This document shows, piece after piece, positions 1 through 64,000 of a DNA stretch of 64,000 bases. The position numbers and the translations under genes were made by a program. The stretch comes from Rhizobium subbaraonis. GTDB taxonomy: Bacteria; Pseudomonadota; Alphaproteobacteria; Rhizobiales; Rhizobiaceae. Numbering within the stretch: the stretch's first letter is position 1; each line of letters opens with the position of its first letter. The DNA is taken from NCBI RefSeq assembly GCF_900220975.1, contig NZ_OBQD01000017.1:62001-126000 (forward strand). The letters are read 5' to 3'. The notes under the pieces were generated by a model. The model ran no database searches, was not told the origin of the DNA, and saw only the letters and a program-made list of their open reading frames with translations.

Positions 1-323
1 TCGGTCTCGTGCTGGCGGCTGAGCTGATCATCGTCGTCGGCGGCTCGACGCTTTCGCCAGAGATAGCGAGTAACGCGGCGCACCCGATCCCGCCGATCGC
101 GGAACGAACGAACACCGCCGCACTCGGCGACGTGCTCTATACGGATTACGTCTACTTCTTCCAGATCGCCGGCCTGGTGCTGCTGGTGGCGATGATCGGG
201 GCCATCGTGCTGACGCTGCGCCATCGCGAGGGAATCAAGCGGCAGGACATCTCCGCCCAGGTCGCCCGTACGCCGGCTACCGCCGTCGAGGTGGTCAAGG
301 TCAAACCGGGGCAGGGTCTCTGA
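1..323 (+). CDS. nuoJ: NADH-quinone oxidoreductase subunit J, C-terminal part
   Basis: Only the last ~107 codons are in the window; the reading frame is open from the left edge. NuoJ is a membrane subunit of respiratory complex I that helps shape the proton pathway next to NuoA and NuoK. The visible part has a loop, one strongly hydrophobic segment (about 20 residues after Tyr-Val-Tyr-Phe-Phe) and a polar tail rich in Val and Lys, as in alphaproteobacterial NuoJ. The call rests mainly on its place directly before nuoK-nuoL-nuoM-nuoN. The ATG/GTG-like codon at 9 is internal and is not the true start. Confidence 0.9.
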   Translation, partial: GLVLAAELIIVVGGSTLSPEIASNAAHPIPPIAERTNTAALGDVLYTDYVYFFQIAGLVLLVAMIGAIVLTLRHREGIKRQDISAQVARTPATAVEVVKVKPGQGL

Positions 324-351
324 GGCGCGCTGGACTTAAGGAATTCGCATC

Positions 352-660
352 ATGGAAATCGGTATTTCCCACTATCTCACGGTCAGCGCGATCCTGTTCA
401 CGCTCGGCGTCTTCGGCATCTTCATCAACCGCAAGAACGTCATCGTCATCCTGATGTCGATCGAGCTGATCCTGCTCGCGGTCAACATCAACATGGTCGC
501 TTTCTCGGCCTTCCTGAACGACATCGTCGGCCAGGTCTTTGCTCTGTTCATCCTGACGGTCGCGGCTGCCGAAGCGGCGATCGGTCTTGCAATTCTCGTC
601 GTCTTCTACCGCAACCGCGGCTCCATCGCCGTGGAAGACGTCAACGTGATGAAGGGTTGA
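352..660 (+). CDS. nuoK: NADH-quinone oxidoreductase subunit K
   Basis: Complex I membrane subunit of 102 residues, the usual family length, with three hydrophobic helices. Helix 2 carries the conserved Glu in the [13 protein letters not shown] stretch and helix 3 a second Glu in [10 protein letters not shown]; both are proton-channel residues in the family. An AAGGA ribosome site at 338-342 lies ten bases before the ATG. It sits 28 bases after nuoJ and 6 bases before nuoL, in the same operon. Confidence 0.97.
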
Positions 661-666
661 TCGGTC

Positions 667-2664
667 ATGGATACCGTCATCAAAGCAATCGTCTTCCTTC
701 CGCTGATCGGCTTTCTGATCGCGGGTCTCGGTGGTAACACGATCGGCGCCAAGGCTTCCGAATTCGTCACCAGCGGTTTCATGGTGATCGCGTGCGCGCT
801 TTCCTGGGTTGTCTTCTTCCAGGTCGCACTCGGCCACGAGGAACTGATCAAGGTTTCGGTCATGCGCTGGATGCAGTCCGGCGGGTTCGACGTCGAATGG
901 GCGTTCCGCGTCGACACGCTGACGGCGGTCATGTTCGTCGTCGTCAACACCGTGTCAATGCTCGTGCATGTCTACTCCATCGGCTACATGCACCATGACC
1001 CGCATCGGCCGCGCTTCTTCGCCTACCTGTCGCTGTTCACATTCGCGATGCTCATGCTAATTACGTCGGACAATCTGCTGCAAATGTTCTTCGGCTGGGA
1101 AGGCGTGGGCCTGGCGTCGTATCTGCTCATCGGCTTCTGGTTCAAGAAGCCGTCGGCGAACGCGGCCGCCATGAAGGCCTTCATCGTCAACCGTGTGGGT
1201 GACTTCGGCTTCGCGCTCGGCATCTTCACCGTCTTCTATCTGTTCGGCTCCGTCAGCTTCGAGACGATCTTCGCCACGGCTGCGACCTATCTGCCGGCCG
1301 AGGGTGCTGCAGATGCCGCAGAGCCGGTCATCACGCTGTTCGGCATGCATCTCGACAAGGCGAATGCGATAACCGCCGCCTGCCTGCTGCTCTTCATGGG
1401 CGCCATGGGCAAGTCTGCACAGTTCCTGCTGCACACCTGGCTCCCGGACGCCATGGAAGGCCCGACCCCGGTCTCGGCCCTCATTCACGCCGCAACCATG
1501 GTCACCGCCGGCGTCTTCCTCGTCGCCCGCATGTCGCCTCTGTTCGAACTGTCGCCGGATGCGCTGACCGTGGTTACCTTCATCGGTGCGATCACGGCCT
1601 TCTTCGCCGCGACCGTCGGCCTGGTGCAGAACGACATCAAGCGCGTCATCGCCTATTCGACCTGCTCGCAGCTGGGCTACATGTTCGTGGCGCTCGGCGT
1701 CGGCGCCTACGGTGCCGCGGTGTTCCACCTCTTCACGCACGCCTTCTTCAAGGCGCTGCTGTTCCTTGGCGCCGGCTCGGTCATCCATGCCGTCGACGGC
1801 GAGCAGGACATGCGCTACATGGGCGGCCTGCGCACGCACATTCCGGTCACCTTCTGGATGATGACGATCGGTACGCTGGCGCTGACGGGCGTCGGAATTC
1901 CGGGAACCGTCATCGGCTTCGCCGGCTTCTTCTCGAAGGATGCGATCATCGAGTCCGCCTTCGCGTCGCACAGCACGGTCGCCGGCTTTGCCTTCACCCT
2001 GCTGGTGATCGCAGCGCTCTTCACGAGCTTCTATTCCTGGCGCCTGGCGTTCATGACGTTCTTCGGCAAGCCGCGCGCTTCTTCCGACGTCATGCACCAC
2101 GTCCATGAATCGCCCGCCGTCATGCTGGTTCCGCTCTATATCCTCGCCGCCGGCGCGGTGTTCGCGGGCTTCCTGTTCCACGACTACTTCTTCGGCCACC
2201 ACTATGCCGAATTCTGGCAGGGTGCGCTTTTCACCGGCCCGGAAAACGAGATCCTGGAAGAGTTCCACCACGTTCCGCTGTGGGTGAAGTGGAGCCCGTT
2301 CGCCGCGATGGCACTGGGTTTCGTCACCGCCTGGTTCATGTACATTCGTCGTCCGGACCTGCCGAAGTACCTGGCAGAACAGCACCGCGGCCTGTACCAG
2401 TTCCTGTTGAACAAGTGGTACTTCGACGAACTGTACGACTTCCTGTTCGTGCGCCCGGCGCTCTGGATCGGCCGGGTGTTCTGGAAGGGCGGTGACGGCG
2501 CCGTCATCGACGGGCTCGGCCCGAACGGGATTGCCGCGCGCGTCCTCGACGTTACCGACCGCGTCGTCCGCCTGCAGACCGGTTACCTTTATCACTATGC
2601 CTTTGCGATGCTGCTCGGAATTGCGGCACTCGTTACCTGGATGATGCTCGGGAGTTCCATCTGA
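667..2664 (+). CDS. nuoL: NADH-quinone oxidoreductase subunit L
   Basis: Large antiporter-like proton-pumping subunit of complex I (665 residues). The core has the family's key residues in order: a Glu in the [15 protein letters not shown] region (TM5), Lys in [22 protein letters not shown] (TM7), the broken-helix HAATMVTAG segment, and a Lys in the [12 protein letters not shown] region. The long C-terminal part fits the lateral helix that lies along NuoM and NuoN. The stop overlaps the nuoM start (TGATG), so translation is probably coupled. Confidence 0.97.
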
Positions 2665-4175
2665 TGACCGATTGGCCGATTCTTTCCGCGGTCACCTTTC
2701 TTCCGCTGGTTGGCGTGGCGCTGCTGCTGCTGACCCGCGAGGATAGCCCTTACGGGCGGCGGAACATCCTGAACGTCTCGCTGCTGACGACGGTCTTCAC
2801 CTTCATCCTGTCTGTCTTCATCTGGATTGGCTTCGACTATTCGAACCCCGGCTTCCAGATGATCGAGAAGCATGAATGGCTCGGCACCGGCATTGCCTAT
2901 CATCTGGGCGTGGACGGCATTTCGATGCTGTTCGTCATCCTGTCGACGTTCCTCATGCCTTTTTGCGTGCTGGCGAGCTGGAACTCGGTCGAGAAGCGCC
3001 TGAAGGAATACATGATCGCCTTCCTCATCCTGGAAGTGTTCATGGTCGGCGTCTTCGTCTCGCTCGACATCGTCCTGTTCTACGTCTTCTTCGAGGCAGG
3101 CCTCATTCCGATGTTCATCATCATCGGCGTGTGGGGCGGCAAGGATCGCGTCTATGCGTCCTACAAGTTCTTCCTCTATACGTTGCTCGGTTCGGTGCTG
3201 ATGCTGCTCGCCATCATGGCGATGTACTGGCAGGCCGGCACGACCAGCATTCCCGAACTGCTCGCCTACGGCTTCCCGGAGCAGATGCAGACGTGGCTGT
3301 GGCTTGCCTTCTTCGCCTCGTTCGCGGTGAAGATGCCGATGTGGCCGGTCCACACCTGGTTGCCCGATGCGCACGTTCAGGCGCCGACGGCAGGTTCGGT
3401 CATCCTGGCCGGCATCCTCTTGAAGCTCGGCGGCTACGGCTTCCTTCGCTTCTCGCTGCCGATGTTCCCGCTGGCATCCGACTACTTCGCGCCGTTCGTC
3501 TTCACGCTCTCGGTCGTCGCCATCATCTACACCTCGCTGGTCGCGCTGGTGCAGGAAGACATCAAGAAGCTGATCGCCTATTCGTCGGTTGCGCACATGG
3601 GCTACGTGACCATGGGCATTTTTGCGGCCAACGAGCAGGGCGTGCAGGGCGCACTGTTCCAGATGCTCTCACACGGTATCGTGTCCGGCGCACTCTTCCT
3701 CTGCGTCGGCGTCGTCTACGACCGCCTGCACACCCGCGAGATTGCGGCCTATGGCGGGCTTGCCAACAACATGCCGAAATACGCCGTCGCCTTCATGATC
3801 TTCACGATGGCCAATGTCGGTCTGCCCGGCACCTCCGGCTTCGTCGGTGAAATCATGACGCTGCTCGGTGCCTTCCGGGCCAACACCTGGGTAGCGTTCT
3901 TTGCAACGTCCGGCGTCATCCTGTCGGCGGCCTATGCGCTGTGGCTGTACCGCCGCGTGATCTTCGGTCCGCTCGAGAAGGAAAGCCTCAAGGCGCTGCT
4001 CGACCTGTCGGGGCGCGAGAAGGCCATACTCTATCCGCTCGTGCTGCTGACGATCTTCTTTGGTGTCTATCCCATGCCGGTCCTTGACGTGACCGCCGCC
4101 TCGGTCGATGCCCTCCTGAACAATTACACCGCGGCCCTCGAAGCAGCGCAATCCGTTGCGCTCTCGGCGAACTGA
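2664..4175 (+). CDS. nuoM: NADH-quinone oxidoreductase subunit M
   Basis: Second antiporter-like complex I subunit (503 residues). Visible family landmarks are the charged Glu in [17 protein letters not shown], Lys in [23 protein letters not shown] and the SVAHMGY motif after [16 protein letters not shown] ribosome site just before the ATG lies inside the end of nuoL. It is 17 bases upstream of nuoN. Length and motif order are ordinary. Confidence 0.97.
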
Positions 4176-4192
4176 CGACGGGATCATTGGAT

Positions 4193-5635
4193 ATGACTGC
4201 TGAACTCCTCCTTGCCAGCCTTCAGCTCTCGACGCCCGAGGTCATTCTGGCTCTGGGTGCGATGGCTCTCCTGATGATCGGCGTGTTCTCCGGCGAACGC
4301 TCGGCGACAACCGTCACCGGGCTGGCCGTAGCTCTGCTGATCATCGCTGGTCTCATGCTGGTGATGAAGAGCCCCGAAGGCGTTGCCTTTGGCGGCGCCT
4401 TCGTCTCCGATCCCTTCGCCCGCTTCATGAAGATCCTGACGTTGATCGGTTCGATCACGGCGCTGGTCATGACGGTCGGCCATGCCCGCTCGCAGCAGCT
4501 GGACCGGTTCGAGTTTCCCGTTCTCATCGTGCTGGCGACGCTCGGCATGCTGCTGATGATCTCGGCAAATGACCTGCTGTCGCTGTATCTGGCGCTGGAA
4601 CTGCAGTCGCTGGCTCTCTATGTCGTTGCCGCGATCAACCGAGACAGCGTCCGCTCCACCGAAGCCGGCCTGAAATATTTCGTGCTCGGCGCGCTGTCGT
4701 CCGGCATGCTGCTCTACGGCATGTCGCTGGTCTATGGCTTCACCGGCCACACCAACTTCGAGCAGATCGCAGCCGCCCTGTCGGCCGAGGGCCGCTCGCT
4801 TGGCCTCGTCTTCGGCCTCGTCTTCGTCCTCGCGGGCCTGGCCTTCAAGATTTCCGCCGTTCCGTTCCACATGTGGACGCCGGACGTTTACGAGGGTGCG
4901 CCGACGCCGGTGACCGCCTTCTTTGCCGCAGCACCGAAGGTTGCGGCGATGGCGATGCTCGTGCGTATCGTCATCGATGCCTTCGAGCCGGTCGTTGCCG
5001 ACTGGCAGCAGATCATCGTCTTCATCTCGATCGCCTCGATGCTGCTCGGCTCGTTCGCCGCGATCGGCCAGAAGAACATCAAGCGGCTGATGGCCTATTC
5101 GTCGATCGGTCACATGGGCTATGCGCTCGTCGGCCTTGCCGCCGGCTCCATGGCCGGTGTGCGCGGCGTCGCGCTCTACATGCTGATCTACATGGTGATG
5201 ACGCTCGGCACGTTCGCCTGCATTCTCGCCATGCGGCGTCGTGAAGGCGGCAACGTGGAATCGATCGACGATCTCGCCGGCCTTTCCACCACGAATCCCT
5301 TCATGGCCAGCGTTCTGACGGTCATGATGTTCTCGCTTGCCGGCATTCCGCCGCTGGCAGGCTTCTTTGCCAAGTACTTCGTCTTCATGGCGGCGATCGA
5401 GGCGCATCTCTATGCGCTTGCCATTATCGGCGTGCTGTCTTCGGTGGTAGGCGCCTATTATTACCTGCGTCTCGTGAAGGTGATGTGGTTCGATCCGGCG
5501 ACGGACGAGTTCGCCCGCACGCCGGGCGAGCTGAAGCTTGTCTTCGGTCTCGCCGGCCTGTTCGTGGCAGGATACGTCCTGATTGGCGGACCGATCGGCG
5601 AAGCGGCCGAAGCGGCCGCGCGGACCTTCTTTTGA
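4193..5635 (+). CDS. nuoN: NADH-quinone oxidoreductase subunit N
   Basis: Third antiporter-like complex I subunit (480 residues from the ATG at 4193; an in-frame TTG at 4187 is possible but less likely). It shows Glu in [15 protein letters not shown], Lys in [23 protein letters not shown] and the [10 protein letters not shown] motif. It is the last nuo gene. Its TGA overlaps the TTG start of birA, so the biotin ligase is made from the same message. Confidence 0.96.
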
Positions 5636-6399
5636 CAGGGCGGACGGGCACCGGCCGGCTCACGCTGGATGATTTCCGGCATGAGGCACTGGTCGAGACC
5701 ACTTCCACCAACGCGGATTGTTTGGAGCGCGCCCGCAGGGGCGCGCTTTCCGGTCTGTGGATCACCGCGGCGCGGCAGACCGGGGGCAGGGGGCGGCGCG
5801 GTCGCCCGTGGACGTCGGAGGCCGGAAATCTCTATGCCTCGCTGCTGCTAATCGATCCGGCGCCCATGGAGCGCCTCGGTTCGCTGCCTTTGGCGGTTGC
5901 CGTGGCGGTCCAGTCGGCGATTTCGTCGATCATGCCTCTCGATGCGCCACCGGTGAAGATCAAGTGGCCGAACGACCTGCTGATCGAGCGCAGGAAAATC
6001 TGCGGTATCTTGATCGAGGCGGAAACGATGGCCGACGGTCGCCAGGCGATCGTCATCGGCTGCGGTATCAATGTGGCAGTGGCGCCGGAAACCGGGCTCT
6101 ACCCGGTCGCGCGCCTCTCCGACTATGGCTGTACGGTCGGGCCCGCCGAGCTCTTCGCCCATCTCTTCCGGGAGATGGCGGATATATTGCGGCTTTGGGA
6201 CAGCGCCAACGGGATCGGCGAGATCACGGCCCGCTGGCGAAAGGTCGCCGGCGGCATTGGTGAACGTATAACGGTCAATTTGCCGACCCAATCAATTTCC
6301 GGGCGCTTCGTCGGAATTGATGATAGTGGTCTGCTGAAGCTTGAGGCTGACGAGGGTGATGTGCGCCTGATCGCAGCCGGTGATGTTTTCTTCGAATAA
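5632..6399 (+). CDS. birA: Biotin--[acetyl-CoA-carboxylase] ligase, without DNA-binding domain
   Basis: Joins biotin to the biotin carboxyl carrier protein through biotinyl-AMP. The 255-residue frame has TTSTN at ~23-27, the biotin-AMP loop GRGRRGRPW at 52-60 and KWPNDLL at 111-117, all diagnostic of the catalytic domain. There is no N-terminal winged helix, so this is the monofunctional class that cannot repress bio genes. The start is inferred as the TTG that overlaps the nuoN stop; no ATG lies upstream of the conserved part in a sensible place. Placement after nuoN is common in rhizobia. Confidence 0.93.
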
Positions 6400-6416
6400 T
6401 CGGATTTTTGCAGAAT

Positions 6417-8084
6417 ATGGCGAACCAAGAAGACCTGGTGTTCCTGCCGCTCGGCGGGGTTGGCGAGATCGGTATGAATCTCGCACTCTACGGATACGGC
6501 ACACCGGGCAATCGCAAGTGGATCATGGTCGACTGCGGCGTGACGTTCCCCGGGCCCGACCTGCCGGGCGTGGATCTCGTGCTGCCCGACATCCGTTTCC
6601 TCGCCGAAGAGCGCAAGAACCTCAAGGGCATCATCATCACCCATGCCCATGAGGATCACTACGGCGCCCTGAATGATCTGTGGCCGGGGTTGAACGTGCC
6701 GGTCTATGCCTCACCGTTCACGGCCGGCATGCTGGAAGCCAAGCGCGATTTCGAGCGCAGCCGCACCGAGATTCCGGTGACGATCTTCAAGCAGGGAGAC
6801 CGCATCAATGTCGGTCCGTTCGAAATCGAAGGCATCGGCGTCAACCATTCCATTCCCGAGCCGATGTCGCTGGCGATCAAGACGCCGCTCGGCACGGTGA
6901 TCCACACCGGTGACTGGAAGATCGACCTGCACCCATCGCTCGGACCGCTGACAGACGAGACGCGGTTCCGCAAGCTGGGGGACGAGGGCGTTCTGGCGCT
7001 CGTCTGCGACAGCACCAACGCCCTGCGCGATGGCGTCTCCCCGTCCGAGGAGGAGGTGAGCGAGAGCCTGGCGAAGATCATCGAAAGTTCGGAAGGGCGC
7101 GTGGGCATCACGACCTTCTCGTCGAATGTCGGCCGTATTCGTTCCATCGCCAAGGCGGCGGAGACGGCGGGACGCGAGGTGCTGCTGCTCGGCAGTTCGA
7201 TGAAGCGAGTGACAGCGGTGGCGCGCGACATCGGCCTGATGGAAGGCATAAAGCCGTTCATCGACGAAGACGAGTTCGGCTACATTCCGCGCGACAAGGT
7301 CGTCGTCATCCTGACCGGAAGCCAGGGCGAGCCGCGTGCAGCACTCGCCAAGATCGCCCGCGACGAGATGCGCAACGTGGCGTTTACCGCCGGCGACACG
7401 ATCATCTTCTCCTCGCGCGCCATTCCCGGCAACGAGAAGGCGATCAACGACATCAAGAACGGCCTCGTCGACCAGGGTATCCACGTCATCACCGACGGCG
7501 AGGCGCTGGTGCACGTCTCCGGCCATCCGCGCCGCAGCGAACTGCAGCAGATGTACGCCTGGACCCGGCCGAAGATCGTGGTGCCGGTCCATGGCGAGGC
7601 GGCCCATCTGGTGGCGCATGCGGAGCTTGCCGAGCAGTCTGGCATCGGCGTGGTGCCGCGTGTTCGCGACGGGCAGATGCTGCGGCTGGCGCCGGGCGTT
7701 CCGGAGGTGCTCGAGGAAGTTTCGTTCGGCCGCATCTTCAAGGACGGAAACCTGATCGGCGACTATGAGGAAATGGGTATCGGCGACCGCCGCAAGCTCT
7801 CCTTCGTCGGGCACGTTGCCGTGAACGTCGTGCTCGATGCCCGCTACGACTTTCGGGGCGACCCGGAGATCGTTCCCTTCGGGCTGCCGCAGTTCGACGA
7901 CGAGGGCGAAGACATGGGCGACACGCTCTATGATGCGGTCCTTGGCGCCGTCGAGAGCATTCCGCGGGCGCGCCGCAAGGATCTGGACACGATCCGGGAA
8001 GCGGTTCGCCGCGCCGTGCGAGCGATGGCGAATGAAATTTGGGGCAAGAAGCCGGTCGTGACGGTGTTTGTAACCCGCGCGTAA
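6417..8084 (+). CDS. rnj: Ribonuclease J (metallo-beta-lactamase / beta-CASP RNase)
   Basis: RNA-processing enzyme with 5'-exo and endonuclease activity, important for rRNA maturation and mRNA decay in Rhizobiales. The 555-residue protein has the metal motif HAHEDH (His76, His78, Asp80, His81), a second metal His in HTGDWKID, and C-terminal beta-CASP features (GSQGEPRAAL, and VSGHPRRSEL with its His). The ATG at 6417 is preferred over the in-frame TTG at 6408. It begins 17 bases after birA and may share the nuo-birA transcript. Confidence 0.95.
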   Translation: MANQEDLVFLPLGGVGEIGMNLALYGYGTPGNRKWIMVDCGVTFPGPDLPGVDLVLPDIRFLAEERKNLKGIIITHAHEDHYGALNDLWPGLNVPVYASPFTAGMLEAKRDFERSRTEIPVTIFKQGDRINVGPFEIEGIGVNHSIPEPMSLAIKTPLGTVIHTGDWKIDLHPSLGPLTDETRFRKLGDEGVLALVCDSTNALRDGVSPSEEEVSESLAKIIESSEGRVGITTFSSNVGRIRSIAKAAETAGREVLLLGSSMKRVTAVARDIGLMEGIKPFIDEDEFGYIPRDKVVVILTGSQGEPRAALAKIARDEMRNVAFTAGDTIIFSSRAIPGNEKAINDIKNGLVDQGIHVITDGEALVHVSGHPRRSELQQMYAWTRPKIVVPVHGEAAHLVAHAELAEQSGIGVVPRVRDGQMLRLAPGVPEVLEEVSFGRIFKDGNLIGDYEEMGIGDRRKLSFVGHVAVNVVLDARYDFRGDPEIVPFGLPQFDDEGEDMGDTLYDAVLGAVESIPRARRKDLDTIREAVRRAVRAMANEIWGKKPVVTVFVTRA

Positions 8085-8130
8085 AGTGCGTACCGGAACG
8101 CGTCATGAGTTTGTCTTTGGGAGGACAGGC

Positions 8131-8535
8131 GTGCTTGGACGAGTAAATCATATCGCGATCGCCGTGCCGGATCTGGCCGCGGCGGTCGCTTCGTACCGGG
8201 ACGTGCTAGGCGCACGGGTGACCGAGCCGCAGGCGCTGCCTCAGCATGGCGTGACCGTTGTCTTCGTCGAGTTGCCGAACACCAAGGTCGAGCTGCTGGA
8301 GCCGCTGGGTGACGCCTCGCCGATTGCTGCCTTCCTGCAGAAGGCGCCAGGCGGCGGCATGCACCATGTCTGCTACGAGGTGGACGACATTCTGGCTGCG
8401 CGCGATCGGCTTGCCGCCGGCGGCGCGCGCGTGCTTGGCGACGGCAATCCAAAGATCGGCGCCCACGGCAAGCCCGTCCTGTTCCTGCATCCGAAGGATT
8501 TCTTCGGTACGCTGATCGAGCTGGAAGAAGTGTGA
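8131..8535 (+). CDS. mce: Methylmalonyl-CoA epimerase
   Basis: Interconverts (R)- and (S)-methylmalonyl-CoA in propionyl-CoA use. The 134-residue protein is one vicinal-oxygen-chelate unit pair. The metal ligands expected for the family are visible: His in RVNHIAIAVPDL, Glu/Gln near VELLEPLG, His in GGGMHHVCYEVDD and Glu in GTLIELEEV at the C-terminus. A GTG start at 8131 has a GGAGG-like site nine bases before it; upstream codons in frame do not fit the family. A DUF1467 gene follows, a usual alphaproteobacterial pairing. Confidence 0.93.
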   Translation: MLGRVNHIAIAVPDLAAAVASYRDVLGARVTEPQALPQHGVTVVFVELPNTKVELLEPLGDASPIAAFLQKAPGGGMHHVCYEVDDILAARDRLAAGGARVLGDGNPKIGAHGKPVLFLHPKDFFGTLIELEEV

Positions 8536-8727
8536 CAGCTGGCCGCTGCCATCGGGTTTGAATTCCTCCGCAGTCGGGGTTAAAGGTGGCAGGTGGCCGA
8601 GCCGCGCATTTTCATCAACGCCGGAAATGCTCTGGCGAGAGGCCAGGTCTTGTATCAATACGCTTGGCGGCAGGCGTTCGGTTCCGTGGAGCCGCGCCGC
8701 CCGGTCAGCGCCTGACGGGATAGGCTC

Positions 8728-8997
8728 ATGCCTCTGTTTTCACTCTTCGCCGTGTACTTCATCATCTGGTGGGTGACCCTTTTTGCCGTGCTGCCGTTCG
8801 GTTTGCGGACCCAGGCCGAGGAAAACGACGTGGTGCCGGGCACGGTCGAGAGCGCGCCGGCGCGTTTCCGGGGCTGGCGGGTGGTGCTGATTACCACAGT
8901 CGCTGCCGCCTTGATTCACCTCGGCTGGTATGTGCTGTCGGTCAGGTTGGGCTATGGCATCGACGCCATTCCGCAGCTCTATCCGAAGTTCGATTGA
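8728..8997 (+). CDS. DUF1467 family membrane protein
   Basis: Small membrane protein of 89 residues with a hydrophobic helix at ~5-25 (ending in LPFGLRTQ) and a second at ~52-72. The WWVTLFAVLPFGLR stretch is the hallmark of DUF1467, an alphaproteobacterial family of unknown job that regularly sits between mce and proS. The 192 bases before it hold no gene I can support. It ends just before a rho-independent terminator, so it closes the upstream unit. Confidence 0.9.
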   Translation: MPLFSLFAVYFIIWWVTLFAVLPFGLRTQAEENDVVPGTVESAPARFRGWRVVLITTVAAALIHLGWYVLSVRLGYGIDAIPQLYPKFD

Positions 8998-9138
8998 GCG
9001 ACCGCCCGCGGGCCTGGATACGTTCATATTTTCGTATTGTTTCGGCATTGTTTCACGCATGTGCGCGTTTGCCGCAGGCTGGTGTCATCCAGCCGTCATG
9101 ATGACAGTGTAGGCACAGCATCGTTCATAAAGCCAAAA

Positions 9139-9165
9139 AAAAACAAGGCCAGAAGCCTTGTTTTT
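9139..9165 (+). terminator. Rho-independent terminator after DUF1467 gene
   Basis: AAAACAAGGC pairs with GCCTTGTTTT around a short CAGA loop, giving a stem of about ten pairs with a T-run on the plus side and an A-run on the other. It could therefore work in both directions; it ends the mce-DUF1467 unit. Confidence 0.85.
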
Positions 9166-9346
9166 AAAGTATCGCGTGATCTTTATCCGTCGCCGGTGGC
9201 AGCGTCTGCGCGCGCCAAAGATCTGATCCTCCCAAGACTTGACCGCGAAATTGGCAAGAATTTATACTCCTTGCCTGTTTTGTGGCCTGAAACTAGCCCA
9301 AAGGTTGGGCGTTGTCATCTGATTTTTTGCATAATTGTTACAGTCA

Positions 9347-9390
9347 CGGAAAATTTTTCCGTTGACTTCGAAATTGAAATTTCCGTTATT
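9347..9390 (+). promoter_or_regulatory. Candidate proS promoter with two palindromes
   Basis: A perfect 15-base palindrome CGGAAAA-T-TTTTCCG lies at 9347-9361. Right after it comes TTGACT (9362-9367) as a -35 box, and 17 bases later a weak -10, GTTATT (9385-9390). The spacer carries a second palindrome, GAAATT-GA-AATTTC (9370-9383). The composition is far richer in A and T than its surroundings. A regulator site is inferred from geometry only. Confidence 0.4.
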
Positions 9391-9561
9391 ACCGCCCCCG
9401 TTTTCCGTGATGAACCGGTCCGGCGGTTCCCGCGGCCGATTTGGCGAGGGGCCTGCGCACGCGGGTTCACTTCGCCTCGCGAAGCGTTTATGAACGCACG
9501 AATTCAACGTCATTTCGCCCGATTCCATCACTAGGCGAATAGTGTCAATTTGGAACCCGCC

Positions 9562-10887
9562 ATGCGCCTTTCCCGCTTTTTCATGCCCATCCTCAAGGAA
9601 AATCCCAAGGAGGCGGAAATCGTCTCGCATCGCCTGATGCTGCGCACGGGCATGATCAAGCAGCAGTCAGCCGGCATTTACACGTGGCTGCCGCTGGGCA
9701 AGCGCGTGCTCGACAAGGTGAACGCGATTATCCGCGAGGAGCAGAACCGCTCCGGCGCCATCGAACTGCTGATGCCGACGCTTCAGTCGGCCGAACTCTG
9801 GCAGGAGAGCGGGCGCTACGACGCCTATGGCAAGGAGATGCTGCGCATCAAGGATCGCCAGGACCGTGCCATGCTCTATGGCCCGACCAACGAGGAGATG
9901 ATCACGGACGTGTTCCGCTCCTACGTCAAGTCCTACAAGGACCTGCCGCTGAACCTCTATCACATCCAGCTGAAGTTCCGCGACGAGATCCGTCCGCGCT
10001 TCGGCACCATGCGTTCGCGCGAGTTCCTGATGAAGGACGCCTATTCCTTCGATCTGACGCGCGAAGGGGCGGAGCACGCCTATAACCGCATGTTCGCAGC
10101 CTATCTGCGCACCTTCACGCGCCTCGGCCTGCGGGCAATCCCCATGCGCGCCGATACCGGCCCGATCGGCGGCAATCTCAGCCACGAATTCATCATCCTG
10201 GCGGATACGGGCGAGTCGGAAGTCTTCTGCCACAAGGACTTCCTGGGTTTCGATATTCCCGGCATAGAAACCGATTTCGAGGACGTAGCCGGCCTGAAGA
10301 CGATCTTCGAGAAATGGACGTCGCGCTATGCGGCGACCTCGGAAATGCACGACGAGGCCGCATTTGCCGCGATTCCCGAGGGCGAGCGCCTCTCCGCACG
10401 CGGTATCGAGGTGGGGCACATCTTCTATTTCGGTACCAAGTACTCCGAGGCGATGGGTGCCAAGGTGCAGGGTCCGGACGGCAAGGAGCATGCCGTGCAC
10501 ATGGGCTCCTACGGCATCGGTCCGACGCGGCTCGTGCCGGCGATCATCGAGGCCTCTCATGACGAGAACGGCATCATCTGGCCGCGTTCTGTGGCGCCCT
10601 TCGAGGTTGTCATCATCAACATGAAGGCCGGGGATGCGGCGTGCGACACCGCTAGCGAACAGATCTATGCAGCGCTCGGCAAGGCTGGCATCGACGTGCT
10701 GCTTGACGACAAGGACGAGCGCGCCGGAACCAAGTTCGCCACCGCCGACCTGATCGGAGCCCCGTTCCAGGTCATCGTCGGGCCGCGCTCGGTTGCAGCC
10801 GGCGAAGTCGAGGTGAAGGATCGCAAGACAGGCGAGCGCGAGACGCTGACCATCGAGGCTGCGATCGCCCGCCTCGTGGCCGCCTGA
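9562..10887 (+). CDS. proS: Prolyl-tRNA synthetase, short alphaproteobacterial form
   Basis: Charges tRNA-Pro with proline in the cytoplasm. The protein has 441 residues, much shorter than the ~570-residue E. coli enzyme because the editing insertion is missing, as is normal in alphaproteobacteria. Class II motifs are seen: motif 2 region with [25 protein letters not shown] and motif 3 region with [11 protein letters not shown], followed by the anticodon-binding domain. The ATG at 9562 gives the usual [10 protein letters not shown] start; an in-frame TTG at 9550 is less likely. Confidence 0.96.
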
Positions 10888-10890
10888 TTT

Positions 10891-10910
10891 CGATCCGCTG
10901 GGATCGATTT
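10891..10910 (+). terminator. Weak hairpin after proS
   Basis: CGATCC and GGATCG pair around GCTG and are followed by ATTTT. The six-pair stem is short, so it may only attenuate; lolC begins ~190 bases downstream and the gap contains no other clear signal. Confidence 0.3.
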
Positions 10911-11102
10911 TCGACAGGCTTTGTGCGCAGACTTCTCCTGCATGATTCCCCTGCCGGCCCGGCGCCGTGCAAAGGGATCGTGCAGGATCTGAACATTCGG
11001 CTTTCGCGCGTCGCAGACGATGCGCGGAGCGCATGGCTGGAGTGGGGCATGGTTCGCGGCCGCAGGTCGCCGATACGCCCCGGCAAGACGACCGGAGGCA
11101 TC

Positions 11103-12410
11103 ATGGCAGAAACGACCGGCGAGGGCAGCGCGGCCAAGGCGAAGGCGGCGCCCGCAAGTCGTCCGTTCTCCGGTTTCGAGCGGATGGTTGCCTGGCGCTA
11201 CCTGCGATCGCGGCGCAAGGAAGCGTTCATCTCCGTGATCGCCGGCTTTTCCTTCATCGGGATCATGCTGGGCGTGGCCACGCTGATCATCGTCATGGCC
11301 GTGATGAACGGTTTCCGCACAGAACTGATTTCGCGCATCCTCGGCATCAACGGCCACATGATCGTCCAGCCGATCGACGGTCCCCTGAACAATTACGCCG
11401 AACTGGCCGAAAAGTTTTCGCAGGTGCCGGGCGTCAGGCTGGCCATCCCGCTGGTCGAAGGCCAGACGCTCGCCTCCGGCAGGGATGGCGCCGGTACGGG
11501 GGCTTTGGTCCGCGGCATCCGCACGGACGACCTGACCAGGCTCAAGACCGTTTCCGACCACATAACCTCGGGCGATCTCACCGGCTTTGCCGCCGGTACC
11601 GGGGTTGCGATCGGCGCGCGGATGGCCGAGCAGCTCGGTATTTCCGCCGGCGACACGATTACGCTCGTCTCCCCGGAAGGAGACGTCACGCCGCTCGGTG
11701 TCAATCCGCGCGTGAAGAGCTACCCGGTATCGGCAATCTTCGAGATCGGCATGTCAGAGTATGACGCCTCGATCATCTACATGCCGCTCGAGGAGGCTCA
11801 GCTCTACTTCAATGCCGACGGACTGGTTCAGTCGATCGAGCTGTTTGTCGACAATCCCGACGCGGTCGACCAGTTGCGCCAGCCGATCGAGGCGGCAGCC
11901 GAGCGGCAGATCTACGTGACAGACTGGCGGCAGCGCAACCGAACCTTCTTCTCGGCGCTGGAAGTCGAGCGCAACGTCATGTTCATGATCCTGACGCTGA
12001 TCGTCCTCGTTGCCGCGCTCAACATCATCTCCGGCTTGATCATGCTGGTGAAGGACAAGGGCAGCGATATCGCCATCCTGCGCACGATGGGGGCGACGTC
12101 GGGCTCGATCATGCGCATCTTCTTCATGACGGGCGCTGCGATCGGGACCGTCGGCACCATTGCCGGCGTACTGCTCGGTGTTATCGTCTGCCTGAACGTC
12201 GAATCGATCCGGCAGTTCTTCTCCTGGCTGTCCGGACAGACCCTGTTCGATCCCGAGCTCTATTTCCTCAGCCAGCTCCCTGCCGACATGAACTTCGGCG
12301 AAACGATGTCGATCGTCATCATGGCGCTGCTGCTGTCGTTCCTGGCGACGATTTTCCCGGCTTGGCGGGCGTCAAAGCTCGATCCCGTACAGGCCCTGCG
12401 GTATGAATGA
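11103..12410 (+). CDS. lolC: Lipoprotein-releasing ABC transporter permease (LolC/LolE family)
   Basis: Inner-membrane permease that, with LolD, moves lipoproteins from the inner membrane to LolA. The 435-residue protein has a cytoplasmic start, a first helix at ~45-70 ([18 protein letters not shown]), a periplasmic MacB-like domain, and three helices at the C-terminus with the coupling-helix sequence [16 protein letters not shown]. The ATG at 11103 has GGAGG five bases upstream; the frame is open further up but without family similarity. One permease gene serves both LolC and LolE roles in this group. It overlaps lolD by eight bases. Confidence 0.93.
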
Positions 12411-13110
12411 AACGGAACGATCGATGAATTCGCGCGTGGCGTTGCAACTGGCTGGCGTGGACCGGCACTATGGTCAGGGCGACAGGCTGCTGACGATCCT
12501 GAAGGGCGCCGATTTCTCCCTGCGGAGCGGAGAGATCGTGGCGCTGGTGGCACCGTCGGGCACGGGCAAGTCGACGCTTTTGCATATTGCCGGCCTGCTG
12601 GAAAAGCCCGACGGCGGCGACGTTATCGTCAATGGGCACTCCTGTGCGCAGCTCGGCGACGAGGAGCGGACGGCCATTCGCCGTAACGAGATCGGCTTCG
12701 TCTACCAGTTCCATCATCTCCTGCCGGAGTTTTCGGCGCTGGAGAACATCATGATGCCGCAGCTCATCGGCGGCCTGCCTCGCTCCGAGGCGCGGGAGCG
12801 GGCAAAGCAGTTGCTTGACTACATGCGCATCGGCCACCGTGCGGACCACCGGCCATCGGAGCTTTCCGGCGGCGAGCAGCAGCGCGTGGCGATCGCCCGC
12901 GCCGTCGCCAACGCGCCGATCGTGCTGCTCGCCGACGAGCCGACCGGCAATCTCGATCCGGAGACGGCGGGTTATGTCTTTGAGGCGCTGCAGGCGCTCG
13001 TGCGCCAGTCCGGCCTGGCAGCGTTGATCGCGACGCACAACTTGGAGCTCGCGGGGCGCATGGATCGCAAGGTCACGATCGAGGACGGAAAGGTCCGCGA
13101 ACTTCGCTGA
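12403..13110 (+). CDS. lolD: Lipoprotein-releasing system ATP-binding protein LolD
   Basis: ATPase partner of LolC in lipoprotein release. From the ATG at 12403 (235 residues) the Walker A motif is APSGTGKST at 50-58, Q-loop in [11 protein letters not shown], signature LSGGEQQ at 154-160, Walker B IVLLADEP at 173-180 and the switch His in ATHNLEL. A second in-frame ATG at 12424 is an alternative start. The overlap with lolC points to translational coupling. Confidence 0.95.
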
Positions 13111-13261
13111 CGGTGATTGCGGTCGCCACACGCCGGCATGCTCAGGTGTCCCGTCGACCGCAACTGGAGTCTAGCGGATACAGCGACGGGCGTTTGCCTC
13201 GCTGTGGACGGCAGTATCTCGCACACGCGGCATCCGCAGACAGCCCCCTCGACCGGGGCGG

Positions 13262-13846
13262 TTATTGCGCGGAGAAGCCGCAGGCCTTCTGGCCGATCTC
13301 ATCGCTCCACGCCTCGAACGTCACCGTTTCGGCCCTTGCCGTCACCGGCTTGCCGTTGGCCATCCCCTTGCCGGTCAGCACGTTGAGATCGCATTGCGAG
13401 GTGTTGTTGGGATCGAGGGTATCGTAGGACGAATAGGTGTAGCCGGCGACGACGAACTGGCCGTTGCGATAGGCGATCGCCAGGCTCTGTTCCCAGCGGT
13501 CGCGCCCGACCGCGCTGTTCTGCGACGTCAGCTTGATCGAACCATTCGCAAGCGCTGCGACAGCTGGTTCCTGGCCGAACAGAGTCAGGTTTCCCCACAC
13601 CTTGTTCGGCGCGGCGACCTTCAGCTGCAGCCGGGCTTCCGAGGGCTCGGCGAGGTAGATGTAGACCCCGTTGTCGTCGCTGCCCTCCGACGGCCTTGCG
13701 ATCACCACCAGATCCGGGCTTCCATCCTTGTTCCAGTCCCCCATGGCTGCGGCAAAGATGCGCTCGGCGAGAAAGTCCTGCGCGGACGCGGCAACAGCGA
13801 GACCGGAAAACAGAAGGCTCGGTGCAAGCAGCCGTAGGGTTCTCAT
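13262..13846 (-). CDS. Secreted protein of unknown function with FG-GAP-like repeat
   Basis: The 194-residue protein starts with a clear Sec signal peptide (MRTLRLLAPSLLFSGLAVAA, cut probably after ASA). Near the N-terminus, GDWNKDGSPDLVV resembles a calcium-binding FG-GAP/VCBS repeat. The rest is beta-rich with two cysteines near the C-terminal half that could form a disulfide. It faces away from dnaE and towards lolD, with ~150 gene-free bases on the lolD side. I do not recognise a specific family. Confidence 0.7.
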   Translation of the reverse strand: MRTLRLLAPSLLFSGLAVAASAQDFLAERIFAAAMGDWNKDGSPDLVVIARPSEGSDDNGVYIYLAEPSEARLQLKVAAPNKVWGNLTLFGQEPAVAALANGSIKLTSQNSAVGRDRWEQSLAIAYRNGQFVVAGYTYSSYDTLDPNNTSQCDLNVLTGKGMANGKPVTARAETVTFEAWSDEIGQKACGFSAQ

Positions 13847-13961
13847 GAAGGTTGATCCTTAAAAGTTGTCGACCGCGACCATATGCATTCCGCCCAACAG
13901 CGTCCAGAGGTGGCCGAGCGCCGTTGCGGCCGGGGCGGGCCAGCAATTTTCAGTTTAGTGG

Positions 13962-13990
13962 TTGACGCATGAACAAAAATAGAACAAAAT
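13962..13990 (+). promoter_or_regulatory. Promoter with overlapping LexA (SOS) box
   Basis: GAAC at 13971-13974 and GAAC at 13982-13985 are separated by exactly seven bases, the alphaproteobacterial LexA box (equal to GTTC-N7-GTTC on the other strand). It lies in the spacer of a promoter: TTGACG (13962-13967) and CAAAAT (13985-13990), 17 bases apart. LexA bound here would block RNA polymerase. The downstream units are the 28-codon gene at 14019 and dnaE. Confidence 0.7.
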
Positions 13991-14018
13991 AAAAACATAA
14001 ACAGATTGGAGCCGTCAA

Positions 14019-14105
14019 ATGACCGAATTCATGCGTGATCTTGCCGCCTTTGCGTCCATTGCATTGTTCATTGCGAGCTTCTCGGTTCTCGCGCTAGGCC
14101 TTTGA
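14019..14105 (+). CDS. 28-residue membrane peptide, probable SOS-induced (SidA-like in size and context)
   Basis: ATG at 14019 follows a TTGGAG ribosome site (14006-14011) and opens a 28-codon frame: a short charged start (MTEFMRD) then an unbroken hydrophobic helix to the end (AAFASIALFIASFSVLALGL). A LexA box sits in the promoter right upstream and dnaE begins 127 bases downstream. Known comparison: Caulobacter SidA is a 29-residue, LexA-controlled inner-membrane peptide that stops division after DNA damage. That this peptide does the same is inference; no sequence alignment was made. Confidence 0.6.
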   Translation: MTEFMRDLAAFASIALFIASFSVLALGL

Positions 14106-14232
14106 CGGCCTGCTGGCCCTGGCGTGCCTGGGATTGGGGCAGCCGGGGATAAGGCACCCGTCCAGAACCTTTGACTGGACATTGGCTGCCAGAATCCGCT
14201 TATCGTGGTCGCTCTGAAAAGGAGTGGTGAAG

Positions 14233-17733
<3,501 letters not shown>

Positions 17734-17979
17734 CGCTCCCCTTTATCCGGCCTTGGCGGGGGTGGGCCAACCGTTATCCGGCCGCTTGCGGCGGGATGCG
17801 GCGCGCTCGCGGCCGCGTTCAATCGGTTGCGCTGCGCATCCCTTGGTGACGCATGGATAGCCATATTGCGGGTGTTTCGGGACTGACAGGCAGCAGGCCG
17901 GTCAATTTTGAGATCAGCCTCCTGCCAGTCCTCGGTTCGTTTGAAGGCTCAGCGCCCCGATACGGGCGCGCCTCTGGGA

Positions 17980-18372
17980 TCAGCGCTCGAAGCGTCCCTC
18001 GTACTTGAATTCGGGCGCCTTTTCGAGCTGATCCTTGGTTGTGTTCATCATTGCCGTCCACTTCTTGTCGTTTTCCAGATAGGTGATTTTCACGGCGGCC
18101 GGAGTGACCATGACGAAGTGTTCGCCCATGCCGAGAAAACCGCCCACCGAAACGACGTAGCCGGCAAGCTGCCCTTCAGAGATGACGATATCCTTGATCT
18201 CGCCGATCGCTTCGTCTGCCTCGTTGGTGATGTTCAGCCCGACAAGATTGTAGCTGAGCACATCTGTCGGCTGGACGGTGACGAACGTTTCGGTTTTGGT
18301 GACCTCGGCCGTTTGGGCGTAGGCCGCTCCTGCGATCATCATCGTGGCAAGTGCGGTTGTAATGAAGCGCAT
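17980..18372 (-). CDS. Secreted PRC-barrel domain protein
   Basis: A 130-residue protein with a Sec signal peptide (MRFITTALATMMIAGAAYAQ) and a PRC-barrel-like core: LVGLNITNEADEAIGEIKDIVI, then YVVSVGGFLGMGEHFVMV. Such periplasmic proteins are common in Rhizobiaceae and mostly of unknown role. The ATG at 18372 has a GGAGG site seven bases before it on the minus strand; the frame extends 17 codons upstream without signal-peptide logic. The ~245 bases between this stop and the dnaE stop hold nothing I can support. Confidence 0.8.
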   Translation of the reverse strand: MRFITTALATMMIAGAAYAQTAEVTKTETFVTVQPTDVLSYNLVGLNITNEADEAIGEIKDIVISEGQLAGYVVSVGGFLGMGEHFVMVTPAAVKITYLENDKKWTAMMNTTKDQLEKAPEFKYEGRFER

Positions 18373-18456
18373 CGTGAATCCTCCGGCATTGATACGGCAA
18401 GAAGAACGTCGCGTGGTAGACAATGTTCCCGCGACGGCCCCTGCCTGCAGCCGCTG

Positions 18457-18714
18457 CTATGCTCTCCGCTTGAACGACGGCAGAAGCGCTGCCTTGATGA
18501 ACGTTCCGTCGCGCTGTCCCTGGGAGTAGAGCCGGATGATGGCCACTCCCAGCGATTCTGCGGCTTGGCTGTCGATGGGGAAGGTGCATTCCTGGAGGCA
18601 GTCGTCGAAGATGTGCTGCATCCGGTTCAGGTCGTCAGGGCTGAACACCTTCGAGTTGGAACCGCATGGAAAGACCGGATAGCCGGCGGCGTCGTAGTAG
18701 AAAGATGTAGACAC
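18457..18714 (-). CDS. Small protein of unknown function
   Basis: The frame is open far upstream, but a GTG at 18714 is preceded by a perfect GGAGG six bases away, giving 85 residues starting MSTSFYYDAAGYPVFP. It contains two cysteines (FPCGSN and DCLQEC regions) and a basic end. No signal peptide or known motif is visible. It lies in the same direction as the PRC-barrel gene, 84 bases upstream of it. Confidence 0.5.
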   Translation of the reverse strand: MSTSFYYDAAGYPVFPCGSNSKVFSPDDLNRMQHIFDDCLQECTFPIDSQAAESLGVAIIRLYSQGQRDGTFIKAALLPSFKRRA

Positions 18715-18969
18715 GAGTTTCCTCCCTCTGGGGGGCGCGGAAGCTGCCATCTCCCTGTCGCTCCTGCCCTTTATGTGGAAGCGATGAGGCAAGTGTGCGC
18801 CTTCTATGTCCGATGCGTCTATTAATTTTGACACTGGCATCAGGCATTCGCCGGTGGCGCGCGCGTTGCGCAGTTGGAACGCCGTCCTGCCATTTCGCTC
18901 AAGGCCCTCATTTCGCCGCTGAAAACATGGCCTTGATTTTTGGGCGCAAGTTGTTGAGAACACGGGCAG

Positions 18970-19054
18970 GCGGACGTGGCGAAACTGGTAGACGCAAGAG
19001 ACTTAAAATCTCTCGGAGTGATCCGTACGGGTTCGATCCCCGTCGTCCGCACCA
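18970..19054 (+). tRNA. tRNA-Leu (anticodon UAA)
   Basis: The 85-base gene folds as a class II tRNA: acceptor GCGGACG pairs with CGTCCGC, D-arm with TGGTAGACGCA, anticodon stem AGAGA/TCTCT with loop CTTAAAA (anticodon TAA at 19004-19006), a variable arm and T-arm GGGTTCGATCCCC. The CCA end is encoded (19052-19054). Confidence 0.97.
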
Positions 19055-19129
19055 CGTTGCCATATATCTCACCGGTAAATCCGGATGACCGGGTATTACT
19101 GGATGAACGCGGGTCTGAGCCGCGGCGTT

Positions 19130-19714
19130 CTAGGGTACGATCGAGAATTTCTGGTCCGAAAGCGCGACTGCACCGCTGATCGCGTCGCGGAACCGATAGC
19201 GCAGCACGTACTCGCCGGCCGGTGGCCCTTCGACGCTGAGCGTCAGCTTGGCAAAGACCTCCTGGTTGCGCACGAAGCCGCGGAATGTGAACGACCCGAA
19301 GGCCTTTTGCTCGGCCAGCGTATCGCCCTTGTCGTTTAGAAGCTCGAGATCGACGGTGAATTGCGCCTCGACCTTGCCGCCGTCGATGGGGCGCCAGCTC
19401 AGGCCCACGGGTTCTACATAGGAAATCAGTGATTCGCCGGGCTTGTAGACCGCGTTCGGCCGCGGCGTGTACATGCCGTAACCCTCGGGCGGATCGGCGA
19501 CGAAGGTCGCCTTGCCGATCGAGAAGGGCAGTGTGGAGGAAAAGGTGCCGAAGGCTTCCCGCAAGGCGTCGTGCGCGCCGACCGGGTCGCCCGACGTCGC
19601 CAGTTGCTCCGCCTTCGTGGCGGCGTCGACCAGCATGCCGGCGGCGGCGGGAAAGGCCCAGAGGCCGAGCATTGCGGCAAGCGTTAGTGCGGATGCAGAC
19701 GGCATTGCGGGCAT
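19130..19714 (-). CDS. Secreted protein of unknown function
   Basis: A 194-residue exported protein. From the ATG at 19714 (GGGAGG site just upstream) it has a signal peptide with an AAMLGLWAFPAAAG core, then a helical part and a beta-rich C-terminal half ending in a YVLRYRFRDAISG motif typical of immunoglobulin-like folds. It lies 82 bases downstream of trkH on the same strand and ends 75 bases from tRNA-Leu. I do not recognise the family. Confidence 0.65.
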   Translation of the reverse strand: MPAMPSASALTLAAMLGLWAFPAAAGMLVDAATKAEQLATSGDPVGAHDALREAFGTFSSTLPFSIGKATFVADPPEGYGMYTPRPNAVYKPGESLISYVEPVGLSWRPIDGGKVEAQFTVDLELLNDKGDTLAEQKAFGSFTFRGFVRNQEVFAKLTLSVEGPPAGEYVLRYRFRDAISGAVALSDQKFSIVP

Positions 19715-19796
19715 GCGGCCTCCCTCGGATCGTCCACGAAAGATGCGCAGATGCTTAGGGCCAGTCAAGAAAGTGTTTGAGCCGCGCCCAGTGACC

Positions 19797-21254
19797 TCAG
19801 CTTTTCCAGAAGAGCGGTGTCAGGATGACGAGGACGGTCAGCACTTCCAGGCGCCCCAGCAGCATCAGGAAGGACAGGAGATAGAGCGCCGGATCGCTCA
19901 TCTCGGCAAACGTGCCACTCGGCCCAATCGAAGGCGTAACACCCGGCCCGACGTTGGAAAGGGCTGTCGCGGCGGCGGATATCGATGTCAGCGCGTCGTA
20001 ACCCAGAAGCCCGAGGACGACGCTGCCGGCAACGCAGATCATCATGTAGCTGATGAAGAACAGAAACACGTTGCGCTGCACGTCGACGTCTACGGTGATG
20101 GGGCCGTAGCGCACCGCGTGGATCCCGCTCGGATAGATGAGGCGGTAAAGGCCCGATCGGACGAAGTTGAACAGGATGATGATGCGGTAGGCCTTGATTC
20201 CGCCGGCCGTCGAGCCCGAGCACCCGCCCATGAACGTGGCAATGAAGGCGAGAATGACGATGAAATGGCCCCATTGGGTATAGTCGTCGCTGGCAAACCC
20301 GGTCGTCGAGAGGATGGAGGTCACGGTGAAGAAGGCATGGGCCAGCGCCTCGTGAAACGGCACGCCGTTCTCCAGCCGCTGGTAGAGGCTGGCTGCGATC
20401 GCAAAGAGCGCGACATAGGCGAGAAAGACGATGATCTGCGGATCTTTCAGCGTATCCAGCCGTCCGCGCACCAGAAACAGGATGAGCACAGAGAACGGCA
20501 GGCTGCTGAGCGTCATGAAGAACGAGGCCGCCCACAGCAGTGGCAGGCTGTTCTTATAGTAGCCGAAGGAGGCGTCGTGGGTCGAAAACCCGCCGGTCGC
20601 CACGGTGGACATCGCATGATTGAGCGCATCGAAGCGGGTCATGCCGAGCGCGTTGTAGGTTATTGCGCCGAAGAGCGTCAGCAGCACGTATATGAGAAGA
20701 AAGGCGCGGGTGTAGACAGCCATGCGCGCAAACGGCTTGTCGCTGGTGTCGGACGATTCGAGCTTGAAGAACGACAGGCCGCCGACGCGCAGGTACGGCA
20801 TGATGAACAGGCCGAGCGCCAGGATACCGATACCGCCGAGCCAGTGCAGCAGGGATCGCCACATCAGGATGCCGGGTGGCGCGTTGTCCAGGCCGACGAT
20901 GACCGTCGAGCCGGTCGTGGTCACGGCGGAGACCGCTTCGAAGAAGGCTTCGGCGAAGTCCATGTTCAGCGAAGACATCCAGAACGGGACGGCGCCGAGC
21001 AGGCAGCAGACGAGCCAGAGCAAATTGACGACGAGAAAGCCCATTTTCTTGGTGTAGGGCGGAGGACCGGCGCGCGTCGCCATGGCGGTTGCCGCCGAAA
21101 GCCCGCCCATCAGGAAGGCCGAAATGCCGAAGATTTCCCAGTCGGGGCTGCCGTAATAGAGATCGACTGCCATCGGCAGCAGCATCGATAGCGAAAGGTA
21201 CAGACCGCAGGTGGCCGCGATGTTGATGGCGGAGCGATAGATCGTGGCGTTCAA
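19797..21254 (-). CDS. trkH: Trk potassium uptake protein TrkH
   Basis: K+-conducting membrane subunit of the Trk system, which needs the NAD-binding TrkA. The 485-residue protein has the four-fold repeat with pore signatures: AVTTTGSTV, STVATGGFST, TSILSTTGFASDD and AATALSNVGPGVTP, plus the intracellular-gate-like stretch MGGCSGSTAGGIKAYRI. The start is taken as the TTG at 21254, which gives the usual N-terminus and length. The frame is open for another ~1100 bases, but that part is antisense to ilvA. Confidence 0.93.
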   Translation of the reverse strand: MNATIYRSAINIAATCGLYLSLSMLLPMAVDLYYGSPDWEIFGISAFLMGGLSAATAMATRAGPPPYTKKMGFLVVNLLWLVCCLLGAVPFWMSSLNMDFAEAFFEAVSAVTTTGSTVIVGLDNAPPGILMWRSLLHWLGGIGILALGLFIMPYLRVGGLSFFKLESSDTSDKPFARMAVYTRAFLLIYVLLTLFGAITYNALGMTRFDALNHAMSTVATGGFSTHDASFGYYKNSLPLLWAASFFMTLSSLPFSVLILFLVRGRLDTLKDPQIIVFLAYVALFAIAASLYQRLENGVPFHEALAHAFFTVTSILSTTGFASDDYTQWGHFIVILAFIATFMGGCSGSTAGGIKAYRIIILFNFVRSGLYRLIYPSGIHAVRYGPITVDVDVQRNVFLFFISYMMICVAGSVVLGLLGYDALTSISAAATALSNVGPGVTPSIGPSGTFAEMSDPALYLLSFLMLLGRLEVLTVLVILTPLFWKS

Positions 21255-21371
21255 ATGCGTCTCGTTCTGGCTTGGCCGCTGCCATGTCCCTGTTTCGAAA
21301 GACGGGTGGCCTCCGCTTCTTCGATATGCAATAGCGATAGCCGCAATCAAACTCAAGGACGACGGCTTGTC

Positions 21372-22619
21372 ATGAAACAGGATGTCGAGCGTGCAACCGA
21401 CGCGTTGCGCACGCTTTTCCCCGAAACCCCTCTGCAACTGAACGAGCATCTGAGCGTCCGCTACGGCGCCCAGGTCTATCTCAAGCGCGAGGATCTCTCC
21501 CCGGTCCGCTCCTACAAGATTCGCGGCGCCTTCAACTTCTTCCGCAAGATCATTGCGCAGAAGGGGACCGGGAACAGCTTCGTCTGCGCCTCGGCCGGCA
21601 ACCACGCCCAGGGCTTCGCCTTCGTCTGCCGACATTTCGGCGTCCAGGGAACGGTCTTCATGCCAGTGACGACGCCGCAGCAGAAGATCGACAAGACGCG
21701 CATCTTCGGCGGCGAATTCGTAAAGATCCGTCTGGTCGGCGACATCTTCGACCAGTGCTACCGCGCAGCGCAGGACCATGCGCGCGATAGCGGGGCGATC
21801 ATGGTGCCGCCGTTCGACCACGCGGACATCATCGAAGGGCAGGCGACGGTCGCAGCCGAGGTCGCCGCGCAACTGGGAAGCGGCGTTCGTCCCGACCTGG
21901 TGGTGCTTCCAGTTGGCGGTGGCGGGCTGGCTGCCGGCGTCACCGGCTATCTCGAAGGGGACGTTCCGGACGACGCCTTCCTGTTCTGCGAGCCGGAAGG
22001 CGCGCCGAGCCTCCGCCGCAGCCTGGAGGCGGGCGAGGTGATCACGCTCGACCAGGTGGACAACTTCGTCGACGGTGCCGCCGTCGGCCGAATCGGCGAC
22101 CTGAATTTCGATCGTCTCCGGAAGTTTCGGCCGGAGCAGGCCATGCTCCTGTCGGAAAACGCGATCTGCGTCACGATCATCGACATGCTGAACGTCGAGG
22201 GCGTGGTACTGGAGCCGGCGGGTGCGCTTTCGATCACGGCGCTGGAGGCGATGGGACGCGAGAAACTGCAGGGCAAGACCGTCGTGGCGGTCGTCTCCGG
22301 CGGCAATTTCGACTTCGAGCGCCTTCCCGACGTGAAGGAACGGGCCATGCGGCACCGTGGCCTGAAGAAATACTTCATCCTGCGCATGGCGCAGCGCCCG
22401 GGCGCGCTGCGTGACTTCCTCAACCTGCTGGGGCCTGAGGACGATATCTCCCGTTTCGAATACCTGAAGAAATCGGCGCGTAATTTCGGCTCTATCCTGA
22501 TCGGGATCGAGACCAAGGCGCCAGAAAACTTCGACGTGCTGAAGGCGGCCTTCGACCGGGTGGGTCTGCGCTATCAGGACATTACCGAAAACGAGATCCT
22601 GTCCAATCTGATCATCTGA
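21372..22619 (+). CDS. ilvA: Threonine ammonia-lyase (threonine dehydratase)
   Basis: PLP enzyme that turns threonine into 2-oxobutanoate for isoleucine synthesis. In the 415-residue protein the PLP lysine is Lys49 in RSYKIRGAFN, the substrate loop is SAGNHAQGF and the phosphate-binding glycine loop is PVGGGGLAAG. The C-terminus (~330-415) has one ACT-like regulatory domain, matching the ~400-420 residue class. The start is the ATG at 21372. It is divergent from trkH with 117 bases between the starts. Confidence 0.93.
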   Translation: MKQDVERATDALRTLFPETPLQLNEHLSVRYGAQVYLKREDLSPVRSYKIRGAFNFFRKIIAQKGTGNSFVCASAGNHAQGFAFVCRHFGVQGTVFMPVTTPQQKIDKTRIFGGEFVKIRLVGDIFDQCYRAAQDHARDSGAIMVPPFDHADIIEGQATVAAEVAAQLGSGVRPDLVVLPVGGGGLAAGVTGYLEGDVPDDAFLFCEPEGAPSLRRSLEAGEVITLDQVDNFVDGAAVGRIGDLNFDRLRKFRPEQAMLLSENAICVTIIDMLNVEGVVLEPAGALSITALEAMGREKLQGKTVVAVVSGGNFDFERLPDVKERAMRHRGLKKYFILRMAQRPGALRDFLNLLGPEDDISRFEYLKKSARNFGSILIGIETKAPENFDVLKAAFDRVGLRYQDITENEILSNLII

Positions 22620-22775
22620 CGCTCCTCGAGGCCAATCGGAGAGGCACGCGCGCAGGAGACACGCTGGAGGGTACGCTGCCTTGGCCGAGCCGAGGCCGCC
22701 GCCCGGCTCTCCTCAAAGACGGGCCGTTCGTTCGGCAACCGTTGACACGATGCCATGCTGTGTTACCACTCCGCC

Positions 22776-23090
22776 ATGGCATCGTTCTTTTCCAAGCTTT
22801 TCGGTCTTTCCGGCAAATCCGATTCTCCGGCGGCGACGCCTGAGGAGCGCGAGATCTACAACGACCTTGTCCTCATCGCCGCGCCGATGAAGGAGGGGTC
22901 GCAGTTTCGCCTGGCGGGCCGTATCGAGAAGTACGATGGGGATGTCGTGCTCGTGCGCAGCTTCATTCGCGCCGACCTCTTCACGAGCCGGGACGATGCG
23001 GTCGCCACCGCCTTCCGCAAGGCCAGGCAGATCGTTGACCAGAATGGGCCGCTGCTCTTCTCCGACGGCGAACAGTCCCGATCCGTTTGA
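22776..23090 (+). CDS. HlyU family protein
   Basis: A 104-residue protein. After a short amphipathic start (MASFFSKLFG) come the features of the HlyU/DUF1052-like fold: YNDLVLIAAPMKEGSQFRLAG, then VLVRSFIRADLF and a terminal helix with ARQIVDQNG. In Vibrio HlyU is a transcription activator, but rhizobial members of this short family have no proven role. There is no clear ribosome site before the ATG. The 156 bases from ilvA hold nothing else I can support. Confidence 0.75.
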   Translation: MASFFSKLFGLSGKSDSPAATPEEREIYNDLVLIAAPMKEGSQFRLAGRIEKYDGDVVLVRSFIRADLFTSRDDAVATAFRKARQIVDQNGPLLFSDGEQSRSV

Positions 23091-23209
23091 CGAAGCGGTT
23101 TGTACGCTGCGTGTGTGCAGGCTCTGATCTTGTTCAATTCTTAGATGTTCCTTGATATGCCTCGGGACGGCGGCGTTGAGCGCTTCGGACGATTTCTGCA
23201 GGCAAGTGC

Positions 23210-24499
23210 ATGGAAACAAAGAATCTCATCCTGTTTCTCGTGGAGGCGCTGGTCTATTTCGCCTTCATGGTCGGCCTGCTGCACCAACGCCATCGCATCG
23301 GGATAGGCGTTTTCATCACCGCACTTGGCGTGCTGCACTTTCTGGAAACCTACCTGGCAGCGGTCTTCTACGTCGAACTGCCGTTCGGCGTGCTCTCGCC
23401 GGGTTCCTCGGTCCTTTTCTCCGGCAAGCTGATGATGATCCTGCTCCTCTATATCAAGGAGGATGCGGCGACGGTCCGTGCGCCGATCTACGGCCTGCTG
23501 GCCGGCAATTTCATGACCGTCATTCTCGCCGGGATCCTGCAGTATCACGAGACGATCAGCGTCGTGCCCGGCCGCGTGGTGGATCTCACCTTCATCGACG
23601 AGATGGGCTGGCTGATGCTGTGGGGCACGACGCTGCTCTATGTCGATGCGCTGGCCATCATATTGATTTACGAGCGGCTGGGGCGGGGAAGACGGATGCC
23701 GATGGCGCTTCGCCTGTTCTTATCCGGGGCAGCGGTCCTCACCTTCGATCAGCTTGGCTTCTTCGCCGCGCTCAATCTGCTGAACGATGCCCCGATGTCC
23801 GTCCTGTGGGGCGGGTGGCTGGCGAAGATGATGGCGGCGGCGCTTTTCGCGGTGCTGACAACTGCCTACCTGAGCTTTGCCCGCCTTGCCGTCCTTCCCG
23901 CTTCGTCGCGCCCGATCGCAGACATCTTCAACGACCTGACCTTCCGCGAACGCTATGAGGACCTTCTGGACCGGTCCGGCCACGATGCGCTGACCGGCGT
24001 GCTCGACCGCAGCCGCCTGGAATTCGAGGGCCCGCGCCTTCTTCAGGCCGCAAATGCGGCGGGTGCTGTGACGAGCCTGATGATTGTCGATGCCGATCAC
24101 TTCAAGGCGGTGAACGATGCCTTCGGCCATCTTGCCGGTGACCGGGTGCTCAAGGAGGCGGCTGCGACGTTGCAGGACGGTCTGCGCGCCGGCGACCGCG
24201 TCTACCGCTTCGGCGGCGAGGAATTTGTCATCCTGTGCGAGGGGCTTTCGCACGAGGGCGCGCTTGCACGCGCCGAACAGATCCGCCGCGCCGTGGCCGA
24301 ACACATCGTTCTGCCGGACGGTATGCCGGTGACGGTCAGTATCGGCGTGGCCAGCACCGATCACGATGGCGGCACGCTGAACGGCCTTTTGTCGGCGGCC
24401 GATCAGCGCCTTTACGCCGCCAAGCACCGCGGCCGCGACCGGGTCGTCGGTTGGGAACCGTCAGACGCCGACATTCGGCCTGTCGATGATTTCACGTAA
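23210..24499 (+). CDS. Membrane-bound diguanylate cyclase (GGDEF domain)
   Basis: Makes cyclic di-GMP. The 429-residue protein has about six or seven hydrophobic helices in residues 1-225 that form a membrane sensor, then a linker and a GGDEF domain. The active-site loop reads GGEEF, which is catalytically competent, and an inhibitory site RAGD (RxxD) lies exactly five residues before it, so product feedback is expected. Metal Asp is in LMIVDADHFKAVND. Its last 39 bases overlap the end of the convergent aldR gene. Confidence 0.92.
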   Translation: METKNLILFLVEALVYFAFMVGLLHQRHRIGIGVFITALGVLHFLETYLAAVFYVELPFGVLSPGSSVLFSGKLMMILLLYIKEDAATVRAPIYGLLAGNFMTVILAGILQYHETISVVPGRVVDLTFIDEMGWLMLWGTTLLYVDALAIILIYERLGRGRRMPMALRLFLSGAAVLTFDQLGFFAALNLLNDAPMSVLWGGWLAKMMAAALFAVLTTAYLSFARLAVLPASSRPIADIFNDLTFRERYEDLLDRSGHDALTGVLDRSRLEFEGPRLLQAANAAGAVTSLMIVDADHFKAVNDAFGHLAGDRVLKEAAATLQDGLRAGDRVYRFGGEEFVILCEGLSHEGALARAEQIRRAVAEHIVLPDGMPVTVSIGVASTDHDGGTLNGLLSAADQRLYAAKHRGRDRVVGWEPSDADIRPVDDFT

Positions 24500-24922
24500 G
24501 GCAAAGCTCGAATTGATCTTCACCACATGGGGCAGGGCGGAAAGCCAGTCGCGGTGGATGCGCTCGTAGTCGGCGAGATCCTTTGCCGCCACCCGCAGGA
24601 TGTAGTCGTATTCGCCCGACATCAGGTAGCAGACCAGCACGTTCGGACAGAGCTTCACCGCCGCCTCGAACTCCGCCAGCGTCTTGGCGAACTGCCCCGA
24701 CAGCGAAATGTGCACGATCGCGATCATCCGGTAGTCCAGCGCCTTTTGTGAAAGGTGCGCGTGGTAGCCGCTGATAACGCCGGACTTCTCCAGGATATCG
24801 AGCCGGCGGGAGCAGGCGGAAGGAGAAAGCCCGACACGCTCGGCCAGTTCCGCATTGGAGATGCGCCCGTTCTGCTGCAAGATGCGCAGCATTGCAGCAT
24901 CTATCGAATCCAGTGCACTCAA
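24461..24922 (-). CDS. aldR: Lrp/AsnC family regulator, probable activator of ald
   Basis: A 153-residue transcription factor. A winged HTH lies at ~2-60 (NAELAERVGLSPSACSRRLDILEKSG) and the RAM/AsnC effector domain follows, with the GEYDYILRV motif. The TTG at 24922 is chosen because AAGGA lies eight bases upstream and the resulting start (MSALDSIDAAMLRIL) matches the family. It is divergent from the alanine dehydrogenase gene, the usual aldR-ald arrangement, so alanine-responsive control is inferred. Confidence 0.85.
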   Translation of the reverse strand: MSALDSIDAAMLRILQQNGRISNAELAERVGLSPSACSRRLDILEKSGVISGYHAHLSQKALDYRMIAIVHISLSGQFAKTLAEFEAAVKLCPNVLVCYLMSGEYDYILRVAAKDLADYERIHRDWLSALPHVVKINSSFALREIIDRPNVGV

Positions 24923-25015
24923 TGCAATATCCTTCGAAAATTGATGGATGTCGAGCAAGGATACGCGAAAATCGCTTCGTATTCCAACCGTCTTCGCAAG
25001 GACATTGCGCGGGAC

Positions 25016-25034
25016 TTCTGATCCAATTCTGATC
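25016..25034. promoter_or_regulatory. Direct repeat between aldR and ald
   Basis: TTCTGATC occurs twice (25016-25023 and 25027-25034) with starts 11 bases apart, one helical turn. It lies in the gap between divergent aldR and ald, so it is a candidate AldR site. No other copy was looked for systematically. Confidence 0.35.
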
Positions 25035-25092
25035 GACCCGCGGGGAGTGGCGGGCATTTCAGATTGGCAAATCAGATGAGAGAGGAACGCGC

Positions 25093-26211
25093 ATGCGTGT
25101 CGGTTGCCCGAAGGAAATCAAGAACCACGAGTACCGTGTCGGCCTGACGCCCGGCTCGGTGCGCGAATACGTGGCGCACGGCCATGAGGTGATCGTCGAG
25201 ACGAAGGCCGGCGCCGGCATCGGCGCGGACGACGATGCCTACCGCGCTGCCGGCGCAAGGATCGTCCCCAGCGCGAAGGACATTTTCGAAAAGGCCGACA
25301 TGGTCGTAAAGGTCAAGGAGCCGCAGCCCGCCGAATGGGCGCAGCTTCGCGACGGACAGATTCTCTACACCTATCTTCATCTTGCGCCTGATCCCGAACA
25401 GACCGAGGGCCTGCTGGCGTCCGGCGTGACCGCGATCGCCTACGAGACCGTCACGGACGAGCGCGGCGGCCTGCCGCTGCTAGCGCCGATGTCGGAGGTC
25501 GCAGGCCGGCTTTCCATCCAGGCCGGGGCGACGGCGCTGCAGAAGGCCAATGGCGGCCGCGGCATCCTGCTCGGCGGCGTTCCGGGTGTTCCACCGGCAA
25601 AGGTCGCGGTGATCGGTGGCGGCGTAGTCGGCCTGCATGCGGCCAGGATGGCGGCCGGGCTTGGTGCCGACGTCGCAATCCTCGATCGCTCGATCCCGCG
25701 CCTGCGACAGTTGGACGACATCTTCAACGGCCGCGTCCATACGCGCTATTCGACGATCGACGCGCTGGAGGAGGAAGTTTTCGCCGCCGACCTCGTCATC
25801 GGTGCCGTTCTCATCCCCGGTGCTGCGGCACCGAAGCTCGTCACCCGCGAAATGCTGTCGGGCATGAAGAGGGGCTCGGTGATCGTGGACGTGGCCATTG
25901 ACCAGGGCGGCTGCTTCGAAACCTCGCATGCGACCACCCATTCCGATCCTACCTACGAGGTCGACGGGGTTATCCACTATTGCGTCGCGAACATGCCGGG
26001 CGCGGTGCCGATTACCTCGGCCCAGGCGCTGAACAACGCGACCCTGCACTATGGCCTGCAACTGGCCGACAAGGGGCTCAAAGCGATTGCGGAGGACCGT
26101 CACCTGCGCGCCGGGCTCAACGTCCACCGTGGCCGCATCACCAACAAGGCGGTCGCAGACGCGCTGGGCTACGAGATGGTATCCCCGGAAGCGGTGCTGA
26201 ACGTCGCCTGA
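25093..26211 (+). CDS. ald: Alanine dehydrogenase
   Basis: NAD-dependent interconversion of alanine and pyruvate plus ammonia. The 372-residue protein keeps all active-site residues of the family at their usual numbers: Arg15, Lys75, His96 and Asp270. The dinucleotide-binding loop is VIGGGVVG at ~173-180. A GAGAGGA ribosome site precedes the ATG. The upstream divergent Lrp-type gene probably controls it, and a strong terminator follows. Confidence 0.97.
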
Positions 26212-26239
26212 CCAGCCCGGTTAGAGGCGTTGTCAAATA

Positions 26240-26272
26240 CCCCGGGGGTCGGAAAGCGACCCCCGGGGTTTT
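26240..26272 (+). terminator. Rho-independent terminator of ald
   Basis: CCCCGGGGGTCG (26240-26251) pairs perfectly with CGACCCCCGGGG (26257-26268) around GAAAG and is followed by TTTT. Confidence 0.92.
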
Positions 26273-26408
26273 CCGTTGCCGCGATCAACCGGCTGTCAAA
26301 AGGGTTGCGGCGCCTTTTCCCGCGAACCGCGGGACGAGGCGGGCAATGACCGTGGCTGTGGAAAGCTCATTTCACAAATCCGAGAGGGCATATTTCGGAA
26401 ATAGCCCC

Positions 26409-26437
26409 TTGCACGGAAAATGGATTCGTTCTAAACG
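26409..26437 (+). promoter_or_regulatory. Candidate tRNA-Cys promoter
   Basis: TTGCAC (26409-26414) and TAAACG (26432-26437) are 17 bases apart, and the tRNA starts about 32 bases further on. The match is moderate. The stretch from the ald terminator to here (26273-26408) holds no gene I can support. Confidence 0.35.
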
Positions 26438-26468
26438 CCCGACACCACACGCTTTTAAGCATACGGAT

Positions 26469-26510
26469 GGCCTCGTGGCGGAGTGGTGACGCAGAGGACT
26501 GCAAATCCCA
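26469..26510 (+). pseudogene. 5' half of tRNA-Cys (GCA) at prophage junction (attachment site)
   Basis: The sequence follows a tRNA-Cys from its 5' end: acceptor GGCCTCG, D-arm with GGAGTGGTGACGC, then anticodon stem GAGGA, loop CTGCAAA with anticodon GCA at 26501-26503. The 3' stem starts TCC but then reads CA instead of TC, and no variable loop, T-arm or acceptor partner follows. The switch falls in the anticodon arm and the integrase gene starts 54 bases on. So this is the left host-phage junction, with the 5' half on the host side. Confidence 0.8.
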
Positions 26511-26531
26511 ACATCTTTCAATGTTTTCAAT

Positions 26532-26558
26532 GCGCGGTCTGAACAAGACGCGTTTTTT
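26532..26558 (+). terminator. Hairpin with T-run just inside the prophage
   Basis: CGCGGTCT and AGACGCG pair around GAACA with one bulged G, followed by six Ts on the plus strand. It would stop plus-strand transcription entering from the tRNA-Cys promoter. Confidence 0.5.
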
Positions 26559-26563
26559 GCAGT

Positions 26564-27811
26564 CTATTTCGCCTTTTTCTCTGTACTGAATTCATTGACC
26601 TTTTCGGCGCGTTCAGAATGGCCGAAGCGCTTTTTTGTCGCCTCCAGGACCCGCTTTTCGGTGTCCTTCGCGTAGCCCCGATATGCGCCGCTCGTGCGGT
26701 GCTTCGACAGAGCTCTGCCCTGTCCCTCGGTGAGCCCGCGTTCCTCCAGCTCAGTCATCCCCCCATGCCTCGCCTTGTCGAGCGTGAAGCCCCGAACAGG
26801 GGTTCCCTTGTCTGCCAGCTTGTTGGCGATGTCAGTCACTTCCTGAGATAGCCGGGTGCCGTCTCCGAACAGGTTCCCGTTCCGTTGGCAGACGATCGAA
26901 AGACCGTTCTTCGGCACCTGCTTTAAAATCCGCTCTGCGTCGGCGTACAGCAGCTTTAGGCTACCGTCGGCGTCGATGTACTCCAGCGGGTGCATTGCGC
27001 GCTCGTCGGTCTTCCTGTGGCCGATGATGATCTTGTCCGGTTCCGATTCCCCGCGATACCCGCTCCAAGCCGCATAGCCGGCGCCGATCGATGACGGGCG
27101 CATCAGGAATTCGAAGGCGAGAACGGCGGCGGCGGCAAGCTCCGGCCGCCCCAAGGCAACAGCCCCATCAGCAAATGCGTAAACCGTCGCCCGCTCGACG
27201 TGGCCCTTGACCTTCTTCGTGCGCTTTTTCAGCGTGACGCCTTCCCAAGGGTTGGGCGTGTCCTGCCGGAAGAGATCGGGATGGTGAGGTTTCATCCGCT
27301 TCCACATTGCCTTGCAATAGGTGACGACCTTTTCTCCGGTTCGTGCAGACTGGCCGTGGAGAATTTCGTAGATCTTGGTTGCCGTCGATACGGTGATGTT
27401 TGCGATCTTCGCATCGCCTATGCGCGCCTTGAGCCCGATGTCGTCTCGGATGATCTCTGTTGCGCACACCCGGTCTAGCACGCGCCGATAATCTGGCCGG
27501 CTGAACTCCGACACGCGCTCGAGGAACGCGTCGTGTTTCAGGTAGGTGTTCACCAGCCACTCGACCGTCCCGTACCGCGTCGTGTCGGGGGTATCCATCG
27601 GCGATTGCTCTTTGAGCCAGCCGTTTAGTCTCTCGTTCCAGAGCTCCGCCGAAGCGTTCAACTCCTTCTGCGAGAGATTGACGCCAAGCGCGGCCGACAG
27701 ATACGGGCAGTTGCGCTTGCGATAGCGGGTAGGGCACGTCCAATAGTAGCCGGTGCTGCCGTCCGCGAGCGTCTTGAACGAGGTGTAGCGCGGCAGCTCG
27801 ACGGCGACCAT
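26564..27811 (-). CDS. int: Phage integrase (tyrosine recombinase)
   Basis: Site-specific recombinase of 415 residues that inserted the phage into the adjacent tRNA-Cys gene. The N-terminal half is an arm/core-binding helical region. The catalytic half shows the first Arg in FEFLMRPSSIG, the second Arg in LDKARHGGMTELEERG, then His in SKHRTSGAYRGYAK and the nucleophile Tyr in YRGYAK. The ATG at 27811 shares one base with the stop of the AlpA-like gene (TGATG), so both come from the left early operon. Confidence 0.9.
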   Translation of the reverse strand: MVAVELPRYTSFKTLADGSTGYYWTCPTRYRKRNCPYLSAALGVNLSQKELNASAELWNERLNGWLKEQSPMDTPDTTRYGTVEWLVNTYLKHDAFLERVSEFSRPDYRRVLDRVCATEIIRDDIGLKARIGDAKIANITVSTATKIYEILHGQSARTGEKVVTYCKAMWKRMKPHHPDLFRQDTPNPWEGVTLKKRTKKVKGHVERATVYAFADGAVALGRPELAAAAVLAFEFLMRPSSIGAGYAAWSGYRGESEPDKIIIGHRKTDERAMHPLEYIDADGSLKLLYADAERILKQVPKNGLSIVCQRNGNLFGDGTRLSQEVTDIANKLADKGTPVRGFTLDKARHGGMTELEERGLTEGQGRALSKHRTSGAYRGYAKDTEKRVLEATKKRFGHSERAEKVNEFSTEKKAK

Positions 27812-28050
27812 CACCACCCCGCCAGGTCGGCGGCGGCGCTTCCTGGATCGATCACCTTGTCCAGATCGCTCTTTCGCCACGCCCGGAACTTCCCCTTGCC
27901 TGTTCCTGTGTCGATGAATGGCCGAGGCCACACCGTGCCGACACGGCTCAAGAACGCGTCGACGGTCTTCTCGCCAGCATAGGCCGCGGCGAGCTCATCG
28001 CGCAGGACAGCAGGCCAGCAGCCGGTTGGAATGACAGCGTGCTTGGTCAT
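27811..28050 (-). CDS. Small AlpA/excisionase-like protein
   Basis: A 79-residue protein starting MTKHAVIPTGCWPAVLRDELAAAY. The predicted fold is a short HTH region followed by a beta part (WPRPFIDTGTGKGKFRAWRKSDLDKVI), much like phage proteins that guide excision or activate int. Its position directly before int, with overlapping stop and start, supports that job. No firm family match can be claimed. Confidence 0.6.
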   Translation of the reverse strand: MTKHAVIPTGCWPAVLRDELAAAYAGEKTVDAFLSRVGTVWPRPFIDTGTGKGKFRAWRKSDLDKVIDPGSAAADLAGW

Positions 28051-28511
28051 GTATCCCCGCTTTCCACTGTTTCAACAGGCGCGGTCCCGCTTTCCCCGCT
28101 AGCTGCCTGGCGGATGGCGGCGGCGATCGAACGAGCCATGCACATCATGGCGATGATCTGCGATCCGGAAACCTCATCGACCTGTCCCGGCGCGTGCTGT
28201 GCCATTCTCTTGGCGGTGGCTTCGTCGGCCTCCGCAATCTGCGCGGCCCGCTCGAAAGCCTCGGCGCGGGCTTGCTGGCGTTCTGCCGCGATACGCGCCG
28301 ACATTTCGGGAAACAGGCTCTCCCTTGTCTCTGCCCGTTCAATTGCTGGCTTGGCGATGACGGCGCGCAGTTCTTCCACCTCCGCTCTAAGGCGCGTGAT
28401 CTCGGCGGCGGCTTCCTTCGGCAGATGCTCGGGATAGTCATAGGCTCGTCCAACGCTGTCCCATGTGCGGGCTGTCGGCGTGGTCAAGAGGCGTTCAACG
28501 ATATCAACCAT
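28047..28511 (-). CDS. Phage protein of unknown function, coiled coil
   Basis: A 154-residue protein with a long charged helix (EAAAEITRLRAEVEELRAVIA and following), then an alanine-rich helical end. It resembles the Ea22-type accessory proteins of phage early regions only in general character. ATGA overlap with the downstream AlpA-like gene. Confidence 0.7.
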   Translation of the reverse strand: MVDIVERLLTTPTARTWDSVGRAYDYPEHLPKEAAAEITRLRAEVEELRAVIAKPAIERAETRESLFPEMSARIAAERQQARAEAFERAAQIAEADEATAKRMAQHAPGQVDEVSGSQIIAMMCMARSIAAAIRQAASGESGTAPVETVESGDT

Positions 28512-28809
28512 GGCTGCATCCTTGCATCAGGTGGTGACGCGATTTGCGTTCCCACGCAGCCAGATCGGTTTGATACTGTTCCTCGAGCCAAAGGGCGACC
28601 GTGCCGCTACGGGTTGAAATAGGCGTGTCGGGCCTGTCGATGTTGTGGCGTTCGACGTACTTGTCGAAAAGGCCGCTCTCGACCCATGATTCCGCGTGAC
28701 TAGACGCGGCTAATGTGGCAGCGCGCCGGTCCATTGCGTCCATGCTCCGGGCGCGGACGCATAGGTCCAGACCTTCGGACAGGAGTTCGCGGCAGGTGTC
28801 GCAGGTCAT
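28504..28809 (-). CDS. Phage protein of unknown function
   Basis: A 101-residue protein with a CDTC pair at residues 3-6 and another Cys near 17, then a helical part with a WVESGLFDKYVERH stretch. It overlaps both neighbours by 4-8 bases. No known domain is seen. Confidence 0.65.
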   Translation of the reverse strand: MTCDTCRELLSEGLDLCVRARSMDAMDRRAATLAASSHAESWVESGLFDKYVERHNIDRPDTPISTRSGTVALWLEEQYQTDLAAWERKSRHHLMQGCSHG

Positions 28810-29267
28810 TCCTCACTCCTTCCTGTGCCAGAGGAAAGGGAGGGGGCGGCGGGCAAGGGCTGCCACAACGTCGGCTCGTGCCACATGCAATCGCTCATCG
28901 GACTGTCGAAGTGATCCGCCACGCTTGTCCCGGCCCACCACCAATCGCCATCTCCGTAGTTTTCGGGATCGAAGTACGCCTCGCCGACGGTGTAACCGTC
29001 GAGATCCTTGTCGGGTACGGCCACGATAACGTGCGTCTTGTCCCGTGGGGCCGTCTCGATCGGCTGCCACGTCACCACATCCGGGGTGCGGCGCTCGCGC
29101 TCGGCGAGGAGGGCGGCTTCGGAGAACAGCGGCTCGACAATATCAGGATCGCCGAAACGGAATGGACCGGGGCGTTTGCTCCCATAATGCCACTCGCCGT
29201 CGTCGCTGAATTTCCAGCGGAAGGCTACCACGTTTGCCTCCATGATATCATTCGGCACGTCAGTCAT
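28806..29267 (-). CDS. DUF551-like phage protein
   Basis: A 153-residue acidic protein. It has the WQPIETAPRDKTHVIVAVPD stretch and, at its end, a WHEPTLWQPLPAAPS stretch. This spacing is the hallmark of DUF551-type small phage proteins of unknown role. The ATG at 29267 follows GGAAGGAG. A longer frame upstream lacks a ribosome site. Confidence 0.7.
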   Translation of the reverse strand: MTDVPNDIMEANVVAFRWKFSDDGEWHYGSKRPGPFRFGDPDIVEPLFSEAALLAERERRTPDVVTWQPIETAPRDKTHVIVAVPDKDLDGYTVGEAYFDPENYGDGDWWWAGTSVADHFDSPMSDCMWHEPTLWQPLPAAPSLSSGTGRSEE

Positions 29268-29715
29268 GTCGGTCTCCTTCCGGCCCCGGCAGAAGGCCCT
29301 GTGATGTGATGCGGTCAAGCACGGTGTCACCGTTCGCCAGCAGGATTTGCCCGAGGAAGGCGCCCTCAAACGACAGGATGCCGGTTTCGACGGCGGTCAA
29401 CTGGCCCTTGATCCAGTCGCGCAGGATCGACCAGACGGCGATCTGCCCCTTTTCCAGAGCGAACCGCTCGTGCTCGATGCGGGACCTCCGCATGCGCGAC
29501 GAATGCGGATTGTGCCGAAGCCATGCGGCGGCGTACCCTTTGGCGCTGGCCGTAACCTGCACGGCGCGGCCGCGATATTCGAACTGGATAGCGATCGTGC
29601 CAGCCTGGAAATCCTCCATAGGTGCGAACTTGGAGCAGCCGAACGCCATGATGGTCTTGCGGATATCGTCCATAGCCGAACGGCCCGAGGTGCTGTTTTC
29701 GTAGGGCAGTCTCAC
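29260..29715 (-). CDS. Phage protein of unknown function
   Basis: A 151-residue protein. The central part (AIQFEYRGRAVQVTASAKGYAAAWL) looks like a small alpha/beta domain and is followed by basic and helical segments. This kind of protein recurs in rhizobial phage early operons, but I cannot name a function. It overlaps the next gene by eight bases. Confidence 0.65.
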   Translation of the reverse strand: MRLPYENSTSGRSAMDDIRKTIMAFGCSKFAPMEDFQAGTIAIQFEYRGRAVQVTASAKGYAAAWLRHNPHSSRMRRSRIEHERFALEKGQIAVWSILRDWIKGQLTAVETGILSFEGAFLGQILLANGDTVLDRITSQGLLPGPEGDRHD

Positions 29716-29900
29716 GGGCGGTCTCCTTCAGATAGGGCGCGGCGGGTCTCGACCCGGATCGGGCCGGGGCATGGCTTGTTCGGTTTGTCGGGATTTTTGA
29801 TGAAACCGCAGTTCATGCAGCAGAGTATTCGCATCGATGAATAGACGCGCTCGTGCCATACATGCCCTGTCTCGTCTACTGGCGGTAGCAGCTTACCCAT
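29712..29900 (-). CDS. Small phage protein with CxxC
   Basis: A 62-residue protein with a CCMNC cluster in the middle and a further Cys in NKPCPGP, suggesting a small metal site. It overlaps both neighbours (ATGA with 29715 gene; eight bases with the upstream gene). Function unknown. Confidence 0.6.
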   Translation of the reverse strand: MGKLLPPVDETGHVWHERVYSSMRILCCMNCGFIKNPDKPNKPCPGPIRVETRRALSEGDRP

Positions 29901-30594
29901 CTGTGCTGCCCTCCGTCTGTGGGGCGGAGGAGGCGGGGAGAGCTTCGAAGATCCGGCGCAACCCGTCTAGTTCGTCGGACAGCGGGTCGCCTTCCCACGA
30001 TGGCCCCATATTCGAACGGAATTCCTTGTCTGCCTCAAGGACCGCCGCGACTGCGAGGCGAAGCAGTCCATCCCCGGCAGGCGTGGGGGCGGGATGGGCG
30101 TAGAGGAGGGTATTTGCCGGGATCAGCTTCAGCAGTTCGATATTGTGGTGCCCATCGTTTCCGCAATCGATCAAGCCATTGCCACGGTAGATCGCCACAG
30201 CTTCCCCCTCCACCCCCGACGATGCCGGGGAGGTGGTGAGGGCGGAGAGGACCCGAGAGATATCACCCGCCCTGACGTTGCCGATAATGCGAGCCTCTGG
30301 CACCCATGCGTTGGCGCAGGCGAGAACGGCCGCCAGAACGTCTTCGGTCGTGCCGTTGTCAGGGGCCACAATCGTTTCGAGCTTCGCATAGGTGCGATCC
30401 TCGTCCGTCCCCGCCTCTACCGCCAGCGCGGCGGTGAGGGCCGGGTATGCGGCTCGGGCATCGCGTGCCCGCTCGGCAAGAACTTTCCAGTTCGTGTTGC
30501 CGATGACTTCCCTGATTTCATTCTCAAACGCAGCGAGGCCAAAAACCTCATTGATCAGCTTGAGAAATGGCTCTGCCTCTGTCGGTCCAGTCAT
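29893..30594 (-). CDS. Phage protein of unknown function
   Basis: A 233-residue protein, the start taken at ATG 30594 because GGAGAC lies just upstream and the longer frame is arginine-rich noise. The C-terminal third (SELDGLRRIFEALP, preceded by LLYAHPAPTPAGDGLLRLAVAAVL) resembles accessory proteins of phage early regions. No catalytic motif is evident. Confidence 0.65.
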   Translation of the reverse strand: MTGPTEAEPFLKLINEVFGLAAFENEIREVIGNTNWKVLAERARDARAAYPALTAALAVEAGTDEDRTYAKLETIVAPDNGTTEDVLAAVLACANAWVPEARIIGNVRAGDISRVLSALTTSPASSGVEGEAVAIYRGNGLIDCGNDGHHNIELLKLIPANTLLYAHPAPTPAGDGLLRLAVAAVLEADKEFRSNMGPSWEGDPLSDELDGLRRIFEALPASSAPQTEGSTDG

Positions 30595-30812
30595 GGCTTT
30601 GTCTCCGGGGTGCGGTGGGTGGCGGGTGATGACCATTCCACTTCGAATGGGCCGACGTAGAGCCTGCGGTAAGGCTTGACAGGGAGGTGAACATAGTCGA
30701 AGCGCCAAGCCCATCGGGCCGCGAACAGGACGTGCCCCACCTCGCCGATAAATGAGACGAAGACGCCGTTCCCCCGCCAGTCGTCGTGAAATCTTCCGAG
30801 CTTGACGCGCAT
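30591..30812 (-). CDS. Small phage protein of unknown function
   Basis: A 73-residue beta-rich, aromatic protein (MRVKLGRFHDDWRGNGVFVSFIG...). The ATG at 30812 shares its A with the stop of the preceding zinc-ribbon gene. Function unknown. Confidence 0.6.
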   Translation of the reverse strand: MRVKLGRFHDDWRGNGVFVSFIGEVGHVLFAARWAWRFDYVHLPVKPYRRLYVGPFEVEWSSPATHRTPETKP

Positions 30813-31009
30813 CACGCCTCCCTCTCGTCTTTTATGCGCCGGTCCAGCGACGTGCCCTTGCGCGGGCCTCGCTCACTCGCCCATTCGTGGCGGCAATCGT
30901 TGCATTCGAAGGTGGTGGAGCCGAAATAGTCCGTGCCGGTTCTGGCGAAGCCAAGGCATCCGCACATCGGGCAGGAGCGGCGATGAACTTTCACGAGCGT
31001 GCTGCGCAT
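30812..31009 (-). CDS. Small zinc-ribbon phage protein
   Basis: A 65-residue protein with CPMC and CNDC pairs about 22 residues apart, the pattern of a zinc ribbon, and a basic tail. Probably binds nucleic acid or protein. Its ATG directly abuts the stop of the gene before it. Confidence 0.65.
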   Translation of the reverse strand: MRSTLVKVHRRSCPMCGCLGFARTGTDYFGSTTFECNDCRHEWASERGPRKGTSLDRRIKDEREA

Positions 31010-31639
31010 TCACCCCTCCCTCTCGGCTGCATTGGCGTTAGTGAGGGCGGAACGGGCGTCCGGTATGTCGAAATCCTTGACGGCGAAGTCGCGGTAGGCG
31101 TCCTTCTGTGTGTCGAAGGCGCTCAGCAACAACTGCGGCTCTGGGTGCCATTCAGTCGAGCCGAGCCAAATCCGAACAAGGTGAAGGACGCGGACTGACG
31201 TTTCGCCACGGTAGTTCGTGTAGGTGAGTTCGTGGGATGCGGTCGGCCATTCCCTGATCAAGTGCAGTAGATAGGCTGCGTTGTCCCGCTCGCGGATCAG
31301 CGCATCCCTCTCAGCGGTGAGGGTGGAGATGGTGGCGAGGTGCTTAACGTCGTCGTCTGTAATGGCGTCCATGACCTTGATGCAGGTGTCCCGCTCCGCT
31401 TCCGCCGCATCCGCCCTTGCCTTCTCCAGCGCAAGCTGCCCGTCTCGTTCCCACACTAACTCGCGTTCGGCGTCTAAGTGGGCTTGCAGTCCATCCGCCC
31501 TTGCCTTCTCGGCGGCGAGGCCGTCGAGCAGCGCAAGGACCGTTTTCTGCTGTTCCGCAGAGAGATACAGAACGTCGTCTGCCAAACGCTGGCGTCCCAT
31601 GTTAATGGCTTCTCTCAGCTTCGCGTATTTGTCGGTCAT
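31010..31639 (-). CDS. Phage coiled-coil protein of unknown function
   Basis: A 209-residue protein. Residues ~35-120 form a charged coiled coil with two near-repeats (EKARADGLQAHLDAERELVWERD and LALEKARADAAEAERD), followed by a globular end with WLGSTEWHPEPQLLLSAFD. ATGA overlap with the DUF3850 gene upstream. Confidence 0.65.
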   Translation of the reverse strand: MTDKYAKLREAINMGRQRLADDVLYLSAEQQKTVLALLDGLAAEKARADGLQAHLDAERELVWERDGQLALEKARADAAEAERDTCIKVMDAITDDDVKHLATISTLTAERDALIRERDNAAYLLHLIREWPTASHELTYTNYRGETSVRVLHLVRIWLGSTEWHPEPQLLLSAFDTQKDAYRDFAVKDFDIPDARSALTNANAAEREG

Positions 31640-31920
31640 GGGCTGGGCTCCTCGTCGACATCAGCGAGGCCAAGTACGCAATAGCGCGGCTCGATGCCGA
31701 ACTGGCCGCCCTGCAAAAGATAGGTGATGCGCTTGCGAATGGTCTTCTCGAAGGTGTCGTAGTAGATGCCGCCGGCCGCACCTTTTGTGCAGCGCTGCAA
31801 TTCCAAGATATCGCCTGTCTGGAACGCCCGATCGTTCAGGCGAACCTCAAATGTCTTCTCGCCGGATTTTACTGCATCGAAATAGTGGGCAAGCGTCTTG
31901 AGCTTGTGAATGGTGCTCAC
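31636..31920 (-). CDS. DUF3850 (ASCH-like RNA-binding fold) protein
   Basis: A 94-residue protein. HKLKTLAHYFDAVKSGEKTFEVRLNDRAFQTGDIL is the signature of DUF3850, related to ASCH/PUA-type domains that bind RNA. C-terminal ending QFGIEPRYCVLGL completes the fold. It is common in phage early regions; its target is unknown. Confidence 0.8.
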   Translation of the reverse strand: MSTIHKLKTLAHYFDAVKSGEKTFEVRLNDRAFQTGDILELQRCTKGAAGGIYYDTFEKTIRKRITYLLQGGQFGIEPRYCVLGLADVDEEPSP

Positions 31921-32402
31921 TGGTTCGTCTCCTCACGGTCTCGGGGGTGCATGTGGGCGCGGACGGCCTTGAGGATCGCAAGGCAGAGGGCGAGGGGTGC
32001 GGATTTGTGGTAGCCGAACACATCAAAATCGGCCTGGTACGGTTGCACTCCGGGCCAGACATTCCCTTGGAAGTCATCTTCCGGGGTGTCCCCCTGAGTA
32101 ACGCCCCAGCGACACCCCGGTAGCACTCGCTCTGCCAGCTCTACGGCAGCATCGAGAGATGCGGTGAAGGAGGGAACGGTGATGAGCCGCCCGGTTTCGT
32201 CTCTCGTCTCGTCGATGTCGTACGGAGGCCATGCGCCCGTTGCGGACACGACGTGCTGGACACTGCGGGTGACGCCGGGGCTGGTCTCAAGCCAGATCCG
32301 AGAATCAAGCTCCCGATCCGGCCCTTCTGCCTTCTCCAGCCTCTCGATCAACTCGTCCAGCTTGTCGGCGGCTATCTGCTTGGAGGTGCGGGTCTCAGTC
32401 AT
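31917..32402 (-). CDS. Phage ABA-sandwich-like domain protein
   Basis: A 161-residue protein. The end of the chain (FTASLDAAVELAERVLPGCRWGVTQ, then APLALCLAILKAVRAH) fits the small ABA-sandwich domain often seen in phage accessory proteins. The ATG at 32402 overlaps the HNH gene's end by four bases. Function unknown. Confidence 0.7.
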   Translation of the reverse strand: MTETRTSKQIAADKLDELIERLEKAEGPDRELDSRIWLETSPGVTRSVQHVVSATGAWPPYDIDETRDETGRLITVPSFTASLDAAVELAERVLPGCRWGVTQGDTPEDDFQGNVWPGVQPYQADFDVFGYHKSAPLALCLAILKAVRAHMHPRDREETNQ

Positions 32403-32785
32403 CTCGACAAAACCTCGCCGGTGCGCGTGTCGATCACGGTCCCGTCCATTTTGCGTTTCAGGTGCTTGGGGAAGCCGCCGCGCTTTTCCGACTTGATGCC
32501 GAGGTGCTTCTTGCGGGTACGGTTGCACTTCGCGCGGACCTTGGCCTCGGTAGCCGTCTTGCGCTTGTGAGCGTCGGACGTGACCGCCTGTAGGTTCCGT
32601 TCGGTGTTGGTGCCGCCCAGCCAGAGTGGGACGATATGGTCGTATTCGACCTTGGCGTCCGATCCGAGCGGGACACCGGTGAGGGCGCAGACATGGCCCT
32701 GGCGCTCTCGGATGCGATCCTTGACGCGCGGCGGCGGCATGCTGTCGTCGGTCTTCCCGATCCATTCTGGTACGGTGCGCGCCAT
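32399..32785 (-). CDS. HNH endonuclease
   Basis: A 128-residue DNA nuclease. A Cys in HVCALTG, the DHI motif in VEYDHIVPLWLGG, then Asn in NTERNLQAV and His in SDAHKRKT form the beta-beta-alpha metal site. It lies in the left early operon, not beside terminase, so it may help early DNA metabolism. The ATG at 32785 shares a base with the stop of a 24-codon frame upstream. Confidence 0.8.
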   Translation of the reverse strand: MARTVPEWIGKTDDSMPPPRVKDRIRERQGHVCALTGVPLGSDAKVEYDHIVPLWLGGTNTERNLQAVTSDAHKRKTATEAKVRAKCNRTRKKHLGIKSEKRGGFPKHLKRKMDGTVIDTRTGEVLSR

Positions 32786-32859
32786 CAGATCGCCCACCAA
32801 CCGGAGATGATCGCGTCGAGGATTCGGCGCCAGAGAGGCTTGCGGGCGAGCGCGGTCAT
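32785..32859 (-). CDS. Possible 24-residue coupled peptide
   Basis: ATG at 32859 overlaps the stop of the HTH gene (ATGA) and its own TGA overlaps the HNH start (TGATG). This short frame exactly fills the gap in an operon where every gene is joined this way. The peptide is basic then hydrophobic (MTALARKPLWRRILDAIISG, ending WWAI). It may be a real amphipathic or membrane peptide, or only a device that couples translation to the HNH gene. Confidence 0.45.
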   Translation of the reverse strand: MTALARKPLWRRILDAIISGWWAI

Positions 32860-33143
32860 GCCGTCACCTCGCGATACTCGCCATGCAGCGTTTTGATGCG
32901 GGGAAGAGACACGCCACGATCGTTGACGACCTTCCGGGCGCTCTCGGTGACGATGTTCGGGAGCTGAGCCGGAGCATCACCCGTCGACCGGGTCCAGCCG
33001 TTGCGTCGGACATATTGCCGAACGGTTTCAGCGGAAACGCCATAGGCTTCGGCCATGACGTTGTAACTCATGCCCCGCGCCAGGTCTGTCATGATGACCT
33101 TGTCGGACGGGAGCTTGCGGGCGTACTGGTTCGGCTTGCCCAT
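32856..33143 (-). CDS. Helix-turn-helix phage protein
   Basis: A 95-residue protein with a resolvase-like HTH: ARGMSYNVMAEAYGVSAETVRQYVRRNGW. The end is basic. The ATG at 33143 shares a base with the ninB-like stop. A DNA-binding role in the early region is likely; the target is unknown. Confidence 0.7.
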   Translation of the reverse strand: MGKPNQYARKLPSDKVIMTDLARGMSYNVMAEAYGVSAETVRQYVRRNGWTRSTGDAPAQLPNIVTESARKVVNDRGVSLPRIKTLHGEYREVTA

Positions 33144-33919
33144 CACTCGCCTCCAATCTCGCGGACGTCGCATCCCGCATAGCCGGCGACCATCTTCATC
33201 GCATTCGCCGGGTCGATCTCGTGAAGCACGACCTGCTTGCAGCGGCGGTACATCGATCCGGCGCGGTCTCGTTCTTCCTGGGTGGCGTTCTCCGGCACTG
33301 GCACGGCCTTTCGTTGGTTGTTGAGCAAGTCGAGGTTGTCGTCGGTGTTGCCGGTCGAGTGCGTGGCGGCCCAAAGCATCCGGGCGCACGTGGTCAGCCA
33401 CTCGACGGGAGAAGAGGAGGAGGGCGACGAGGATGAGGACTCGCCGCCCTCGGACGCGGTACGGGGGAGGTCCGCGTCGTCACCGGTCGAGGGAGGGGAC
33501 GCCTCGCCGGAATTGGATTGGTCGGAAGCCTGCGGCTCCTTGAACACGACAGGGTGCTCCGGCTGCGCGCCGAAGGCGTAGATAAGCTCGATCAGGTTGC
33601 TCATTTCCTCGATCGTCATCGTCGAGGTGCGCATGCCGAGCGGGACAAAGGTGCCCTTGTCGATGCCGGGGACGACGCGCGCGTGCCGTAGGGAGGCCGT
33701 GAAGATGTCCTTCCAGTCATCTGCTTCCAGCTTCTGCCCGTACCATTCGACCTGATCGGCTACCTCTGAGAGCATGGCCCACATTTTCGCGGACTGCTCC
33801 GTCGAGCGGCTTTTTTTGCGGAAGGTCACGACAGTGCCGACAGACGTCTGGTGCGCCCACCGGGCCACTGTGGCGCGGTCCTGATCGCTGTTGATGGTGA
33901 CGGAGGCGCGCGTCGTCAT
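33143..33919 (-). CDS. NinB-like recombination protein
   Basis: The first ~140 residues match the lambda NinB (Orf) family, which binds single-stranded DNA and helps phage recombination: RSTEQSAKMWAMLSEVADQVEWYGQKL, WKDIFTASLR, VVPGIDKGTFVPLG and the ending IELIYAFGA. The C-terminal ~115 residues are extra: a serine-rich acidic linker and a helical domain with MYRRCKQVVLHEIDPANAMKMV. The whole protein has 258 residues. It sits beside a RecT-like gene. Confidence 0.8.
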   Translation of the reverse strand: MTTRASVTINSDQDRATVARWAHQTSVGTVVTFRKKSRSTEQSAKMWAMLSEVADQVEWYGQKLEADDWKDIFTASLRHARVVPGIDKGTFVPLGMRTSTMTIEEMSNLIELIYAFGAQPEHPVVFKEPQASDQSNSGEASPPSTGDDADLPRTASEGGESSSSSPSSSSPVEWLTTCARMLWAATHSTGNTDDNLDLLNNQRKAVPVPENATQEERDRAGSMYRRCKQVVLHEIDPANAMKMVAGYAGCDVREIGGE

Positions 33920-33920
33920 G

Positions 33921-34886
33921 TCAGCCTCCGTTCACCGGGTTGATCTGCGCCAGGCGGCGAGCCTTGATCTTGTGCGCGATGTCGAGGTTGAGGTCGTCGC
34001 CGTCGAAGGTCCCTTCCGGGTCGAGCGCGGTCCAGATCTCCTCTACGGTCGCTTCGTCCATGGCGCCGGACAGCGCCTCCTCGAGTTCTTCGAAGAATGC
34101 GGCGGTGTCGATCTGTTCTTCGGCGGGCTGTTCCTCGGCCGTCACATCGACGACGTTGGCGTCCTCGACCGTAGGCGACGGCGGCGCGGGCGGCATCGGA
34201 GGAGCGGGCGGCTGGCGCGGGGTGATGTCGCGCATGTCCTCGGCGTCGGCGATCTCGCGGGCTTCGAACTCGTCTCGGATGCCGCCGAGCACGTCGCCGA
34301 ACAGTTCACGAAGGCAGTAGCCTGCCGCGCGCCACGCAAGCATGCGCTGCGGGAAACGCCACCAAGGGCTATCGTTCGGCTTCTGCTCGTTCTTCTTGTC
34401 CCACTTGTTCCATTTTGTGATGACGGCTTCGGTCTGCCACAGGCCGGCGCGGATCGCGTCCTCCTGGGAGAACTCGACGCGCTTGTCTTCGTCGGTGTCG
34501 TTCCGCTTCGCTTCGCACCAGCCGACCATCTGGCCGTCGCGCGTTTCGCAGCCGGTGCGCAGATAGGCGACCTTGCCAGACTGGCGCACGACATTGATGA
34601 GGCCGTCGCCGTAAAGGGCGGGCTTGCCGTTGATGACGGTGAAGCTGCGCAGCGCAACCATCGGCTTGAGGCCGAGCTCGGCGCCGGACATAATCGCCAC
34701 GGTCACGGCGCTGATGGCCGCATCGCCTTCGAGCTTGCCGATCAGAGCCGACGGCGCGAGACCGCCGAGATAGACGGCCTTGGCGACACGGAAGGTTTCT
34801 TCGAATGTCTGAGGCACGATAGCCATGACATTGCCGCCGCCGGCGAGCGATGGGAGACGGGTGACTTCCTGGGTGTGAGCGTTCAT
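33921..34886 (-). CDS. RecT-like single-strand annealing protein
   Basis: A 321-residue protein. The core (AVTVAIMSGAELGLKPMVALRSFTVINGKPALYGDG, then WWRFPQRMLAWRAAGYCLRELFGDVLGGI) has the layout of RecT/Bet-like annealing proteins: an amphipathic start, a beta sheet and a conserved helix. The C-terminus is acidic and proline-rich, typical of ssDNA-binding proteins. Neighbours NinB and a coiled-coil protein support a recombination module. Confidence 0.7.
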   Translation of the reverse strand: MNAHTQEVTRLPSLAGGGNVMAIVPQTFEETFRVAKAVYLGGLAPSALIGKLEGDAAISAVTVAIMSGAELGLKPMVALRSFTVINGKPALYGDGLINVVRQSGKVAYLRTGCETRDGQMVGWCEAKRNDTDEDKRVEFSQEDAIRAGLWQTEAVITKWNKWDKKNEQKPNDSPWWRFPQRMLAWRAAGYCLRELFGDVLGGIRDEFEAREIADAEDMRDITPRQPPAPPMPPAPPSPTVEDANVVDVTAEEQPAEEQIDTAAFFEELEEALSGAMDEATVEEIWTALDPEGTFDGDDLNLDIAHKIKARRLAQINPVNGG

Positions 34887-35914
34887 CAGACGACCTTCTC
34901 TTCTTCGCGGACTTCCATGCCGTCGAAGGGCATGCCGGCCTTGGCGGCGCGCTGCGCGAGCTTGTCGATGATTTCGATGAGATCCTTGTGCCGCATCGCG
35001 ACGAGCGCGGCCGCAGCCTTGCCGTAGTCGGTCACGACGCCGATCTTGTCAGTCCGAACAGACACCTTGGCCCCTGTGCGGCCCGCCTGAGCGTTCCTGA
35101 CCTCGGCAGCCTTCTCCGCCTCCTGAGCCTGACGAAGCAGCTCAGCGCGCTTCTTCTCAGCTTCCTGCGGGTCGACATTGTACTGCTGCGCGGCGCGGGC
35201 TTCCTCCTCCGCCTTCCGGCGCAGCGCAGCGGCTTCCTCTGCAGCTTTCCGGGCCCGGGCTTCCTCTTCACGCTTCTTGGCGATCAGGAATGGCTCGATA
35301 TGGCGCTTGAGGGCGACGGAAAGGTCCTTGGCCTCACCGACCGGGCCGCGCCACTTGTCGTCGACGGCCTTGCTGGCGGCGAGGTGCGGCTCTTTCTCGA
35401 CGATGCGGTGATTGTCGGCGCGCTTCGCCAGATCGGAGAGGCGCTTCGACCAGATGCCTGCCTTGTCGGCGTCGGCCTGTGTCTTGATCTCAGAGCGAAG
35501 GAACTCCTCCGCCATTTCCTTTTCGCCGGCGAGTTCCTGGGCGATCTGGTCGAACGGATCATCCGAGCCGCTGTTGTCGCCGATCGTCGCGAGCGCGGGC
35601 TCATCGTCGAAGCCCTTGCCGTCCATCGCCTTCACGTATGCGTCGTAAGTGATCGGGTTGGTTCGGCAGAAATTCCAAGCCTCGCCCGGGTCGACCTCCT
35701 TTCCGTTGCGGTAGGCGACGATCTGGTCTGAGCCCTCGGGATAGTAGATCGCGACGGGCTCCCACTGACCGCCTTTGAAGCGCGTGCGGTAGTAGCCCTG
35801 CTCTGGCTGGCCTTCGTGCATCGGGCCGAAGTTGCCCTTGAGCGCGTTCTGCCACCATGCCCAACGGTTGACGACGAACTTTTCGGCGAGCGCGCCGATA
35901 GACTGAGCGGTCAT
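34886..35914 (-). CDS. Phage coiled-coil protein, recombination-module partner
   Basis: A 342-residue protein directly before the RecT-like gene (TGATG junction) with a strong AGGAGGG ribosome site. The N-terminus is globular and aromatic; residues ~215-285 form a long Ala/Glu/Lys/Arg coiled coil that gives false TolA-like matches; the C-terminus is a small helical domain. In RecT modules this slot often holds the exonuclease or a chaperone, but I see no nuclease motif. Function unknown. Confidence 0.65.
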   Translation of the reverse strand: MTAQSIGALAEKFVVNRWAWWQNALKGNFGPMHEGQPEQGYYRTRFKGGQWEPVAIYYPEGSDQIVAYRNGKEVDPGEAWNFCRTNPITYDAYVKAMDGKGFDDEPALATIGDNSGSDDPFDQIAQELAGEKEMAEEFLRSEIKTQADADKAGIWSKRLSDLAKRADNHRIVEKEPHLAASKAVDDKWRGPVGEAKDLSVALKRHIEPFLIAKKREEEARARKAAEEAAALRRKAEEEARAAQQYNVDPQEAEKKRAELLRQAQEAEKAAEVRNAQAGRTGAKVSVRTDKIGVVTDYGKAAAALVAMRHKDLIEIIDKLAQRAAKAGMPFDGMEVREEEKVV

Positions 35915-35936
35915 GCGAATTCCCTCCTGGGTTTGG

Positions 35937-36089
35937 TCAGACGACAGCGGGCGCGACCTGCGCCGCCCAGCCGATGATGATTGCGATGGTGATAGCGGCG
36001 AGCCAGATGAACCGGCTGGCCGTGATGTCGGGAGTCCGGGTCTGGCGGGACGCGGCAGAGCCGGGGAAGGTGCCCAAATCGTGCTTCAT
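35937..36089 (-). CDS. 50-residue single-span membrane peptide
   Basis: ATG at 36089 lies four bases after the stop of the nucleotidyltransferase-fold gene. The 50-codon frame has a polar N-terminus (MKHDLGTFPGSAASRQTRTP) and one transmembrane helix near the end (FIWLAAITIAIIIGWAAQV). The close spacing suggests that both are translated together. The gene fills an otherwise empty gap of ~180 bases. Confidence 0.55.
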   Translation of the reverse strand: MKHDLGTFPGSAASRQTRTPDITASRFIWLAAITIAIIIGWAAQVAPAVV

Positions 36090-36093
36090 CGGC

Positions 36094-36693
36094 TCAATCC
36101 ACGTATTCGATATCGAGTTGCGCCATCGCCTCAGGCGAATTGGCCGTTTCTCGGAGGATTGATGACATGCAGCCAGAGCAGGCCGTGAACCCCTGTTTCC
36201 CGTATTTCAGGAGCCGACGCATGGTGGCTACAGGGTACGTGATCCGGTGCACGGCGAGCCGCTTGCGACCCAAGTCCCACAGTGCATAGGGCGTGGTCAC
36301 GAGGTCGTCGCCGTCGAGGCAGAACATCGTGATCGTGTAGTCGAAGCTATCGATGACTGCTTCGGCGCTCTCGTAGAACTTGAACGTAATGGCCTGGATA
36401 TCGATCGGCAGATCGGACCCTTCGACAGTTCCGCGCCAGTGCTTGTGGTGCGCCGTCTCCTTCACCAACCGGAATGTGCCGGGTAGGTTTGCTTCGAAAA
36501 TCTCGGCGTGCTCCTGCGAGCGGAAGAAGAAATCGAAGTCGCTATCCAGAGACATCCCGGCCAGTGTTCGGCGGATCGCCCCGCCGGCAAGCCAAGCATC
36601 TGGAAGGGCAGACGCGATCCTTCTCAGGTCCGCCGTATCCCGGCCGGAACGATCACAGAAATCTTGGAAGTTGAGACGAATGAATTCCGCCAT
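36094..36693 (-). CDS. Nucleotidyltransferase-fold (polymerase-beta superfamily) phage protein
   Basis: A 199-residue protein. AWLAGGAIRRTLAGM followed by SLDSDFDFFF is the head signature of polymerase-beta-type nucleotidyltransferases (GG...R, then DxD with a third acid later, probably in the LPIDIQAITFKF strand). It lacks the RNA-binding body of CCA or poly(A) enzymes. A C-terminal patch has CSGC. The ATG at 36693 follows AAGG; the frame upstream is noise. Substrate unknown. Confidence 0.7.
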   Translation of the reverse strand: MAEFIRLNFQDFCDRSGRDTADLRRIASALPDAWLAGGAIRRTLAGMSLDSDFDFFFRSQEHAEIFEANLPGTFRLVKETAHHKHWRGTVEGSDLPIDIQAITFKFYESAEAVIDSFDYTITMFCLDGDDLVTTPYALWDLGRKRLAVHRITYPVATMRRLLKYGKQGFTACSGCMSSILRETANSPEAMAQLDIEYVD

Positions 36694-36697
36694 CGCC

Positions 36698-37285
36698 TTA
36701 CTCCGCCGCCAGCAAGGCCGGAGCCTCGCCATTGAGAGCAGGACCCAGAACCTTTTCGATCCGGCCACGGACCTTGGCGAGATCAGCCGCCAGTTCGCCG
36801 TCGCGAGTACGGGACGATGCGTGGATGCGGTTGAAGGCAAAGGCGAGGGCGGTGTAGGCTTCACGAAGAACAACGGCCTGCTCTGTCACCTTGTCCTCGG
36901 CCTTCTCGGCCCGCGCCTTCTGCGCCCGAATGTCAGCGTAAGGATCGGTCGTCATCCGGAGGTGCGGGACCTCGGCGTCGATCAACCAGGCTTCGCAAGC
37001 ATCCTTGAGGTCGCGCAGTGCGTCGGCGTCGTTCGTGCTGCCGAAATAGCAGCGGTCGCCTTCGTCCTCGATGTGGTCCGTGACCTGCACTAGACGATTG
37101 CGGATCTTCGCGAGAAGCCTCGTCTTGGAGGCGTTCTTGCCCTTGTGGACAGCAAGCTCCGTGGCGAGCGTGGCAATGTCCTTCTGAGCGTCGGCGGCGA
37201 AATAGGTGATCGCTGCCGGGGAAGCGGTGGCGATGGCCTCCGGCTTGACGCCGGCCCATTGGGTGAGGGTGCGTTCGAGCTTCAT
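36698..37285 (-). CDS. Phage protein of unknown function
   Basis: A 195-residue mainly helical protein with a basic middle (KNASKTRLLAKIRNRLVQVTDHIE) and a heptad-like stretch (QKARAEKAEDKVTEQAVVLREAY). It is the second gene of the left operon, joined to the first by TGATG. No known family is recognised. Confidence 0.6.
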   Translation of the reverse strand: MKLERTLTQWAGVKPEAIATASPAAITYFAADAQKDIATLATELAVHKGKNASKTRLLAKIRNRLVQVTDHIEDEGDRCYFGSTNDADALRDLKDACEAWLIDAEVPHLRMTTDPYADIRAQKARAEKAEDKVTEQAVVLREAYTALAFAFNRIHASSRTRDGELAADLAKVRGRIEKVLGPALNGEAPALLAAE

Positions 37286-37623
37286 CACAGCCACCCCATC
37301 GCCTGATAGTCGCGGCGCTCGTCATGGGCGCGGTCAGGATCGCCCTGCCGGTAGTCGCCCAGCGCCTCGCCGAACGTCTCCTGAGCGTGCTGGCTGGTCT
37401 CGATCTGCTTGGCGATCGTGAGGAAAATGTCCTTATTGGTCGACGAGAAGAACTGATCCGAGCCGTAGCCGTGGCGGTTGAACGTCTTCCCGCAGATCTG
37501 GATCTCCGAGACGTAGAACTCGCCGTCGCCGTCCTCGACCAACGTGGCAGTGCCCCAAGCCATCAGGCCGTCGCCGACCAACTGGATTTCCTCGAACTCG
37601 TACTCGATGCTGAATGCGGTCAT
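37285..37623 (-). CDS. First gene of the left early operon, unknown function
   Basis: A 112-residue protein starting MTAFSIEYEFEEIQLVGDGL; the core is beta-rich with IQICGKTFNRHGYGSDQFF. The ATG at 37623 has GGGGAAG upstream; another ATG at 37635 is too close to its ribosome site. A leader of ~150 bases separates it from the operator-controlled promoter at ~37784-37812. Confidence 0.6.
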   Translation of the reverse strand: MTAFSIEYEFEEIQLVGDGLMAWGTATLVEDGDGEFYVSEIQICGKTFNRHGYGSDQFFSSTNKDIFLTIAKQIETSQHAQETFGEALGDYRQGDPDRAHDERRDYQAMGWL

Positions 37624-37783
37624 TTGCTTCCCCATCCTCTTGAGTGCGACCGGTGTGCTCGCGGCCCGGCCCGATCGCTGTTCATCCGGGCAATCGGCTA
37701 CATGGCGACCTCCGGGTTTGAGCATCTGCCTTGCGGAGGTCTTCGTGCCCTGGGGCAGATCGTTCCGTTCGGCTGATGAGGGG

Positions 37784-37812
37784 ATATTCGCGATAATCGC
37801 AAAAACAGTCAA
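37784..37812 (-). promoter_or_regulatory. Left early promoter
   Basis: On the minus strand TTGACT (37812-37807) and GAATAT (37789-37784) are 17 bases apart. The first operator fills most of the spacer and touches the -10 box, so bound repressor would block it. Confidence 0.5.
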
Positions 37813-37869
37813 GAGAAAAGATCGCGATAATCGCAAATTTGTTTGACAGCCTTTGCGATCAGGCGCAAA
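37787..37869. promoter_or_regulatory. Left operator cluster (three sites)
   Basis: Site 1 is TTCGCGATAATCGCAA (37787-37802), site 2 ATCGCGATAATCGCAA (37821-37836). Site 3, TTGCGATCAGGCGCAA (37853-37868), is the same pattern read from the other strand. Centres are 34 and 32 bases apart, about three helical turns. The same motif occurs three times next to the repressor gene. Confidence 0.75.
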
Positions 37870-37874
37870 AGAAA

Positions 37875-37903
37875 AGCCCCGGCGGGATGATCCGACCGGG
37901 GCT
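37875..37903 (-). terminator. Terminator of the leftward lysogenic transcript
   Basis: AGCCCCGG and CCGGGGCT pair around 13 bases; on the minus strand the stem is followed by TTTTC and further Ts. It would stop transcription coming from the repressor side before it enters the left operators. Confidence 0.7.
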
Positions 37904-38430
37904 CTAGACAGCTATCGTTGATGAATTCTGCTTAACACATCACAATTATTGATGGAAGCGGAAAGGCTGCCTGGAGGTGCGAAAAGCGCCGATTTCTGGG
38001 ACTGCTCGGAGGTTCCCGCCAGAATGAAACGCTCGGGTCACAAAGGCAGCGGTCTTCTGGCGATTGTCCCGCTTCACCGATCATCCGGCGCATGAATCTC
38101 CAAGCGGTCCCGGCTCCAGGCTAACCGGGCGGTCCGGACGGGTAGACGCCGTCTGAATGACTTGGATGCGGTCTGACGTGTAAACTCGACGACATAACCT
38201 CAAGCCTTGAGATGGTTTGGCCCACCAGAGAAACGGGCAGTCGAGGATATCCGGACTTCATAGCATCCCGCGCTGCCGGCATAAGGCAGGGCGAAAGGAC
38301 GGAAGGCCTCGGCTTGAGGTTGAACGTCTTGATAGGGCGAAGTGTGTCTAGATTCTTGCTCTGAGGGTAATTGTTAGAAGGGTCGAATGATGGATTCTGA
38401 AACAGTCCAGTGGGGCTTGATATTGTTTGC

Positions 38431-39015
38431 TCAGGTCGGCGTCATGGTTATCGGCTTCAGCCTTCTGGTCACGGCGATGTCTTTGTGCCGAACCCTTTCG
38501 GTCTTGGCTTCAAGGCTCAATGATACCCAAACACGATTGGTCCATCTGGAAAACGAGGAAGGTCTGAGGAAAAGCGAGACGCGCACCGTGTCGCCGCCGT
38601 GTCCGTGAAAATGCGTGGAGCCAGATGGCCCAATGGAGAGCCCAAGCTCGACAGAATCGGGCAACTGACTGGGAGGGATGCTATCCAGCGGGATAAGCTT
38701 CGGATCGTAGTCTTCTCCTTCAGTCGGGCGCGAGTAGGTTGAGAAAATTGGCGATCGAAGCGGGAACCGGGTCTTTGCGCTAACCATCTCCCAAGCTTCT
38801 TGGGTTCGGTTTCTGACGACTATTTCTAGCCTGTACCAACCCGGATTTTCCTCATCCCAAGTGTGGTAGTCTACTTCGACACCAGGATGTGATGGGCCTT
38901 CGGCCGCGATTGCTGATCTCCGCGTGTACCATGCAGACGCAATTGCCGTGATTAACCCAAGGGTGCCGGTCACTGTTCCGACCAGGCCAAGCCAAAAAGC
39001 GCTGTCGCCGTTCAA
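38431..39015 (-). CDS. Membrane-anchored protein of unknown function (immunity-region cassette)
   Basis: A 194-residue protein with an N-terminal transmembrane helix (FWLGLVGTVTGTLGLITAIA, then SAWYTRR as the cytoplasmic flank). The rest is a beta-rich domain with WYRLEIVVRNRT and VWVSLSLEAKTERVRHKDIAV. Third gene of the cassette behind the repressor; its ATG overlaps the stop of the 78-residue gene. A lysogenic conversion or exclusion role is inferred from position only. Confidence 0.65.
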   Translation of the reverse strand: MNGDSAFWLGLVGTVTGTLGLITAIASAWYTRRSAIAAEGPSHPGVEVDYHTWDEENPGWYRLEIVVRNRTQEAWEMVSAKTRFPLRSPIFSTYSRPTEGEDYDPKLIPLDSIPPSQLPDSVELGLSIGPSGSTHFHGHGGDTVRVSLFLRPSSFSRWTNRVWVSLSLEAKTERVRHKDIAVTRRLKPITMTPT

Positions 39016-39248
39016 TCGGCCGGCCTCAAATGCTGCTCGATCAGTTCCCGCGCCGCCTCGAACACGCCGCTGTCGTCGCCGCCTTGGCCTTCTTCCAGCA
39101 TCAGCAGGGCGTGTTCGTAGATCTCACGCTCACCTTCCGCAGTCACAAGGCCGACACGTCGAAGGTATTGCATCAACGCGGCGAACGTCGCGGAGTTGGA
39201 AAGCGCTACAGCGCCAGCGGAGAGAATGGCGGGGTCGCGTTTGCCCAT
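39012..39248 (-). CDS. Small protein of unknown function (immunity-region cassette)
   Basis: A 78-residue helical protein: LSNSATFAALMQYLRRVGLVTAEGE and an acidic second half. It contains no signal peptide. The start ATG at 39248 shares one base with the lipoprotein stop, and its own stop overlaps the next ATG. It is likely cytoplasmic and made together with its two membrane-associated neighbours. Confidence 0.6.
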   Translation of the reverse strand: MGKRDPAILSAGAVALSNSATFAALMQYLRRVGLVTAEGEREIYEHALLMLEEGQGGDDSGVFEAARELIEQHLRPAD

Positions 39249-39652
39249 CAGCACTTCTCGTTGCCTTCGGCCCAGCCCACAACGGTCTTGAGCATGCTGT
39301 CCTGTGCCAAGGTGTTGCCTGAAACGACACTGAGCCGGCTGCCCGATCCGGCCTTCTCGACCTTGGCTTTCCAGTAGTAATTTCGGGTGCCCATGTTTTG
39401 GAGGGACAGCGTCACCTCGCCATAGCCAAGTTCGCTATAGAGTTCGGTGTCGAGCTCGAACGAGGTGAAGCGACCAGAATTCCCGCCTGAACATAGACGG
39501 GCAGTCCGAACCAAGCGGCGGTAGACTTCCTGATAGTTCTCGCTGAAGACCTTCTCGGTGCGATCGGCAGATTTACTCTGCTCAAGAGCCTCCGGCGTTG
39601 ACGAGCACCCCGCAAGCGTCGCTATCACGACAACTGCGCTAAATCTTTTCAT
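39248..39652 (-). CDS. Putative phage-encoded lipoprotein (immunity-region cassette)
   Basis: A 134-residue protein with a lipoprotein signal: MKRFSAVVVIATLAGCSSTP, lipobox LAGC with Cys16. Two further cysteines lie in the mature part. The start is 13 bases after the repressor stop on the same strand, so it should be expressed in the lysogen. Phage lipoproteins in this position often block superinfection; here that is a guess. Confidence 0.7.
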   Translation of the reverse strand: MKRFSAVVVIATLAGCSSTPEALEQSKSADRTEKVFSENYQEVYRRLVRTARLCSGGNSGRFTSFELDTELYSELGYGEVTLSLQNMGTRNYYWKAKVEKAGSGSRLSVVSGNTLAQDSMLKTVVGWAEGNEKC

Positions 39653-39665
39653 GTTCCCTCGGTCT

Positions 39666-40361
39666 CTATGATGCCACGCGGCGGCCGCTGGTGGTTACAT
39701 CCTCGATGGGATGGTGAGGATTTCGCCTCGCAAATTTCTGGGCGGCGTAGCGAGTTTTGATGTCGGTGACGACAGCAAAATATCTAACCGGCACATCCAG
39801 CATCATTGGAGCGTTGATGCTCTCGAGGTTGAATAGGCCAGGCTCGCGCCCGGGATGGGGGATCTTTACAAGGACGCGGTCATCTTCGAGGAAGCACACG
39901 CACATGTGACCCATATGCTCTGGTCGCGGCGCCTCTTTGTCTTCGTAGAAGATGATGTAACCGTCACCTGCAATTCCATACATGGAGTTCCCCCGTACCT
40001 CTAACGCTTCGGCGGTGCTTGCGGCATCTTTTGGAGCTTCGATCTCCCCAAAGTTGCCGTCTCCGGTGGCGTAGTGGACTTCTGTGTCTGGTCCAGCTCC
40101 TGCCAGCCCGGCTATCGGAACAAAACGGATTGCGGTGGGGTCGCCACCGGGCGGCTCTTTGCCAAAAAAGCGTGCAATCGCTCCCAGCTCGTGAGCCTTT
40201 ATTTCTCGAACTTCCTTGCCTTCGCTTTCGGTATTCAGCATTCGCGTGATCGCATCGGGGCGCACGCCAAGCGCGGCAGCGAGACGGCCTTTGGAGCCGT
40301 GCCCCAAAGCCTCCAAGTTTTCCTTCATCCAAATGCGAATTTCGATCTGTGGGTCGCTCAT
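39666..40361 (-). CDS. LexA-like S24 phage repressor (CI type)
   Basis: Keeps the prophage silent. The 231-residue protein has an HTH at ~22-45 (GSKGRLAAALGVRPDAITRML) and an S24 peptidase domain with Ser126 in VRGNSMYG and Lys166 in RVLVKIPH. Ala-Gly pairs at 84-85, 87-88 and 89-90 offer self-cleavage sites, so induction through activated RecA is likely. Divergent from the Cro-like gene, with three operators between. Confidence 0.9.
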   Translation of the reverse strand: MSDPQIEIRIWMKENLEALGHGSKGRLAAALGVRPDAITRMLNTESEGKEVREIKAHELGAIARFFGKEPPGGDPTAIRFVPIAGLAGAGPDTEVHYATGDGNFGEIEAPKDAASTAEALEVRGNSMYGIAGDGYIIFYEDKEAPRPEHMGHMCVCFLEDDRVLVKIPHPGREPGLFNLESINAPMMLDVPVRYFAVVTDIKTRYAAQKFARRNPHHPIEDVTTSGRRVAS

Positions 40362-40371
40362 GAGGCGGATG

Positions 40372-40444
40372 ATCGCGACTTTCGCAAAAATTCATATCGC
40401 GTAATTCGCAAATTTGGCTTGACAGAAACTCGCGATAATCGCAA
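40372..40444. promoter_or_regulatory. Right operator cluster (three sites)
   Basis: Site A ATCGCGACTTTCGCAA (40372-40387), site B ATCGCGTAATTCGCAA (40396-40411) and site C CTCGCGATAATCGCAA (40429-40444) share the TCGCG-N5-CGCAA pattern of the left cluster. Site A lies near the repressor start and C in the spacer of the Cro-side promoter. Confidence 0.75.
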
Positions 40445-40447
40445 ATA
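40419..40447 (+). promoter_or_regulatory. Right early promoter
   Basis: A perfect TTGACA (40419-40424) with a weak -10 box, CAAATA (40442-40447), 17 bases on. The predicted first base of the RNA is at ~40454, next to the ATG at 40455, so the message may have no leader. Confidence 0.5.
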
Positions 40448-40454
40448 TGGCGAC

Positions 40455-40697
40455 ATGAGCGAAAAACATCTCGAACCAGCCAAGTCCATCATCGCCAAGA
40501 TCGGCATCGATAAGGTGTCCGAGATCACCGGTAAGCACGTCTCGAGGGTATATCGCTGGATGTACCCGAAGGAGCGTGGCGGCACCGGGGGCATGATCCC
40601 GCAGAGCGAAGCGCCGGCTCTTCTGGCGTACGCAAAGGCCAACAAAATCGAACTGTCTCCGGCCGACTTCTTTGCCATCCCGGAGAACGCGGCATGA
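40455..40697 (+). CDS. Cro-like HTH protein (carph-isopro family type)
   Basis: An 80-residue DNA-binding protein: AKIGIDKVSEITGKHVSRVYRWMYPKERGG is an HTH followed by the WxYPKxRGGTGG motif shared by many small repressors of rhizobial phages. It is the first gene of the right early operon and divergent from the S24 repressor. A Cro or CII role fits. No ribosome site is visible before the ATG, consistent with a leaderless message. Confidence 0.8.
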   Translation: MSEKHLEPAKSIIAKIGIDKVSEITGKHVSRVYRWMYPKERGGTGGMIPQSEAPALLAYAKANKIELSPADFFAIPENAA

Positions 40698-41308
40698 CTA
40701 CCAAAGGGCAGCACATCTACTTCATGCGTCCGGTCGGTATGGTCGGCCCAATCAAGATTGGCTGCTCTGCCAGCGTCGGTGAGCGCTTGGAAAGCCTCGC
40801 CGTGTGGTCCCCGTTCAAGCTCGAGATTTTGTACACCGAGCCGGGCGGCTACAAGCTTGAGCAGAAGATCCACCAAGCGTTCGCAGATTATCACTCCCAT
40901 CGGGAATGGTTCCATCCCGGCGAACGACTGTTGGCATCCATTGGAAGGCTTCTCAACGGGGAGAAGATTGAGGCAGCCATAGACCTCACCGTGCCCCGCG
41001 GTAGCATCAGGAATGTCGCTCGCAAGCCCCGCAGACCAGTACCCGAATATCAAAAAGAGCTGAGAAGCTATCGGTCTCGAAAGTACTGGGCTGAGAAGCG
41101 TGTCGAGAAGGCGCGCGGGCAAGCAATGTTCGCGCCAGAAAGCATCAACGCGATCATCTACGCGTGGGAGGGTTCGTGGAGAGAAAAGCGGATGGACGGG
41201 AAGCGTCCAACGCCGGAGCAATTTGCTCTGCTCGATGACTTCCTTGCAGATCCTCACAAGTACTGCCTCACGCGTGAAGAGAAGTGGCCGAAGAGGACCG
41301 CCGCATGA
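40694..41308 (+). CDS. GIY-YIG/T5orf172-type nuclease family protein
   Basis: A 204-residue protein. HIYFMRPVGMVGPIKIGCSASVGERLESL followed by KLEQKIHQAFADYHSHREWFHPG is the T5orf172/MUG113 variant of the GIY-YIG nuclease fold (Tyr, Ile-Lys-Ile-Gly, Arg, Glu, His). The basic C-terminal part may bind DNA. ATGA overlap with the Cro-like gene. Confidence 0.75.
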   Translation: MTTKGQHIYFMRPVGMVGPIKIGCSASVGERLESLAVWSPFKLEILYTEPGGYKLEQKIHQAFADYHSHREWFHPGERLLASIGRLLNGEKIEAAIDLTVPRGSIRNVARKPRRPVPEYQKELRSYRSRKYWAEKRVEKARGQAMFAPESINAIIYAWEGSWREKRMDGKRPTPEQFALLDDFLADPHKYCLTREEKWPKRTAA

Positions 41309-41691
41309 GCCCATTGTCCTTCGATCTCAGCGCCGCACCGCGCGACGGCACACACGTCATTCTGGCGCTGCCGAACAAGCAATCGCTCCGGTCCTACTGG
41401 TGCAAGCCGAAGGGCGAGCCCGAGCACTGGTGCATGCTGAGCCACAAGAACGAGCCGGTGGCTTGGATGTTGTGGCCGGAACATCCTTTCCTGGCGAAAG
41501 CCAATGATGAAGCGTGCGAGACAGCCTCGGACCAGAGGCGCGCAGAGGCGGAAGCCAATGCATCCGACGGCGTGGAGTTGGTGAGTAGGGTTGCCGGTGG
41601 CCGAACACCGGCTGCAACGACTGAGAGAATGGCCGTGACAGCCGGAGAGACGGCACTTCAATTCATCATCGACGACGTGGGGAGCATGTGA
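41305..41691 (+). CDS. Phage protein of unknown function
   Basis: A 128-residue protein. The N-terminal half (FDLSAAPRDGTHVILALPN, then PVAWMLWPEHPF) recalls DUF551-like proteins; the second half is an alanine-rich linker and a short helical end. Start at ATG 41305 (ATGA overlap). Function unknown. Confidence 0.6.
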   Translation: MSPLSFDLSAAPRDGTHVILALPNKQSLRSYWCKPKGEPEHWCMLSHKNEPVAWMLWPEHPFLAKANDEACETASDQRRAEAEANASDGVELVSRVAGGRTPAATTERMAVTAGETALQFIIDDVGSM

Positions 41692-41692
41692 C

Positions 41693-41869
41693 ATGGACAC
41701 CATGACTTTTGTTTTCGCTGGCATCTCTTTCGCCGTGGTGACTGCTGTCTTCCTGGCGGGGAGTGTGGCTCGCGAGGTTCGCAACGAGAACTCCGTCGAT
41801 CTCGACGAGCGCATGTTCGATATCGAACTGACCGTTTTCGGTCTCACGTCGAGCCGGGTGCCGGCATGA
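41693..41869 (+). CDS. 58-residue membrane peptide
   Basis: ATG at 41693, one base after the previous stop. One transmembrane helix (FVFAGISFAVVTAVFLAGSV) is followed by a charged end (REVRNENSVDLDERMF...). Its stop overlaps the next small membrane gene (ATGA). Confidence 0.6.
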   Translation: MDTMTFVFAGISFAVVTAVFLAGSVAREVRNENSVDLDERMFDIELTVFGLTSSRVPA

Positions 41870-41970
41870 CCAGCGCGGCTATCATCGGCGCGGGTCTATC
41901 ATTCAGCCTTTTCGCGGCTCTCTGCCTTGCCTGTGTGGCTTGGTACTGCCGCGCGGGGAGGGACATGTGA
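41866..41970 (+). CDS. 34-residue membrane peptide
   Basis: ATG at 41866 overlaps the stop of the 58-residue gene; TGA overlaps the GTG start of the next gene. Almost the whole peptide is one helix (AAIIGAGLSFSLFAALCLAC) with a WYCRAGRDM end. The tight coupling on both sides argues that it is translated. Confidence 0.5.
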   Translation: MTSAAIIGAGLSFSLFAALCLACVAWYCRAGRDM

Positions 41971-42200
41971 CCTCCAAATCCAAATCCACTTGGAGAGGGT
42001 TGTCGGCCCTGCAGTTGTTCCGTCAGGGCCATGACACCTCGTCCATTTCCAAATTGCTCGGCATTTCTGAAGCAGCAGCGCTTGCTCAAGTTTCTCAGGC
42101 TCGCAGCGCCGAACTTCATCGTGCCGATCCTTACCATCATCCAAATGTCCCGAAGTCGAAACGGCATTCCGGCCTGATCGGGTATGCCGGGCGGCCTTAA
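41967..42200 (+). CDS. Small helix-turn-helix protein
   Basis: A 77-residue protein from a GTG start (GTGA overlap). HTH: LSALQLFRQGHDTSSISKLLGISEAAALAQV; the tail is basic and polar. Probably a phage regulator with unknown target. Confidence 0.6.
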   Translation: MTSKSKSTWRGLSALQLFRQGHDTSSISKLLGISEAAALAQVSQARSAELHRADPYHHPNVPKSKRHSGLIGYAGRP

Positions 42201-42311
42201 CTCCTTCCGTGGTTGCCGCGCTCTGATGGGGACAACCTATCAGGAGCGGCGAACCAAATGCGGAAAACCTCTGACCGATTTTTGTCAAACGATAACAACG
42301 CGGGAAAGACG

Positions 42312-42674
42312 ATGAGTAGCATACCAGTCTTAGGCCCAGACCTGCCGGCGTCATACGTCCGGAAGATGATTGAAATGGAGAGCCGCGGCAACGGCGATCA
42401 GCTGAACGCTATGGAGCGGGTAGGGCGGGACATTGGTGTTTCGGCCCGCTCGATCCGGCGCCTTGTCAGTGGGGAGACAGACCCCGGCATGAAGCTCTTC
42501 ACCCGAATTCACAGGGCGTACCTCGACAAATGCGCGCGGATGGCCGCCGCCCTTCTTCATCAGATCGAGATCGAGAAAGCGAGGCTCGGGAGTGAGCATT
42601 TTGAAGATATTGGCGCTGAGGCTTTGGCTCTTCACGCGAAAATTGAAGCTCGAAAAGAAAGGATCTCAGGATGA
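42312..42674 (+). CDS. Phage HTH-type protein
   Basis: From the ATG at 42312 the protein has 120 residues; an in-frame ATG at 42258 (AGGAG further upstream) would add 18. The conserved part is MERVGRDIGVSARSIRRLVSGETDPGMKLF, a Cro/C1-like HTH, followed by a helical end. The stretch 42201-42311 is otherwise noncoding and may carry a promoter. Confidence 0.6.
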   Translation: MSSIPVLGPDLPASYVRKMIEMESRGNGDQLNAMERVGRDIGVSARSIRRLVSGETDPGMKLFTRIHRAYLDKCARMAAALLHQIEIEKARLGSEHFEDIGAEALALHAKIEARKERISG

Positions 42675-43204
42675 CAGCAAGCACAGGCCATAACACCCAA
42701 CTGAGCGAGGGTGACCGGCAGAAGCTATTCGCCCACCACTTCCGCAAGGAACTCTCGGCCGAGACCAAGCGCCGGGAAGCCGCGGCTGAGAAGACGGCAA
42801 ACCGCAAGATCGCGAAGGCTGCCGATCCGACCTTCACCGGCCAGAAGTTCGACCACTACCTCAAGGCCCATTTCGGCGAGGACGACCAGAAGCCGGTCGA
42901 TCGGCTCAAGTCGGACAGAGAGAATTTGATCTGGCTTGGTCTCATCCCCGATACCACCGGCGACTTGCTCGCCCAGGTCGACCGCGTTGACCGCGAAGGC
43001 ATGATCCGCGCCAAGGGCTACAAGGCCGGTCTCCTCGGTCTGGACCGCGTGTCCGAATACGACGGCGGCAGTGTCGACGACAAGCTATGGCTGGAGGCCT
43101 ACGACGCCGGCAAGGCCGAATACGAGACCGATATTCCCGACATTCTCGCGCGCATCCAGGAAGCGGCCGACCCAGAGGCGCCGCCATCCGATCAGGACGA
43201 CTGA
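42671..43204 (+). CDS. Phage protein of unknown function
   Basis: A 177-residue protein. The N-terminal half is basic and helical (KELSAETKRREAAAEKTANRKIAKA); the C-terminal half contains GYKAGLLGLDRVSEYDGGSVDDKLWLEAYDAGKAE, loosely like Rmf/CrpP-type small proteins. The role is not clear. ATGA overlap with the HTH gene. Confidence 0.65.
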   Translation: MTASTGHNTQLSEGDRQKLFAHHFRKELSAETKRREAAAEKTANRKIAKAADPTFTGQKFDHYLKAHFGEDDQKPVDRLKSDRENLIWLGLIPDTTGDLLAQVDRVDREGMIRAKGYKAGLLGLDRVSEYDGGSVDDKLWLEAYDAGKAEYETDIPDILARIQEAADPEAPPSDQDD

Positions 43205-43210
43205 GTTACC

Positions 43211-43268
43211 GGGCGCTTCGCATCCTCCCTGCTTGAGGCGCCCTCACTGTCCGGTCGCGAATGACCGG
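43211..43268 (+). repeat. Two hairpins in the gap before the zinc-finger regulator
   Basis: GGGCGC (43211 on) can pair with GCGCCC (to ~43242), and CCGGTC (43251-43256) with GACCGG (43263-43268) around GCGAAT. The second is followed by a pyrimidine-rich run. Possibly an attenuator or processing site. Confidence 0.35.
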
Positions 43269-43292
43269 AACTTTCTCTCCTAAGGTACGGCA

Positions 43293-43631
43293 ATGAATAT
43301 CCATTCTCGCAAGACCTATTGCTGCCCGAACTGCGGCAGCTCGATCGGAGAAGCTTCCCCTGTTGAGCGTATTCTGGATGCCGATCTCACGAGACAGCAG
43401 CGATTGATCGTCACGGCTCTATCAGAGCGCGTTGGTGAGTGGGTCCGCGTCTCTCACCTCGAAAACCTGATCTGGGCTGGCAACGAGACCAAGCGTCCTA
43501 TCGATGTCAGCCGGCAGAGTATCTCGACGCAGATTTTCAAGATCAAGGAAGTGATCCGCCCTCTTGGCTGGTTTGTCGGGAGCGATCGCCGCGGCAACTA
43601 CCGCCTTATCCCATTGGAGAAGACGCCATGA
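43293..43631 (+). CDS. Zinc-finger/winged-helix phage regulator
   Basis: A 112-residue protein. CCPNCG near the N-terminus suggests a zinc site; residues ~30-105 resemble the OmpR-type winged helix (TRQQRLIVTALSERVGEWVRVSHLENLIW, then SRQSISTQIFKIKEVIRPLGW and a GNYRLIP hairpin). It is just upstream of the resolvase gene (ATGA). It may switch on later genes. Confidence 0.7.
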   Translation: MNIHSRKTYCCPNCGSSIGEASPVERILDADLTRQQRLIVTALSERVGEWVRVSHLENLIWAGNETKRPIDVSRQSISTQIFKIKEVIRPLGWFVGSDRRGNYRLIPLEKTP

Positions 43632-44251
43632 TCGTGATGGGACTCGACCTTGCAACCCGCTCCGGCTGGGCCGTCCGGGACAGCACCAAGCACCGATCGA
43701 GCATCCTTTGCGGGACGTTCTCGGTCAAAGACTATCAGTGGGAAGAGAAGTACGCGATCGCCGCGAATCTCTTCTATCGGCTGGTGAAGGAACACACACC
43801 CGACTTCGTCGCTATCGAGCGTCCCGAGCACGGGGTCCGGCAGTTCAAGAAGAAGGGCAAGGCAGACCTAACCGGGAAGGAAGAGACCGTCTCGACCATC
43901 AACCCCGCCGCGCTGCAGCTCACCGGCATCGCCGGCGCGGTGATTGCCATCTGCCAGATCCGAAACATCCCTTACGGCACCATCGCCGCCACCAGTTGGC
44001 GACCGGTCTACTACGGCAAGGGCGCGAAGCCGGCCGAAGGGCAGGACTGGAAAGACCTCGCCATCGCATATGCCGAGCGGGAGAACATCGTCCTGCCGCC
44101 TACCAAGGCAGAACAGAAGGACGCGGCCGAGGCGATCGGCGTCTGCACCTGCTGGCACAACTGCGCCATCCCGGAAATCAAATGGATGCAACAGCGGTTC
44201 ATGGAGCTCCGCACCGGGGCCTACGAGCAGAAGAGGGCGGCCGCAGCATGA
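43628..44251 (+). CDS. RuvC-like Holliday junction resolvase
   Basis: A 207-residue RNase H-fold nuclease. The acid triad is visible as Asp7 (VMGLDLAT), Glu64 (VAIERPE) and Asp165 (AEQKDAAEAIG). Phages use such enzymes to resolve branched DNA before packaging. A basic middle (QFKKKGKADLTGKEE) is consistent with DNA binding. ATGA overlaps on both sides. Confidence 0.85.
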   Translation: MIVMGLDLATRSGWAVRDSTKHRSSILCGTFSVKDYQWEEKYAIAANLFYRLVKEHTPDFVAIERPEHGVRQFKKKGKADLTGKEETVSTINPAALQLTGIAGAVIAICQIRNIPYGTIAATSWRPVYYGKGAKPAEGQDWKDLAIAYAERENIVLPPTKAEQKDAAEAIGVCTCWHNCAIPEIKWMQQRFMELRTGAYEQKRAAAA

Positions 44252-44400
44252 CCCGCACCTCCCAACAATCCCCCACGGTGATCAACGCAAAGCGGACCTA
44301 TCTGCCCCCTTCATGCGAAGCGACGGCCGACGAGATCGTCCAGCAGATCATTGAGCATTTCCCAGACAGCACGCGCCAGGTGCGGAAGGAGGCGGCTTGA
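44248..44400 (+). CDS. 50-residue phage protein of unknown function
   Basis: ATG at 44248 overlaps the resolvase stop; its TGA overlaps the TTG start of the MT-A70 gene. The product is polar, with an amphipathic helix near the end (ADEIVQQIIEHFPDSTRQV). The coupling and length argue for a real small gene. Confidence 0.55.
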   Translation: MTRTSQQSPTVINAKRTYLPPSCEATADEIVQQIIEHFPDSTRQVRKEAA

Positions 44401-44975
44401 GACTCTTCGCGGACCTTTGGCCCTTCGGCGATCTGCCGCCGCACTCCTTCGACTTCATCATGGCTGACCCGCCTTGGCGATTCCAGACCCGCTCTGAGAA
44501 GGGCGAGGGCAAGTCTGCGCAGCGCCACTACCGTACGATGCCGATCGAGCAGATAAACGCGCTACCGGTTCTGGATCTCGCCTCCGAACACTGCACACTT
44601 TGGCTCTGGTGCACTGCTCCGATGCTGCCGCAGCAGCTGACTACGGTGGCCTCATGGGGCTTCACCTACTGCACCGAGGGCGTCTGGGTAAAGATGACGG
44701 TGAACGGCAAGGTCTCGTTCGGGACAGGCTACGGACTGCGCGGATCGCACGAGCCCTTCATCATCGCCAAGCGCGGCGAGCCGAAGCTGACCCGGTCCAC
44801 TCGTTCGGTCATCCACGGCAAAGTCCGTGGCCACTCCCAGAAGCCAGAAGAAGCCTATCGCGAGGCAGAACGGCTGATGCCTAAGGCGCGTCGTCTCGAG
44901 CTATTCAGCAGGACCGACCGCAAGGGCTGGACCACCTGGGGAGATGAAGCCGGCAAATTCGGAGAAGCAGCGTGA
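44397..44975 (+). CDS. MT-A70 family adenine methyltransferase
   Basis: A 192-residue N6-adenine methylase. DPPW at 24-27 is the catalytic motif; the rest of the fold (TLWLWCTAPMLP, GVWVKM, SHEPFIIAKRG, and KPEEAYREAERLMP) matches MT-A70/ParB-associated phage methylases. It probably modifies phage DNA to resist restriction. TTG start inferred from TTGA overlap; no ATG is available upstream. Confidence 0.85.
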   Translation: MRLFADLWPFGDLPPHSFDFIMADPPWRFQTRSEKGEGKSAQRHYRTMPIEQINALPVLDLASEHCTLWLWCTAPMLPQQLTTVASWGFTYCTEGVWVKMTVNGKVSFGTGYGLRGSHEPFIIAKRGEPKLTRSTRSVIHGKVRGHSQKPEEAYREAERLMPKARRLELFSRTDRKGWTTWGDEAGKFGEAA

Positions 44976-46438
44976 ACGCCATGGACCTCTCCCTCCACCA
45001 AACCTACCGAGACCAGCAGCGGGAATTGCCGACGAACATCGAGGCGGAGCAAGCCTTGCTCGGAGCAGTGCTGGTCAACAACGAGGCGTTGGACGCCATC
45101 CGCGTGCCGCTCGAGCCGAAGCACTTCTCCGAAGGCATCCATGAGGCGATCTTCGACGCAATGCTTGACCTGAAGAAGGCCGGCCGCCTGATCACCACGA
45201 TCACCCTGAAATCCTACATGCCGGCCACCATGATCGGGGAGATGACCCCGGCGCAGTATCTGGCGAACCTCGCCTTCAACGCGGCCACGGTCATCAATGC
45301 GCCCGACTACGCCTATGCGATCATGGACGCGGCTGCCCGTCGCGCCGTTGTCAGCCTCAGCCAGAAGATGAGCGAGGCGGCCTATTCCAACGATCTCGAA
45401 ATCATGGATGAGGTCGACGCACTGCGGGCGAGGTTTGAGGACGTGATCAGGGGCCTGAATGGGCCGGGCCAGACACGCACACTGGCTGACGCCGCCAAGG
45501 TCGCGTTGGCGGCGACTGCAGACGCATACCAGGGCAGGGGCATTGCGGGCGTCGACTACGGCCTACCATGGCTCATGGGTATGATCGGCCCGCTTCTGCC
45601 GGGGCAGTTGGTCATCGTCGGGGGCGCCACCAAGCACGGCAAGTCTACTCTGATCGAGCAACTGACGGCCGGCGCCGCCATGAATGGCCATCCCGTATGG
45701 ATCAACTCCGGCGAGATGAAGGGCGAGGAACTTGCGCACCGTGCGTTGTCCCGCCTCACCGACATTCAGGCATGGCGCCAGATCCGCGGCAAGGTTTCAG
45801 ACAGAGAATACGAGCAATTGGAAATGGCCCGCCGCAACGCCGAGACGTGGCAGGACCGGGTTTTCATCCGGGACGATTCCATGACGCTCCGTCAGATCAA
45901 GCGGGAGATTGCTGACTTCTCCAAGCGTCACCCAGACGGCATGGCGATCGTTGACCATATCGGCCTGGTCGAACGCGAAGGCAGCCAAAGTCGAATGAGC
46001 GATGCCGAGTTTGCGCCAATCGTCACGCGGTCCCTGAAGCTTGCTGCCGGAGACTGCCGGGTTCCGCTGATAGCCGCGTCCCAGCTGAAAAAGAACACCT
46101 TCGAGATCACCGACCGGAGCATTTCGAAGAAGACCTACATGGCCGCAATCAGCCGCCGACCGAAGGCGAGCGACCTCTACGGCTCCTGTGAGAAGGACGC
46201 GAACCATGTCCTGGTGCCGTTTCGCGCCGAGGCGGTCCTCAACGAGATCGAGCCTGCCGAGGTCTCCGACCTTCACCCCGTCTGGGAAGAAGTCATGGGC
46301 GGCGTGAAGGACCGTGCCGAGATCGTCCTCGCCTTGTCCCGTCACACCCGATGGCCGCAGCGCAAGCAGGTCGGTTGGGACGGCCCTCGGACCATGTTCA
46401 CAGACCCCCAGACCAGCGATCAAGGAAGGATGTTCTGA
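44972..46438 (+). CDS. DnaB-like replicative helicase
   Basis: Phage replication helicase of 488 residues. The N-terminal part (NIEAEQALLGAVLVN, HFSEGIHEAIFDAM) is the DnaB N-terminal domain; the RecA-like part has Walker A GGATKHGKST at 217-226 and Walker B MAIVDHIGL. GTG start (GTGA overlap). Its partners are the DnaA-domain-IV protein downstream and host primase, as no primase is seen. Confidence 0.9.
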   Translation: MNAMDLSLHQTYRDQQRELPTNIEAEQALLGAVLVNNEALDAIRVPLEPKHFSEGIHEAIFDAMLDLKKAGRLITTITLKSYMPATMIGEMTPAQYLANLAFNAATVINAPDYAYAIMDAAARRAVVSLSQKMSEAAYSNDLEIMDEVDALRARFEDVIRGLNGPGQTRTLADAAKVALAATADAYQGRGIAGVDYGLPWLMGMIGPLLPGQLVIVGGATKHGKSTLIEQLTAGAAMNGHPVWINSGEMKGEELAHRALSRLTDIQAWRQIRGKVSDREYEQLEMARRNAETWQDRVFIRDDSMTLRQIKREIADFSKRHPDGMAIVDHIGLVEREGSQSRMSDAEFAPIVTRSLKLAAGDCRVPLIAASQLKKNTFEITDRSISKKTYMAAISRRPKASDLYGSCEKDANHVLVPFRAEAVLNEIEPAEVSDLHPVWEEVMGGVKDRAEIVLALSRHTRWPQRKQVGWDGPRTMFTDPQTSDQGRMF

Positions 46439-47853
46439 TGACCCACCCACAGGAAGGACAGGAGGGATATTCCAGCTTCCTCGCAAAAAAGCGCAGGGTC
46501 GACCCGGCGACCGGCATCATGGCCGATATCGACCTGCCGTCCGTCCTCAAAGACCATCAGCGCGATATCGTCCGTTGGGGCCTCCGCCGTGGGCGTGCCG
46601 CCATCTTCGCCGGCACAGGTCTAGGCAAGACCTTGATGGAACTGGCGTGGGCCGAACAGGTATCAGCCTACACCGGCCGGCCTGTCCTGATATTCGCCCC
46701 GCTCGCCGTCGCGGCGCAGCATATCCGCGAAGCATCCAAGTTCGGCATCTTCGCGCGTCTTGTCACATGCATGGATGACGTCAGGCCGGGTATAAACATC
46801 ACCAACTATCAGAAGATCGACCACTTCGACCTGTCTAAGTTCGGCGGCATCGTCCTCGATGAAAGTTCCATCCTTAAGAGCACCGATGGAAAATACCGGA
46901 CGCGGCTGATCGAGGAATGCGCCAGGGTGCCGTTCCGCCTCGCTGCTACGGCTACGCCGGCGCCGAACGACTTCATGGAACTTGGTAATCATGCCGAATT
47001 CCTCGGCGTCATGTCCTACACCGACATGCTGGCGATGTTCTTTGTCCACGATGGCGGCGATACGCAAAAATGGCGCCTTAAGGGCCATGCCGAAGGGGAA
47101 TTCTGGAAATGGATGGCGTCATGGGCGGTGATGCTGCGCAAGCCGTCCGATCTTGGCTACGACAACGCCGGCTATGATCTGCCGGCGCTGCGCTACCACT
47201 CCCACATGGTCAATGTCGACTATGCACCGTCGATGGAGACAGGCCTTCTTTTCCCCATGGAAGCCCGCACGCTGCAAGAGCGCATCGGAGCGCGTCGTGA
47301 CAGCGTAGGCGAGCGAGTTGCGTTGGCAGCGTCCATGACGCCGGCAGATCGCCCGTTTGTCTGGTGGTGCAACATGAACCCGGAGGCCGAAGGACTGGCG
47401 AAGGCCATCCCTGGCGCCGTCAATCTGACCGGTTCCGACAGCGACGACGCCAAGGAGCGCAAGATGGTGGACTTTTCGGAGGGCCGCATCCGCGTTCTTA
47501 TCACGAAGCCGTCGATCGCCGGTTTTGGCATGAACTGGCAGCACTGCGCCGATACCGGGTTCGTGGGGCTTAATGATAGCTTCGAACAGGTATTCCAGTC
47601 GGTTCGTCGGTTTTGGCGCTTTGGGCAGAACAAGCCTGTCAATGTGCATTTCATCGCCTCCGAGATGGAGGGAGCGGTTGTCGCCAATCTGCGGCGGAAG
47701 GAAGCAGATGCCGACCGGATGGCCGCGGCGATGGTCATGCATATGGCCGATCTTTCGAGCGAGCATGTGCGCGGCATGGTCCGCGACCGGCCCGACTATC
47801 ACCCGACCATTCCCATGAAAATTCCAGCCTGGCTTACAGGAGCGGCAGCATGA
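46438..47853 (+). CDS. SNF2-like DEAD-box helicase
   Basis: A 471-residue superfamily 2 ATPase. Motif I is GTGLGKT at 59-65, motif II DESS at 141-144, motif III TATPAPND at 171-178, and the C-terminal half has VLITKPSIAGFGMNWQHC and SVRRFWRFGQ (motif VI). It resembles the phage helicases that sit next to DNA methylases. Start ATG shares one base with the DnaB stop. Confidence 0.88.
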   Translation: MTHPQEGQEGYSSFLAKKRRVDPATGIMADIDLPSVLKDHQRDIVRWGLRRGRAAIFAGTGLGKTLMELAWAEQVSAYTGRPVLIFAPLAVAAQHIREASKFGIFARLVTCMDDVRPGINITNYQKIDHFDLSKFGGIVLDESSILKSTDGKYRTRLIEECARVPFRLAATATPAPNDFMELGNHAEFLGVMSYTDMLAMFFVHDGGDTQKWRLKGHAEGEFWKWMASWAVMLRKPSDLGYDNAGYDLPALRYHSHMVNVDYAPSMETGLLFPMEARTLQERIGARRDSVGERVALAASMTPADRPFVWWCNMNPEAEGLAKAIPGAVNLTGSDSDDAKERKMVDFSEGRIRVLITKPSIAGFGMNWQHCADTGFVGLNDSFEQVFQSVRRFWRFGQNKPVNVHFIASEMEGAVVANLRRKEADADRMAAAMVMHMADLSSEHVRGMVRDRPDYHPTIPMKIPAWLTGAAA

Positions 47854-48821
47854 ACATCAAGGCAGTCGAACAGGTCGTGACAGACCGCTATGCGATCTAC
47901 CAGGGCGATGCCTGCGAGTTGATCCGCGGCATCCCGACCGGGACCGTTCATTTCGGCATCCACTCTCCGCCGTTCGAGGGGCTCTATAAGTTTTCGAACT
48001 ATGACCGGGATATCTCGAACAACGATGGGGATCAGTTCTGGGAGCACTACGCCTTCCTGATCCAGGAGCTTTTGCGTGTGACGATGCCCGGACGCATCCA
48101 TGCCGTCCACTGCATGCAACTTCCCACCAGCAAGATCAGGCACGGCCATATCGGCATGCGCGACTTCCGAGGCGAGATCGTCCGCGCCTACGAGGACGCC
48201 GGCTGGATCTACCATTCCGAGGTTTGCATCTGGAAAGACCCTGTAGTCGCCCAGCAGCGCACGAAATCAATCCGCCTTCTGCACAAGCAGATCACCAAGG
48301 ACAGCACGATCAGCGGGCAGGGGCTTGCCGACTACATGCTGATGTTCCGCAAGCCTGGCGACAACCCCGAGCCGGTAGACGGCATGTTCGATCGCTACGT
48401 CGGGTTTGGCAACGAGCCCGCCAGCGTGGACGCCCGGATTGCCTCCGGGAAGAGCGCCAGCGATGCGGAGAAATGGTTCTCGATCGAGGTGTGGCAGCGC
48501 TATGCCTCGCCGGTCTGGATGGACATCAACCAGACGCGCACCCTGCAATACCGCGCCGGGCGGGACGAGAAGGACGAGCAGCACATTTCGCCGCTGCAAC
48601 TCGACGTGATTGAGCGCTGCATTGAACTGTGGAGCAACCCCGGCGACGTGGTGCTGACGCCTTTCCTCGGCATTGGCAGCGAGGTCTATGGTGCCGTCGC
48701 CGCAGGGAGGAAAGGCATCGGCTTTGAATTGAAGCCGTCCTATTTCCGCCAGGCGGCCCGCAATATCGCGGAACTGGACGAGGCCAAGACGGTCAACCTG
48801 TTTGCCATGGGTGCCGCATGA
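47850..48821 (+). CDS. DNA methyltransferase (N4/N6 class)
   Basis: A 323-residue beta-class methylase: SPPF at 39-42 is the catalytic tetrapeptide (a DPPY variant), and the SAM-binding motif comes near the end (VLTPFLGIGSEVYGA, ~residue 270). Between lies a target-recognition region. Together with the helicase before it, it could modify or protect phage DNA. ATGA overlap with the helicase gene. Confidence 0.87.
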   Translation: MNIKAVEQVVTDRYAIYQGDACELIRGIPTGTVHFGIHSPPFEGLYKFSNYDRDISNNDGDQFWEHYAFLIQELLRVTMPGRIHAVHCMQLPTSKIRHGHIGMRDFRGEIVRAYEDAGWIYHSEVCIWKDPVVAQQRTKSIRLLHKQITKDSTISGQGLADYMLMFRKPGDNPEPVDGMFDRYVGFGNEPASVDARIASGKSASDAEKWFSIEVWQRYASPVWMDINQTRTLQYRAGRDEKDEQHISPLQLDVIERCIELWSNPGDVVLTPFLGIGSEVYGAVAAGRKGIGFELKPSYFRQAARNIAELDEAKTVNLFAMGAA

Positions 48822-48823
48822 CC

Positions 48824-49072
48824 TCACGCCCTCACCAATATCCCGGCTTCCTCAGCAGCGGCGACAAACGCTTCTCTAGCGTGATCTGGCTGTCTCTTCC
48901 CCTCAAGGACGGAGAGACAGGCTATTCGAGCCTTGAGGTGAGCGGGACCGGGCTCGACCGGCCATCTCTCCAGCAGGAACCTTGCGGCTTCCTCTGTGGA
49001 GGTGATGTCTCGGATACGGCCGAGCCTCTCGGTCTCCACCTCGACGGCCTTGTTCCATCGTTTCGGGTCCAT
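48824..49072 (-). CDS. DUF982 family protein
   Basis: An 82-residue protein on the minus strand inside a plus-strand operon. The pattern WNKAVEVETERLG, then EEAARFLLERWPVEPGPAHLKARIAC, then REAFVAAAEEAGI is DUF982, a rhizobial family of unknown function. The opposite-strand frame at 48818-49105 has no such similarity. Likely an independently expressed cargo gene. Confidence 0.65.
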   Translation of the reverse strand: MDPKRWNKAVEVETERLGRIRDITSTEEAARFLLERWPVEPGPAHLKARIACLSVLEGKRQPDHAREAFVAAAEEAGILVRA

Positions 49073-49101
49073 GGGGCCAGCATAGCACAAGGGAAAGACG
49101 C

Positions 49102-49404
49102 ATGAACGAGTTTGGCGCCTATGCGGTAGAGAAGCGCGGCGGCTGGTGGGGAATGCTCCGCCTGGCCCGCGATGCAAAGCCTAAGCCAATCATGGGTGAA
49201 GGCGATACGCCGATCGTGTTCCCGGACGAGTTGTCGGCGACCAAGGCGGTGCTCCGGCACTTCGTGGCCTACTTCAACGGTAACATCGTCGCCTCTCGTG
49301 AGATCGCCGGCGGAACCATTCGAGACGCCAGACGGGCTCGAGCCGAGCGGCTGTTCCGCAACGGCAAGGAGATCGAGGTCGAGCGGGAAGGAGCGGCAGC
49401 ATGA
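49102..49404 (+). CDS. Phage protein of unknown function
   Basis: A 100-residue protein: MNEFGAYAVEKRGGWWGMLR..., a small alpha/beta domain with a basic end. Ribosome site GGGAAAG before the ATG. Resumes the plus-strand operon after the reversed DUF982 gene. Confidence 0.6.
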   Translation: MNEFGAYAVEKRGGWWGMLRLARDAKPKPIMGEGDTPIVFPDELSATKAVLRHFVAYFNGNIVASREIAGGTIRDARRARAERLFRNGKEIEVEREGAAA

Positions 49405-49739
49405 AGAAGTACGCCACCATCCACTTCGCTTGCAATGACGGCGACGATGGCTCTTTTGCCGGCAAGGTCAGCGCTGCGGCTTATGCTGAAAATGATCTGG
49501 AGGCACCGGGCATGGCGGAGTTCAAGTTCACCGCCGGCGATGACTTCATCAGAATCCACCGCCGCACCTTCAAGATCATCGGCACCTCCTTTTGGGTCGG
49601 GAACTGGTGCTGGAACGCCTATCGGATGACGCGGGGCGAGGCGAAGAAGCTGCTCGCCCATCTTCGCCGGAACGGATGGCAGCACACCGGCGGTCGGGTC
49701 CACTTTGGCAACTGGTGGGACAAAGGAAGCGCAGCATGA
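49401..49739 (+). CDS. Phage protein of unknown function
   Basis: A 112-residue protein with an aromatic, beta-rich middle (FKIIGTSFWVGNWCWNAYRMTRGE) and a GWQHTGGRVHFGNWW ending. ATGA overlaps on both sides. No family recognised. Confidence 0.6.
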   Translation: MKKYATIHFACNDGDDGSFAGKVSAAAYAENDLEAPGMAEFKFTAGDDFIRIHRRTFKIIGTSFWVGNWCWNAYRMTRGEAKKLLAHLRRNGWQHTGGRVHFGNWWDKGSAA

Positions 49740-50443
49740 ACCTACCCTCCCTACAGGCAGAGACCTATACCAGCGCCTCAGAGATCATTCACAGCGCGAA
49801 GGCGATCCGCGAGCGGTTGCTGAGGCCAGCCAATGCCTACCGCCCGCCAGTGACCTTCCCTGAGCCTCCGAAGCCACAGATCAAGCGTAAACCTCGCAAA
49901 GAGGTCCAGCACGACGCCCATGTCATAGACTGGCAGGCCAAAAAGGAAGCCTACGACGCGATCGAGGTTGAGGCCCGGAAGATCAGTTGCCGCGACTACA
50001 TCAAGCAGCGCTGCGACGAGCTCGGCGTCTCCTATGCCGAGGTGACAGGGCCAAGCAGAGTGCGCCACATCGTGGATGCACGGCAACTGCTGATGTTCGA
50101 GATCAAGACGCAGGTGAAGCCGTCAATCAGTTTCCAGGAACTCGGCAAGCTCTTCGGTGGCAGGGACCATACCACCTGTCTGCACGCTTGCATGAAGCAT
50201 GGCTATGAAGGGACAGGCGGCAACAAGAGCGAACGCGACGATATCCAGAAGATCAAGGCGCTCCATGCGTCTGGCCTGTCGCAGGCGGAGATCGCTGAAC
50301 AGGTAGGCTGCAGCCCATCTACCGTGCGCCGGTACACTCAAGAATCTCGCCAGTCGGCATATGAGGCCAAGCTCGCGAAGAAGCGTCTCGCCGCAAGGAA
50401 GCACTATGAACAGGCGCGGAAGAAGGCGAGGGCGGCTGGATGA
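49736..50443 (+). CDS. DnaA domain IV-like phage protein (probable replication initiator)
   Basis: A 235-residue protein. SISFQELGKLFGGRDHTTCLHACMKH at ~131-156 is the DnaA domain IV signature, which binds DnaA boxes. No AAA+ ATPase precedes it. A second HTH (GLSQAEIAEQVGCSPSTVRRY) lies at ~179-200 and the C-terminus is a basic helix. It probably marks the phage origin for the DnaB-like helicase. ATG at 49736 overlaps the previous stop. Confidence 0.78.
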   Translation: MNLPSLQAETYTSASEIIHSAKAIRERLLRPANAYRPPVTFPEPPKPQIKRKPRKEVQHDAHVIDWQAKKEAYDAIEVEARKISCRDYIKQRCDELGVSYAEVTGPSRVRHIVDARQLLMFEIKTQVKPSISFQELGKLFGGRDHTTCLHACMKHGYEGTGGNKSERDDIQKIKALHASGLSQAEIAEQVGCSPSTVRRYTQESRQSAYEAKLAKKRLAARKHYEQARKKARAAG

Positions 50444-50886
50444 TCGATCAGCGCGTCTACAGCATCTGCGAGGAGTACGGCATCGAGGTTATCGACGGCC
50501 GGGCCTATCCGGATATCAAGCAGACGCGCGCAGTCGCCACAATGGATCGCATCCTGCGGAACCGCGGCGAGGATCACTTCCGCATGGTCATGTCCACCCT
50601 GGCGGAGACCGAGAACAATCAAGGCAGCCTCGACGAATATCTGTTCTGGGCTGTCTCTGACCTCGTGGAAGCCTGCCACGGCATCATTGAGGCCGAGCCT
50701 ACCAAATGGCTCGAGGTCTTCGACGCAACGCCGGTAGGGCAGCTACAATACATCGCCCGCGACCTGTCTGGCATCACTCACCAGCGCCATGCGCTCGCGG
50801 GCATGTTATACGAGCGAGTAGTAAAAGCGTTCGGGCCAAGCGCCACCCAGCCAGACCTTTTCGAAGAACGCAGGAGATCGGCATGA
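50440..50886 (+). CDS. Phage protein of unknown function
   Basis: A 148-residue helical protein (e.g. TRAVATMDRILRNRGEDHFRMVM, then LFWAVSDLVEACHGII). Such proteins recur beside DnaA-IV genes in rhizobial phages, but the role is unknown. ATGA overlaps on both sides. Confidence 0.65.
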   Translation: MIDQRVYSICEEYGIEVIDGRAYPDIKQTRAVATMDRILRNRGEDHFRMVMSTLAETENNQGSLDEYLFWAVSDLVEACHGIIEAEPTKWLEVFDATPVGQLQYIARDLSGITHQRHALAGMLYERVVKAFGPSATQPDLFEERRRSA

Positions 50887-51515
50887 CGAGGGAAGAAATC
50901 ATCGATCTGTTCATCCGAGCGGCCGAGACCGATCGCCGGTTGCCCGATACGGCCCGCCCGGCACGCCTCAAGGCCCAGGCGCTGCCATATGTCCACAGTG
51001 CCGCCGATCAGGCCGGGTGGGGCGGAGAGCGCTACGCCGAGGAGCGCGACGGCTTCTGGGACAGCCGGTCGACAAGACTGCGGACCGCCGACGTGACCGA
51101 TTGGGAGCGCTGCAACGATCTCATCATCCTCGTCGCCAATGAGAGCGAACGCCGCTGCCTTTGGCATTGGTCGATCGGAAAGGCGGGAGGCCGTCCATTC
51201 AAGCATTGGTGCCGGGATGAAGGCATCCACGTCGAGACCGGAAGGCGGCGCAAAGACCGCGCCATTTACCATATTGCATCAAGTTTCATTCGGAACTCTT
51301 TGCAAAATAACGAAATAGCCCTCCAAGGCCTGTTGCCTGTTGGCCCGGAAATCAGCGATATTCCTGCCAACATCGCAGACGCTGGCCACCACACATGGCG
51401 AGACGACACAGCCTTCAGCCCGGTCGAGGTTCCTGAGCTTCGGGATTTCTCCTGGGCAGCCAAGCGGAATGAAATGCGCCGCGCCCGTGAAGCGAAGAAG
51501 CGCGAGGCGGCATAG
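50883..51515 (+). CDS. Phage protein of unknown function, possibly DUF6362-like
   Basis: A 210-residue protein. TDRRLPDTARPARLKAQALPYV, then WERCNDLIILVANESERRCLWHWSIGKAGGRPFKHWC fits the HTH-type DUF6362 layout of late-gene or packaging regulators. It is the last gene before the packaging module. A role in late transcription is inference. Confidence 0.6.
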   Translation: MTREEIIDLFIRAAETDRRLPDTARPARLKAQALPYVHSAADQAGWGGERYAEERDGFWDSRSTRLRTADVTDWERCNDLIILVANESERRCLWHWSIGKAGGRPFKHWCRDEGIHVETGRRRKDRAIYHIASSFIRNSLQNNEIALQGLLPVGPEISDIPANIADAGHHTWRDDTAFSPVEVPELRDFSWAAKRNEMRRAREAKKREAA

Positions 51516-51990
51516 AGATCCGAGGGGAAGCCGCTGCGCCCCGCCTATCACCGAACGGTCGTCATGACGATCGCCAGCGGCCAAGCCGGGAGGGTAGCCC
51601 GGCAGCAGTTCACAGTTCGGGAGCAGCGCGTCGGATAGGAGCGGAAGCTGGGAAGCCAGTGACCGGCGCGTAATGCCCAGCCTCCCGGAATAAGTCGTTG
51701 ACGGGTCCTCTCGTCAGCATGGCGCGCAGGCCAATGTTCGTCCTACTCCTGCGAAGTCGTCGGATGCATACGGCGCAAGGCTGTGGCCCGCAGTTGACGG
51801 TATGGATAATGCCAGGGCGACCATTCGAGGCAAATGCCTCAACGAGATCGGGAAGCTTCGGTTCAAGGAGAGTTGGTTCCTCCTGTTCACGAGGCCGGCA
51901 TCCAAGCCAGAGCCCCAGCCAACGGGTCTAGAGCAACGGGGTGGGTGCCCCCCGACACCATCCCGCAAGGGAAAGGCGGACAAGACGTGC
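51516..51990. other. Gene-free stretch before terminase (possible packaging region)
   Basis: No frame here can be supported. It has a 12-base palindrome TCGTCATGACGA (51559-51570) and a small GC hairpin (GCCGGG/CCCGGC near 51585-51603). Phage cos or pac sites commonly lie just before terS, so this is the best place to look, but nothing proves it. The right half may be the decayed front of an HNH gene. Confidence 0.45.
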
Positions 51991-52190
51991 CACGGAAGTC
52001 TACCAGTTGGCGAGCGTAACGGCTTCTCAAAGCTGACAGAGGACCAGGTAGCGAAAATCTACTCATTGCGTGGGCAGCAAGCCGCAGAAGAAAAGTTGCG
52101 AGCATGTTCGGTGTTTCTCGGTGGACTGTGGATAGCATTCACGAAGGGAAGAACTGGGCGTGGCTCACTTCCCGGATGGAGGAGGGCTAG
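51991..52190 (+). pseudogene. Frameshifted remnant of an HNH endonuclease gene (C-terminal part)
   Basis: Frame 1 reads VGERNGFSKLTEDQVAKIYS and on to AAEEK; a different frame from 52092 continues VASMFGVSRWTVDSIHEGK, NWAWL and ends at TAG 52188-52190. Joined, this is the usual KLT-EDQV ... FGVS-TV HTH tail of phage HNH nucleases. The same tail occurs intact in the HNH gene at 62810-63508. The shift lies at AGAAGAAAAG (~52086-52095). The stop sits two bases before the terS start. The HNH core upstream could not be recovered. Confidence 0.6.
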
Positions 52191-52192
52191 CG

Positions 52193-52666
52193 TTGGCAGT
52201 CCTGAAAAACGCCCGGCATGAACGGTTTGCCCAAGCGGTTGCAAAGGGCATGTCTGCAACTGAGGCATATGCAGAGGCGGGCTACAAGGGCGATCGCACC
52301 GCAGCATCGAGGTTGTCAACAAATGTCAACGTCGGTCAACGGGTGTCCGAACTGCAAGCCAAGACCGCGAAAAAGGTCGAGATCACCGTCGACAGCCTCG
52401 CTGCGGAGCTCGAGGAAGCCCGGGCTCTTGCCATCAAGGAAAGGCAATCATCGGCCGCTGTGAGCGCCACGATGGGCAAAGCAAAGCTATTCGGCCTGGG
52501 TGTCGAGAACCGCCGCCTATCCGGAACGCTGCAGATCGTCACGATAACCGCCGAACAACTTGGATCGCTGACACGAGATGAACTTGCTCTCCTCGAAGCA
52601 GCCTATCCCGTTCTCGAGAAGCTCGGGGTTGTGGGAGGCGATACAGGCGGCCAAGGCGAGGCATGA
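52193..52666 (+). CDS. terS: Terminase small subunit
   Basis: Recognises phage DNA for packaging. The 157-residue protein has a Terminase_2-like HTH: RFAQAVAKGMSATEAYAEAGYKGDRTAASRL, then an oligomerisation helix (DSLAAELEEARALAIKERQ). Start is the TTG at 52193, preceded by a strong GGAGGAGGG ribosome site; no ATG fits. It overlaps terL. Confidence 0.85.
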   Translation: MAVLKNARHERFAQAVAKGMSATEAYAEAGYKGDRTAASRLSTNVNVGQRVSELQAKTAKKVEITVDSLAAELEEARALAIKERQSSAAVSATMGKAKLFGLGVENRRLSGTLQIVTITAEQLGSLTRDELALLEAAYPVLEKLGVVGGDTGGQGEA

Positions 52667-54197
52667 GGTTGAAGATCTCAAGGGCGGCTGGGAGGAAGAG
52701 AAGCGCCGTTGCGCGGGTGATATCGCTTATTGGTTCGATCGGTGGGTTTGGACGTACGACCCCCGCTTGGTAGGCAAGCCCGGCGGCGCCTACGTTCAGT
52801 TCAAGCTATGGCCAAAGCAGCGCGACGTAGTGCGATGGCTGCTCGATCGGGTGCAGGCATCCGAAGAGGGGTTGATCGAAAAGAGCCGTGACACCGGCGC
52901 CACCTACCTGACTGCGGGCGTGGCGCTTCATCAGTGGCTGTTCAACCCTGGCTTCAAGGCCACCTTCGGCTCTCGCAAGGTTGATTACGTCGACAAGAAG
53001 GACAACCCCGACAGCATCTTCGCGAAGCTCCGCATTATGATGCGCCGGCTGCCGCCTGAGATGATGCCGGAGGGTTTCAACTGGAGCCAGCACGACAACT
53101 ACATGCGCATCTCCAACCCCGAGACCGGATCGGTCATATCGGGTGAGGGTGGTGAGGACATGGGCCGCGGTGGTCGATCCTCCATGTATGTGGTCGACGA
53201 GGCGGCATTCGTGCCGAACGCTGAGACGGTGGAGAAGGCACTATCGGGCAACACCGATTGCGTGATCTGGGTCTCCTCGGTCAACGGCATGGGCAACCTG
53301 TTCGCGCGCAAGCGTCACTCGATCATGAAGCCGCATCAGATCATGCGGCTGCACTGGCGCGATGACCCGCGAAAGACGGAGGAGTGGGCGCAGGCGAAGC
53401 AGGCCAGCTTCTCGGACCCGACGACCTGGGCCAGTGAATACGACATCGACTACAGCGCCTCTGTGGAGGGCATCTGCATCCCCGCCCTGTGGGTGGAGAG
53501 CGCCAAGCGGCTTCTCGCGCTGGAGCCCCGCCTGAGGGCATCCAATGAGGTGGTGCTCGGGGGTGACGTCGGCGCCGGGAAGGCCAAGTCGGTGGTGGTG
53601 CCTCGCCGCGGGCCGATCGTCGAGCCTCCGCGCAGCCGAGGCAACCCAGACACGACCGAGACCGCGCATTGGATGCTGGATATTGCGCGGGAGACGTCTG
53701 CAAGGCGGCTTAACTTCGACGCCCCTGGTGTTGGAGCGGGCGTCTCTTCAACGCTGATGCACAATCCGGTCGATGGCCTCACGGCTGTCCCGGTTAATAC
53801 CGGGCTCCCGCCGACAGAGCGGCTTTGGCCCGACGGGCGCACATCTGAGGAGATGTTCGGAAACCTAAAGGCTGAGGTTTGGTGGCTGGCGCGGACAACG
53901 CTTCAGCGCACGCACGAGCATGTCCTCTGGCTTGAGAGCAAAGGCGGACAAGAGCACCCGGTGACGGAGCTGATGGCCCTGCCGTCCGGAGACAAGGAAA
54001 GCGACCAGCTCTGCCTCGAGCTCTCCCTGGTCAAGTGGGGAAGGAATGAGCGCGGCAAGATCGTGATCGAGAAGAAAGAAGAGTTGAAGCGCCGCGGGAT
54101 CAATAGCCCCGACTATGCGGACGCGTTGATGCTGACCAACGTGGACCCGCCGGAAGCCCCGGCCGTCGCCATGTTCCTTACCAAGAGGCACCGATGA
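52629..54197 (+). CDS. terL: Terminase large subunit
   Basis: Packaging motor and nuclease, 522 residues from a TTG at 52629 (an ATG at 52578 would overlap terS by 89 bases, less likely). ATPase: degenerate Walker A in LIEKSRDTGATYLTAG, Walker B in SSMYVVDEAAF. Nuclease: Asp in LGGDVGAGKAKS, Asp in LNFDAPGVGAG and Asp in DYADALML. Overlaps the portal gene by four bases. Confidence 0.88.
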   Translation: MWEAIQAAKARHEVEDLKGGWEEEKRRCAGDIAYWFDRWVWTYDPRLVGKPGGAYVQFKLWPKQRDVVRWLLDRVQASEEGLIEKSRDTGATYLTAGVALHQWLFNPGFKATFGSRKVDYVDKKDNPDSIFAKLRIMMRRLPPEMMPEGFNWSQHDNYMRISNPETGSVISGEGGEDMGRGGRSSMYVVDEAAFVPNAETVEKALSGNTDCVIWVSSVNGMGNLFARKRHSIMKPHQIMRLHWRDDPRKTEEWAQAKQASFSDPTTWASEYDIDYSASVEGICIPALWVESAKRLLALEPRLRASNEVVLGGDVGAGKAKSVVVPRRGPIVEPPRSRGNPDTTETAHWMLDIARETSARRLNFDAPGVGAGVSSTLMHNPVDGLTAVPVNTGLPPTERLWPDGRTSEEMFGNLKAEVWWLARTTLQRTHEHVLWLESKGGQEHPVTELMALPSGDKESDQLCLELSLVKWGRNERGKIVIEKKEELKRRGINSPDYADALMLTNVDPPEAPAVAMFLTKRHR

Positions 54198-55576
54198 ACA
54201 AAGTAGTCACGCTGGCGAACTATGCGCAGCGGCGCCTCAGCACCATGTTCCCGGGGTTCTTCCCCGGCGGGAGCGTCAAGCACGACCATTACAAAGACTT
54301 CGGCTACCCCGAGAACCTGTCCTTCGCCCAAGTCTACCGGATTTACTGCCGCAACGGGGTAGCAGCCGCCGGTGTCGACAAGACGATCCGCAAGACGTGG
54401 CAGGACAATCCATTCCTTCTGGAAAAGGAGCGTGACGGCTCACAGGACGGCGCTGACGGCGAAACGGCGCTGGAGAAGCAGATCCGCCAGCGCTTCGACG
54501 ATCTGCGACTGTGGGCTCGTCTGGCCGAAGCAGACCGCATGTCTATGGTGGGCGCCTATTCCGGCGTGATCCTCCGCTTCGCCGACGGCAAGCCCTTCAA
54601 CCAGCCGGTCGACAGGGTCCCGGGCGGGCTGGATGGTCTCGTTGAAATCATCCCGGCTTGGGAGGGACAGCTTCAGGTATCCCAGTGGGACACGGACGAG
54701 CGATCGGAGACCTACGGTCACCCGACGATGTTCCAGTTCAACGAGTCCGCCGTCGACACCACTAACAAGCAGCCGCGCAACATCGTCATCCACCCCGACC
54801 GGGTCGTCGTTTGGTCGAAGGACGGCACGCTGCACGGGTCATCTGCCCTGGAGCCCGGTTACAACGCTCTCGTGGACATGGAGAAGGTTCGTGGCGCCGG
54901 CGGCGAGGGGTTCTGGAAGAACGCCAAGTCGGCCCCGGTCCTCGAGGTCGACAAGGAAGCCAAGATCGACCAGATGGCGAAGGTCATGGGCGTTTCGGTG
55001 GACGAGCTCGCCGACAAGATGAACGACCAAGTCGCCGACTTCAACGCTGGCTTCGATCAACTCCTGATGCTCATGGGGATGCAGGCCAAGACGCTGAACG
55101 TCACCTTGCCGTCGCCTGAGCACTTCTATGCGATCGCGCTGCAGGATTTCGCGGCTTCCATGAACATGCCGGTGAAGATCCTCGTCGGCATGCAGACGGG
55201 TGAGCGCGCCAGTCAGGAAGATGCCAGCGAGTGGGCGCAGACGAACATGTCGCGTCGGGCGAACCAGACTGTCCCGAACATCATGACGCTGGTCAACCGC
55301 TTGGAGCGCGTCGGCATCCTTCCTGAGAAGGATTGGTTCCTCGATTGGGCGGACCTCACCGAGGCGTCGATCGGAGAGAAAATCGACCGGGCCAACAAGA
55401 TGGCCGACGTCAATACGAAGCTCAAGGACAGCGGGGAGTGGGGCTTTACCCCGGAAGAGATCCGCATGGCCGCCGGCTATGAGCCCCTGAAGGACTCCGA
55501 GAAATACCGCGACGACGCGACCGACGACGAGACCGACGCCGCGCTGGGCACCAAGCCCCCGACCGAAGAGGAATAA
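54194..55576 (+). CDS. Phage portal protein (DUF1073 family)
   Basis: Twelve-fold ring at the capsid vertex through which DNA enters. The 460-residue protein has the DUF1073 start (LSFAQVYRIYCRNGVAAAGVDKTI) and the downstream SVDELADKMNDQVADFNAGFDQLLML and FAASMNMPVKILVGMQTGERASQED region. Database names sometimes call this family Acb1 because some members carry a nuclease; here no HxT pair or extra domain is present. Confidence 0.88.
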   Translation: MNKVVTLANYAQRRLSTMFPGFFPGGSVKHDHYKDFGYPENLSFAQVYRIYCRNGVAAAGVDKTIRKTWQDNPFLLEKERDGSQDGADGETALEKQIRQRFDDLRLWARLAEADRMSMVGAYSGVILRFADGKPFNQPVDRVPGGLDGLVEIIPAWEGQLQVSQWDTDERSETYGHPTMFQFNESAVDTTNKQPRNIVIHPDRVVVWSKDGTLHGSSALEPGYNALVDMEKVRGAGGEGFWKNAKSAPVLEVDKEAKIDQMAKVMGVSVDELADKMNDQVADFNAGFDQLLMLMGMQAKTLNVTLPSPEHFYAIALQDFAASMNMPVKILVGMQTGERASQEDASEWAQTNMSRRANQTVPNIMTLVNRLERVGILPEKDWFLDWADLTEASIGEKIDRANKMADVNTKLKDSGEWGFTPEEIRMAAGYEPLKDSEKYRDDATDDETDAALGTKPPTEEE

Positions 55577-55582
55577 TCCACC

Positions 55583-56698
55583 ATGCCCCAGGTGCGTGTG
55601 AACGTCAGGACACTGGCGAACGTGAAGGCTGCGCGCAAGGAAAAGCGCAACGGCCGCGATGTCATGATCGTTCCGAGCGCCACGCTGCCGGACAACGTCG
55701 TGATGAACGGCATCATGTATCCGGCTGAGGAGATCGAGAAGGGCTATCAGTCTCTCGACCGTACCCCGGCGCCGCTCAGTCACCCGATGGTCAACGGTGC
55801 CTATGTCTCAGCCCGCGACCCGGAGGGGATCAACCTTGGCTGGATCGGGGCATGGAACGAGAACGTCCGCCGGGAGAACGGCCGCGTCTTCCTCGACAAG
55901 GTGATCGACATTGAGATCGCCAACCGCTCAGAGGGCGGCAAGGCGGTCCTGAACGCCATCGAGAAGGGTGAGGCTGTCCACACCTCCACGGGCCTCCTTG
56001 CTCATCTGGAGGCTGCGAACGGCGACGTTCCCTATTCCCATATTGCTCGCGATCTTGAGTTCGACCACGACGCCATCCTGCTCAATGAGAAGGGGGCCGC
56101 CACGCCGGATCAAGGCGTAGGCATGATGGTCAATTCGAAGGGCGAGCAAGAGCAGATCGAGGTCATCAACTCTGCGCTCGAGCAGGCGGACAATGAACTC
56201 GATTGGGCGGTGGAATCACTGGCCCGCGCACTGGACCGCCGGCAGAAGGCTTCGGTCCTCGACCGCATGAAATCCGCGATACTGGAAGCCCTTGGCTATT
56301 CCGAGCGGGAACCCTCAACCAATCGAAAGGAAGACGACATGCCTGTCTCTGACGAGCAGTTCAAGTCGCTTTCCGATGAGGTCAAAACCCTCTCGGAAAG
56401 CATGGGAAAGATCGGTGACACGATCGCCAACGCTGTGACGACGGCCCTCAAGCCGGTCCTCGACCAGCAGGCCGAAATGGTCGCCAACCAGAAGGCCAAG
56501 GACGACGCCGAGAAGGCAGAGCTGGTTGAGAAGGTCGTCAAGGCCAACCTGCTCTCCGAAGGCGCCGCCAAGGAACTCACCCTCAACGCCCTGCGCGAAC
56601 TCGCCCCCAAGGCGAACCCCGGCAAGGCAGCCGCACTCAACGGCGCGTTCAAGGGCGGCAACGAAGCCCCGGCGTTCAAGCTTCCGAAGGGAGACTAA
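55583..56698 (+). CDS. Prohead protease fused to scaffold (DUF2213)
   Basis: A 371-residue protein. Residues 1-185 are a DUF2213/S78-like head-maturation protease: PAPLSHPMVNG (His67), AVHTSTGLLAH (candidate Ser135) and FDHDAILLNEKGAATPD (His162). Residues ~190-371 are a helical, charged scaffold with QFKSLSDEVKTLSESMGKIGDTI. An internal start at 56339 with its own ribosome site would give the scaffold alone. Confidence 0.85.
   Translation: MPQVRVNVRTLANVKAARKEKRNGRDVMIVPSATLPDNVVMNGIMYPAEEIEKGYQSLDRTPAPLSHPMVNGAYVSARDPEGINLGWIGAWNENVRRENGRVFLDKVIDIEIANRSEGGKAVLNAIEKGEAVHTSTGLLAHLEAANGDVPYSHIARDLEFDHDAILLNEKGAATPDQGVGMMVNSKGEQEQIEVINSALEQADNELDWAVESLARALDRRQKASVLDRMKSAILEALGYSEREPSTNRKEDDMPVSDEQFKSLSDEVKTLSESMGKIGDTIANAVTTALKPVLDQQAEMVANQKAKDDAEKAELVEKVVKANLLSEGAAKELTLNALRELAPKANPGKAAALNGAFKGGNEAPAFKLPKGD
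56339..56698 (+). CDS. Nested scaffold protein (internal start in the protease gene)
   Basis: ATG at 56339 (codon 253) is preceded by AAAGGAAG (56326-56333), five bases away. It would give a 119-residue protein beginning MPVSDEQFKSLSDEVKTLSE, the same frame as the protease C-terminus. Lambda C/Nu3 is the classic case of this arrangement. Confidence 0.6.
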   Translation: MPVSDEQFKSLSDEVKTLSESMGKIGDTIANAVTTALKPVLDQQAEMVANQKAKDDAEKAELVEKVVKANLLSEGAAKELTLNALRELAPKANPGKAAALNGAFKGGNEAPAFKLPKGD

Positions 56699-56701
56699 CC
56701 C

Positions 56702-57163
56702 ATGGCCCGCTACAACAAGATCTTCCTCGGCCCGGTCGAGAAGACCAAGCCCCAGGTGAAAGAGCTGCTCGCAGCCGCCGCGCTCAAGCCCGGTCGCCTC
56801 GCGGTCATCTCCTCCGGCAAGTTCGCACTCGCCGGCGCCACGACTGTCGGCAAGGTCTGGCTCATCCAGGACAACTATCTCGCCATGAAGGGCGTCGATA
56901 CGGACTGGGCGCAGGACTCCATGGCGATCGGTATCGAGATGGAGGACGATCACCTCTATGCCGCTCGCATCGCCAACGGCGTCAATATCACGGCCGTCGG
57001 CACTGCGCTGACGCCCGGGGCAAACGGCACCCTTGCCATCGCCTCCACCTCGGATCTCGTCGTGGCCTACTCCGACGAGGTCTACAACAACAACTCTGGC
57101 AGTGAACAGCTTCTGCGCATCCGGCCCGCCGGCAGCATGAGCTACCTGTCGGCCGCATCGTAA
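56702..57163 (+). CDS. Capsid decoration protein-like
   Basis: A 153-residue, beta-rich protein (KPGRLAVISSGKFALAGATTVGKVWLI, and a SDEVYNNNSGSEQLLRIRPAGSM ending) between scaffold and major capsid genes, the slot of head-stabilising proteins. It starts three bases after the protease-scaffold stop. Confidence 0.7.
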   Translation: MARYNKIFLGPVEKTKPQVKELLAAAALKPGRLAVISSGKFALAGATTVGKVWLIQDNYLAMKGVDTDWAQDSMAIGIEMEDDHLYAARIANGVNITAVGTALTPGANGTLAIASTSDLVVAYSDEVYNNNSGSEQLLRIRPAGSMSYLSAAS

Positions 57164-57176
57164 GGAGGGAAACCAG

Positions 57177-58235
57177 ATGCGCTATTTTGACGAACAGCTC
57201 GTCGCCAATTCCCGACCGCATGCGGCCTGGTGGAGCGAGGTGTCGATGGTCCGCGAGCACTTCCACCGTTCGGAAGATGTCCTCGCCAACCTGACCGCCG
57301 AGTTCATGGGCAATGCCGCGTCCATTCTTCCTCGCGATGCGTGGCTCGATCTCGACGGCATCACCCGCCGCGTGATGCGTGCCGACGAGGGGCAGGTATG
57401 GATGGCCGACCTGATGCCGCTGGCCCGTGCGGTCAACATCGGCAAGCTGGTCCACCTGAACCGCGTGTCCTCGGATGCCGGTCGCGTGGTCCGCTCCATG
57501 TCCGGCCAGGTGCCGGTGACCATGGACAAGGTCACCTACGACTACCGCGGTACTCCGGTCCCGATCTTCTCCACGGCCTATGGTCGCGAGTGGCGGGAAT
57601 GGAACACCCTGCAGTCGGAAAACTTCGACGCTCTGTCGGACGACCAGGAAGCCCATACCGCCAAGATCCGGCGCGATATGGCGCTCTATGCTCTCGACGG
57701 CGATTCCTCGATCGTCTTCGAAGGCTACACGGCCTACGGTATCCGCACCTCGCCGTACTCCAAGGTGATCAACCTCGGCTCGGCTGCTGGCGGCGCCAAC
57801 ATTGACCTGACCACGGCCACCGCCGACCAGATCGATGCGTTCTTCGCTGGACCGTTCGGCGCGATGCTGGATGCGAACCTGATCACGGGCAAGGTGAACC
57901 TGTACATCTCGCCCGAGATCGCCCGTGCATGGGACAAGGCCTACTCCGCGGCTGCCGGCTTCAAGCCCGGCACGATTATGGAGTTCGTCGCCAAGAACCG
58001 CCGCATCAACAAGATCGAGGTGTCCTTCGAGCTCTCCGGCAACCAGTTCTTCGGCTTCGTGCCGTCGGCTGAGTACATCCGACCGCTCATTGGCATGGCG
58101 GTCAACACGACCGCGATCACCCGCACCAACCCGACCGACAACTATCAGTTCCTCATCATGGGGGCGATGGGCATCGAGATCCGGGCGGACATCAACGGCA
58201 AGTCCGGCGTGTTCTACTCGGTCGACCAAGACTGA
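57177..58235 (+). CDS. Major capsid protein
   Basis: A 352-residue HK97-fold-type capsid protein; features such as FMGNAASILPRDAWLDLDGI, TPVPIFSTAYGREWREWNTL and FLIMGAMGIEIRADINGKSG match the major capsid family next to DUF2213 proteases. A very strong AAGGAGGG ribosome site before the ATG fits high output. Confidence 0.88.
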   Translation: MRYFDEQLVANSRPHAAWWSEVSMVREHFHRSEDVLANLTAEFMGNAASILPRDAWLDLDGITRRVMRADEGQVWMADLMPLARAVNIGKLVHLNRVSSDAGRVVRSMSGQVPVTMDKVTYDYRGTPVPIFSTAYGREWREWNTLQSENFDALSDDQEAHTAKIRRDMALYALDGDSSIVFEGYTAYGIRTSPYSKVINLGSAAGGANIDLTTATADQIDAFFAGPFGAMLDANLITGKVNLYISPEIARAWDKAYSAAAGFKPGTIMEFVAKNRRINKIEVSFELSGNQFFGFVPSAEYIRPLIGMAVNTTAITRTNPTDNYQFLIMGAMGIEIRADINGKSGVFYSVDQD

Positions 58236-58291
58236 TGATCGGGGCCTCGCCTTCGGGCGGGGCTCACCTCACGCAACTGGAGATCAATCCC

Positions 58292-58573
58292 ATGAAGGTA
58301 GAAATCACCGCCGGCGGCATCTTCGGTGCCAAGGGCGAAATCCCGATCGGTACGATCGTCGATGTGAAGTCCGAGCCGAAAGGCTGGGCCGGTCGCTATC
58401 GCGTCGTATCCGGGAAGGACGGCAAGGAAACCGCCAAGACCGCTATCGTCAACCCCGACAACAGCGAATACGACGACCTGAAGAAGCAGGCCGATGAACT
58501 CGGTCTCCAGTACGCGGGCAACATCTCCAAGGCGAAGCTCAAGGAATTGATCGACGCCAAGCTGGCGGAGTAA
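58292..58573 (+). CDS. HeH/LEM-type small head protein
   Basis: A 93-residue protein from ATG 58292 (GGAG before it). N-terminal beta part (KVEITAGGIFGAKGEIPIG) and a C-terminal HeH/LEM-like helix pair (LKKQADELGLQYAGNISKAKLKELIDAKL). Common after capsid genes; role unknown. Confidence 0.7.
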   Translation: MKVEITAGGIFGAKGEIPIGTIVDVKSEPKGWAGRYRVVSGKDGKETAKTAIVNPDNSEYDDLKKQADELGLQYAGNISKAKLKELIDAKLAE

Positions 58574-58578
58574 CGGAC

Positions 58579-59070
58579 GTGGCAGGTTACGGTGACGACA
58601 GCGCGTTCAGCGCGTGGCTTACAGAAAACGGCTACACGCTGCCCGAGGGCGCGCCGTCGCCTGCCGTCCTTCGTAATCGTGGCAGCCAGTACATCGACGC
58701 GGTGTATGGCTCTCGCTTCCTCGGCAGCGTCGTCGATCCCGTGCAGGAGCGGCAGTGGCCGCGCGAAGGCGCGATAGTCAACGGCAAGCTGATCCCCTCT
58801 GACGTCGTACCCCCAGCCGTGATCAACGCGTCCTATCAAGCAGCATTGCAGGAGGCGAACGAGCCCGGGAGCCTCACGGTCGTCGGCACGTCGTCCTCTG
58901 CCATCAAGCGCGAAAAGGTCGGCCCGCTTGAGACCGAATACCAGACGGCGGCCAGTGACGGCACGGCAGCCGGCATCACCCCGCTCATCTCGATCGTGGA
59001 TGGCATGATTGCGCCGTTCCTTCGCGACGAAAGCCTTATCCGTGTCGGCATCTGGTCGGTGGGTTGCTGA
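58579..59070 (+). CDS. Head-tail connector-like (DnaT-like family name)
   Basis: A 163-residue protein from a GTG start. YGDDSAFSAWLTENGYTLPEGAPSPAVLRNRGSQYIDAVYG, RQWPREGAI and VPPAVINASYQAAL form a signature that databases label DnaT-like; its position between capsid and tail genes points to a connector instead. Confidence 0.75.
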   Translation: MAGYGDDSAFSAWLTENGYTLPEGAPSPAVLRNRGSQYIDAVYGSRFLGSVVDPVQERQWPREGAIVNGKLIPSDVVPPAVINASYQAALQEANEPGSLTVVGTSSSAIKREKVGPLETEYQTAASDGTAAGITPLISIVDGMIAPFLRDESLIRVGIWSVGC

Positions 59071-59426
59071 TGGCCCCTTTCGACTACGCGCGCGCCCGCA
59101 GCACTGCCGAGCGGTTGATCGCCAAGTTCGGCCAGGTCGGCGCTATCCGGCGGATGACTGCCTCTGGACCGTCATATGACCCTACGCTGACGCCGGTGGA
59201 TTATCCATGCACGCTGGTGGACCTCGACATCGATGAGCGAACCATAGACGGCACGCTGATCATGCGTGGCGATCGGATGGTCTACCTCTCCACGGCAGGT
59301 CTCGGCATCGTCCCGGAGCTTTCCGACAAGGTGATGATCGGTGACGTCGAGCACGCGGTCGTAAGTGTTCAACCGCTGCAGCCGGCCGGGACGGTCGTGA
59401 TGTGGCAGATCATTGCGAGGAAGTGA
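59070..59426 (+). CDS. Head-closure-type protein
   Basis: A 118-residue protein starting at ATG 59070 (TGATG). RRMTASGPSYDPTLTPVDYPC and YLSTAGLGIVPELSDKVMIGDVEHAVVSVQPLQPAG fit a small beta-barrel head-completion protein. Exact family not certain. Confidence 0.65.
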   Translation: MAPFDYARARSTAERLIAKFGQVGAIRRMTASGPSYDPTLTPVDYPCTLVDLDIDERTIDGTLIMRGDRMVYLSTAGLGIVPELSDKVMIGDVEHAVVSVQPLQPAGTVVMWQIIARK

Positions 59427-59428
59427 CG

Positions 59429-59539
59429 ATGCGCGACCCTCTCGCCCTCTTCCTCATACTCTGGGTCTCGGCCGTGGGCTTGTACATGGTCGGCATGGCC
59501 TCTGTCATAGTCCACAGCCTCGGAAGGATTGCACCGTGA
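59429..59539 (+). CDS. 36-residue membrane peptide
   Basis: ATG at 59429 two bases after the previous stop; the TGA overlaps the next GTG. The peptide is one membrane helix (ALFLILWVSAVGLYMVGMAS). A small membrane gene among head-tail genes is unusual. Confidence 0.5.
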   Translation: MRDPLALFLILWVSAVGLYMVGMASVIVHSLGRIAP

Positions 59540-59697
59540 GTGTCAAACCACAGGATTTCGCCAAACTCCAGAGCGCAGACCCGATGCGGATCATGGCGTT
59601 CCTCGTCGATCTCTACGGCATCAAGATTGCCGACGACATTGCCAAGCACGTTGTGTCGGATGAGCCCGCGCCGCATGTCGTTTACCCTCGCTTCTAA
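59536..59697 (+). CDS. Small phage protein, 53 residues
   Basis: GTG start (GTGA overlap); MSVKPQDFAKLQSADPMRIM and on to KIADDIAKHVVSD. It looks like a short helical protein. Function unknown. Confidence 0.5.
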   Translation: MSVKPQDFAKLQSADPMRIMAFLVDLYGIKIADDIAKHVVSDEPAPHVVYPRF

Positions 59698-59707
59698 GGA
59701 GATAGCC

Positions 59708-59938
59708 ATGAACCGACGCGCATTCTTCGGCTTCGCTTGTGGTGGCGTGGCTGCTGCTCCGGCCGCATTGCTCGGGACACCGAAGCCGGCCAAGGCAGAA
59801 GTCGCCCGTCTGACAATCGGGATCGACACCACGGAGATGGGCAACCTTGTCGCCCGCGTCGTAGCGAACGCCAAGCGAGAGGCAATCTGCGCCATCGTCA
59901 ACGAGCGCTCCCGGTACGAGCGAGCGAAGCGCGGCTGA
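59708..59938 (+). CDS. Small exported protein with Tat-like signal
   Basis: A 76-residue protein; an AAGGAG site precedes the ATG. The start MNRRAFFGFACGGVAAAPAA has a twin-arginine motif, an alanine-rich hydrophobic core and a likely cleavage after AKA (~29). The mature part (EVARLTIGIDTTEMGNLV, then REAICAIVNERSRYERAKR) is helical and charged. Confidence 0.6.
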   Translation: MNRRAFFGFACGGVAAAPAALLGTPKPAKAEVARLTIGIDTTEMGNLVARVVANAKREAICAIVNERSRYERAKRG

Positions 59939-59950
59939 AAGGACAAAACC

Positions 59951-60115
59951 ATGAGCGTCAAGGTCGAAGCAGTGCTTAAACACAACGGCCACGCCGTCGG
60001 CGACACCTACGAGGTGCCAACCATCAAGGCCAAGGCTCTAGAGGCGATCGGTCTCGTCAAGCCGGGCAACCAGACCGCAGCCAAGAAGATCGAGAAGGCC
60101 GGCGCGGCTGACTGA
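59951..60115 (+). CDS. 54-residue phage protein of unknown function
   Basis: MSVKVEAVLKHNGHAVGDTY then a lysine-rich helical end. It shares its stop with the next start (TGATG), so it is translated with the head morphogenesis gene. This short beta-then-basic type recurs in head-tail regions of phages. Confidence 0.6.
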   Translation: MSVKVEAVLKHNGHAVGDTYEVPTIKAKALEAIGLVKPGNQTAAKKIEKAGAAD

Positions 60116-61167
60116 TGGCAACCCTTCGCCAAGAGATCGACGCGCTCCTCGACCGTCTGGAGCCGACGGTTGCGGCTGCCTTCCGTGAAGCGATCGATGA
60201 CATCAAGTCCAACATCGTGTTGCGCGAGGTCGTCGAGCGGCTGGAGCGGCGGGACATCGAGGGCGCCGTCGAGGCTCTGAACATCGAAGGAGCTGCCTTC
60301 CGCCAACTCGATGAGGCGATCCGGCAGGCCTACAACGCCGGCGGCTCTCTTGCGGCGGAGTGGATGCCCCGGCTGACGGACCCGATGGGCAACCGCGTGG
60401 TGTTCCGCTGGGACGCCCGAAACCAGGCGGCAGAGGCGCAGCTTCGCGACATCTCGTCCCAGCTCATCACCGGTGTCGTTGAGGACACCCGTACGGCGGT
60501 GCGCGAGGCCATGGTCGAGGGGTACGCCCAAGGGCAGGGGCCGCGCACCATCGCGCTCGACATCGTCGGACGACAGAACCGGATCACGGGCAAGCGTGAA
60601 GGCGGCTTCGTTGGTCTCAACGGGCCGCAGACCGCTCTGATCATTCGGACGCGCGATAACCTGCTTTCGGGCGAACCCGCCAGAATGCGGAAGTACCTGG
60701 AGCTGAAGACCCGCGACAAACGCCTCGACGGGGTCGTGAGGCGCGCGATCGAGACGGGCAAGCCTCTGGACGCCCAGACCCTTGAAAAGCTGCTGGCGAG
60801 GCTCAGAGACCGAAATCTGCGCCTTCGAGGCGAGACGATCGCCCGAACCGAGACGTTCATGTCGGTCGCGGCCGCACGCGATACCGCATACCGGCAGGCA
60901 CTGGCAAAGGCCAACCGGGACGAAAGCCTCGTGACGCGCATCTGGCGCAGCGCCGGTGACGGTCGCGTCAGACACACACACATGGTCCTCAACGCTCAGG
61001 AGGTGACTGGCATGGATCTGCCTTTCCAGTCACCGTCTGGCGCGCTGCTGCGATATCCGGGCGATACGTCCCTGGGAGCCGGGCCGGCGGAGATCATCAA
61101 TTGCCGTTGCTCGATCGAGTACAACTTCGACTTCGCCGAGGCCTATGCCCGGTCGCGAGGGCGGTGA
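60115..61167 (+). CDS. Phage head morphogenesis protein (SPP1 gp7/Mu F-like)
   Basis: A 350-residue minor head protein. The C-terminal signature is seen: IARTETFMSVAAARDTAY, RTHMVLNAQEV-type stretch (VRHTHMVLN) and the NCRCSIEY end, with the usual paired cysteines. The N-terminal ~200 residues are helical. Such proteins are packed in the prohead with the portal. Confidence 0.85.
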   Translation: MATLRQEIDALLDRLEPTVAAAFREAIDDIKSNIVLREVVERLERRDIEGAVEALNIEGAAFRQLDEAIRQAYNAGGSLAAEWMPRLTDPMGNRVVFRWDARNQAAEAQLRDISSQLITGVVEDTRTAVREAMVEGYAQGQGPRTIALDIVGRQNRITGKREGGFVGLNGPQTALIIRTRDNLLSGEPARMRKYLELKTRDKRLDGVVRRAIETGKPLDAQTLEKLLARLRDRNLRLRGETIARTETFMSVAAARDTAYRQALAKANRDESLVTRIWRSAGDGRVRHTHMVLNAQEVTGMDLPFQSPSGALLRYPGDTSLGAGPAEIINCRCSIEYNFDFAEAYARSRGR

Positions 61168-61640
61168 TGACCGGAAATTTCGCGGCAACAATCGGGGAAT
61201 GGGCGCGGGCGGAAATGGAGCGGGCCGAGGCTGTGTTCCAGACCGCCGCCCAGATGGTCGCGAATGAGGTGAGGACGCCGGTCGCCGCCGGCGGGCGGAT
61301 GCCGGTGAAAGACGGCAACCTGCGTAACTCCCTGCTGGCCTCCACCACGGCGATGCCGCAGGTCAAGGAAGGGCAGGCCAAGTACACTGACCCAGCCAGC
61401 GAGATCGCGCTCACCATCGCGGGCGCCGAACTCGGCAGCGTGGTCTTCCTTGGGTTTCAGGCTGCCTATGGGCCGCGCATGAATTACGGCTTCGTCGGGG
61501 AAGACAGCCTCGGCAGGGTCTACAATCAGGCTGGATATGGCTTCGTTGACGCTGTGGCGCAGCGCTGGCCCCAGATCGTGGCGGAAGCCGAGGCTAAGGT
61601 TCGCTTTCGGTTCGAAGCGGGTCCTTCCCTTCCGACATAA
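61167..61640 (+). CDS. Tail-completion-like protein (HK97 gp10 type)
   Basis: A 157-residue protein from ATG 61167 (TGATG). AEAVFQTAAQMVANEVRTPVAAGGRMPVKDGNLRNSL and AYGPRMNYGF fit the gp10-like layout. It lies between head morphogenesis and tail terminator genes, the expected spot. Confidence 0.7.
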   Translation: MTGNFAATIGEWARAEMERAEAVFQTAAQMVANEVRTPVAAGGRMPVKDGNLRNSLLASTTAMPQVKEGQAKYTDPASEIALTIAGAELGSVVFLGFQAAYGPRMNYGFVGEDSLGRVYNQAGYGFVDAVAQRWPQIVAEAEAKVRFRFEAGPSLPT

Positions 61641-61797
61641 TCAGCAGGGCTTTCTGCAGGATATCGAGATTTCGGATCGCAGCGCTCAGAACGGAATGTG
61701 CGTTCGCGGTCTGCACGTCCTTGTTCGCCAACAGCATGAGCGCTTGGTGCAGGAGGTCGTGAACCTCGATATCGGTGAGCGCTCGTTTTTCGGCCAT
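61594..61797 (-). CDS. Possible small reversed gene
   Basis: A 67-residue helical frame on the minus strand: MAEKRALTDIEVHDLLHQAL, then ANAHSVLSAAIRNLDILQK. It fills a gap of ~180 bases in the plus-strand operon and overlaps the end of the gp10-like gene. The composition looks real, but no ribosome site is seen. Confidence 0.4.
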   Translation of the reverse strand: MAEKRALTDIEVHDLLHQALMLLANKDVQTANAHSVLSAAIRNLDILQKALLIMSEGKDPLRTESEP

Positions 61798-61817
61798 GGG
61801 CCACAGGGGTAGCACAT

Positions 61818-62249
61818 ATGGCCGGAACGGTTGAACAGAAAGTATTCCGGGCGTTGGTGGAGCGGTTTCAGGCCTGGCCGCTCCCGACCGGATGGACTGA
61901 GGCTGCGAATGTTGCCTATCCCGGTCTCCACTTCACGCCGGTGGCCGGCAAGCCCTTCGTGAGCGTTGAAGTCCACTATAACCGATCGGTCGAGACAGAC
62001 ATTTCCATGGAGATGGACCCGATCCGGCAGGGCTTCATGCGTCTCAACGTCATGTGGCCGAATGGGCAGGGGCATGTGGCCGCGATCGAGGTGGCCGGCT
62101 CCATCCGCGCGCATTTCCGGCGCGGCTCAAAGGCGACCAAGGAAGACACCGTCGTCCGCATCTACGAGGACCCGGAGATCGGGGTGATCCTCACGGGCGA
62201 CACGCACATCAACGTGCCGGTGACGGTGCGTTGGCGAGCATATCCCTAA
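61818..62249 (+). CDS. Tail terminator-like protein (DUF4128)
   Basis: A 143-residue protein: FRALVERFQAWPLPTGWTEAANVAYPG and IRQGFMRLNVMWPNGQGHVAAIEVAGSIRAHFRRG match the DUF4128 tail-terminator fold that ends the tail tube and joins it to the head. AGGGG precedes the ATG. Confidence 0.8.
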   Translation: MAGTVEQKVFRALVERFQAWPLPTGWTEAANVAYPGLHFTPVAGKPFVSVEVHYNRSVETDISMEMDPIRQGFMRLNVMWPNGQGHVAAIEVAGSIRAHFRRGSKATKEDTVVRIYEDPEIGVILTGDTHINVPVTVRWRAYP

Positions 62250-62318
62250 GTTCCGGCCTGATTGGCCTGCCGTTCACGCGCCTTCGGCAAGCGCAACCAG
62301 ACAAGAAGGAAATGAGCC

Positions 62319-62813
62319 ATGCAGCTGTATCCTGTTGCAGGAAGCCGCCTCTACATGGGTGCGGCGGTATCTGACGTGCCGGACGAGGACCTTGACGAAG
62401 CGGACTTCAGCTCCGTCGTCTGGACGGAGATCAAGGGCTGGCAGACCATGGGCGCATTTGGCGATGCCAAGACGCTCATCACCGAGTCCATCATCAACCG
62501 GTCTCGCGACCTGAAGGCCGGCGGCACTCGCAACGCCGGGTCGATGCAGAACAACTTCATCGTCCTGCCCACCGACACGGGCCAGCTGGCGCTGATCGCT
62601 GCGGAGGCTACCGACTATAACTATCCCTTCAAGATCGTTTTCGACGACGCCCCGCCGACAGGCTCTGCTCCAACCCCATCGGAAGCCAAGTTCATGGGCA
62701 TCGTCATGACTGCAAATGAGCAGGGTGGCGGCGCCAATACCGCTCGGCTCCTGCAGGGGACAGTTGAAATCAACACGAACATCGTTCGCAAGCCCGCCGC
62801 GACCGGCAGTTAA
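62319..62813 (+). CDS. Tail tube protein
   Basis: A 164-residue beta-rich protein: SVVWTEIKGWQTMGAFGDAKTLITESIINRSRDLKAGGTRNAGSMQ is typical of phage tail-tube proteins of siphoviruses. Good ribosome site (AAGGAAATGAG). The last four bases overlap the end of the reversed HNH gene. Confidence 0.82.
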   Translation: MQLYPVAGSRLYMGAAVSDVPDEDLDEADFSSVVWTEIKGWQTMGAFGDAKTLITESIINRSRDLKAGGTRNAGSMQNNFIVLPTDTGQLALIAAEATDYNYPFKIVFDDAPPTGSAPTPSEAKFMGIVMTANEQGGGANTARLLQGTVEINTNIVRKPAATGS

Positions 62814-63508
62814 TCGAGGTGGCCCCAGCGTTGGCCGGAGAGTATCCGGCCGACCTGAACCCTGCCGATCCCGAACAACTCGGCAATCTCGCGCTGAAGC
62901 AATTTTCCGTGGAGCGTTCGGATAGTTCGCACGTCTTCATCGGTGAGTTTAACCATCGGATGCTTGCCGCCGCGGTTGTCTGTTCCGTGGTTAGCCTTCT
63001 CAAGATGGTTTTCACTGGTAGTCGCCCAGTGGAGGTGGTTTGGAGCGCAGCAGCCCTCGTGGCCTTTCCCGCAGGAATGCGCGGATTCGTGGTCCGGGGT
63101 AGGCGGCGGGCCGTGAACGGCTTCGCAGACTAGCCGTGTGACGAGTTTGAACTTGCCGTCCTGCCAGATTAGGCCGTAGCCGTCACCATTGTGGCCGTAA
63201 GGCCAGCGCAGGCAAACGTCGCCATCATACGCGATGGCAGACTGGAGAAAGCGTAACGGTTCTCCCTCGGCTGTTCTTCCTGCCAAGGGATGGCCGTGGA
63301 CGCGCAGCCGCGTGTAGTGCGCCTGACAGAGGCTCTTGGCCTTCGTCGGGCGTGCACACCCATCAATTGAACACGTGGCAGCTTGACGCGAGCGCTCCCT
63401 AAGCGGGTCGCCGTGCTTCTGCCAGCGTTGCCAGTGAAGCGAGCACCAGCCGCGCCCAACAGCCGGCTTGCCGCAATTCGAAATCGAGCATAGACGAGGA
63501 TTAGCCAT
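62810..63508 (-). CDS. HNH endonuclease, free-standing, reversed
   Basis: A 232-residue protein: two zinc-binding CxxxxC...C..H modules (CSISNCGKP...CSLHW and CSIDGCARP...CQAHY), then an HNH core (ESAHSCGKGHEGCCAPNHL, with WATTSEN) and the DNA-binding tail (LTDEDVRTIRTLHGKLLQRE...). The ATG at 63508 is chosen as the first in a good context. It interrupts the tail operon between the tail tube gene and its neighbour, like a homing-type intruder. Confidence 0.82.
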   Translation of the reverse strand: MANPRLCSISNCGKPAVGRGWCSLHWQRWQKHGDPLRERSRQAATCSIDGCARPTKAKSLCQAHYTRLRVHGHPLAGRTAEGEPLRFLQSAIAYDGDVCLRWPYGHNGDGYGLIWQDGKFKLVTRLVCEAVHGPPPTPDHESAHSCGKGHEGCCAPNHLHWATTSENHLEKANHGTDNRGGKHPMVKLTDEDVRTIRTLHGKLLQREIAELFGIGRVQVGRILSGQRWGHLD

Positions 63509-63537
63509 TCTGACCTCCGCTAAGGTTGGCTTGGTTA

Positions 63538-63573
63538 GAGGCCGCCGTGGTGTTACCAGCACCCGGCGGCCTC
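63538..63573 (+). terminator. Strong hairpin after the HNH insertion
   Basis: GAGGCCGCCG (63538-63547) pairs with CGGCGGCCTC (63564-63573), and inside GGTG pairs with CACC around TTACCAG with one bulged T. A short T-run follows. It may terminate or reduce transcription after the tail tube gene, or insulate the reversed HNH gene. Confidence 0.6.
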
Positions 63574-63621
63574 GCTGTTTATAGCACCAAGTCTCTGATT
63601 TTCATAGGAACAAGGTGTCAA

Positions 63622-64000
63622 ATGACAGAACAGAAAACCGCTGAATTCGTCGACCTGTCCGGCCTTGAGGCCTTGGTTGAGGCCCAGGAGAAGGGCATCG
63701 AGATCGATATCCTCAACGAGAAGGGCAATTCTCTCGGGCTCAAGATCGGTATCGTCGGGCCGGACAGTGATCGCATGCAGAAGGCGATCCGCGATGTGAC
63801 CGCCGAGGCCGCCAAGGCTGCGGCCGAGCGCGGGAGCATGGAAGACGCCAGCGCCGATCCCGACGAGCGGATGATTGCGATCCTTGCCAAGGCCACCACG
63901 CATTGGTCTCCTGATCCGAAGATCGGGGGCAAGGTGATCCCTTTCTCGGAAGAGAACGTCCGCAACCTCTATACCCGGTTCAAGATCATCCGCGACCAGG
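63622..64000 (+). CDS. Tail assembly chaperone-like protein, truncated by the window edge
   Basis: The first 126 codons are present. ATG at 63622 follows AAGG. ALVEAQEKGIEIDILNEKGNSLGLKIGIVGPDSDRMQKAI is a beta part followed by a helical stretch; this is the usual product after the tail tube gene, where a chaperone pair is often made by frameshifting. The rest lies beyond the window. Confidence 0.6.
   Translation, partial: MTEQKTAEFVDLSGLEALVEAQEKGIEIDILNEKGNSLGLKIGIVGPDSDRMQKAIRDVTAEAAKAAAERGSMEDASADPDERMIAILAKATTHWSPDPKIGGKVIPFSEENVRNLYTRFKIIRDQ

Follow-up and report, generated by a model that had tools for sequence, protein, structure and literature searches.

A 28-codon gene ahead of dnaE in Rhizobium subbaraonis as a likely diverged ortholog of the Caulobacter division inhibitor SidA

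A very short open reading frame with a LexA-type box in its promoter lies just upstream of dnaE in a 64,000-nucleotide stretch of the Rhizobium subbaraonis genome (hereafter the window), which raises the question of whether this frame is a real gene and whether its product is an SOS checkpoint peptide of the kind known from Caulobacter. A sequence-only reading had described a promoter, a box situated exactly in the promoter spacer, a ribosome-binding site and a 28-codon frame encoding one membrane helix before dnaE. All of these were confirmed by direct reading (Table 1), except that the placement of the box held only in part: the box, GAACAAAAATAGAAC, occupies the 17-base spacer from its fourth base and has one base in common with the second hexamer. 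No other promoter-like match was found by a promoter scan within positions 13000-15000. The encoded peptide, MTEFMRDLAAFASIALFIASFSVLALGL (28 amino acids), has a polar N-terminus of seven residues followed by a single membrane helix, with a hydropathy peak of 2.33 over 17 residues.

Table 1. Features of the locus, in window coordinates
Feature	Position	Strand	Remarks
lolD-like ABC transporter ATP-binding gene	12403..13110	+	ABC_tran 112 bits; conserved upstream neighbour
Gene of 194 codons between lolD-like gene and peptide gene	13262-13846	-	weak FG-GAP_3 match
Sigma-70-type promoter of peptide gene, TTGACG-17-CAAAAT	13962..13990	+	read directly; hexamers TTGACG 13962-13967, CAAAAT 13985-13990
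LexA-type box, GAAC-N7-GAAC	13971..13985	+	inside promoter spacer; direct reading
Ribosome-binding site GGAG	14008..14011	+	7 bases 5' of ATG; GGAG at about the same place in genus sequences
SidA-like peptide gene, 28 codons	14019..14105	+	ATG 14019, stop 14103-14105
Conserved element CTGGAC-N18-CTTATC, probable separate dnaE promoter	14175..14204	+	genus alignment; promoter role inferred
dnaE, replicative DNA polymerase III alpha subunit	14224..17733	+	likely start ATG 14233

The downstream gene is identified as dnaE by NF004226 (1512 bits, cut-off 1002) and by the annotation of dnaE at the corresponding place in Sinorhizobium meliloti CP090106.1; in the window, 127 bases separate the peptide stop from the likely dnaE start. 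The order of lolD-like gene, peptide region and dnaE matches that of CP090106.1, and the name lolD is inferred because a neighbouring lipoprotein-releasing permease is annotated in that record. The intervening minus-strand gene scores 24.4 bits against FG-GAP_3, below the cut-off of 26.9, and a relative of it is present in 22 of the 30 best-matching loci of the family. A Pfam match to DUF5345 (E 0.047, 14.3 bits, cut-off 27) was dismissed as chance, and nothing in Rfam matched positions 12000-18500 of the window.

Within the genus, the region was matched in seven of seven genomes, all of which keep the GAAC-N7-GAAC box and a 28-residue peptide before dnaE. The peptide frame is under purifying selection (pN 0.076, pS 0.467, pN/pS 0.164; 21 pairs from the seven genomes). 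Across the family, a peptide profile matched 259 of 394 genomes at the loose limit of E<=1 and 136, counted by hand, below E 1e-3; linkage to dnaE was examined for the 30 best loci of the latter and for seven more. Every one of these 30 best loci has dnaE downstream on the same strand, a frame of 28 codons and a perfect box starting at -46 to -50, and TTGAC is found at most 12 bases 5' of the box in 28 of them; a genus that includes Sinorhizobium sojae and S. terangae (g46) is represented. In 12 of the 30, a third GAAC follows the box at an equal pitch of 11 bases, and a double LexA operator is therefore suggested.

Of 53 family genomes that matched weakly or not at all, one per genus, 50 were read upward from dnaE and three were left out. 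A recognisable relative of the peptide is carried by 23 of these 50 low-scoring genera, with a perfect box in 20 of the 23, and no such peptide was found by scan in the other 27 (of these, one lacked an anchor and another offered just 400 bases of upstream sequence). Conservation of frame and box before dnaE in other Rhizobiales had been proposed as a check of the sequence-only reading, and their absence from relatives as its refutation; the check, once run, was positive at all 30 best family loci and the refutation was not met there, yet the 27 low-scoring genera in which the scan found no peptide count against the reading.

The order-wide search matched 20 of 397 genomes at E<=0.01, nine of them inside the family. 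Nineteen newly returned loci were read, with dnaE downstream in 17 and a perfect box in 15 of the 17; two order-search matches were discarded as chance, dnaE not adjoining. In the class-wide search, dnaE was matched in 357 of 385 genomes, and about 700 bases upstream of dnaE were scanned in 90 loci, the window included. GAAC-N7-GAAC was present upstream in 15 of the 90, against six for the opposite orientation, which served as the chance yardstick, and the perfect box was absent upstream in the other 75. Behind the box, all 15 loci have a short frame with a stretch resembling a membrane helix; four of these frames fell short of the hydropathy cut and were judged by eye.

As evidence standing alone, the box was discarded, because the window holds two GTTC-N7-GTTC matches where chance predicts 2.26. 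What gives it weight is that box, spacing, peptide and position are conserved together. A box of the same type, GAACACATATGGAAC, stands 47 bases before the genome's own lexA; boxes also precede two ImuA-like genes (NF033429 71 and 57 bits, under the cut-off of 150), and GAACAAAGAGTGTAC, found upstream of recA, is one base off the box. The assignment of GAAC/GTTC-N7 repeats to LexA in the sequence-only reading is supported comparatively, by the box of lexA itself and by conservation. A GAAC-N7-GAAC operator overlapping the promoter, the criterion for membership of the LexA regulon, is present at the peptide gene; LexA binding and damage induction at its promoter are inferred, without binding or expression data.

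Two further boxed loci were noted in this genome. One boxed ImuA-like gene (G000:C54:384445) has GAAC repeats in a run and weak similarity to SulA models (32.9 bits, cut-off 150). At another locus (G000:C49:157374), the LexA-type box GAACAAAATATGAAC lies 36 bases 5' of a phage-integrase gene (PF00589, 78.1 bits), which might belong to an SOS-linked mobile element.

SidA of Caulobacter crescentus (CCNA_02004; PMC10769358) has 29 residues, is induced on LexA cleavage, interacts with FtsW and inhibits division when overproduced (PMC4211646), in agreement with the description of SidA on which the sequence-only reading relied. The dnaE gene of C. crescentus is CC1926 (PMC1839093). CCNA_02005 is a nucleoside hydrolase (PMC3667746), and therefore the NA1000 locus tags alone do not prove that sidA and dnaE adjoin; their adjacency was taken from relatives, strain NA1000 itself not being among them. 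Caulobacter-type genomes were chosen via PopZ loci, and 24 genomes (out of 80 loci) were searched for dnaE, which was matched in 23 (17 Caulobacter, five Phenylobacterium and one bin, CAULO1). Directly 5' of dnaE, all 23 have a peptide of 29-30 residues, preceded by a perfect box in 12 and by a box with one mismatch in 11 (the latter not corrected for chance). A lolD match falls within the same stretch in 13 of the 23 loci, and in C. vibrioides OR37 a match to the lolD-like gene of the window lies upstream of the peptide. In several Caulobacterales loci, complete and incomplete GAAC repeats stand in a row before sidA in place of one clean box. The OR37 peptide is SidA according to NCBIfam NF033228 (72.7 bits, equivalog cut-off 35), and all four Caulobacterales forms tested pass this model with 57.8-72.7 bits.

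The window peptide fails this equivalog criterion. Neither it nor the Sinorhizobium peptides matched NF033228 at E<=1, and no match at E<=10 was given by one more rhizobial form or by further forms from outside Caulobacter. Rhizobial and Caulobacter profiles were aligned by hhalign in register over 18 columns with an E of 4.5e-4 and a probability of only 33%. A positional score was built on 43 non-Caulobacter peptides and compared with shuffles that preserve the polar and hydrophobic segments; the scores of six Caulobacterales forms were reached by 0-23 of 10,000 such shuffles. Among nine peptides from other families, f174 and f56 were at or below 0.2% and four were at 0.6-2.3%, while the test was not significant for f172, f61 and f93, class-level peptides whose support consists of locus and box only. 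When 378 hydrophobic frames of 25-36 codons were ranked, all those above 3 were dnaE-linked family peptides or SidA forms (alternative starts included); many dnaE-linked family peptides were built into the profile behind this ranking, and the SidA forms were not.

The rhizobial peptide resembles SidA in length (28 and 29 amino acids), in having one helix after a short polar start, in a core R-[DE]-x-x-A-[LF]-x-S-[VI]-x-x-F-[VI] that is in register between the two, in its LexA-type box and in its position before dnaE; it differs in its diverged sequence, without a match to NF033228, and in the loss of the FVWMM stretch of SidA. The broad-sense criteria for SidA (length with one helix, location directly before dnaE, a LexA-type box, and modest sequence homology joined with position and box) are satisfied. 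Because locus, box, length, helix and motif agree, orthology is the best reading, and the link to SidA proposed earlier has held more strongly than claimed, the peptide gene having the corresponding locus in Caulobacter and the similarity being in register. We conclude that the 28-codon frame is likely (probability about 0.8) a real gene and the Rhizobiaceae ortholog of Caulobacter SidA, encoding a LexA-controlled division inhibitor. The gene, its box, their conservation, the locus and the kinship to SidA in sequence rest on the present data; that LexA binds, that damage induces the gene, that FtsW is the target and that division is blocked are inferences.

Translation of such a frame has been reported in S. 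meliloti, in which a 2023 study of the small proteome found sORF25, in the 5'-UTR of dnaE1, to be translated by Ribo-seq (PMC10117765). Before dnaE, CP090106.1 encodes MADFVRDLAAFASMSLFIVSISVIALGL behind GAACGGAAATAGAAC, a box of the same type, and the plus-strand frames of at least 20 amino acids between box and dnaE are this 28-residue frame and one overlapping dnaE. Like the frame of the window, sORF25 is small, and it is probably the S. meliloti counterpart, the identity being inferred; LexA and SOS go unmentioned in the paper's main text, and no function is given in the relevant sections. No gene is listed between the lolD-like gene and dnaE in CP090106.1, of which the gene table is incomplete. 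CP090106.1 is titled S. meliloti plasmid pSymB, yet it is 3.7 Mb long and carries genes for prolyl-tRNA ligase and a lipoprotein-release transporter as well as dnaE, and by its appearance it is likely a mislabelled chromosome.

Between the peptide gene and dnaE, the genus alignment shows strong conservation of the element CTGGAC-N18-CTTATC. A scan of 44 loci, two of them lacking an anchored dnaE start, returned the pattern CTGGAC-spacer-NNTATC (spacers of 16-20 allowed) in 20; Sinorhizobium and others have the form CTGGAC-N18-GATATC. This element is likely a separate housekeeping promoter of dnaE, a role that is inferred, and any SOS control of dnaE is therefore likely to be partial read-through. 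The earlier suggestion that dnaE may share the SOS control is not shown, and any such effect is likely partial. A perfect 6-bp hairpin, GTCCAG-N9-CTGGAC (14160-14180), lies between the peptide gene and dnaE and overlaps the CTGGAC element.

In the proposed mechanism, LexA bound to GAAC-N7-GAAC between -35 and -10, covering both hexamers, would keep the peptide gene off until DNA damage led to cleavage of LexA and opening of the promoter. The 28-residue peptide would then be inserted as a single helix into the inner membrane, where, by analogy with SidA, it would hold the FtsW/FtsI/FtsN septal synthesis complex inactive, so that division would be delayed until repair was complete. Changes in FtsW that suppress SidA map to A31, F145 and A246 (PMC4211646); at the aligned columns, the FtsW of this genome is identical to that of C. 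vibrioides, and the Sinorhizobium FtsW examined has T, not A, at 31 and keeps 145 and 246. This agreement is indirect, as conservation for other reasons is possible. Binding to FtsW or FtsN and a block of division on overproduction are inferred for the rhizobial peptide by analogy, without functional data. The sequence-only reading of a rhizobial SOS checkpoint peptide is accordingly upheld by comparison only, and damage induction and division block remain inferences.

A rival explanation is that the frame is an upstream frame or leader peptide, translation of which tunes dnaE expression, the peptide itself being inert. In its favour, the S. meliloti frame sits in the dnaE1 5'-UTR, roles as uORFs have been suggested for such frames (PMC10117765), and a conserved element and a stretch capable of forming a hairpin lie between frame and dnaE. 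Against it, amino acids are kept despite synonymous divergence and the membrane helix is kept across families; 127 bases lie between the stop and the likely dnaE start in the window; dnaE likely has a separate promoter; the leader folds only mildly better than shuffled sequences (z -1.79); and the positional counterpart in Caulobacter inhibits division on overproduction (PMC4211646). This explanation is considered very improbable.

About as improbable is an SOS-induced peptide that depolarises the membrane and brings about dormancy instead of a specific divisome block, for which TisB is the comparison system. Short length, hydrophobicity and a LexA-type promoter would fit such a peptide, but the kinship with SidA in locus and sequence and the strong positional conservation beside dnaE speak against it. 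Finally, a chance frame behind a chance box might be invoked, given how often the box alone is expected in a window; this is all but ruled out, as it is refuted by the fact that different genera keep the box, its spacing, the peptide and the neighbouring gene. The preferred reading remains that of a SidA ortholog.

Small damage-induced membrane proteins that act at a late stage of division are also known from other phyla (YneA, SosA and ChiZ; PMC13396833). FtsW has been shown to be the target of YneA and is predicted to be that of the others (PMC13396833); YneA and ChiZ differ from the present peptide in carrying a LysM domain. DidA of Caulobacter is likewise a damage-induced small membrane inhibitor of the identical divisome complex, but it is independent of SOS and interacts with FtsN (PMC4211646). 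No named SOS division inhibitor of Rhizobiales was found in the literature searched; SOS genes of Agrobacterium are named there, without a small division inhibitor in the relevant sections, and a literature match in which LexA served as a two-hybrid tool was set aside. Nor was a diverged, unannotated SidA branch at the dnaE locus of Rhizobiaceae found in the literature searched, but homologs could have been mentioned earlier, by Modell et al. 2011. What is new is thus this branch, in Rhizobiaceae and beyond; SidA itself was already known.

A bolder reading, which we hold as apt to prove wrong as right, is that SidA, far from being peculiar to Caulobacter, is a checkpoint peptide ancestral to the Alphaproteobacteria, built into a lolD-sidA-dnaE arrangement and lost, or diverged past recognition, in some lineages. 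In rhizobia, the leader beside the polymerase gene would couple replication trouble to the divisome, and it may have a further use in bacteroids that have ceased to divide but still replicate. If true, SidA would be placed deep in alphaproteobacterial history, beside the gene of the replicative polymerase. With a candidate in Sinorhizobium and many relatives, and FtsW as its predicted target, the DNA-damage checkpoint of rhizobia becomes testable.
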